DNA of 32,362 bases, from the NCBI GenBank assembly GCA_016929445.1, contig JAFGIU010000104.1, positions 1-32,362 of the forward strand, read 5' to 3'. The notes beneath the pieces were generated by a model. That model saw only the letters and a list, made by a program, of their open reading frames with translations. It did not search any database and was not told where the DNA came from. This DNA is from Candidatus Omnitrophota bacterium. Its GTDB lineage: Bacteria > Omnitrophota > Gorgyraeia > JAFGIU01. Position 1 is the stretch's first letter. Every line of letters starts with the position of its first letter. Both the position numbers and the translations under genes were made by a program. Shown one piece after another: positions 1-32,362 of this stretch.

Positions 1-373
<373 letters not shown>

Positions 374-424
374 CTTTGTCTTTATTATCTTTGTGCTCTA
401 AATTGACGAGATTGTCGTTTTTTT

Positions 425-525
425 GTCATTGCGAACGCAGCGAAGGAAGCTGACGTTAAGCGTCATTGCGAGCGAAGCGCGGCAATCTTTGTTGCGACTG
501 AAGGATCGCTTCGCTGCGGTCGGGA
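425..525. repeat. Family D REP-like repeat in the 23S-5S spacer
   Basis: Two partial direct copies of a GTCATTGCGA... unit start at 425 and 462; the second runs into GCGAAGCGCGGCAATCT. The segment 500-525 (GATCGCTTCGCTGCGGTC) resembles the opposite arm. A fuller copy lies at 32128-32203. The spacer between 23S and 5S is about 210 bp, and this repeat fills half of it. The rest of the spacer shows nothing recognisable. Confidence 0.7.
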
Positions 526-582
526 CCGAATTGAGCGGTGAGTTAGGTCGAGAACAACTCCCTAACTGACGCTCTCAATGGT

Positions 583-700
583 TTCCGGTGACTTTACTAG
601 GGGGGAAACACCCGTTCCCATTCCGAATACGGAAGTTAAGCCCCCTGAGGCCGATGGTACTGCGCTGGAAACGGCGTGGGAGAGTAGGTAGTTGCCGGGA
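583..700 (+). rRNA. 5S ribosomal RNA
   Basis: The ends TTCCGGTGACT (583-593) and AGTTGCCGGGA (690-700) pair to close helix I. The interior has the diagnostic GGGAAACACCCGTTCCCATTCCGAA, GGAAGTTAAGCCC and GATGGTACTGC blocks of bacterial 5S rRNA. Length is about 118 nt. It follows the 23S gene in the same direction and is followed at once by an intrinsic terminator, so it closes the rRNA operon. Confidence 0.96.
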
Positions 701-708
701 TTAATTTA

Positions 709-746
709 AAGGCGTCAGCCATGCAAGTGGCTGGCGCCTTTTTTAT
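709..746 (+). terminator. Intrinsic terminator of the rRNA operon
   Basis: A 13-bp stem (AAGGCGTCAGCCA / TGGCTGGCGCCTT, one G-U pair) with loop TGCAAG is followed by a run of T. On the minus strand the hairpin is followed by TTTAAATTAA, so it may also end the convergent acyltransferase gene, whose stop codon lies at 743-745 inside the T tract. Confidence 0.93.
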
Positions 747-1546
747 GCGGAGTCGGGCCGTCCGACAAGAAGATTATGAATGTATTCGGCGTAAGGGGAG
801 GAACCGGGTTTGCGGAGATCGTCCATGAGGGTGGTCAGGTTGAGCCGCAAGCCCATTGCAGGGTGGTCGTTTACGCGTCCGTAAGGGCGGGTGGAGCCCA
901 ATCGTGTAAACAGAATGGAGGTGTATAGCTTGGCGTGGCGCGGGTGAACCGCAACGCACATATCGTCCATCCCCAGCTTCAGGGCAGTGCGGATAAGGGC
1001 TCTAAAGAGCGCGAAGATGGTCAATACGCGGTTGTTCATGCTCGCATGATCCACCCGCTGCCAGGAAAAATCCCTGTTCACGCCCAGGGCTGCAATTTCG
1101 CACACGGCCCGCCCCTGGCGTCTTAAATTCCCGACTTCCTTTGCAAAGACGGATTCCATGGGCAGGGGCTGCGGTCCTGGGGCCAAAAGCCGGACCGTGC
1201 CGATGGTTTGTTGATGGGCCTCGGCCACATAGACCAACTGGGGCTTGTAGTTGAGGAGGTTTTGGCAGACTTCCAGCGCATTGTGGCCCAGATAGCCTTT
1301 TTTTTGGTAGAGACGCAAGAACAGGGAGGTGGCAGACTCGTGCTCTGCCTTGCTGACAGCCACACGCGTCCGCACGGAAAAATCCTGGCTCTGGGGTCTG
1401 TCCGGCGCTGAGGCCTTGGCCTCGGCGCGCGTCCAGTCTAAGGTGGACTCCGGTTGAAACATCATATTTATTGGTAGGCCTTTTTCAAAGCCAGTCACAC
1501 CCTCAGGCATCCCCCATTCCGAATTCCCCGGCCAGAAGGTACTCAT
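743..1546 (-). CDS. FeeM-like GNAT-fold acyltransferase (N-acyl amino acid synthase / exosortase-associated type)
   Basis: The 267-residue protein looks like the FeeM group of GNAT-fold enzymes, relatives of autoinducer synthases that join an acyl chain from acyl-ACP or acyl-CoA to an amino acid or similar amine. Seen in the sequence: after about 55 less ordered residues comes a GNAT-like core, with AEAHQQTIGTVRLL near 110-122, a central CEIAALGVNRDFSWQR strand-loop near 148-163, then a helix and the DDMCVAVHPRHAKLYTSILFTRLG segment that resembles the FeeM 'P.H..FY...GF' region. It is transcribed toward the 5S gene and ends in the shared terminator. The ATG at 1546 has a modest GGTGGT ribosome site; Met codons at residues 28-29 are alternatives. 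The actual substrate cannot be read from the sequence. Confidence 0.72.
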   Translation of the reverse strand: MSTFWPGNSEWGMPEGVTGFEKGLPINMMFQPESTLDWTRAEAKASAPDRPQSQDFSVRTRVAVSKAEHESATSLFLRLYQKKGYLGHNALEVCQNLLNYKPQLVYVAEAHQQTIGTVRLLAPGPQPLPMESVFAKEVGNLRRQGRAVCEIAALGVNRDFSWQRVDHASMNNRVLTIFALFRALIRTALKLGMDDMCVAVHPRHAKLYTSILFTRLGSTRPYGRVNDHPAMGLRLNLTTLMDDLRKPGSSPYAEYIHNLLVGRPDSA

Positions 1547-1588
1547 CTAAGCTACCACCAGGGCTTGCGGGGCGTCAATAGAGGAAAA

Positions 1589-1598
1589 CAAGCGCTTG
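1589..1598. promoter_or_regulatory. 10-bp palindrome at the predicted start site (possible operator)
   Basis: CAAGCGCTTG is a perfect palindrome covering about +1 to +11 of the predicted minus-strand transcript. Its position suits a repressor site, but a 10-bp palindrome can also occur by chance. Confidence 0.35.
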
Positions 1599-1605
1599 AA
1601 AGTGG

Positions 1606-1614
1606 ATTATAACA
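1606..1614 (-). promoter_or_regulatory. Extended -10 promoter of the acyltransferase gene
   Basis: On the minus strand the sequence TG-T-TATAAT (1614 to 1606) is a perfect extended -10 element; no good -35 is visible. Transcription would start near 1599, giving a leader of about 50 nt. Confidence 0.6.
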
Positions 1615-1647
1615 CTAATAATTTTAAGATGTTGTGAAAGCCATGGC

Positions 1648-1678
1648 TTGACAGGACCCAGGCCGGGAGAGCTATAAT
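1648..1678 (+). promoter_or_regulatory. Sigma-70 promoter of the anti-sigma-like gene
   Basis: Perfect TTGACA (1648-1653) and perfect TATAAT (1673-1678) are separated by 19 bp. The start of transcription is expected near 1685. The -10 box overlaps the ATG at 1677, so that ATG cannot be the start codon of an mRNA made from this promoter. Confidence 0.7.
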
Positions 1679-1712
1679 GCCAAATGAAGATTACGAGTAT
1701 AGGAGCTGTCCT

Positions 1713-2060
1713 TTGACCGACGACGAATGGGCCGAGCAGCATATGGTGGCGTATATTGAGGGCCTGCTCACCGCTGATAAACTTGCCCGCTTTGAGTCTG
1801 TTGTCTCGCATTCTCCGGCAGCCCTGACCCGGATGCGGGAGTATGAGCGCATCCTGCAGGCTGCTGCCGAATCTTCCTCCGAAGCGACAAAGGAATATTG
1901 GAAGGAGAATGTGGAGCGCGTAGCAGCAAAGATATTCCACCTGGAGAATGGGCAATTCCCCGGACCCGGGCAATGGAAGGATCCGCGCAAGCTCCGGCTC
2001 AGATGGGCGGCCCTGAGCTTTGTGGCTCTTGGTCTGCTTGCAGTTTTTTTGATCTTGTAG
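1713..2060 (+). CDS. Orphan anti-sigma-factor-like tail-anchored membrane protein
   Basis: The 115-residue product has an N-terminal segment, AYIEGLLTADKLARFESVVSHSP, that follows the pattern of anti-sigma (zf-HC2/RsiW-like) helices but lacks the HxxxCxxC zinc ligands. A basic linker and one C-terminal membrane helix (about the last 18 residues, ending IL) follow. It would sit in the inner membrane with its N-terminal domain in the cytoplasm. I chose TTG at 1713 because AGGAG (1701-1705) is 7 nt upstream and because the upstream in-frame ATG (1677) lies inside the -10 box of the apparent promoter. No sigma factor gene is next to it, so a regulatory role is inferred only from shape. It may instead be a small membrane protein of unknown function. 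Confidence 0.6.
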   Translation: MTDDEWAEQHMVAYIEGLLTADKLARFESVVSHSPAALTRMREYERILQAAAESSSEATKEYWKENVERVAAKIFHLENGQFPGPGQWKDPRKLRLRWAALSFVALGLLAVFLIL

Positions 2061-2203
2061 ACACTCACAGAGACGCCTCTTAGGACCTGCCAAGCTTAGG
2101 AACCCTAGGAAAAGTCCCTGGCCTCTCAATCTCTGGACTTCCCCTTTACCCCTATGCTAAACTTGCCAGAAGTATCACCGTTTCACGCGTTTAAGAGGTT
2201 TTT

Positions 2204-2956
2204 ATGTCCGGTCACAATAAATGGTCTTCAATTAAGCACAAGAAGGGGGCAGCGGATGCCCAGCGGGGCAAACTCTTCTCCAGATTGGCGCGGGAACTCA
2301 CCGTGGCCGCTCGTGAAGGCGGGGGCGAGGCAGACACCAACCCGCGATTGCGCACAGTTATCGGCAAATGCAAGGAAGCCAATATGCCTGCGGACAATAT
2401 CCAACGGGCCATCAAGAAAGGCACGGGTGAGCTTCCGGGTGTTGTCTATGAAGAAGTGATGTACGAGGGCTATGGCCAGGGCGGCGTGGCCCTGCTGATC
2501 CAGGCCCTTACTGATAACAAGAATCGCACCACAGGCGAGGTGCGCAGCACGTTGAACAAACGCGGCGGCAATTTAGCCGGCGCGGGTTCTGTGGCCTGGC
2601 AGTTCAGCTCCAAGGGGTATATTGTAGTGGAAAAGGAGAAGGGCGAAGAAGAAACGGTGATGAATATCGTAATCGAGGCAGGGGCCGAGGACTTTGTGGT
2701 CGAGGATTCCTGCTATGAAATCACCACGGAGCCCATGGAGTTGGAGCGTGTGAAGCAGGCCCTCGAGAATGCCGGCGTTGTTTATCAGTCTGCGGAACTC
2801 ACCATGGTTCCTGCTTCCACAGTGAAGGTAGAGGGCTCGGATGCCAAAACGCTTTTGGGTTTGATCAGTGCCTTGGAAGACTGTGAAGATGTTCAGAATG
2901 TCTACGCGAATTTTGATATTTCGGACGAGCTCTTGGAGGAGCTGAGTTCAGAGTGA
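2204..2956 (+). CDS. yebC: YebC/TACO1 family protein
   Basis: The 250-residue protein matches the YebC family over its full length, including the signature start SGHNKWSSIKHKKGAADAQRGK and the PADNIQRAIKKGTG segment. Family members bind near the ribosome and help translate difficult stretches such as polyprolines; some have also been described as DNA-binding regulators. The ATG at 2204 has AAGAGG 7 nt upstream. It stands at the head of the ruv genes, as in many bacteria. Acidic C-terminus (ELLEELSSE). No odd features. Confidence 0.95.
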   Translation: MSGHNKWSSIKHKKGAADAQRGKLFSRLARELTVAAREGGGEADTNPRLRTVIGKCKEANMPADNIQRAIKKGTGELPGVVYEEVMYEGYGQGGVALLIQALTDNKNRTTGEVRSTLNKRGGNLAGAGSVAWQFSSKGYIVVEKEKGEEETVMNIVIEAGAEDFVVEDSCYEITTEPMELERVKQALENAGVVYQSAELTMVPASTVKVEGSDAKTLLGLISALEDCEDVQNVYANFDISDELLEELSSE

Positions 2957-2972
2957 TGGAGCTTCGTTAAAG

Positions 2973-2989
2973 CAGGTGTCTGACACCTG
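2973..2989. repeat. Family B palindrome between yebC and ruvC
   Basis: CAGGTGTC-T-GACACCTG is a perfect 17-bp inverted repeat. The same core (GGTGTC.GRCACC) recurs at 19323-19374 and several times in 22930-23030. It sits about 20-40 bp before the conserved start of RuvC. Confidence 0.75.
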
Positions 2990-3024
2990 GGAGTCGCATC
3001 ATCAGATCGGCACCATTACGGGTC

Positions 3025-3534
3025 TTGGGTGTGGACCCCGGCTTGGGTATCACGGGCTACGGGGTCATTGAGTCGAATTCAGGGGGCTTTCAGGTGCTCG
3101 CTGCGGGTGTCGTTCAAACCCTTTCCAAGATTCCTTTAGAGCAACGCCTCATGACCCTCCATTCCGCATTGGAATCTCTCCTGAAGGAACACTGCCCTGC
3201 TGTCTTGGTTTTGGAAGAGCTCTATTCTCATTCACGGCACCCGGCCACGGCAATCACCATGGCTCATGCGCGCGGCGTTGTGTGTTTGGCTGCTGCCCGG
3301 CAGGGGATTCCCGTTGTGGGTTACGCAGCCAGGCGCGTCAAACAGGTGATTACCGGCAACGGCGCGGCAGACAAGTCTCAGGTCAATCGCATGATCGAAT
3401 TCCACCTCAATTGGAGAGATCCCGAAGCCCCTTTGGACGTGACGGATGCGCTGTCCCTGGGTTTGACCTATTTGCGTTTACAGGAAACGCAGAGCCGCAT
3501 GGGGCGGGTCCTTTCAGAGAGTTTGCGCCGATGA
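3025..3534 (+). CDS. ruvC: Crossover junction endodeoxyribonuclease RuvC
   Basis: RuvC is the dimeric resolvase that cuts Holliday junctions with RuvAB. Four acidic catalytic positions are visible: D4 (GVDPGLGITG), E64/E65 (LVLEELYSH), D138 and D141 (DVTDAL); GNGAADK (111-117) is also typical. The start is a problem. The only common start codon in frame near the N-terminus is TTG 3025, which removes part of the first beta strand, and it has no good ribosome site. In-frame sequence upstream reads APLRV, matching the family, and GGGAG (2989-2993) lies 7 nt before an in-frame ATC at 3001. Translation may therefore begin at a rare ATC codon. The stop overlaps the ruvA ATG by 4 nt (ATGA). Confidence 0.93.
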   Translation: MGVDPGLGITGYGVIESNSGGFQVLAAGVVQTLSKIPLEQRLMTLHSALESLLKEHCPAVLVLEELYSHSRHPATAITMAHARGVVCLAAARQGIPVVGYAARRVKQVITGNGAADKSQVNRMIEFHLNWRDPEAPLDVTDALSLGLTYLRLQETQSRMGRVLSESLRR

Positions 3535-4163
3535 TCGGGCGTATTCGCGGCAAGCTTGTTGAAATGCGAGAGGATCATCTGTTATTGGAGGTTGCGGGCA
3601 TTAGTTACGAGATTCTTGTCCCGGGCGGTGTGCAGGGCCAGATATCCACGGTGCCGGGGAGTGATGAGGAACTCAGCCTGGTTATCTTCCACTATTTACA
3701 GAATGACGGGGCTCGCACGCTTCCGGTGCTTGTCGGTTTCGCAAACGAAGTGGAGCGCGAATTCTTCGAAAAGTTTATCAGTGTTTCGGGCATTGGTCCG
3801 CGCGCAGCAGTGCGGGCCTTGAACCGGCCCTTTGCGCAAGTGGCCCGTGCCGTCGATCAGGAGGACATCGCAGTCTTGAAATCCTTGCCCGGTATCGGCG
3901 CGCAGCGCGCGCGCCAGATTGTGGCGCAGCTCCAGGGCAAGGTGGGAAAGTATGCGTTGATTCGCGAAGAGGAGTCCAGTTGGACTCGCGGTGAAATGTC
4001 CGATGCACAGACAGAGGCCCTGGAAGTGTTGTTGCAGCTCCAGTACACGCGGCCGGAAGCCGAGCATATGATTGCCCAGGCTTTGGAACGGAATAGCGGG
4101 ATCTGTACAGCAGAAGAGCTGCTGAACGAGGTATACAAACAACGGAGTTTGGACAGTGCTTAG
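3531..4163 (+). CDS. ruvA: Holliday junction branch migration protein RuvA
   Basis: The 210-residue protein begins MIGRIRGKLVE, the usual OB-fold start of RuvA, the tetramer that grips the four-way junction and recruits RuvB helicase. Two helix-hairpin-helix motifs are visible: ISVSGIGPRAAVRAL (about 83-97) and LKSLPGIGAQRARQI (about 118-132). The C-terminal domain that contacts RuvB follows an acidic linker. The ATG overlaps the ruvC stop by 4 nt, so the two are translationally coupled. Open frame extends further upstream in this frame, but the ATG at 3531 is clearly the family start. Confidence 0.95.
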   Translation: MIGRIRGKLVEMREDHLLLEVAGISYEILVPGGVQGQISTVPGSDEELSLVIFHYLQNDGARTLPVLVGFANEVEREFFEKFISVSGIGPRAAVRALNRPFAQVARAVDQEDIAVLKSLPGIGAQRARQIVAQLQGKVGKYALIREEESSWTRGEMSDAQTEALEVLLQLQYTRPEAEHMIAQALERNSGICTAEELLNEVYKQRSLDSA

Positions 4164-4176
4164 TGGGCGAGTGTTA

Positions 4177-4231
4177 CAGGGACGGTTCTTACGCCCCGGA
4201 GAGATCAGGCAGACGGTAAGAACCGTCCCTG
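4177..4231. repeat. Family A inverted repeat, copy 1
   Basis: Perfect 16-bp arms CAGGGACGGTTCTTAC (4177-4192) and GTAAGAACCGTCCCTG (4216-4231) with a 23-nt loop. Related repeats occur at 6957-7030, 9491-9541 and 26200-26255. There is no T tract, so it is not an obvious terminator. Confidence 0.85.
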
Positions 4232-4250
4232 CCCCTTGAGGAGGTTCATG

Positions 4251-5474
4251 ATGAATCGCAAGAAATGGTTTGTTGCAGGACTTGTAGTGATTGGTGTCTT
4301 GGGATTGGGCTATGCCGTGGCTCAGGAGACCATCACCGTCACGACCTACTATCCGGCTCCTTACGGCAACTACAATACGATGGAAGTCTCCGACACATTG
4401 GAAGTGAACGATATTGCCGCTCACTCCAATGACACCGGCCGAATTACTTTCTTTGACAATGCCAAGAATGAAGTCTATGCCACCTTTACGGATGACAATG
4501 CCTGGTCCCAGATCCGGGGACCGCTCAAAGTGAATGCTCGAACCGACGGCGCGACTGCAAACTGGGCCAAACTGTGGGTTGAAGAAGGGGACGCGCTCAT
4601 TTATTCAGGGGCCAATACAAACGCCCGGTTGTTTCTGCGCGGAGATCCGGCCAATTTGGTCGGAAGCTCGGAGTCCGTGCTCCAGAGCAATAGTGCTGGG
4701 GACGGGTTTGAAATGAAGAGCAAGCTGAATATCGCGCTCACAGCCGGGGTGGCTACCTTAGCCGCCGGTTCCGGAACAGCCAGCGCCGGGATTTACCTGA
4801 ATGGCGCCAGCGTTCATTTTGGAGGAGGCCCTGTGCATCCTGATCTGGCCGAGGCTTTTGGCGTTCAAGGGCCGTCCATTGAGCCCGGAGATGCGGTTGT
4901 GATTGCTGACTCGACCACCGGTGCAGTCTCTCTTTCCGCCGGGGCCTATGACCCGCTGGCGATCGGCGTCTATTCCGGACAGGACACCAGCACCTTTTTG
5001 TTGGGAAGCTTGGATGGCGGGCGTGTGCCGATTGCCTTGGTGGGGCGCGTGTTTTCTAAGGTTACAACGCTTAATGGCCCGGTCAAGCGGGGAGATCCGG
5101 TGACCACATCCGGTAAGCCCGGGTATCTGATGAAGGCCACGGAAGCGGGCTCCATTGTGGGCCGGGCCCTGGAGGAACTTGAAGAAGGTGAATCCAAGAT
5201 CCTCGTGTTCATTAATCCGGGTTGGTTTGAGCCCAGTGTCTCCGAAAAGCTGCTTGTCTTGGCCGGCACGGCAGTCATTCAGGCAGGAGAAGAGCAAGTG
5301 AAGGTCGCTGTTCCGGGACTGACTGCCGGGTCCAAAGTGCTTCTCACATGGAGAGGCAATATCGCCCCCGCGACTCACAGTTGGGTGGAGGCTGTGGGAG
5401 AAAACAGCTTTACCGTAGCGGTGAACTTGCCTGTGGGAAATGACGTGGCTTTTGACTATCAGGTTATGGAGTAA
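4251..5474 (+). CDS. Secreted surface protein with TYYPAPYGNYN motif
   Basis: The 407-residue protein starts with a clear signal peptide (basic NRKK, hydrophobic core, cleavage expected after AYAVA near residue 25). The mature protein begins with ITVTTYYPAPYGNYNTMEV, a motif I recall as recurrent at the mature N-terminus of secreted proteins in Omnitrophota/Elusimicrobiota. The middle is rich in G, A, S and N with beta-strand character. Residues of about 200-325 (GPSIEPGDAVVIAD, ALVGRVFSKV, GPVKRGDPVTTS, GSIVGRALEEL) resemble a beta-rich domain seen at the ends of phage tail and surface proteins. I chose ATG 4251 because GAGGAGG ends 6 nt before it; an upstream in-frame TTG at 4236 would lie across that ribosome site. 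It interrupts the ruv genes. Function is not known. Confidence 0.8.
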   Translation: MNRKKWFVAGLVVIGVLGLGYAVAQETITVTTYYPAPYGNYNTMEVSDTLEVNDIAAHSNDTGRITFFDNAKNEVYATFTDDNAWSQIRGPLKVNARTDGATANWAKLWVEEGDALIYSGANTNARLFLRGDPANLVGSSESVLQSNSAGDGFEMKSKLNIALTAGVATLAAGSGTASAGIYLNGASVHFGGGPVHPDLAEAFGVQGPSIEPGDAVVIADSTTGAVSLSAGAYDPLAIGVYSGQDTSTFLLGSLDGGRVPIALVGRVFSKVTTLNGPVKRGDPVTTSGKPGYLMKATEAGSIVGRALEELEEGESKILVFINPGWFEPSVSEKLLVLAGTAVIQAGEEQVKVAVPGLTAGSKVLLTWRGNIAPATHSWVEAVGENSFTVAVNLPVGNDVAFDYQVME

Positions 5475-5486
5475 AGTAGAGCGACT

Positions 5487-6545
5487 ATGGAAGATCCCTT
5501 TGACGCAGATATCCATTCGCGCGCAATAGCCCCCGAGGAGGCGGACGAAGACCAGGTCCTGGGTCTTTCCCTTCGGCCCAAAACCCTGGACGAGTTCGTG
5601 GGACAGCGCGCAGTGACCGCTAACTTGGATATCGCGATCCGGGCGGCCAAGGGCCGGGGCGAACCGCTGGAACACCTGTTGTTCTGCGGTCCCCCGGGCC
5701 TGGGTAAGACTACGCTCGCGCATATTGTGGCCGCGGAGATGGGAGCCAAGATCACGGCCACCAGCGGCCCGGCGCTCGAGCGGGCAGGGGACCTGATCGG
5801 GCTTCTCACCAATTTGGCTGAAGGCGATGTGCTCTTTATCGACGAGATCCATCGTCTCTCCAAGGTGGTGGAGGAATTTCTCTATCCGGCGATGGAGGAT
5901 TTCCAAATTGATTTTCTGATCGACAAAGGCCCGTATGCCAAAACCATTAAATTCAATCTCAAGAGATTTACCTTGGTGGGCGCAACCACGCGCGTAGGTT
6001 TGTTGAGCAGCCCTCTGCGCAGCCGTTTCGGCATGTCCGAACACATGGATTTTTATGAGGTCGAAGATCTCACCCGCATTGTCTTGCGTTCGGCCGGGCT
6101 CTTATCTTGCGAGCTTCAATGCGAGGCTGCCTCGGAGATCGCGCGCCGGTCGCGCGGCACGCCGCGTGTGGCCAATCGTCTGTTGCGCCGTGTGCGTGAT
6201 TATGCTCAGGTCATGGAGGACGGTCACATTACGCGGGAGAATGCGTGCATGGCCCTGGAATCCCAGGGCATTGACGGGGCAGGGTTGGACGCATTTGACC
6301 GCAAATTATTGGAGACGCTTATTCGTGTGTACGACGGCGGTCCGGTCGGAGTCGAATCCCTGGCTGCCACGCTCAATGAAGAAACGGACACACTCTCCGA
6401 TGTCTTGGAACCCTATTTGTTGAAAGCAGGGTTCCTTAAACGCACGCCGCGCGGCCGGCAGGTGACGCGTCTGGCGTATGAACATTTCCAAATGGAGCGG
6501 ACTCATCAAAACAATTCTCAGAAGGAGTTCTTTACTTCAGCCTAG
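5487..6545 (+). CDS. ruvB: Holliday junction branch migration helicase RuvB
   Basis: The 352-residue AAA+ motor drives branch migration with RuvA. Visible motifs: Walker A GPPGLGKT (68-75), Walker B LFIDE (116-120), sensor 1 ATTR (166-169), arginine-finger region SPLRSRFG (175-182), and a C-terminal winged helix with TPRGRQVT. The first 20 residues are an acidic extension, normal for the family. It follows the surface-protein gene by 12 nt, probably in the same transcript. Its last 68 nt overlap the pseudopilin gene in another frame. Confidence 0.97.
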
Positions 6546-6930
6546 TAGGACTGCGGGGGCGGGCTTTTCGAAGCTGGAGATTCTTATTGTTACGCTGATT
6601 CTTGCGATACTGGCCACAGTGGCCGTACCGCAGTATCTGCGGTCAGTGGAATCCAGCAGGCAGGTCGAGGCGATCGAAATTCTCGCCGAGATCCGCCGTG
6701 CCGAGTATCGCTACAACGCAAAGGCAGGGCACTTTACCGGAGAGCTCGCGGACTTGAGCTTTGAGGACGCCGAGCTCCTGGACGATCCCTTCTTTGCCTT
6801 CGATATTCCGTCGGCGACGAAGAGCACGTTTATTCTCCGGGCCTTGCGCAATGATTCCAAGCGGCTCAAAGAGACTCCGGCCTACGCGATCACCATGGAT
6901 CACAAGGGCAATCTCAACCGCGGTATTTAG
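6478..6930 (+). CDS. Type IV pilin-like (pseudopilin) protein
   Basis: The 150-residue protein has a class III prepilin signal: a basic leader of about 28 residues ending in Gly, then [21 protein letters not shown], with cleavage expected between G and F and the key Glu at mature position 5. It should be processed by prepilin peptidase and placed in the inner membrane or in a pilus or type II secretion pseudopilus. The globular part has the [18 protein letters not shown] pattern of short pilin-like proteins. The ATG at 6478 is the only common start codon that keeps the leader, and it overlaps ruvB by 68 nt. A strong AGAAGGAG (6520-6527) lies inside the gene with no start codon after it. No other pilus gene is nearby. 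Confidence 0.82.
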
Positions 6931-6956
6931 AGGTCTAGGCTTAGGGACGGATCTAA

Positions 6957-7030
6957 AGGGACAGTTCTCACAAAGCTTTAGGGGACTGTCCCTAGCTTCA
7001 GGGGACATATCTCCGGAGGAGATGTGTCCC
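6957..7030. repeat. Family A tandem hairpins ahead of spoIID-like gene
   Basis: Two hairpins: AGGGACAGT / ACTGTCCCT (6957-6965 and 6985-6993), and GGGACATATCTCC / GGAGATGTGTCCC (7002-7014 and 7018-7030, one mismatch). The GGAGGAGA ribosome-site-like sequence and a GTG at 7024 lie inside the second hairpin. A partial unit AGGGACGG also lies at 6943. Confidence 0.8.
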
Positions 7031-7071
7031 TGTCAACAACAGGAGCCGTCCCTGACATTATTTGGCGAGAT

Positions 7072-8334
7072 ATGTTTCACATTTTTTGTACATTGTGTTT
7101 GCTGACGATGCTGCCGTTGTCTTTTGCAACGCCGGTCTATGCCATGGGCTCGCGCCCGCTCTCTGAACCCGGTGACGCGCAGGTGAAAGTCGCAGTGGCT
7201 CAAGGGCAGGAAAACGTGGCTCTTATGGTGCGCGGGGGATATACGTTGCAGGCCCTCGGCACGGGTGAGGCAGTGGCTGATTCCGCCCAAGGCATGGATG
7301 TTCTTAGTCTGACTCCGCATGACAGTGGACTGCTTCTTAACGGAGAAAGGCTGGGTCTTTTTGGCCTGAGGCTTTGCCCGCTCAAAGAAGGCAATCTTTG
7401 GGTGGACGGGAAGCGGCTTCGCGGCAATCTCTGTGTGCTGCGGGAAAAGGATCGCACCCTGACGGTGATCAATGAAGTGGGGGTGGAGAATTACCTCGCA
7501 GGCGTGATGCGGGGGGAGTTGCCCAAGGGCTGGCCTGCCGCAGCGTATGAGGCTCAGGCCATTGCCTCCCGCACTTTTGCCCTGTACCGGACTGTGGAGC
7601 GCTTCGACCGGGACTATGCGCTCACAAGTGACGTTTCATCACAGGTTTACGAAGGAAAGTCCGCCGAGACCTGGGCCTCGAACAAGGCGGTGCGCAAGAC
7701 GGCCGGAAAAGTGCTAACCTGGGAGGGCCGGATTTTCCCGGCCTTCTACCATTCCGATAGCGGGGGACACACCCAATCAGCGCACCATCTCTGGAAGGTG
7801 GACATTGCGCCCTTGGCCGGGGTGCCTTCCCCCTATGGTGAAGGCTCGCCTTATGCCCATTGGGAGTTCAGCGTCAAAGCCGCAGGGCTGGGGTGGGCCT
7901 TTAGGCAAAAGGGATATGCCTTTCAGGGCGGCGTAGAGGATTGGGAGATTCTGGATCGGGATGTTTCCGGCCGAATTCAGCGCATTCGCTTTATCGGATC
8001 CGGCGAGCCCCTCACTCTCAGCGGGGCTCAGTTGCGCGAGGTCCTGGGCGTCTCCCGGCTCCGCAGCACCCAGGTGGAGCTTCGCAAAGAGGGCGAGTTG
8101 ATTTTCTTTGCGGGCAGCGGGTGGGGCCATGGCGTGGGCATGAGCCAGTGGGGAGCCTATGACATGGCCAATCAGGGGTATAGCGCAGAAGAGATCTTGG
8201 CCCATTATTATCCGGGCGCGCAGATCCGCGATTGGCGCGAGGTGTTTGAGGCCGGGGCATGGGGAATCAAAGAAGAACAACTGGAGGCGTGGAAAGGGCA
8301 GCAATGGGTGAGACCGCAATCCAAAACAAACTGA
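7072..8334 (+). CDS. SpoIID/LytB domain protein (peptidoglycan lytic transglycosylase-like)
   Basis: From ATG 7072 the protein has 420 residues and a good signal peptide (FHIFCTLCLLTMLPLSFATPVYA). SpoIID enzymes cut glycan strands of peptidoglycan; this one should act in the periplasm. Family motifs are clear: NYLAGVMRGELPKGWP, containing the catalytic-type Glu, then AYEAQAIASRTFAL, TSDVSSQVYEG, FYHSDSGGHTQ and GSGWGHGVGMSQWGAYDMA. Open frame extends to a GTG at 7024, but that start lies in a repeat hairpin and would bury the signal peptide behind 16 residues. The 3' end overlaps queA by 31 nt. SpoIID homologues are common in bacteria that do not sporulate. Confidence 0.9.
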   Translation: MFHIFCTLCLLTMLPLSFATPVYAMGSRPLSEPGDAQVKVAVAQGQENVALMVRGGYTLQALGTGEAVADSAQGMDVLSLTPHDSGLLLNGERLGLFGLRLCPLKEGNLWVDGKRLRGNLCVLREKDRTLTVINEVGVENYLAGVMRGELPKGWPAAAYEAQAIASRTFALYRTVERFDRDYALTSDVSSQVYEGKSAETWASNKAVRKTAGKVLTWEGRIFPAFYHSDSGGHTQSAHHLWKVDIAPLAGVPSPYGEGSPYAHWEFSVKAAGLGWAFRQKGYAFQGGVEDWEILDRDVSGRIQRIRFIGSGEPLTLSGAQLREVLGVSRLRSTQVELRKEGELIFFAGSGWGHGVGMSQWGAYDMANQGYSAEEILAHYYPGAQIRDWREVFEAGAWGIKEEQLEAWKGQQWVRPQSKTN

Positions 8335-9479
8335 GCTTGAACGATTTTGATTACGAACTGCCGCAGGAACTGATCGCCCAGTATCCGGCGCAGAGGCGTG
8401 ACGAATCCCGCCTCTTGGTCGTGCATCGCGCCACAGGCTTGCTCGAACACCGGACATTTGCGGATTTCCCGGAATTCTTGGATCGCGGGGATGCTCTGGT
8501 CATCAACGACACCCGGGTGCGCCCTGCGAGGCTTTTGGGCAATAAGGAGGATACGGGAGGGCAGGTCGAAATTTTGGTGCAGCGCAAGCTCGAGCCCGGA
8601 TTGTATCAAGTGATGTTGCGCGCCAACCGCAAGGTGGCTTTGGGCACTCGCGTGCGATTTACGGAATTGTTGGCCGGCGAGATTTTAGCCCGTAACGATG
8701 GTTTGCGTGTGTTTCGCTTCGACGAAGTCGGGGTTGAGCGCTCCTTGGATGATTTGATTCGCGAGAAAGCTTTGCTGCCTTTGCCTCCGTATATCCGGCG
8801 CGTCCCGGACGAGGCGGACCTGGAACGTTACCAAACGGTGTATGCGCGGCGCGAAGGGGCGATTGCCGCGCCCACGGCAGGCCTGCACTTCACCGAAGCG
8901 CTTTTGGACACGATCCGCGGGAAACAAGTGGAGGTGGTGCCCGTTACCTTGCACGTGGGGCACGCCACCTTCCAGCCGGTGAAGTCCGAGGATATCACCG
9001 AGCACCGCATGCCCGGGGAGGAGGGGGAGATCTCCCAGGACGCGGCTTGGTACATCAATCATACGCGGCAGCGGGGCGGGCGCGTAGTGGCGGTGGGTAC
9101 CACCTCTTGCCGGCTGCTCGAAGGCGTGGCCCAGCAAATCATGGGAAATGAGCGGCTGAAGGCCGAATTTTTGGCCACGCAGCAAAAGGGCCGGCGGAGT
9201 CTGCAGGCCACGATTCAGGCTAAACAAGAGGCGTTGGAGGCCATTGAGCTCAGGAAAATTTGTAAACCTTACAAGGGCCGGATTGAGACCTATATTTACC
9301 CGCCCTATGAATTCCTGGCCGTGGATTCTTTGCTGACGAATTTTCATTTGCCGCGCACCACCCTCTTGATGCTGGTGAGTGCTTTTGCGGGGACCGAGCT
9401 CGTGCGCCGCGCTTATGCGGAGGCCGTTGAGCAGAAGTATCGATTCTATTCTTACGGCGACGCGATGCTGATCATTTAA
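8304..9479 (+). CDS. queA: S-adenosylmethionine:tRNA ribosyltransferase-isomerase QueA
   Basis: QueA moves the ribose of SAM onto preQ1 in tRNA to form epoxyqueuosine. Family motifs: VINDTRVRPARLLG, PTAGLHFTEALL, VTLHVGHATFQPV, EHRMPGEEGEIS, VVAVGTTSCRLLE, YIYPPYEF, LLTNFHLPRTTLLMLVSA and FYSYGDAMLI. ATG 8304 is chosen because the family start KLSLNDFDYELP follows a few residues later and AAAGGG lies just upstream; an ATG at 8259 is open in frame but adds unrelated residues. At 391 residues it is longer than the usual 340-356, mainly because of an extra stretch between the TTS motif and YIYP. Next to tgt, as is common. Confidence 0.96.
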   Translation: MGETAIQNKLSLNDFDYELPQELIAQYPAQRRDESRLLVVHRATGLLEHRTFADFPEFLDRGDALVINDTRVRPARLLGNKEDTGGQVEILVQRKLEPGLYQVMLRANRKVALGTRVRFTELLAGEILARNDGLRVFRFDEVGVERSLDDLIREKALLPLPPYIRRVPDEADLERYQTVYARREGAIAAPTAGLHFTEALLDTIRGKQVEVVPVTLHVGHATFQPVKSEDITEHRMPGEEGEISQDAAWYINHTRQRGGRVVAVGTTSCRLLEGVAQQIMGNERLKAEFLATQQKGRRSLQATIQAKQEALEAIELRKICKPYKGRIETYIYPPYEFLAVDSLLTNFHLPRTTLLMLVSAFAGTELVRRAYAEAVEQKYRFYSYGDAMLII

Positions 9480-9490
9480 GCGCGCACTTA

Positions 9491-9541
9491 CAGGGACAGT
9501 TCTTACGCCCGATTCTCTGAATGGAAAAAGAACTGTCCCTG
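9491..9541. repeat. Family A inverted repeat, copy 3
   Basis: Perfect 14-bp arms CAGGGACAGTTCTT (9491-9504) and AAGAACTGTCCCTG (9528-9541) with a 23-nt loop, in the 88-bp gap between queA and tgt. Confidence 0.85.
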
Positions 9542-9567
9542 GCACTAAGCCAGACAAATGAGATGCC

Positions 9568-10695
9568 ATGAGTTTTGAAATTTTGAATAGAGACACCGGC
9601 ACCCTTGCGCGGTGCGGCCGGTTGAATACGCGCCGGGGTGGGATCGAGACGCCGGCTTTTATGCCCGTGGCCACCTCTGCTGCGCTCAAGACCTTTGGCA
9701 GCTGGGAAATCGAGCAACTGGGTGCGAGCGTGATCCTTTCCAATGCGTACCACCTCTACTTGAGGCCCGGTTTGGAGATCCTGGAAAGCGCGGGAGGCCT
9801 CCACCCCTTTATGGGTTGGGACAAGCCGGTTCTTACGGACAGCGGGGGCTACCAAGTTTTTAGCCTGGCCTCGATGGTCAAGGTGGAGGAAGAGGGAATC
9901 CACTTCAATGCCCACTTTGACGGCAGCCGCCATTTTTTGCGGCCTGAGGACGTGATCGATATTCAGGAATGTATCGGCAGCGATATCTGGATGCCCCTGG
10001 ACCATCTGGTGGGGCACCCCAGCGATCGAAACAAGGTGGTTGACGCCACCGACCGGACGGCGCGCTGGGCCCAGCGTTCGCTGGAGTATTACCGCCGCAA
10101 AGCTAATCTTTTGGATCCGGAACAGCGGCCTCTGCATTTCGGCATCGTGCAGGGCGGCGAGTACCCGGACTTGCGGATCACGAGTGCGCGGCAGATTGTG
10201 TCGCTGGGTTTCGACGGCTATGCGATCGGAGGCCTGAGCGTGGGCGAGGACAAGCCTGTGCTGTGGGAAAAACTCGAGGCCTCGGTCGTGGAACTGCCGC
10301 AAAACGCGGTGCGCTACGCGATGGGCATGGGGACGCTCAGTGATTTGGTCGAGGCCGTGGCACGCGGCGTGGATCTTTTTGATTGCACCTTGCCTACGCG
10401 CTGTGGCCGCAACGGCCTGGCCTTCACGCGCCAGGGCAAGCTCGTGGTCCGGGATTCGCCCTACAAGCTTGACAACAGTCCTTTGGACGAGGGTTGTGAG
10501 TGTCTGGTTTGCCGGAGGTACAGCCGTTCTTACCTCAGGCATTTGTTCAATACCAAAGAGGTCTTAGGACCCCGGCTGGTTTCCTGGCACAATGTGTATA
10601 CTTATTTGAGGTGGATGGAGGAGATCCGCGGCGCGATTCGCGAAAACCGGTTTGGCAATTTTCGAAACGAGGAGGCACTGTGTTTGAATCCATAG
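9568..10695 (+). CDS. tgt: tRNA-guanine transglycosylase Tgt
   Basis: Tgt swaps guanine 34 of GUN-anticodon tRNAs for preQ1, the step before QueA. The 375-residue protein has DSGG (91-94, with the base-recognising Asp), IVQGG (193-197), the nucleophile region DLFDCTLPTR (nucleophile expected at D272), and zinc ligands C310, C312, C315 and H341. One oddity: the base-pocket motif that usually reads MAFDEC is MPLDHL (142-147), so the pocket Cys known from the Zymomonas enzyme is Leu. Eukaryotic queuine-using enzymes have Val there. GGLSVGE (221-227) keeps the bacterial form. The 3' end overlaps yajC by 16 nt. Confidence 0.97.
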   Translation: MSFEILNRDTGTLARCGRLNTRRGGIETPAFMPVATSAALKTFGSWEIEQLGASVILSNAYHLYLRPGLEILESAGGLHPFMGWDKPVLTDSGGYQVFSLASMVKVEEEGIHFNAHFDGSRHFLRPEDVIDIQECIGSDIWMPLDHLVGHPSDRNKVVDATDRTARWAQRSLEYYRRKANLLDPEQRPLHFGIVQGGEYPDLRITSARQIVSLGFDGYAIGGLSVGEDKPVLWEKLEASVVELPQNAVRYAMGMGTLSDLVEAVARGVDLFDCTLPTRCGRNGLAFTRQGKLVVRDSPYKLDNSPLDEGCECLVCRRYSRSYLRHLFNTKEVLGPRLVSWHNVYTYLRWMEEIRGAIRENRFGNFRNEEALCLNP

Positions 10696-11012
10696 CTTAT
10701 GCGCAGCAAGCAGGAGGCGGAGCGAGCGGCGCTGCGCCCAGTCCTTTGATCAGTTTTCTGCCCCTAATTTTGATTTTTCTGATCTTTTATGTGCTCTTGA
10801 TCCGTCCGCAAAACAAAAAAGAGGCGGAACGCAAGAAAATGATCGACGGGATTCAGAAGAACGACGAGATTGTGACCATTGGAGGGATCCACGGCACAAT
10901 CGTTAATCTGAAAGACGATGTGGTTACGGTTCGTGTCGACGAGAAAGTCCGGATCGACATAGACCGCAGTGCTGTTTCAAGGGTGGAGAAGAATCACAAT
11001 AAGGACAACTAG
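10680..11012 (+). CDS. yajC: Preprotein translocase subunit YajC
   Basis: The 110-residue protein has one N-terminal membrane helix (LISFLPLILIFLIFYVLLI) followed by RPQNKKEAERKKM and a short cytoplasmic domain with NDEIVTIGGIHGTI, the YajC pattern. YajC joins SecDF beside SecYEG. I chose GTG 10680 because AGGAGG (10670-10675) lies 4 nt before it and because the family begins with this short pre-helix segment. The gene overlaps the end of tgt and precedes secDF, the classic tgt-yajC-secDF order. Confidence 0.94.
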   Translation: MFESIAYAQQAGGGASGAAPSPLISFLPLILIFLIFYVLLIRPQNKKEAERKKMIDGIQKNDEIVTIGGIHGTIVNLKDDVVTVRVDEKVRIDIDRSAVSRVEKNHNKDN

Positions 11013-11056
11013 GTCCCTGCTTCCGCGGGGATTGATAGACCGAGGAGTTAATCATA

Positions 11057-13237
11057 ATGCAACGCAACCTACTTTGGAAATTTGTGGGTGTCCTTCTGCT
11101 GACGGGTTTCTTTATTTGGCAGGTTTGGCCGCCTCAAGAGAAGATTAATTTGGGATTGGACCTCCAGGGCGGAATGCACGTGGTTCTGCGCGTGGATACT
11201 TCGCAGTTGAACGACGATGCCAAGTCCGATGCCACAGACCGGGCCATGGAAATCGTCCGCAACCGTATTGACCAGTTTGGTGTGAGCGAACCCATTGTCC
11301 ATCGCCAGGGCGATGACCACATTGTGCTCCAGCTGCCGGGTGTCATGGATCGCGATCGTGCGCTGGCGCTTATCGGCAAGACGGCAATGTTGGAGTTTCA
11401 AATGGTGGAAGAGGATATTGATCTGATCCGCCGCGCTCGGGATGGGGATGTGCCGCGCGATTACGTGTTTTTGCCCAAGGACGAGGGCGAAGGAATGATT
11501 CTGTTGGAGAGGGATGTCGTGATGACGGGCGATGCCCTGGTCAATGCCCAGGTTGAATTCGATACATCCCGCTTTAACGAGCCCTATATTGCCTTTGAAC
11601 TCACGCCGGAAGCCGGCAAGAAATTTGCGCGCGTGACCCGCCGGAATGTAGGCCGCCAGTTGGCCATTATTCTGGACGGCAAGGTGGTGAGTTCGCCGGT
11701 GATCCAGAGCGAGATCCCGAGCGGCCGCGGCCAAATCACCGGGCGTTTTACCATTGACCAGGCCACGGACCTCGCGATCCAGTTGCGCGCCGGTGCGCTG
11801 CCCGCTCCCATTATTATCGAGGAAGAGCGCACGGTGGGCCCCTTGTTGGGCCAGGATTCGATCCGTGCGGGCCTGAGAGCTACTGTGGTGGGGGGAATCT
11901 TGGTGATTCTCTTCATGTGGGCCTACTATTGGGCCGCGGGTTTGGTGGCGACCGTCGCGGTTTTCCTGAACATCATCATTATTATGGGGGCTTTGGCGGC
12001 GCTTGGCGCGACCCTGACCCTGCCCGGTATTGCGGGTTTGATCCTCACGATTGGTATGGCCGTGGATGCGAACGTACTGATTTATGAACGCATTCGCGAG
12101 GAACTCAACCTGGGTAAGAATTTGCGGGGTTCGATATCCTCAGGCTACGAAAAGGCCTTCAGCGCCATCCTTGACTCCAATGTGACCACCTTGATCGCCG
12201 CCTTTCTCCTGTTTCAATTCGGGACCGGTCCGATCCGCGGGTTCGGGGTCACATTGACCATCGGTTTGATCACCAGTATGTTCACGGCCATTGTGGTCAC
12301 GCGCTTGGTCTTTGAAGGCATGCTCAATAGCGGTTTCTTGAAGAAACTGACCATGATGCATTTCCTGACGCGGACCGATGTGGACTTCCTCAAGTACCGG
12401 AAGATTTGCTTTGTGATCTCGGCGGTCCTGGTGTTTGGCGGCTTGGGATTTTATTTCAGCAAGGGCGATGCGGTCTATGGGGTGGATTTTTCGGGCGGCC
12501 AAATGCAGGAGTATGCCTTTGAAAAACCCGTGGCGATTGACCAGTTGAGGCAGGCCATTGGTGAGGCGGGCCTGGATCAGATCAGTTTGCAGCAGGTGCA
12601 CATCGGAAACCAGGTTATTGTGCGCAGCAGCGAAGACACCTCGCAAGTGATCCAGAAAGTTCTCAAAGAAAAGTTCTCGGACAATCCCTACCAGGTCTTG
12701 CGTATCGAAAAGGTGGGCCCCGCCGTGGGTAAGGACCTGCGCAAGCGCGCGAGCCTGGCCATCATTTGGGCTATGATCGGGATCGTGGCCTACGTGGGGT
12801 TGCGCTTCCAGAAGCTGGCCTATTCTCTGGCCGGGGTCCTGGCGCTTTTTCACGACGTGTTCATCTGTCTGGCGGCGCTTGCCTTTACCGGGAGGGAGGT
12901 GAGCCTGACGGTTGTGGCCGGGCTCTTGGCCGTGGCCGGTTATTCGATTAACGACACCATCGTTATCTACGACCGAATCCGTGAAAACTTGCGCGTGGTG
13001 CGCAAAAAGACCTTTGCCGAGATCATCAACCTGAGTATCAATCAGACCCTGTCGCGTACCGTTTTGACGACACTGACTTCTTTGTTGGTGGTTGTGGCGT
13101 TGTACTTTTTCGGCGGCGAGGTGATCAATGATTTTGCCTTTACCTTGATAGTCGGCTTCTTAGCTGGGATTTATTCCACCATCTTTATTGCGTCTCCGAC
13201 CGTCCTTGCCCTCACACAGAGGGGTGGCAAAAAGTAG
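11057..13237 (+). CDS. secDF: Protein translocase SecDF (fused SecD and SecF)
   Basis: The 726-residue protein fuses SecD and SecF, RND-type membrane proteins that use proton flow to pull secreted proteins through the Sec channel. SecD half: first membrane helix (about 7-23), DLQGG (35-39), the large periplasmic region, then five helices with GMAVDANVLIYERIREE (about 333-349). SecF half starts near residue 445, with GVDFSGG, a second periplasmic domain, and GYSINDTIVIYDRIREN (about 627-643). Twelve membrane helices are expected. ATG 11057 has GAGGAG 9 nt upstream. Fusion of the two subunits is seen in several phyla. Its stop codon directly abuts the recJ ATG. Confidence 0.97.
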   Translation: MQRNLLWKFVGVLLLTGFFIWQVWPPQEKINLGLDLQGGMHVVLRVDTSQLNDDAKSDATDRAMEIVRNRIDQFGVSEPIVHRQGDDHIVLQLPGVMDRDRALALIGKTAMLEFQMVEEDIDLIRRARDGDVPRDYVFLPKDEGEGMILLERDVVMTGDALVNAQVEFDTSRFNEPYIAFELTPEAGKKFARVTRRNVGRQLAIILDGKVVSSPVIQSEIPSGRGQITGRFTIDQATDLAIQLRAGALPAPIIIEEERTVGPLLGQDSIRAGLRATVVGGILVILFMWAYYWAAGLVATVAVFLNIIIIMGALAALGATLTLPGIAGLILTIGMAVDANVLIYERIREELNLGKNLRGSISSGYEKAFSAILDSNVTTLIAAFLLFQFGTGPIRGFGVTLTIGLITSMFTAIVVTRLVFEGMLNSGFLKKLTMMHFLTRTDVDFLKYRKICFVISAVLVFGGLGFYFSKGDAVYGVDFSGGQMQEYAFEKPVAIDQLRQAIGEAGLDQISLQQVHIGNQVIVRSSEDTSQVIQKVLKEKFSDNPYQVLRIEKVGPAVGKDLRKRASLAIIWAMIGIVAYVGLRFQKLAYSLAGVLALFHDVFICLAALAFTGREVSLTVVAGLLAVAGYSINDTIVIYDRIRENLRVVRKKTFAEIINLSINQTLSRTVLTTLTSLLVVVALYFFGGEVINDFAFTLIVGFLAGIYSTIFIASPTVLALTQRGGKK

Positions 13238-14935
13238 ATGCGTGTGCGTTGGCGCGTTCATCCGTTGGATCGTCAGACGCGGGAGCCCTTGGCCGAATCG
13301 CTGGGGATTCATCCGCTTACGGCCCAGATTTTGGCACAGCGCGGATTTCATAGCGCAGACCAGGTGCTGAAATTTTTTAGACCGCGTATGGCGGATCTGC
13401 ATTCCGCCCGTCTTTTGCGTAATGTGGATGCCGCTATGGAGCGCCTGGAAAACGCTTTGCACCGGCATGAGCGTATCCTGATTTGGGGCGACTACGATGC
13501 GGACGGGCTCTGTTCTGCGGCGGTCTTGGTGCGCGGTCTGCGCCAGCTGGGCGCGGATTGCGTCACCTTTATTCCGCACCGCCTGCAGGACGGTTATGGT
13601 GTGGGCGAAGCCGGGGTGAAGGTCGCCCGTGAATCCGGGTGTCAATTGGTCATTACCGCGGATTGCGGCACCAATGCGCGCGGTCCTATCGAGGCTTTGG
13701 CTGCCGACGGGATTGATGTCCTTGTCATTGACCACCACCTTCCGGATCCCGAAGAATCCCTGCACAGTGCCTTGCTCATCAACCCCAAACATCCTGAATG
13801 CGAGTATCCCTTTAAGGAGCTTTGCAGCGCAGGGCTTGCCTATAAGTTTGTGGGGGAGCTGGCCCGTCACATGGGCCGGAATATAGAGGAAGATCTGGAG
13901 CTGGCAGCCCTGGCCACGGTTTGCGACGTGGTGCCCTTGGTGGGGGAAAACCGCGTGTTGGTGCGGGCCGGGCTCGAGGCCTTGGCTCAAACCAAACATC
14001 CGGGGCTCAAAGCCCTGGTCGATGTTTCGCGCATTCGAGGAGCCATGGATGCCGAAACCTTTTCCTTTGCTTTGGGCCCGCGCATCAATGCGAGCGGACG
14101 CATGGGTTCGGCCGAACTTTCGCTCAAGCTCTTGTTGAGTACGGATGAAACCGAGGCCAAGGAACTTGCCAAGGAATTAAACCGGGTTAACCAGCAACGC
14201 CGCCGCCTGCAGGATCGTATGTACAAGGAGGCCTTGGCCCAGATGGATCGCGAGATCAATTTTGCGCAGCACAAGGTCATTGTCCTGGGCCGGAAGGATT
14301 GGCACCCCGGTGTCGTGGGCGTGATTGCTGGCCGTCTGAGTGACCGCTTCTTCAGGCCTGCGATTGTAATGGGAGGCGTGAGTGAGGACTCCTGGACCGG
14401 TTCGGGCCGGTCCATTCCGGGATTTCATTTGCGGGAGGCCCTGGCGCAATCCGCTCATCTGCTGGAGCGCTTTGGCGGGCATAAACAGGCCTGCGGGCTT
14501 TCCTTAAACAAGCAGAATTTGGTGCCCTTGCGTGACTCCATTAACGAGTGGGCTCAAGAGAATTTGCCGGACCAGGACTTGGTGCCTGAACTGGAAATCG
14601 ACGGCGAGATCCCGATTTCCGCTCTCAACGAGCCCTTGCTGCGCGAGTGGTCGGCTCTGGGGCCTTTTGGAGAAGGTAATCCCGAACCCACCTGGGGAAC
14701 GCGCGGTTTGCATGTGCGTTTTACTCCGCGCCGTTTTGGCGGCAATCACGTTAAAATGATGGTTTCCGACGGCCGCGTCACGCGCGAGGCCGTGGCTTTT
14801 TCGCAGGCCGATAGTCTGGGGAGCCTTCCGCGCCAGGGAGATGAGGTGGACATGGTGTATACCGCGCGCATTTCCGAGTGGCAGGGAGAGAGTTTTGTGC
14901 AACTGATTGTCAAAGATATGCAACCAAGTCGTTGA
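13238..14935 (+). CDS. recJ: Single-stranded-DNA-specific exonuclease RecJ
   Basis: RecJ degrades single-stranded DNA 5' to 3' in recombination and mismatch repair. The 565-residue protein shows the DHH phosphoesterase motifs DYDADG (85-90), ADCG (141-144) and DHH (165-167), a further acidic motif LATVCDVVPLVGENR, the DHHA1 motif FGGHKQACGL, and a C-terminal OB fold. Start ATG 13238 follows the secDF stop with no gap, implying coupled translation. Length is normal. Confidence 0.96.
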   Translation: MRVRWRVHPLDRQTREPLAESLGIHPLTAQILAQRGFHSADQVLKFFRPRMADLHSARLLRNVDAAMERLENALHRHERILIWGDYDADGLCSAAVLVRGLRQLGADCVTFIPHRLQDGYGVGEAGVKVARESGCQLVITADCGTNARGPIEALAADGIDVLVIDHHLPDPEESLHSALLINPKHPECEYPFKELCSAGLAYKFVGELARHMGRNIEEDLELAALATVCDVVPLVGENRVLVRAGLEALAQTKHPGLKALVDVSRIRGAMDAETFSFALGPRINASGRMGSAELSLKLLLSTDETEAKELAKELNRVNQQRRRLQDRMYKEALAQMDREINFAQHKVIVLGRKDWHPGVVGVIAGRLSDRFFRPAIVMGGVSEDSWTGSGRSIPGFHLREALAQSAHLLERFGGHKQACGLSLNKQNLVPLRDSINEWAQENLPDQDLVPELEIDGEIPISALNEPLLREWSALGPFGEGNPEPTWGTRGLHVRFTPRRFGGNHVKMMVSDGRVTREAVAFSQADSLGSLPRQGDEVDMVYTARISEWQGESFVQLIVKDMQPSR

Positions 14936-14936
14936 C

Positions 14937-15008
14937 GTCATCCCCGTGAAAACGGGGATCTATTCGTGTAACCAATAACAACTAGATTCTCGCCTTCGCG
15001 GGAATGAC
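14937..15008. repeat. Family C 72-bp element, copy 1
   Basis: The element runs from GTCATCCCC to GGAATGAC, with terminal inverted ends GTCAT/ATGAC and two internal hairpins (CCCCGTGAAAACGGGG; CGCCTTCGCG). It is the same length as the copy at 23045-23116 and differs from it at about 12 of 72 positions by eye. The ATG in its right end (15004) is in frame with lepA. Confidence 0.85.
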
Positions 15009-15015
15009 ATTACTT

Positions 15016-16815
15016 ATGGACCTATCGCTTATCCGCAATTTCTGTATTATCGCCCACATCGACCACGGCAAATCCACGCTCGCGGACCGTATGTTGCAGA
15101 TGACCGGGTCCGTGGAGGTGCGGGAGTTCCGGGATCAGGTGCTGGATTCGATGGATCTCGAGCGCGAGCGCGGCATCACAATCAAGGCGAGCGCCGTGCG
15201 CATGAAGTACAAGGCCGCGGACGGAAAGAACTATGTGCTCAATCTCATTGACACGCCGGGGCACGTGGACTTCAGCTCCGAGGTTTCGAAATCCATCGCA
15301 GCGTGTGAGGGCGCGGTGCTGGTGGTGGACGCCTCACAGGGGGTGGAGGCCCAGACCGTGGCCAACCTGAACCTGGCCCTGCAGCACAATCTCAAAGTCA
15401 TTCCCGTGCTCAACAAAGTGGATCTGCTCAATGCTGATGTGGCCCGGGTTACGCGGCAGTTGGAGTCCGCCTTGTTGATCGAACCGGAAGAGTGCCTGCA
15501 CGTGAGTGCCAAGGAGGGAATCGGCATCGAGCAGGTTTTTGAACGCATTGTCAGAGATGTCCCTCCGCCCGTGGGGAGCGCTGATCTGCCTCTGCGCGCC
15601 ACAATTTTTGATTCGGACTTTGACGTTTACAAGGGTGTGGTCGTCTATTTTCGTGTGTTCGAGGGCATTATCCGGCCGCGGGCCAAACTGCGCTTTATGG
15701 GAACGGGCGTGACACACGAGATCATCGAGCTGGGTGTCATGGAACCCAAGATGAGGGAGGTGGATTCCCTGGGCCCTGGGGAGGTCGGCTATTTTACGGC
15801 GAATATCCGGGACGCGCGGCAGATCGTCAACGGCGATACGGTGACCGATGACAGGGCCCCGGCGTCCGAAGCCCTACCCGGTTTTGAAATTCTCAACCCC
15901 GTGGTCTTCAGCAGTATGTATCCGGTGAATCCCAAGGACTTCCCCCAACTGCGCGAGGCTCTGGAAAAACTGCATCTGTCGGATTCTTCGCTCACCTTTG
16001 AGCCCGAGTCTTCGGGAGTTTTGTCCATGGGGTTCCGCTGCGGCTTTTTGGGTCTCTTGCACATGGAGATTGTCCAGGAGCGCCTGGAGCGTGAATACGA
16101 TCTGAACTTGGTGCTCACGATCCCCAGTGTTGTCTACAAGGTGCGCTTGAATACAGGCGCGCTTGTGGAGGTGGATAACCCGAGCCATTTGCCCCCTGGC
16201 GGTGAAATCAGTGAAATGCTTGAGCCGTGGGTGCGCGCGACCATGATGTGCCCGGTGGATTCCATCGGGGCGGTCATGGAACTGGCCACGAACCGCCGCG
16301 GGGCGTACAAGAGCACGGAATACGTGGGCGAGGACCTGGTGCAGATCGTGTTTGAATTGCCGCTTTCCGAGATTATTATCGACTTCTATGACAAGCTCAA
16401 ATCCGTGACGCGCGGTTATGGTTCGCTCGATTATGAAATGATCGGGTACCACGCGGCCAGATTGGTGCGCCTGGACGTGATGATTAACGGGGAGATCTGT
16501 GAAGCGCTGTCTTCCGTGGTGCCTCAGGATCGCGCGTATGCTAGAGGCAAGCAGCTCGTCGATAAACTCAAGGAACTCATCCCTCGCCAGATGTTTCAGG
16601 TTGCGCTGCAGGCGGCGATCGGGAACAATGTGATAGCGCGTTGTAATGTGAAGGCGCTCAAGAAAAATGTGACGGCCAAGTGTTACGGCGGTGACATCAC
16701 ACGTAAGCGCAAGTTGTGGGATAAGCAGAAAGAAGGCAAAAAACGGATGAAGCAGTTCGGCAAGGTCCAGATTCCGCAGGAGGCCTTTCTCGCAGCCCTG
16801 AAGATAGAGAATTGA
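15016..16815 (+). CDS. lepA: Elongation factor 4 (LepA)
   Basis: LepA is a ribosome-bound GTPase that can back-translocate stalled ribosomes and helps 30S assembly. The 599-residue protein has G1 AHIDHGKST, the DSMDLERERGITIK switch region, G3 DTPGHVDF, G4 NKVDL, and the LepA-specific C-terminal domain with KKNVTAKCYGGDITRKRKLW and KEGKKRMKQFG. ATG 15016 gives the usual length and start. ATG 15004, four codons earlier and inside a family C repeat, is also possible; neither has a strong ribosome site. lepB follows after 1 nt. Confidence 0.96.
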   Translation: MDLSLIRNFCIIAHIDHGKSTLADRMLQMTGSVEVREFRDQVLDSMDLERERGITIKASAVRMKYKAADGKNYVLNLIDTPGHVDFSSEVSKSIAACEGAVLVVDASQGVEAQTVANLNLALQHNLKVIPVLNKVDLLNADVARVTRQLESALLIEPEECLHVSAKEGIGIEQVFERIVRDVPPPVGSADLPLRATIFDSDFDVYKGVVVYFRVFEGIIRPRAKLRFMGTGVTHEIIELGVMEPKMREVDSLGPGEVGYFTANIRDARQIVNGDTVTDDRAPASEALPGFEILNPVVFSSMYPVNPKDFPQLREALEKLHLSDSSLTFEPESSGVLSMGFRCGFLGLLHMEIVQERLEREYDLNLVLTIPSVVYKVRLNTGALVEVDNPSHLPPGGEISEMLEPWVRATMMCPVDSIGAVMELATNRRGAYKSTEYVGEDLVQIVFELPLSEIIIDFYDKLKSVTRGYGSLDYEMIGYHAARLVRLDVMINGEICEALSSVVPQDRAYARGKQLVDKLKELIPRQMFQVALQAAIGNNVIARCNVKALKKNVTAKCYGGDITRKRKLWDKQKEGKKRMKQFGKVQIPQEAFLAALKIEN

Positions 16816-16816
16816 T

Positions 16817-17359
16817 GTGAAACCCGAAACCAAAAAAATCATCCGCGAATACGCCGAGTCTATATTGATTGCGCTGGTCCTGGCGCTTCTGATCCGGACC
16901 TTTGTGGTCCAGCCCTTCAAGATTCCCACGGGTTCCATGCGCCCGACTCTCATGGAAGGGGACCGTATCCTGGTCAACAAATACCTTTACCGCTTTAAGG
17001 ACCCTCAACGCGGGGACATCATCGTCTTCAAATATCCGGGCGAGGAAAAGAAGGACTACATCAAGCGGCTGGTGGCCCTGCCCGGAGAGACTGTGGGTAT
17101 TGAGGAGGGGAGGGTCAAGATCGGGGACAAAATTATGACTGAACCCGAGATCCTGACCCATTTCCATTATTACAATCGCGGATCCTTTGGGCATGTGGGC
17201 AAGAGTGTGGATGTGCCTCAGGACGCGTATTTTGTGCTCGGGGACAATAGCGGTAGCTCGGAGGACAGCCGTTTCTGGGGCTATGTGCCCCAGAAGAATC
17301 TGGTGGGCAGAGCTTTTATGATCTTTTGGCCGCCCCAGCGCGTCCGCCTTCTCAAATAA
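16817..17359 (+). CDS. lepB: Signal peptidase I
   Basis: Signal peptidase I cleaves signal peptides of exported proteins on the outer face of the inner membrane. The 180-residue protein has one N-terminal membrane helix (about 13-30), the catalytic Ser in PTGSMRPTL (S40), the catalytic Lys in DYIKRLVALPGE (K83), and the GDNSGSSEDSRFWG box. The GTG start lies 1 nt after the lepA stop, so the pair is coupled, as in many bacteria. The short gap afterwards (17360-17449) contains a small ACAGCC/GGCTGT stem without a T tract. Confidence 0.96.
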   Translation: MKPETKKIIREYAESILIALVLALLIRTFVVQPFKIPTGSMRPTLMEGDRILVNKYLYRFKDPQRGDIIVFKYPGEEKKDYIKRLVALPGETVGIEEGRVKIGDKIMTEPEILTHFHYYNRGSFGHVGKSVDVPQDAYFVLGDNSGSSEDSRFWGYVPQKNLVGRAFMIFWPPQRVRLLK

Positions 17360-17449
17360 CAGCCAGGGGCTGTCCTATGGTAAAATCACCCCTGGAATTC
17401 AAGTTTGTAAAACTTACCTGAACAACACCAGTTTGGAGGGGAAGACTCG

Positions 17450-17788
17450 ATGAAGAGACTATTTATTTTGGCCTTGGTCCTTGCGTTTGGCTTCACCTGT
17501 TTGACGGCGTGTACGTCCACCCAGAAGGGGGCGGGTTATGGTTCGGCCGCAGGCGCGGGTTTGGGAGCCATTATCGGCCACCAAAGCGGCAAGACCGGCG
17601 AGGGTGCCCTGATTGGCGCGGCTGCGGGCGGTTTGACCGGTGCGTTGCTCGGCGACCATATGGATGAGCAGGAGGCCCAGAAGTACCGGGCGCCGGACAT
17701 GTTCTGCCCGCAATGCGGGGCGACTTTTCCTCCGGATGCAAAGTACTGTCCTGCGGACGGTACTGAGCTGAAGCCTAAAGCCAATTGA
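17450..17788 (+). CDS. Glycine-zipper lipoprotein with a C-terminal zinc-ribbon-like tail
   Basis: The 112-residue protein has a signal peptide with lipobox LTAC (Cys 21), then a glycine-zipper segment (about 28-68; GSAAGAGLGAIIGHQSG, GALIGAAAGGLTGALLG) that can form a pair of packed membrane-spanning or outer-membrane-associated helices. The tail has CPQC (86-89), then C100, with D103 where a fourth Cys would normally complete a ribbon. This is an odd pairing: zinc ribbons are usually cytoplasmic, whereas the lipobox puts the protein in the cell envelope. GGAGGGG precedes the ATG. Its role is unknown; similar zipper lipoproteins affect envelope integrity. Confidence 0.8.
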   Translation: MKRLFILALVLAFGFTCLTACTSTQKGAGYGSAAGAGLGAIIGHQSGKTGEGALIGAAAGGLTGALLGDHMDEQEAQKYRAPDMFCPQCGATFPPDAKYCPADGTELKPKAN

Positions 17789-17816
17789 GCCAATCCAAGG
17801 ATCCGAACACGAAACT

Positions 17817-18419
17817 ATGTGGCCACTGATCCTGAGCGTGTTTCTCAGTTTTGCCCTGGGCGCAATCCCCACCGGCTTCTGGCTCGGTAAACTGCTGGGC
17901 CGGGATATTCGTGAAGTGGGTAGCGGGAATACCGGTGCGACTAATGCAAGCCGTGCCCTGGGCAAGAAGGCGGGGATTTTGGTCCTGGTGCTGGATGCGG
18001 CCAAGGGTTGGGTGCCGGTGGTGTTCCTGGCTCCCTGGAGCTTTGCCCAAGGCAGTGTGGGGGTGCCGGAACTGCACCAGGCACTGCTGGGATTTGCTGC
18101 CGTGAGCGGCCATGTCTGGAGTCCCTTCCTGCAGTTCAAAGGGGGCAAGGGGGTGGCCACAGGGGCTGGGGTGGCCTTGGCTTTACGGCCGGTATACTTT
18201 TTGGCCGGTTTTGTGATTTTTGTTGGGTTTCTACTGTTGTGGCGCCGGGTTTCCATCGGTTCCCTGGGTGCGGCTTTGGTGATTCCCTTGATCAGTGTGG
18301 TGCGCGCCGACCGGCCGGAGATCAGCGTCTGTTTGGCTGCTGTGTCCGCCCTTATTATCCTGCGCCACCGGGCCAATATCCGGCGCTTGATGCACGGAGA
18401 GGAGAAGCCGCTATTCTGA
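17817..18419 (+). CDS. plsY: Glycerol-3-phosphate acyltransferase PlsY
   Basis: PlsY moves an acyl chain from acyl-phosphate to glycerol-3-phosphate, the first step of phospholipid synthesis, at the inner membrane. The 200-residue polytopic protein has the three family motifs: GSGNTGATNASRALGKKAG (about 36-54), GHVWSPFLQFKGGKGVATG (about 98-116), and RHRANIRRLMHGEE near the C-terminus. About five membrane helices. The next gene overlaps its stop, and gpsA, which makes its substrate, lies about 1 kb downstream. Confidence 0.96.
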   Translation: MWPLILSVFLSFALGAIPTGFWLGKLLGRDIREVGSGNTGATNASRALGKKAGILVLVLDAAKGWVPVVFLAPWSFAQGSVGVPELHQALLGFAAVSGHVWSPFLQFKGGKGVATGAGVALALRPVYFLAGFVIFVGFLLLWRRVSIGSLGAALVIPLISVVRADRPEISVCLAAVSALIILRHRANIRRLMHGEEKPLF

Positions 18420-18706
18420 GACCTCGCATCTGTCTCGTCCTTTGCCTACTTATGGCCTTCAGCCTGAGCGCCTGTGAGACCCTCAAAGCCGGCCGGGACC
18501 GCTATGAGGCAGATAAGCGCCAGGAGGCCCTGGGCGAGAGCGTACGGCGGGATTTATGGGAAATTGCCAAGGGGATGGGGAGGGATATCAAGGGTGTGGG
18601 AGGCCTGTTTGGCCAGGGTGTACGGCGAGTGGGTGTGGGCGCAGGCAAGACAGGCCGGGCTATTGAGAAGACCCTGGCCCCGGAGCCTACAAAAAACTGG
18701 GAATGA
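18413..18706 (+). CDS. Small lipoprotein, non-ATG start, coupled to plsY
   Basis: In the frame ending at 18706 there is a perfect lipoprotein signal: RPR, a hydrophobic core (ICLVLCLLMAFSL), then lipobox LSAC. The remaining ~75 residues form a charged helical segment and a G-rich part (GVGGLFGQGVRRVGVGAGKTG). The only ATG (18451) would cut away the basic start and most of the core. GAGAGGAG (18397-18404) lies 8 nt before ATT 18413 and 11 nt before CTG 18416, both in frame and overlapping the plsY stop, so a rare ATT or CTG start is likely. Product of about 97 residues; function not recognised. Confidence 0.65.
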   Translation: MLRPRICLVLCLLMAFSLSACETLKAGRDRYEADKRQEALGESVRRDLWEIAKGMGRDIKGVGGLFGQGVRRVGVGAGKTGRAIEKTLAPEPTKNWE

Positions 18707-18709
18707 GGC

Positions 18710-18738
18710 TTGACAACAGGCTTTTTTGATGTTATTCT
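18710..18738 (+). promoter_or_regulatory. Sigma-70 promoter of the 18805 gene
   Basis: TTGACA (18710-18715), 17-bp spacer, TATTCT (18733-18738). It lies just after the small lipoprotein gene in an AT-rich gap and gives an AT-rich leader of about 60 nt before the ATG at 18805. Confidence 0.75.
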
Positions 18739-18804
18739 TATGTATGTCAAAACTCTTTTTATTTAGTTTAATATGCAATATATTAAAAAAGTAGAGGCAA
18801 ACAA

Positions 18805-19224
18805 ATGAAAAAGATGACTCACCGGCAGGTGATTTTCCCCTCAGGAAGGCGGAAACTCATTACAAAGACGGAGGTTAGGAAAGATAAAGACACCTCCAGC
18901 CGGTGGGAGAAGAGTTTGTTTTTCCGGGTTTGCGGGAGCCGTCCCCTCACACCTGAGGAGGCCAGGGAGGTGCTGGGAGAATTCAGCGGCCAGTCCCTGG
19001 AGTGGAGGGAGGAGGCCCTTAAGAAGGCCCGCAACCAAAGCCCGGAAAGTCATAAGCGCCAAATTTCAGTGACCCGGGCCCAATACCCTGAAAAGGGCGT
19101 CCAGAGCCTGATGCTTCGGGTGAAGGGCGAGATTGAGGTTCTGTTCCGCGGCAGGATCTATGACGTGGAATACAGGCAGGTCATGAAGGTGACCCGGATT
19201 GAACGGGTGAGCGCTTCGATCTGA
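18805..19224 (+). CDS. Basic hypothetical protein
   Basis: The 139-residue protein is not recognised. It is highly charged and basic, has no signal peptide or membrane helix, and so should be cytoplasmic. It appears to have three parts: a basic start (HRQVIFPSGRRKLITKTEVRK), a helical acidic/basic middle (TPEEAREVLGEFSGQSLEWREEALKKAR), and a beta-rich end (QSLMLRVKGEIEVLFRGRIYDVEYRQVMKVTRIERV). A GAGG lies 8 nt before the ATG. It stands alone, between its own good promoter and a hairpin with the look of a terminator, so it is probably expressed as a single-gene unit. RNA or DNA binding is possible from the charge, but that is only a guess. Confidence 0.75.
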   Translation: MKKMTHRQVIFPSGRRKLITKTEVRKDKDTSSRWEKSLFFRVCGSRPLTPEEAREVLGEFSGQSLEWREEALKKARNQSPESHKRQISVTRAQYPEKGVQSLMLRVKGEIEVLFRGRIYDVEYRQVMKVTRIERVSASI

Positions 19225-19285
19225 GGAAAAACGGTAGCCCCCGAGGAGAAGAGTTTCTACGAGCACAGCACCAACGCCAGCCCCC

Positions 19286-19320
19286 GACCGCCGGGCATTC
19301 GTGTCCGGCGGTCCCCCTTT
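19286..19320 (+). terminator. Hairpin after the 18805 gene
   Basis: Perfect 9-bp stem GACCGCCGG / CCGGCGGTC (19286-19294 and 19305-19313) with a 10-nt loop, followed by CCCCTTT. The T tract is short and mixed, so termination may be weak. Confidence 0.55.
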
Positions 19321-19322
19321 GC

Positions 19323-19374
19323 GGTGTCAGGCACTGGTGCCTGGCACCGGTGCCTGGCACCAGTGCCTGACACC
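19323..19374. repeat. Family B 52-bp near-perfect palindrome
   Basis: The 19-nt arms GGTGTCAGGCACTGGTGCC and GGCACCAGTGCCTGACACC are exact inverted copies around a core GGCACCGGTGCC that is itself a palindrome; only the two T bases flanking the core fail to pair. It is built from four alternating GGTGYC/GGCACC units. It lies just upstream of the gpsA promoter. Confidence 0.9.
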
Positions 19375-19397
19375 CGCAGCCGGTACCAGAACACAGA

Positions 19398-19425
19398 TTG
19401 ACACCCCCCTCCGCGCTAATATACT
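19398..19425 (+). promoter_or_regulatory. Sigma-70 promoter of gpsA
   Basis: TTGACA (19398-19403), 16-bp spacer, TATACT (19420-19425). Expected start of transcription is near 19432, about 30 nt before the gpsA ATG. It probably drives gpsA, tRNA-Pro, hom and thrC as one unit. Confidence 0.75.
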
Positions 19426-19460
19426 ATGTCCCTTTAACATAGAGGCGGTATGAGGCTCCC

Positions 19461-20477
19461 ATGAATCCGGACAGCAAGGGCAAGATCGGTGTCATCGGAG
19501 ACGGCGGTTGGGGGACGACCCTGGCCCTGCTCCTGGACCAAAAAGGCGTTCCCTGCGAGCTCTGGAGCCACGATCCGGAGTATGTCGGCCTTATGCGGGA
19601 GAAAGGCCAGAATCCCAAGTTTCTCCCGGGTATTGACCTACCGGCATCCCTCTCCATCACGGATAACCTGAAGCAAGTGGTCAGCGGTGCGGACGCAGTA
19701 ATTGTGGCTGTACCGAGCGCTTTTTTGCCCCGAGTGATGGATCGTCTGTTCCAGGATCTGGGACATGGGGCTGAGTCGCCGCCGCCTCTGGTGAGCGTGG
19801 CCAAGGGCCTGGAGGAAGATTCCTGTTTGCGCATGACTGAGGTGATCGAGCGCATTTTTCCTCACACGCGTGTGGCTGCGCTGAGCGGCCCGACCTTGGC
19901 CTTGGAAATCGCGCGCGGCCTGCCGGCCAGTGCGGTGGTGGCCTCAAAGGACGCGGCCTTTGCAACGCAGATTCAAAAGGCAGTCTCCACCGAGAAATTC
20001 CGGCTCTATACCTCAGAGGATGTGGTCGGGGTGGAATTGGGCGGGGCGCTCAAGAATGTGATTGCCATTGCCGCGGGCATTGCCGATGGTTTAGGATTTG
20101 GGGTGAATGCCAAGTCCGCTTTGGTTTCCAGGGGCTTGGCCGAAATCACCCGTTTGGGTGTGGCCATGGGCGCGCGGGCCGAGACATTTGCCGGCCTGAG
20201 TGGTGTGGGAGATTTGGTTACCACCTGCACGAGCACGCTTAGCCGGAATCACACCCTGGGCGAGGGCATCGGGCAGGGGAAGTCTTTGCAGGAGATGACC
20301 GCACGCACGGAGATGGTCACCGAAGGCGTGCACAACACCTTGCAGGCCGTGTCTTTGGCCGGCCGCTTCGGCGTGGAAATGCCCATTGCGCAGCAGGTGA
20401 GTGAAGTTCTTTTTCGCGGAAAGGATCCGCGCCAAGCGGTGGTGGATCTGATGACGCGGTCTTATAAAACGGAATGA
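19461..20477 (+). CDS. gpsA: Glycerol-3-phosphate dehydrogenase (NAD(P)+) GpsA
   Basis: GpsA reduces dihydroxyacetone phosphate to glycerol-3-phosphate, the substrate of PlsY. The 338-residue protein has the nucleotide-binding loop IGDGGWGTT (12-20; the usual GxGxWGT with Asp in place of the first variable residue), VAKGLE (113-118), [14 protein letters not shown] (142-155), and the catalytic-type Lys K198 in [13 protein letters not shown]. The C-terminal domain has [23 protein letters not shown] lies 5 nt before the ATG. Its stop is only 2 nt before tRNA-Pro. Confidence 0.97.
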
Positions 20478-20479
20478 GT

Positions 20480-20556
<77 letters not shown>

Positions 20557-20577
20557 TCGTTACATGAGAGAGATCAA

Positions 20578-21858
20578 ATGAACATTGGATTAATCGGGCT
20601 CGGCACTGTCGGCGGCAGTACGGCCCAGGTTCTGCTCAAGAAGTCCGCCAGCCTTCGCCGCAGCGCGGGCGGCAACCTCAAACTGCTGTATGCCTGCGAT
20701 CAGCGGCACGCCCTCGCAAAGCAACTCGGGATTCCCGCAAAACAATATGTGAACGACGCGCAAAAAGTGCTCAACGATCCCCAGGTGGATGTGGTGGTCG
20801 AGCTCATCGGCGGCATGCACCCGGCTAAGGAATTTGTTCTCCAAGCGCTGAAGAACGGCAAGCACGTGGTCACGGCCAACAAAGCCCTCCTGGCCGAGCA
20901 CGGCACGGAGCTCCTCAAGGCCGCGAGCCGCGCGAACAAGCGCCTTTTGTTTGAAGCCGCGGTCGGCGGCGGCATTCCCATTGTCGAGGGCTTGGGCCAA
21001 GGCCTGGCCGCCAACCAACTCAGCGCCCTTTACGCCATCATTAACGGCACCTGCAATTACGTGCTCACGCTCATGGAGGAGCAAGGCTCCACCATGCAAG
21101 ACGCGCTCGCTCTGGCCCAGAAAAAGGGCTTTGCCGAGGCCAACCCCGCGCTCGACATCGACGGCATTGATTCCGCGCACAAGCTTTCCCTGATGTGTTT
21201 GGTGGGCTTCGGGCGCCAGGCCAAAATGAAAGAGATGCATATCGAGGGTATTTCCAAGCTTTCGCCCGTGGATATGGAACTTGCCCAAAGCCTGGGCTAC
21301 GGAATTAAGCTATTGGCCATTGCCAAGCGCGTGGGCGAAGAACTCGAGGCGCGCGTGCATCCCACGCTGCTGCCCTTGGACCACCCCTTGGTGAGCGTGC
21401 GCGGCGTGTACAACGCTGTTTTTGTGCAGGGCGATCTGGTGGGCAACCAACTCTTTTACGGCAAGGGCGCGGGCGGCAATCCCACGGCCAGCGCCGTAGT
21501 CAGTGATATCCTGCAACTCGCGCGCGCTCCGCAGGCCCTGCCGCCCAACCCGATTGATTTGAGTGACGGCAGCATCCAGCGCATCCGAAAAATGGCGGAC
21601 GTGCGCTCGCGCTACTACATGCGCTTTTCCGTGACCGACCGGCCCGGCGTGCTCGCGCAAATCGCGCGCCACCTCGGCAGCCAGGAAATTTCCATTTCCA
21701 GTGTGATCCAACCCGAACGCACCTCTTCCCGTGCCGTGCCCGTGGTCATCATGACCCACGAGGCTGCTGAACGGCAGGTCCAAACCGCGCTCAAACGCAT
21801 CAACGCCCTCGAGGCGGTCAAGCGCGGCACCGTGCTTCTGCGCGTGGAGGAAGGCTGA
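20578..21858 (+). CDS. hom: Homoserine dehydrogenase with ACT domain
   Basis: Hom reduces aspartate semialdehyde to homoserine for threonine and methionine synthesis. The 426-residue protein has the NAD(P) loop GLGTVG (7-12), [11 protein letters not shown] (99-109), NGTCNYVLT (156-164), and [11 protein letters not shown] with the likely catalytic Lys K202. The last 75 or so residues are an ACT domain ([19 protein letters not shown]), usually the site of feedback by threonine. ATG 20578 is chosen for its GAGAGAG 5 nt upstream and exact family start; longer open frame runs back into the tRNA and is not coding. thrC follows after 2 nt. Confidence 0.97.
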
Positions 21859-21860
21859 TC

Positions 21861-22928
21861 ATGGCTTGGAAGGGTGTGATTGCCCAATACCGCAAGTACC
21901 TGCCTGTGACGCGCAAGACTCCGATCATTACGCTTCTGGAGGGAAACACTCCGCTCATTCCGGCCCCGTGGCTGGCCGGTCAAGTGGGCGGCGGCGCGCA
22001 GGTGTGGCTCAAGTTTGAAGGCATGAACCCCTCGGGTTCATTCAAGGATCGAGGCATGACCATGGCTGTGTCCAAGGCTCTGGAGCAGGGCTCGCAGGGC
22101 ATTATCTGTGCGTCCACGGGCAACACTTCGGCTTCGGCCGCAGCCTATGGCGCGCGCGCGGGCCTGCGATGCATTGTGGTCATCCCCGAAGGCGCCATTG
22201 CCATGGGCAAGCTCGCCCAGGCGGTTTTTCACGGCGCCGAGGTCGTGGCGATCAAAGGCAATTTTGACGAAGCCCTCAAGCTCGTGCGCCAGCTTTCCGA
22301 GGAATACAATCTCACGCTTGTCAATTCCGTGAACCCCTATCGCATTCAGGGCCAAAAGAGCGGCGCGTATGAAATTTGCGATGCGCTCGGTGAGGCTCCG
22401 GATTATCACTTTATTCCCGTGGGCAACGCGGGCAATATCCGCGCCTATTGGTTGGGTTACAATGAATACAAGTCCGAGGGGAAGATCAAGAGCTTGCCCA
22501 AGATGATGGGTTTTCAGGCCGCGGGCGCGGCGCCTATTGTCAAGGGAAGACCCATTGCCAAGCCCGAGACCTTTGCCACCGCCATTCGCATCGGGAATCC
22601 CGCGAGTTGGGTGGAAGCCGTGGCTGCGCGCGACGAATCCAAGGGCCTGATTGATTCCGTGACTGAGGGCCAGATCCGCAACGCGTACAAGGTCCTGGCC
22701 AAAGAAGAGGGCGTGTTCTGCGAACCCGCGAGTGCGGCTTCGGTCGCGGGGCTTCTCAAGATGGCCAAGGCCGGGGCTCTGAAAAAGCGCGGCGCGCGCT
22801 ACGTGTGTATTTTGACCGGGCACGGGCTCAAGGATCCCAGCTCGGCCCTGGATGCCGTGCCGGTGCCGCGCTCCGTTTCCGCGAATATCATGAGCGTTGC
22901 CCGGCGTTTGCAGTTAAAGAAGCCTTGA
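21861..22928 (+). CDS. thrC: Threonine synthase
   Basis: Threonine synthase converts O-phosphohomoserine to threonine with pyridoxal phosphate. The 355-residue protein is a fold-type II PLP enzyme with the cofactor Lys in [11 protein letters not shown] (K62), the [10 protein letters not shown] phosphate/substrate loop (about 85-94) and [12 protein letters not shown]. The length is that of the shorter bacterial class. It is 2 nt after hom, so the two steps are coupled; homoserine kinase, needed between them, is not in the window. The region after the stop is filled with family B and C repeats. Confidence 0.96.
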
Positions 22929-22929
22929 A

Positions 22930-23030
22930 GGTGTCCGGCACCGGATTCGGCAAGGTGTCAGGCACCACAGTCTGGATAAGATGCTTCACAAGTGGTGCCT
23001 GATACCAAATTCAACAGGGTGCCTGACACC
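22930..23030. repeat. Family B repeat cluster after thrC
   Basis: Four 13-nt units lie in about 100 bp: GGTGTCCGGCACC (22930), GGTGTCAGGCACC (22954), GGTGCCTGATACC (22994) and GGTGCCTGACACC (23018). The first pair and the second pair point in opposite directions, so the cluster can fold as a long hairpin. CACAAGTGGTGCCTGATACC at 22987 recurs with one change at 24417. Confidence 0.85.
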
Positions 23031-23044
23031 CGAGGATCTGTGTT

Positions 23045-23116
23045 GTCATCCCCGCGTAGGCGGGGATCTATTCGTATAACTGACTTCAACTAGATTCCCG
23101 CTTTCGCGGGAATGAC
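23045..23116. repeat. Family C 72-bp element, copy 2
   Basis: Same ends, length and layout as the copy at 14937-15008. Its hairpins are CCCCGCGTAGGCGGGG and CCCGCTTTCGCGGG; the differences between the copies fall mostly in loops and in the central joint. Its right-end ATG (23112) is in frame with the HEAT lipoprotein gene. Confidence 0.87.
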
Positions 23117-23129
23117 ATTCCGGGAGCTT

Positions 23130-24356
23130 ATGTCCCGCAAATTCTTCGCCATATTCCTCATCCTCGTAACCCTCTCCGCCTCCGCCTGCGTGGAGCGCAA
23201 ACTCATCGTCAAATCCGATCCGTCCGGTGCGGAAGTCTTCCTGGACCAATCCGAAACACCCGAAGGGGTGACGCCCCTGGAAATGTCCTTCCTCAATTAC
23301 GGCAAACGCCACATCCGGCTCAGCTATGAAGGCTACTACGACATTCAAACGGTGGAGCAGTTCAAAGGCCCGTGGTACTCCATTCCCGGCCCGGACTTTG
23401 TGATGGAGAATTTGTGGCCCTTTACTTTGCGCGATTACAATACTTTTGACTATACGCTCCGGCCCTTGCCTGAGGGCGAGATCGAGCCCGCGAGCGTGAC
23501 CGAACCGGTGGATTTTGAGAAATACGCGGAGCAGATCAAGGACCCGGATCCGGACTTGCGCCAGGAAGCCATTCTGCGTTTGGGCGGCCTGCGCAACCCG
23601 CGAGCCGTCGAGCTCATGGAGAGCGCAACCTATGATGTGAATGAGTTTGTGCGCGCGGATGCGCTCTCGGGCCTGCGTTTGGTGCAGGGCGCTGAGTCGG
23701 GTGCCCGTATTCTGGAGATGAGCCATGACCCCTCTTCCGAGGTGCGCCTGCGGGCCGTGAATGCGATGGAACTTTTGCAGCTGGAGGAGGGGAGAGATGT
23801 ATTGGCCATGATGCTGCACGACCGGGATCCGCGCGTGCGCGTGGCAGCCATTGAGGCGCTCAACAGTTACAAGGAACTCCCTCCTGAGATCATGAATCTC
23901 ATGGTGAAGCTCTTTAGGCAGGACGATTCCGGAGTGCGGCGCGCAGCCGTGCGGGCCTTTGGCCAGCGGCCCGAGACCAGTGCCAAACACCTCAAACAGC
24001 TGCGTGCGCGGCTCAAGGACTGGAATGTCGTGGTGCGGCGTGCGGCTGTGGAGAGTGTGTTCCGCCAGCAAGATGTGGAGGCAGTGCCGCAGTTAGTGCG
24101 CATGCTGCGCGACGGCGACGACAAAATCAGGAACAACGTGGCCGCGCACCTCGGCGAGCTTCTCCGCCCCGAACACGAAAAGCTCATTATCCAGAGGCTG
24201 CGCAGCGGCAAAGCCTTTGAACGCCGCGTGGCCGCGGAGTTGGCGCTCAACTTCAAAGGCCCCGAGATCCTGGCCGCCTTGGAACACGCCCACGAACGCG
24301 AGCAAGACCGCTACGCGCGCGCCGTCATGGAAGGCTCCCTCAAAAAACTGAAGTAG
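23130..24356 (+). CDS. PEGA and HEAT-repeat lipoprotein
   Basis: From ATG 23130 the 408-residue protein has a signal peptide with lipobox SASAC (Cys 20), then a PEGA domain (about 24-75; KLIVKSDPSGAEVFLDQ, GVTPLEMSFLNYGKRHIRLSYEGY), a linker, and a long series of HEAT-like helical repeats from about 130 to the end (for example DPDPDLRQEAILRLGGLRNPRAV, DRDPRVRVAAIEALNSY). Such proteins sit on the envelope and act as scaffolds or bind other proteins or glycans; no catalytic site is visible. GGGAG lies 3 nt before the ATG; the in-frame ATG at 23112 is inside a family C repeat and gives a poorer signal peptide. Confidence 0.85.
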   Translation: MSRKFFAIFLILVTLSASACVERKLIVKSDPSGAEVFLDQSETPEGVTPLEMSFLNYGKRHIRLSYEGYYDIQTVEQFKGPWYSIPGPDFVMENLWPFTLRDYNTFDYTLRPLPEGEIEPASVTEPVDFEKYAEQIKDPDPDLRQEAILRLGGLRNPRAVELMESATYDVNEFVRADALSGLRLVQGAESGARILEMSHDPSSEVRLRAVNAMELLQLEEGRDVLAMMLHDRDPRVRVAAIEALNSYKELPPEIMNLMVKLFRQDDSGVRRAAVRAFGQRPETSAKHLKQLRARLKDWNVVVRRAAVESVFRQQDVEAVPQLVRMLRDGDDKIRNNVAAHLGELLRPEHEKLIIQRLRSGKAFERRVAAELALNFKGPEILAALEHAHEREQDRYARAVMEGSLKKLK

Positions 24357-24381
24357 CTTGTCGGCGTCTATCTGGGCCGCT

Positions 24382-24416
24382 CACCCTGAGGAGCCGCGCA
24401 GCGGCGTCTCGAAGGG
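24382..24416. repeat. Family E REP-like palindrome
   Basis: CACCCTGAGGAGCCGCGC followed by AGCGGCGTCTCGAAGGG forms an imperfect hairpin and looks like a REP sequence type I remember from many bacterial genomes. The gap 24357-24610 otherwise holds a family B fragment (24417-24436) and a promoter. Confidence 0.6.
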
Positions 24417-24487
24417 CACAAGTGGCGCCTGATACCGGAGCCGGACTCGCCATGACGGATTGAACACCCGGGATCCGCATCAACCCA

Positions 24488-24507
24488 CTGTAACTCAGTG
24501 ATATAAT
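24488..24507 (+). promoter_or_regulatory. Extended -10 promoter with overlapping small inverted repeat
   Basis: TG-A-TATAAT (24499-24507) is a perfect extended -10; no good -35 is visible. CACTG-TAACT-CAGTG, an inverted repeat directly upstream and overlapping the TG, could be an operator. It serves the DUF486 gene. Confidence 0.6.
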
Positions 24508-24610
24508 GTCCGCACTAAAGTCAGCCGACTGTATGCGCTGAAGATGTGGAGCAGAAACGACTTTAGGAGGTTTGATTCGTGGCATGCAGCAATGGAGACA
24601 TGAGAAATAC

Positions 24611-24961
24611 ATGAACCCAGTACTCTCTTTAGTATGTTTGCTTGTTTGCAGTAACGTATTCATGACCTTTGCATGGTACGCTCATCTGAAGGAGTTAAAT
24701 AATAAGCCGTGGATAATAGCAGCGCTTGTTAGTTGGGGTATTGCGCTTTTTGAATATCTCCTTCAGGTTCCGGCAAACCGTATTGGATACACCGTATTGG
24801 ATATCGGACAACTCAAGATCATTCAAGAGGTCATTACGCTCACAGTCTTTATACCTTTTTCCTTTATATACATGAAAGAACCGTTGCGATTTGACTATTT
24901 ATGGGCAGGGTTGTGTCTTGTCGGGGCAGTATTTTTCATGTTTCGTCACAGATTTGTTTAA
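24611..24961 (+). CDS. DUF486 (DMT-like) small membrane protein
   Basis: The 116-residue protein has four membrane helices and the SNVFMTFAWYAHLK start typical of DUF486, a family related to small drug/metabolite transporters; the substrate is unknown. The motifs VPANRIGY and LKIIQEVITL also fit. The start is uncertain: ATG 24611 gives the family start but has no strong ribosome site, while AGGAGG (24565-24570) lies 13 nt before an in-frame ATG at 24584, which would add nine residues. The gene is clearly richer in AT than its neighbours and uses different codons, suggesting recent gain. Confidence 0.85.
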   Translation: MNPVLSLVCLLVCSNVFMTFAWYAHLKELNNKPWIIAALVSWGIALFEYLLQVPANRIGYTVLDIGQLKIIQEVITLTVFIPFSFIYMKEPLRFDYLWAGLCLVGAVFFMFRHRFV

Positions 24962-24984
24962 CGGATGAACGCTTGCGAAAAACC

Positions 24985-25431
24985 ATGCCAAATACAATCT
25001 GCAAACTCATGGCCACATTAGGCGGGGCCGGCTTCAGTCCTGTGGCCCCCGGCACAGTGGGGAGCGCCCTGACTGCTGTGCTCTGGTTTGTGTTGCAGCC
25101 TTCTCTGACTGCGCAGGGGATTGTGTTGCTGATCCTGCTGGGGCTTGGTTGGTGGAGCTCTGAAGTCTTCGCCAAAAAACTCAACGCCAAAGACCCTTCC
25201 ATTATTGTGGTGGACGAAGCAGCCGGCATGTGGATTGCGCTGCTGGCCGTGCCCCATAACGTGTGGGCCGTTCTTGGGGCCTTTGCGCTCTTCCGGTTTT
25301 TCGACATTGTGAAGCGGGGGCCGGTGAAGCAAGCCGAAGCCCTGCCCGGCGGCTTGGGGATTATGGCTGATGATGTGGTGGCAGGATTATTTGCCCGTGC
25401 AGTGATAGCGCTGCTTTTGGTCTTCTTCTAA
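24985..25431 (+). CDS. pgpA: Phosphatidylglycerophosphatase A
   Basis: PgpA removes phosphate from phosphatidylglycerophosphate to make phosphatidylglycerol at the inner membrane. The 148-residue protein has GGAGFSPVAPGTVGS (13-27), DPSIIVVDEAAGMWIAL (about 70-86) with metal-binding-type acidic residues, and FRFFDIVKRGPVKQAEALPGG, all family marks. ATG 24985 lacks a clear ribosome site; TTG 24973 is an alternative. Its stop codon overlaps that of the convergent nucleotidyltransferase gene by 2 nt, and no terminator is visible between them. Confidence 0.93.
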   Translation: MPNTICKLMATLGGAGFSPVAPGTVGSALTAVLWFVLQPSLTAQGIVLLILLGLGWWSSEVFAKKLNAKDPSIIVVDEAAGMWIALLAVPHNVWAVLGAFALFRFFDIVKRGPVKQAEALPGGLGIMADDVVAGLFARAVIALLLVFF

Positions 25432-25982
25432 GCGGAAGCCATCTCCCACTCCTCAACCACGCCCAGGTCCTGGGCCTTTTCCCTCACCAGGTTCCGGTCG
25501 AGTTGGTCCTCAAGAGACTCCATCATGGCTTGGATGTCGCGGATGTGCTTTTCGGATTTGCCTTCCTTGAAAAACTGAAGCTTGCGGACAATGACATACT
25601 CCGGGGGCGCCAGCCAGACGTCTCCGCCCGCAAAGTCCGATTGCCTGCGTTTGGCCATGGCCCACCGGTGGAGGGGATCTTCGCCGGCCAGGTACACATC
25701 CGCCTTATACATACTGTCGTGATGGATGATATTGAAGTGTCCGCGAATGCGCCGTTTTTGTTCGATGATGAGCACTTCCTCCGGCGGCAGGTAGAATGCA
25801 TCCGCAGGGAATCCCTGAATCAGCTTGTCCACGTCTGCCTTTTTGAGCTCCAGCACAAGATCCAGATCGTTGGTGAAGCGGGGCTCTCCGTAGAGCATGG
25901 CGGCGACGGAACCGGTAATCATGTAGGGAAGCTGAATCTCATCCAGCCGTCTTGTGAATTCGAGAACCTTAGTCTCCAGCAC
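25428..25982 (-). CDS. Nucleotidyltransferase-fold protein (AbiEii/DUF6036-like)
   Basis: The 184-residue protein has a complete nucleotidyltransferase triad: GS (24-25), D39 and D41 in NDLDLVLEL, and a third Asp, D95, in YKADVY. The C-terminal half (VWLAPPEYVIVRKLQFFKEGKSEKHIRDIQAM) matches the AbiEii/DUF6036-type proteins, some relatives of which are toxins that add nucleotides to tRNA or protein. It starts at GTG 25982, overlapping the upstream small gene by 14 nt, so the two are made together. Its target is unknown. It may be one half of a toxin-antitoxin-like pair, or a housekeeping modifier; the sequence does not decide. Confidence 0.82.
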   Translation of the reverse strand: MLETKVLEFTRRLDEIQLPYMITGSVAAMLYGEPRFTNDLDLVLELKKADVDKLIQGFPADAFYLPPEEVLIIEQKRRIRGHFNIIHHDSMYKADVYLAGEDPLHRWAMAKRRQSDFAGGDVWLAPPEYVIVRKLQFFKEGKSEKHIRDIQAMMESLEDQLDRNLVREKAQDLGVVEEWEMASA

Positions 25983-26169
25983 TGAGAATGCACTCCTTTA
26001 CAGCCTGGCGGATTTGGTCCTCGCTCCAGTCGGGGTTTTGCTCCTTGAACCAGGACCACTTTGTCTGCCAGGCCAGTTGGAACATGTCCTCGATGAGCTG
26101 GAGCTTTTTGGCGGTGGAGGCCTCCTGAAGAAGCCTCTTTTGGACAGGGTGCATGCGGTAGCGTTCCAT
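25969..26169 (-). CDS. Small WSE-motif protein paired with the nucleotidyltransferase
   Basis: The 66-residue protein is almost all helix, with a charged start (MERYRMHPVQKRLLQEA), a middle helix (KKLQLIEDMFQLAWQTKWSWFKE) and a PDWSEDQIRQAVKECIL motif (46-62). I recall similar small proteins with 'P-E/D-W-S-E' placed just before nucleotidyltransferase genes in many bacteria. ATG 26169 lies only 7 nt after a TATAAT, so the message may be leaderless; ATG at residue 6 is the alternative start. It overlaps the next gene by 14 nt. A partner or antitoxin role is inferred from this arrangement only. Confidence 0.72.
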   Translation of the reverse strand: MERYRMHPVQKRLLQEASTAKKLQLIEDMFQLAWQTKWSWFKEQNPDWSEDQIRQAVKECILSAGD

Positions 26170-26176
26170 GGCCCCT

Positions 26177-26182
26177 ATTATA
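26177..26182 (-). promoter_or_regulatory. -10 box directly before the WSE-motif gene
   Basis: TATAAT on the minus strand (26182 to 26177) ends 7 nt before the ATG. No good -35 is present at 16-18 bp. If used, transcription starts at or next to the start codon. Confidence 0.45.
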
Positions 26183-26199
26183 CAGGCAAGAAGAATCCC

Positions 26200-26255
26200 G
26201 GGGACAGGTCTCGCCAGCCCCTTTGATTGCAACGGGTTTTGCGAGAACCGTCCCC
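26200..26255. repeat. Family A inverted repeat, copy 4
   Basis: Arms GGGGACAGGTCTCGC (26200-26214) and GCGAGAACCGTCCCC (26241-26255) pair with two or three mismatches around a 26-nt loop. It separates the minus-strand module from the exoprotein leader. Confidence 0.8.
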
Positions 26256-26296
26256 GAGGCTCCCCAAATCTTACGCGTCCGGTAAGGTATTTTTCG

Positions 26297-26325
26297 TTGA
26301 CACTTTTTCTCTAACCCGTCACCAT
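26297..26325 (+). promoter_or_regulatory. Possible promoter of the exoprotein leader
   Basis: A perfect TTGACA (26297-26302) has only a weak -10 candidate (CACCAT, 26320-26325) at 17 bp. Transcription from here would give a leader of about 210 nt. Confidence 0.35.
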
Positions 26326-26336
26326 TGAAACAACTT

Positions 26337-26512
26337 AGGTCTATGTGGCTATATGACCTTCGTCAGGTAATTAGTCTCATGCGGGGACGCGCATTAGTTT
26401 TAAGGTTCTGTGTCAGGGGCATCTTGAGAGGCACTCAGACGACCACACGCGATCATTGCGTCAATACAGAACCTGACTTTCTGCCCGGAAGCGATTCGCT
26501 TTCGGGTTTTTT
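26337..26512 (+). ncRNA. Structured leader RNA of the exoprotein gene (candidate riboswitch or attenuator)
   Basis: The stretch before the exoprotein gene folds by eye into several stems: AGGTC/GACCT (26337-26341, 26355-26359), ATGCG/CGCAT around 26369-26384, a closing stem AGGTTCTGT/ACAGAACCT (26403-26411 and 26466-26474, perfect 9 bp) enclosing smaller hairpins including ACGC/GCGT, and then an intrinsic terminator. The order folded domain, terminator, ribosome site, start codon is that of a riboswitch or attenuator. I compared it from memory with c-di-GMP-I and several other classes and found no match. Confidence 0.5.
26484..26512 (+). terminator. Intrinsic terminator inside the exoprotein leader
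   Basis: A 10-bp stem CCCGGAAGCG / CGCTTTCGGG (one G-U pair), a 3-nt loop and then six T. It ends 28 nt before the ATG of the exoprotein gene and has no gene upstream on this strand to terminate for about 1 kb, which points to a regulatory role. Confidence 0.85.
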
Positions 26513-26540
26513 GTTTGCCCTCAAACCACGGAGTCCGTCC

Positions 26541-29500
26541 ATGCCAAAACTGCTCACCACTCCCCAACAGCTCACCCTTGCAATACTACTCAACTTGATG
26601 CTGGTCATGCCTGCCTTGGGTTTGCCGGAACTCAAGGAAGTGGCCTCGGGCCAGGCCCAGTTCGATATCCAGGGCAAGGCCATGCAGGTAAACCAGGCCA
26701 CAGACAAAATGATTGCCGATTACCACAGCTTTTCTATTGCGGGCGATGAGGCCGTGCGTTTTGCGCAGCCTTCGGCGAGCAGCGTGGCCTTGAACCGGGT
26801 GGTGGGCGCGGATCCTTCGGCTATCTTCGGCCAGCTTCAGGCCAACGGGCAGATCTTTTTGGTGAATCCGCAGGGAGTGTTGTTTGGGCCCGGCTCCAGG
26901 GTGGATGTGGGGGCCTTGGCGGCTTCCACCTTGGACATCCAGAATCAGGATTTTCTTGCGGGTAAGTGGGCCTTTGCGGGCGAGGGCGGGGCTGCTGTGG
27001 TGAACCAGGGAACGCTGACGGCCGCGCCCGGCGGTTATGTGGCGCTGATCGGTGAGCAAGTGCGGAATGAGGGCGTGATTCGCGCGGACGGGGGATCGGC
27101 GGTTCTCGCGGCCGGCGAGCAACTGGTGCTGCAGTTGGACTCTCAGGGGCTGATTAGTGTGGTGTTGGATGGGGGTGTGGAGGGGGTGGAAGAGGGCGGT
27201 GAAGCGCTCGTGGTGAATGCGGGGGCCGTCAATACGGAAGGGTTTGCAGAGGGGAACCAGATTGTTGTGAATGCGGGTCAGATTCAAATCGTGAGTGCTG
27301 GGGATGTTGTGCTCGAATCTGGATCTGAGATCAGTGCGCGCGGCAGAGGCAGCGAATCCAATGGCGGTGTGGTGAATGTTTTTGGTGCTCGTGACGGCAT
27401 TCTAGCTGATGGATCACTCATCGATGTGCGCGGCGGTGAAATTTCCGGGGATGGGGGCTTTGTGGAGTTCTCGGCGGCGCGCAATGTGGAGTTGAACGGC
27501 GGGCGGATTGAGGCCGGGGCCTTCGAGGGGCAAAGCGGAAGGGTGCTGATTGACCCCGACACAATCTTTGTCAATTCCGACTATTTCTCTTGGGGAGCAG
27601 ACATCGATCTTGCTGCAGATAAGGGCGTGTATGTTGCGGATGGTGTTGTGGTATCGAGCAGACAAGTAGCTAGTGGAGATCATCTGAATGGAGCTTCAAC
27701 GGGCCGTTCCGGGCGCATTACCTTTTTTTCTCCACACATCGAGATTGGTAACAACGTGGTCATTGTGGCTCATGCCGACAACGGTTTTCAGGGCAATACG
27801 GTTCAGTTGGGCGCGGAAGTGTGGAAGTCGTCGGCATGGCTTGCAGGAGTCCCTTTTGAAAATGAGCTCACAGCAGATGCACGCCTGATTTTGGGTAAGT
27901 CAGTGCAGGTGAGGGGTAGAGATATCGACATGACGGCATCGGCCAGATCTACCGTTACGGCTGAGATCGATTCGGACGAAACGGTCTCTGCTGACCTAAC
28001 AGATCTGGATATGTGGGTGAATGAGGACAAGATTTTTCCAGTTGATGCGATGGGACGAGGTATTAAGTCTGAGGCCAATGCAGAGCTTTCCATTGGGGAA
28101 GGAACGGTGCTTGCTGCCGACCAACAGTTGACAGTGGAAGCGAGCTCAAAACCCACAGCCCGGCTGTGGTATTCAGGTCCGGCACCGGGATTGATGTATG
28201 CAAGCTCAGAAGGAAATTCCAATGTTTATGTGGGCCCTAACGCGAATCTTTCTGCCGGCGCAGAAATTCAAATTACCTCTAATATGCTCAACACCTCGGA
28301 TCTTCGTGTAGAAGATACCTCGATTCTCGCCGGAAGACCGAACGATTGGCCCATGGCCTATGGGAAACGGATCACCAACTCATATTTGCTTGTGGATGAG
28401 GGAGCGAGGATTTCCGCACCAGGAGTCACAATCTATTCTGATGTCAATTGGACAAGGCCCCTGATTGAGGATGGTGTTCGGATCCGTGGCGGAAGACGTG
28501 GAGCTGTGGCTGTTAGCGACAATGAGGCCGTGGTGGAGAGTGTGTTTAAAGGGATTGGTCGGGCTGATGAGTTTTTCATCCTGGCGGTTGGGAACTACGA
28601 GGACGACTATAGGACCACCGCCGAATCTTCCGGTGGTTTAGTCTGGAGATCAGGTTCCAGAGCAGAAGCTCTTTCTGAGTTTTTAAGCGGGCGACTCGCG
28701 AATGAGTCATTGGATACTTCGGGAGTTGAACGGATTCCTGCCGTCGCGATTACCCGAGATCAAATGACGAGCTTGAATTCGGTGGAAGGTGGAGCGGATA
28801 TCCTCTCAAATGGAGACCTGCTAGTAGAAACGGCAGCTATTGGTACTTCTGAATTTGAAGCAGTTAATCGAAGCCCCTTTGGTGCGGGGACAGCCTTGGC
28901 GATTGGAGAGGTCCTCAGAGAAGCCGTGGGCATTGTCCGGGATGAATCCATTTTGGATGCAAATCGAATAATCGAGATTTTGACAGCATCTGATGAAAGA
29001 GACCGTGGTCATCAGTGGTATCGTTTCTCCCCTGAGTTTGCTTGGGAAGCTCCGGAGGCCTTGTCCCACGATACGGGTCAATGGCTAGGTTCCGCAATCG
29101 ACAAGCTGGAGGACCAGGTGCCCTCGGCTTTGGGAGAAGGTTTGGAAGGAATCTCTGATATGTTGGATGAGGATAAAATTCTGGAGGAGGAGCCTGTCTT
29201 GGATTGGGGCACCGATCCCAGAGTGACCACGGGGACGCGTATTGAAAATGTCCTAAGTGCTGCTACGGCTGTAGTAAAAGATGAGGTCGTTATCAACGGC
29301 CGTTTGCTCCCTACCGAGGATTGGCAAGGGGTTATGATCGCTGCACAACCAGGAATTGAGTCCATAAATCGAGTTCAAGGCGAGAGCGGCAATGTGTACA
29401 ATATTGCTCGCTATACCGCGCGGACCGATGCCCATGTTGCGGATCAGGTTCAGATTCAAGCAAACGGGAGTGTGGAGATGTTTGCTGGGCATCGTCTGAG

Positions 29501-31373
29501 GCTTTTTAACCAAGTGGATGTGTTAGGATCTGGCCGAAGTTCATATTCATCACAGGTACCGGCCAGCCAGGTGTGGGTGAACAATGAAAGTGATTTACGT
29601 ATTGATGGAAGTGCAACGGTTTGGACCTCCGGTGGTCTGGTCTTGTGGGGTGAAGCCGAGTTGAGCTCTGTTAATCTTGTGAATCCAGTTCCTTCGAACT
29701 CATTATTGCCCCAATGGTATGATCTTAGCGCAGAGACTTTTGTCCTGGATTGGCTTACATCCACCCTGCACTACCACCGCTCATCCTCCTCTCCTCCGCC
29801 AAGCTATATTGAAGCTAAGGGGGGCGTCGACATTTTAGTTAAGGGCAATAAGAATGTATGGACGGTTGCGAGTCCTATTGCAAAAGATGCCGAGGGTTTT
29901 GCTCCCTTGAATGGGACAGTCCGAGCAAGTGCCAAGAACTATCTGGAATCATTCAGTGTGGCTGGGAACTGGGGAACGCCACTAGCTAGCTTTGATCGCA
30001 GTCGCATTCATGCGAGTCAAAACCATGAGGTTCGTGCTCTCGCGGGGGATCTCATGGGGATAGATTCTTTTGCAGTAAGTAGTGCCAACGCCCAGAACGA
30101 TATCAATATTGGCAATGAAGCCGCGGTACATAATACAGATCATCTCGCCTATGGACTTGAAGTCACAGCAGAGAATGCACAAGATGTAGTGGCTTTGGCT
30201 GTGGACTATGATTCTGCGGCCGCTGGGCCGGTCAGTGCGGGTGATTTTTATGCTGAGAACATTGTAGCTTCTTTGATGCAGAGCAGTTTAGCCGGGTCTA
30301 ATATCGCAGTAGAGGGTTCCAGTGATGACACCACAGTTCAATCCTCGAATCAGACGCGGGTACTGACTTTGGCCCAACCTTCACCCAATGCGACTAGAGT
30401 GGGAAACGTTAGCGCACATACAGAAGCTTTCAACGAAACGCTTATGTTGATCTCCGAAACGTTGAACACAGGAAATCTCGCAGTTCAGACCGATTCGGAT
30501 ATCGAAGTATTTTCTTTGGCGGGACCTGTGCAACCCAACTCTGCACCCAGGGGAGGGAGCTATGCGAACGAGCAAGCGATTGCTTCGGCAGACGTCATTG
30601 AAATGTACGGTCAATTCGCGGCATTGGATGATATTGTGTTAGAAGTCAACGATGATATCCGTCTATTCGGCCTGGCCGGGCCTGTGCTTCCAAAGAATGG
30701 AACCAACCGGAGTCCCGCGAAGCTCAACACCTATATAGACCGCTGGTCTGTTGCCAATATTAACCCAGATACTGAAATTGCCGTTTCTGCCGACGATGGA
30801 GAATCAACCGATTTTGCAGGATTGCTGATAGCCGTCAATGCCATTAATGAGGTGTATTCTTTTGTGCAGTCCCCATGGACCTCTTTAATGCGTTGGCGGC
30901 CTGTGCTGGAGCCGTTGATTCAGACATTGATTGAGGACCATACTTGGGCTCAGATTGGAGAAAATGTTGAGGTTAACAACTTTAACTCTAGCTACGTCAG
31001 TTTTGATCCAGACCAGGATGTGATTCTCAAAGCTCGAAATCAGGGGAAGATGGTGAACCTTCTTGGAATTAGCAGTCAAGTGGCCGTGCCACAAGGGACC
31101 TTGGTGAATACAGAGATCAACAATGAAGCCAGGGCCGTGATTGAGCCGGGTGCCAGCGTGAATGCAAGAGATGATATCAAACTTGAAGCTGTTACAGTCA
31201 ATGATGTTCGACACCGCTATGTCATGCCCAACGGCGCATTGCTCTTGGGGCTACTGCAGACTTCTTCCGAGTTTGTAAAGAACCAGATTCATCTTCTCTC
31301 GTTTCGTTGGCAAGATTTGAACTGGGGAGGCACCTGGTCGGGTACAGAAATATTTGGCGGTCTGGTAGACTAG
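26541..31373 (+). CDS. Filamentous-haemagglutinin-like (two-partner secretion) exoprotein
   Basis: From ATG 26541 (GGAG 7 nt upstream) the 1610-residue protein has a signal peptide (about 1-27), then a two-partner secretion domain (about 28-270) with ADYHSFSIAGDEAVRF, LNRVVGADPSAIFGQLQANG, FLVNPQGVLFGPGSRVDVG and GGYVALIGEQVRNEGVI. Such domains bind a TpsB outer-membrane pore for export. LIDPDTIF (about 336) is a mark often seen just after the domain. The remaining ~1270 residues are predicted beta helix, rich in N, D, S, V and A without clear repeats. From about 27550 the DNA turns richer in AT, so the gene looks like a mosaic. No TpsB gene is in the window. Open frame continues 72 codons upstream through the leader but is not likely coding. 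Confidence 0.88.
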   Translation: MPKLLTTPQQLTLAILLNLMLVMPALGLPELKEVASGQAQFDIQGKAMQVNQATDKMIADYHSFSIAGDEAVRFAQPSASSVALNRVVGADPSAIFGQLQANGQIFLVNPQGVLFGPGSRVDVGALAASTLDIQNQDFLAGKWAFAGEGGAAVVNQGTLTAAPGGYVALIGEQVRNEGVIRADGGSAVLAAGEQLVLQLDSQGLISVVLDGGVEGVEEGGEALVVNAGAVNTEGFAEGNQIVVNAGQIQIVSAGDVVLESGSEISARGRGSESNGGVVNVFGARDGILADGSLIDVRGGEISGDGGFVEFSAARNVELNGGRIEAGAFEGQSGRVLIDPDTIFVNSDYFSWGADIDLAADKGVYVADGVVVSSRQVASGDHLNGASTGRSGRITFFSPHIEIGNNVVIVAHADNGFQGNTVQLGAEVWKSSAWLAGVPFENELTADARLILGKSVQVRGRDIDMTASARSTVTAEIDSDETVSADLTDLDMWVNEDKIFPVDAMGRGIKSEANAELSIGEGTVLAADQQLTVEASSKPTARLWYSGPAPGLMYASSEGNSNVYVGPNANLSAGAEIQITSNMLNTSDLRVEDTSILAGRPNDWPMAYGKRITNSYLLVDEGARISAPGVTIYSDVNWTRPLIEDGVRIRGGRRGAVAVSDNEAVVESVFKGIGRADEFFILAVGNYEDDYRTTAESSGGLVWRSGSRAEALSEFLSGRLANESLDTSGVERIPAVAITRDQMTSLNSVEGGADILSNGDLLVETAAIGTSEFEAVNRSPFGAGTALAIGEVLREAVGIVRDESILDANRIIEILTASDERDRGHQWYRFSPEFAWEAPEALSHDTGQWLGSAIDKLEDQVPSALGEGLEGISDMLDEDKILEEEPVLDWGTDPRVTTGTRIENVLSAATAVVKDEVVINGRLLPTEDWQGVMIAAQPGIESINRVQGESGNVYNIARYTARTDAHVADQVQIQANGSVEMFAGHRLRLFNQVDVLGSGRSSYSSQVPASQVWVNNESDLRIDGSATVWTSGGLVLWGEAELSSVNLVNPVPSNSLLPQWYDLSAETFVLDWLTSTLHYHRSSSSPPPSYIEAKGGVDILVKGNKNVWTVASPIAKDAEGFAPLNGTVRASAKNYLESFSVAGNWGTPLASFDRSRIHASQNHEVRALAGDLMGIDSFAVSSANAQNDINIGNEAAVHNTDHLAYGLEVTAENAQDVVALAVDYDSAAAGPVSAGDFYAENIVASLMQSSLAGSNIAVEGSSDDTTVQSSNQTRVLTLAQPSPNATRVGNVSAHTEAFNETLMLISETLNTGNLAVQTDSDIEVFSLAGPVQPNSAPRGGSYANEQAIASADVIEMYGQFAALDDIVLEVNDDIRLFGLAGPVLPKNGTNRSPAKLNTYIDRWSVANINPDTEIAVSADDGESTDFAGLLIAVNAINEVYSFVQSPWTSLMRWRPVLEPLIQTLIEDHTWAQIGENVEVNNFNSSYVSFDPDQDVILKARNQGKMVNLLGISSQVAVPQGTLVNTEINNEARAVIEPGASVNARDDIKLEAVTVNDVRHRYVMPNGALLLGLLQTSSEFVKNQIHLLSFRWQDLNWGGTWSGTEIFGGLVD

Positions 31374-31385
31374 GAGACAGCTGAG

Positions 31386-32123
31386 ATGAAAAAAACTGGC
31401 CTTCAAACAGTCACGCTTCTTTTGCTCCTCCTCCTGGTGGTTGGCCTCACCGCCTGCATGGCCGCGACCACGCAGCCCTATCAGAAGGCGCGGTGGGATC
31501 AGGCGCTGATTGGCGCCATGGAGCAGCGGCCGGGCGCGGTGCTCCTGCGTTTTGAAGAGGTGCTGCCCGATCGGCCGCTCAACGAGACCACCTGGCACAT
31601 CAAGAAGGGCCCCACCTGGGATCCGCAGCGCTCGCACCTGATCGGCTTTTATCACGACTACAAGGTTTCCACCATCGGCGCCGGCCAAAGCACCACCGTG
31701 GGCATCACCTCCATTGCCACCCACATTGTGATTCCGTTTGGGCAACTGTTCCCGCAGGCGCTCACCGCATTATTGGAGAGCTCTTTTGAGAGCGTTTCCG
31801 TGGCCTATGATGATGCCACGGAGATACGGCTCATGGAGCAGCGGCATCCCGATTATGTGATCCGCATTCAGGTGGAGGACTTTCAGCTGTGGGAGGAGCC
31901 CAGCGATTATCTCAATCTGACCGCGCGCGTGGAGACCTCGATGGTCCCCCTGACCGGGGATGTGTGGGACGCGCGGGTGGCGGAGTCGGATTCGGAGGTG
32001 CGCGGGTACCGGATTAGCGCGGTCACTTCAACATCGGGCAAGACGATTCAGGCCATTAACCGGGCGGCGAATCAACTTTCCGCGCAGCTTGCCAGGGAAG
32101 TGATTGAGGAAGCGTTCGAGTGA
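31386..32123 (+). CDS. Envelope lipoprotein of unknown function
   Basis: The 245-residue protein has a strong lipoprotein signal (KKTGLQTVT, then a long Leu run, lipobox LTAC, Cys 24). The mature part has an alpha/beta look, with HPDYVIRIQVEDFQLWEEPSDYLNLTARVE and a helical end (QAINRAANQLSAQLAREVIEEAFE). The 'DYVI..V..F..WEEP' pattern recalls YajG- or LptE-like lipoproteins, but the likeness is weak. AGGAG lies 9 nt before the ATG. It follows the exoprotein gene by 12 nt, so the two may be co-transcribed. Its GC-rich codon use matches the housekeeping genes rather than the exoprotein. Confidence 0.75.
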   Translation: MKKTGLQTVTLLLLLLLVVGLTACMAATTQPYQKARWDQALIGAMEQRPGAVLLRFEEVLPDRPLNETTWHIKKGPTWDPQRSHLIGFYHDYKVSTIGAGQSTTVGITSIATHIVIPFGQLFPQALTALLESSFESVSVAYDDATEIRLMEQRHPDYVIRIQVEDFQLWEEPSDYLNLTARVETSMVPLTGDVWDARVAESDSEVRGYRISAVTSTSGKTIQAINRAANQLSAQLAREVIEEAFE

Positions 32124-32127
32124 CTCC

Positions 32128-32203
32128 GTCATTGCGAGGAGGTCAAAGACCGACGAAGCAATCTGTGTTCTGCGCAGATCGCTTCACTTCGTTCGCAATG
32201 ACG
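32128..32203. repeat. Family D 76-bp inverted repeat
   Basis: Ends CGTCATTGCGA (32128-32138) and TCGCAATGACG (32193-32203) pair, and inside them GAAGCAATCTG pairs with CAGATCGCTTC. The unit sits between two converging genes and could stall transcription from both sides. A related partial copy is in the 23S-5S spacer. Confidence 0.85.
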
Positions 32204-32210
32204 CCTTGCC

Positions 32211-32362
32211 TTAACCCTTCGGAATAAATCCCAGCGCGTGGTGGACTTTCTCGAGCATCACTTGAGAGCGCTGGCGGGCCTCATCTGCGCCGCGCTTGAG
32301 AATTTCCCTCAAACGCCCCTCATCCGAACGCGCGGCATGGTAGCGCTCCTGCAGCGGCTTCA
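32211..32362 (-). CDS. trpS: Tryptophan-tRNA ligase, C-terminal end (partial)
   Basis: The last 50 codons of a minus-strand gene run off the window edge. The translation (KPLQERYHAARSDEGRLREI, then LKRGADEARQRSQVMLEKVHHALGF) matches the helical C-terminus of TrpS, which charges tRNA-Trp. The catalytic HIGH and KMSKS motifs would lie outside the window. Stop TAA at 32211-32213. It converges with the lipoprotein gene across the family D repeat. Confidence 0.85.
   Translation of the reverse strand, partial: KPLQERYHAARSDEGRLREILKRGADEARQRSQVMLEKVHHALGFIPKG

Follow-up and report, generated by a model that had tools for sequence, protein, structure and literature searches.

Why should a gene for a giant exoprotein carry a strong intrinsic terminator just ahead of its own start codon? 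This question is raised by positions 26326-26540 of the 32,362-nucleotide stretch of Candidatus Omnitrophota DNA analysed here as a whole (the window), which an earlier sequence-only reading had described as a leader of the riboswitch or attenuator type. The answer that we favor, with a probability of about 55%, is that positions 26333-26512 form a transcription-attenuator 5′ leader of the exoprotein gene, in which read-through would be controlled and which would occupy the slot of c-di-GMP-I riboswitches, its sensor being either lineage-specific and unclassified or decayed.

The terminator and its genomic surroundings

The gene downstream of the leader (Table 1) encodes a protein with a signal-peptide-like N-terminus and an N-terminal TPS domain (PF05860, E 1.3e-28, residues 41-278), and its start at 26541 is backed by both the GGAG motif and the N-termini of homologues. 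Giant adhesion-type ORFs have been described in Omnitrophota (PMC10066038), and TPS homologues were found in 70 of the 246 genomes of the class, the window's own counted (69 others). A search of the genome for a TpsB-type outer-membrane partner gave a single ShlB-family match, a weak one on a different contig, with 22.2 bits (cut-off 22.7), or 23.5 bits together with its neighbours in frame. Scanning genome contigs with the exoprotein yielded only one cyanobacterial TPS relative, which was useless for the study of the leader.

Table 1. Features of the exoprotein locus (positions in the window)
Feature	Position	Strand	Details
Best promoter-like site	26297..26325	+	TTGACA, 17-nt spacer, CACCAT; implied start ~26332 (PWM scan)
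Presumed leader RNA	26333..26512	+	likely start to end of U-tract; inferred from promoter-like site and terminator
GUCAGGU, candidate alternative partner for closing-stem 3′ strand	26362..26368	+	perfect complement of 26471-26477 (ACCUGAC)
Domain with two inner hairpins, candidate aptamer	26403..26474	+	closed by stem 26403-26413/26464-26474
AGAACCUGA, closing-stem 3′ strand, candidate antiterminator	26468..26476	+	complement of 26502-26510 (terminator 3′ arm and first Us)
Intrinsic terminator	26483-26512	+	11-pair stem 26483-26493/26497-26507, loop ATT (GCCCGGAAGCG-ATT-CGCTTTCGGGT, 26483-26507); T-run 26507-26512
GGAG, Shine-Dalgarno-like	26530..26533	+	7 nt 5′ of ATG
TPS-domain (two-partner secretion) exoprotein, 1610 aa	26541..31373	+	Pfam PF05860

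The terminator, with a stem energy of -18.1 kcal/mol, ranks strongest among such sites in 24500-28000, and the gap between its end (26512) and the exoprotein ATG (26541) was re-measured as 28 nt, so that both its strength and its placement agree with what had been claimed for it. At the same threshold as that used for the leaders, any terminator at all appeared in just 2 of 267 mononucleotide-shuffled upstream regions. Only on the plus strand does the T-run come after the stem, so the terminator is of no use to minus-strand genes; the two ORFs located between pgpA and the leader, at 25428-25982 and 25969-26232, are such minus-strand genes and are transcribed away. The closest plus-strand gene upstream is pgpA, which ends at 25431; none ends within about 1.05 kb, and the statement that no plus-strand gene requires this terminator for about 1 kb upstream was thus borne out.

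The two minus-strand genes at 25428-26232 form a unit that runs divergently from the exoprotein leader and may be a toxin-antitoxin pair: one product resembles a nucleotidyltransferase (DUF2204, weak match), and the other is short and resembles the Rv0078B antitoxin. Positions 26199-26255 hold a REP-like dispersed palindrome, GGGGACAGGTCTCG ... CGAGAACCGTCCCC, with arm starts 42 nt apart; its arm has 67 matches in the genome at two or fewer mismatches, compared with 28 for a backwards control, and both arms with the identical 42-nt spacing occur at seven places in the genome, this one among them. At its other end (1-740), the window contains the end of an rRNA operon, with the 3′ end of the 23S gene, the 5S gene (584-700) and a strong terminator at 709-740.

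The promoter-like site at 26297 reached a PWM score of 8.3; in the rest of the window, the best score per 345 nt has a median of 6.0. The -35 element of the site is perfect and its -10 element poor, hence it counts as weak evidence, and a consensus promoter tool gave no site for the leader. If this promoter is right, all exoprotein transcripts would cross the terminator. Between the terminator and the ATG, the PWM scan found no promoter-like site giving a start there (best score 1.9), and therefore the exoprotein mRNA very probably reads through the terminator.

c-di-GMP-I riboswitches in front of homologous genes

Upstream DNA was collected and oriented for 89 homologous TPS genes besides that of the window (L024-L112), and the start could be placed in all except L027. 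Rfam models were run on 80 of these regions (omitting L101, L102, L104-L107 and L109-L111), and in 18 of them c-di-GMP-I or c-di-GMP-I-GGC was detected above the gathering score (L024, L037, L049, L052, L060, L068, L072, L075, L077, L081, L085, L086, L089, L093, L095, L096, L108 and L112). A lineage model (R3), built from 22 c-di-GMP-I aptamers and applied to all 89 regions, added four more (L084, L061 and, weaker, L030 and L069), which gives a total of 22 of 89. In TPS leaders of the class bearing either riboswitch a terminator is often present, its arms being able to pair with the aptamer. The window's own genome (2.43 Mb, 137 contigs; the relatives compared belong to the same class at best) contains eight c-di-GMP-I riboswitches above the cut-off, and several of these sites show the plan seen in the window: aptamer, terminator, short gap and start codon.

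Eight of the 88 homologues whose start could be placed have a strong terminator 60 nt or less from the ATG (16-60 nt), and all eight carry c-di-GMP-I. With 22 carriers among 88, the chance of such an outcome is about 5e-6 by a hand calculation that assumes independent genes, an assumption that does not fully hold. Thus, a terminator at this position goes with riboswitch control. The leader in the window precedes a gene of the same family as do the c-di-GMP-I (RF01051) and c-di-GMP-I-GGC (RF03167) elements, and it is the ninth leader with a close strong terminator and the sole one without c-di-GMP-I. A terminator between aptamer and gene, a c-di-GMP-I trait not specific to that family, is present at 26483-26512. 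Unlike the riboswitches of its relatives, the leader gave no match to either Rfam model, even at E up to 10, and the lineage model, run without filters, scored it at no more than -0.6 bits on the plus strand. The ligand-pocket core GGCAAA...GACGCAAAG, largely invariant among the riboswitches of alignment A3, is absent from 26326-26480; the missing core and the R3 score together rule out that the leader is a diverged c-di-GMP-I element. Elsewhere in the same genome (contig C109, 5360-5475) lies a c-di-GMP-I riboswitch of 40.4 bits in which one arm, usually capped by a short GAAA-type loop, is enlarged by inserted extra sequence that may include a hairpin.

A special case of the attenuator reading would be that a c-di-GMP-I riboswitch in this slot decayed or was replaced, the aptamer being lost while a constitutive partial terminator, or another kind of control, remains. 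The occupancy of the slot in about a quarter of homologues and the abundance of the family in the same genome speak for such a history. On the other hand, the lineage model found no leftover aptamer signal, and most homologues are devoid of a c-di-GMP-I leader, so that the ancestor need not have carried one; we regard this scenario as rather unlikely.

Distribution and fold of the leader

The covariance search proposed in the sequence-only reading (Rfam 15, 26200-26600) returned no family at the gathering score and nothing credible up to E 10, which upholds the view that the leader is outside known classes. Up to E 10 the sole match was the sRNA anti-hemB, which came mostly from the terminator and reached 12.5 bits where 49.5 would be needed. 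Blastn of the leader against its own genome and 58 relatives showed it to be single-copy in the genome and gave no homologue; the best foreign match (L002), attributed to chance, falls within a gene that by its translation resembles a glycyl-tRNA synthetase. Two single-sequence covariance models (R1 and R2) likewise detected no leader homologue in the own genome, about 290 genomes of the class and a 384-genome sample of the phylum, a result in which distant homologues may be missed, since single-sequence models are short-reaching and searches over 40 genomes were run under stricter filters. One R1 match in the class and phylum samples (L123) was antisense in a membrane-protein-like ORF, and two R2 matches lay within a response-regulator/kinase ORF (L130) and antisense in an argininosuccinate synthase gene (L131); all three were rejected as chance, the latter two even with a closing stem similar to that of the leader. 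Neither plasmids nor phages gave a match to the leader.

It might also be assumed that the terminator marks the end, at 26512, of a separate sRNA gene some 180 nt long, and that the exoprotein is made through leak or from a different promoter. Indeed, the promoter-like site, a foldable body and the terminator would make up a complete unit. This is unlikely, however, as the sequence is an orphan, and its only Rfam match, to anti-hemB, is far under the threshold and owed mostly to the terminator. Even under such an arrangement the exoprotein gene would still need read-through, because no promoter-like site lies in the 28 nt before its ATG.

The region had been described further as multi-stem, with a perfect 9-bp closing stem. 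The 9-bp core is present (26403-26411/26466-26474) and extends to 11 pairs of -14.1 kcal/mol, but the significance of the fold did not hold: dinucleotide shuffling of the leader produced a helix as stable in 54 of 1000 cases (5.4%), and among 860 pieces of 150 nt from the window 188 (22%) had one, which spanned 50 nt or more in 129 pieces. The whole leader folds with z of -2.28, owed largely to the terminator, while the leader minus the terminator is no better than chance (z of -0.87 and -1.07 in two runs). The domain 26403-26475 alone gave z of -2.27 (13 of 500 shuffles), a domain picked post hoc. A structured aptamer in the leader is not supported, as the fold is not significant and no homologue was found in which covariation could be examined.

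Among the pairings through which a switch could operate, the candidate helix 26362-26368/26471-26477 has an energy of -9.2 kcal/mol. The candidate antiterminators of the leader were equalled in 66 of 100 and 12 of 100 shuffles, the second figure being that of 26468-26476/26502-26510, whose energy of -8.4 kcal/mol is therefore not significant. Strong antiterminators, equalled in only 0-4 of 100 shuffles (one arm), are present in the c-di-GMP-I leaders of seven relatives (L075, L084, L085, L095, L096, L108 and L112).

Another special case of the attenuator reading is that the leader binds a ligand, as a true riboswitch or otherwise, and belongs to a class outside Rfam; 26403-26474, perhaps together with 26334-26400, would then decide the fate of the terminator. 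The attenuator layout, the failure to match Rfam, the potential of the closing-stem 3′ strand to pair with the terminator 3′ arm, and the riboswitch nature of the leaders found in the same slot in relatives are all consistent with it. Against it stand the near-chance fold and the antiterminator, together with the single genomic copy and the failure to find a relative in the class and phylum samples. What stood of the proposed riboswitch or attenuator layout is thus the attenuator arrangement, which relatives share by having c-di-GMP-I and a terminator in the same place, and not the structured aptamer. The leader resembles orphan riboswitch candidates in combining a leader with an expression platform and an unassigned ligand; unlike them, it is one sequence only, whereas those candidates are defined by conserved nucleotides and covariation in many genomes (PMC7266159). 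A new class of riboswitch, though possible, is unsupported, and we find it doubtful that such an element operates here. It is more doubtful still that an aptamer of an undescribed class replaced c-di-GMP-I in front of the exoprotein gene, possibly as a further receptor for c-di-GMP or a signal related to it.

Attenuation dependent on an antiterminator protein, or on translation of a peptide encoded in the leader, is very improbable. As to a leader peptide, the frame 5′ of the exoprotein ATG is stop-free for about 80 codons and has an ATG at 26340, but a frame this open occurs in 154 of 2000 shuffles (8%), its codon usage is non-coding (-0.22 in the exoprotein frame, where the gene itself averages 0.33 and never falls below 0.03), and short leader frames contain no run of regulatory codons. 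The non-coding codon usage also rules out that the exoprotein N-terminus reaches into the leader.

Proposed function of the leader

In the attenuator that we propose, RNA polymerase starting at about 26332, from the putative promoter, would encounter the terminator before reaching the start codon, and exoprotein expression would be proportional to read-through at 26483-26512. Control of this read-through, which we infer, may reside in a lineage-specific, unclassified sensing element (26403-26474), whose 3′ strand (26464-26476) would be free for other pairing. Any switching could then depend on whether the closing stem forms or is lost, which might set the terminator via 26468-26476/26502-26510 and 26362-26368/26471-26477. 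Alternatively, the sensing part may have decayed, leaving a fixed partial terminator. Several observations count against the attenuator reading: the fold without the terminator is at chance level, the candidate antiterminators are like those of shuffled sequences, no homologue of the leader was found, and the -10 element is poor.

A comparable arrangement is the c-di-GMP-I element Vc1 of Vibrio cholerae, which precedes gbpA, a gene for a secreted colonization factor (PMC4744006). Both are RNA leaders of secreted proteins, in the case of gbpA an attachment protein. Vc1 is a recognised GEMM aptamer with no apparent terminator between it and gbpA (PMC4744006); the leader in the window, in contrast, has a terminator and no recognised aptamer.

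In this class, c-di-GMP-I riboswitches with terminators recur in front of TPS exoprotein genes, and this links the large secreted surface proteins of these little-known bacteria to a known surface-attachment signal. Among the leaders of such genes, that in the window offers a concrete site at which a replaced or new sensor may be sought.
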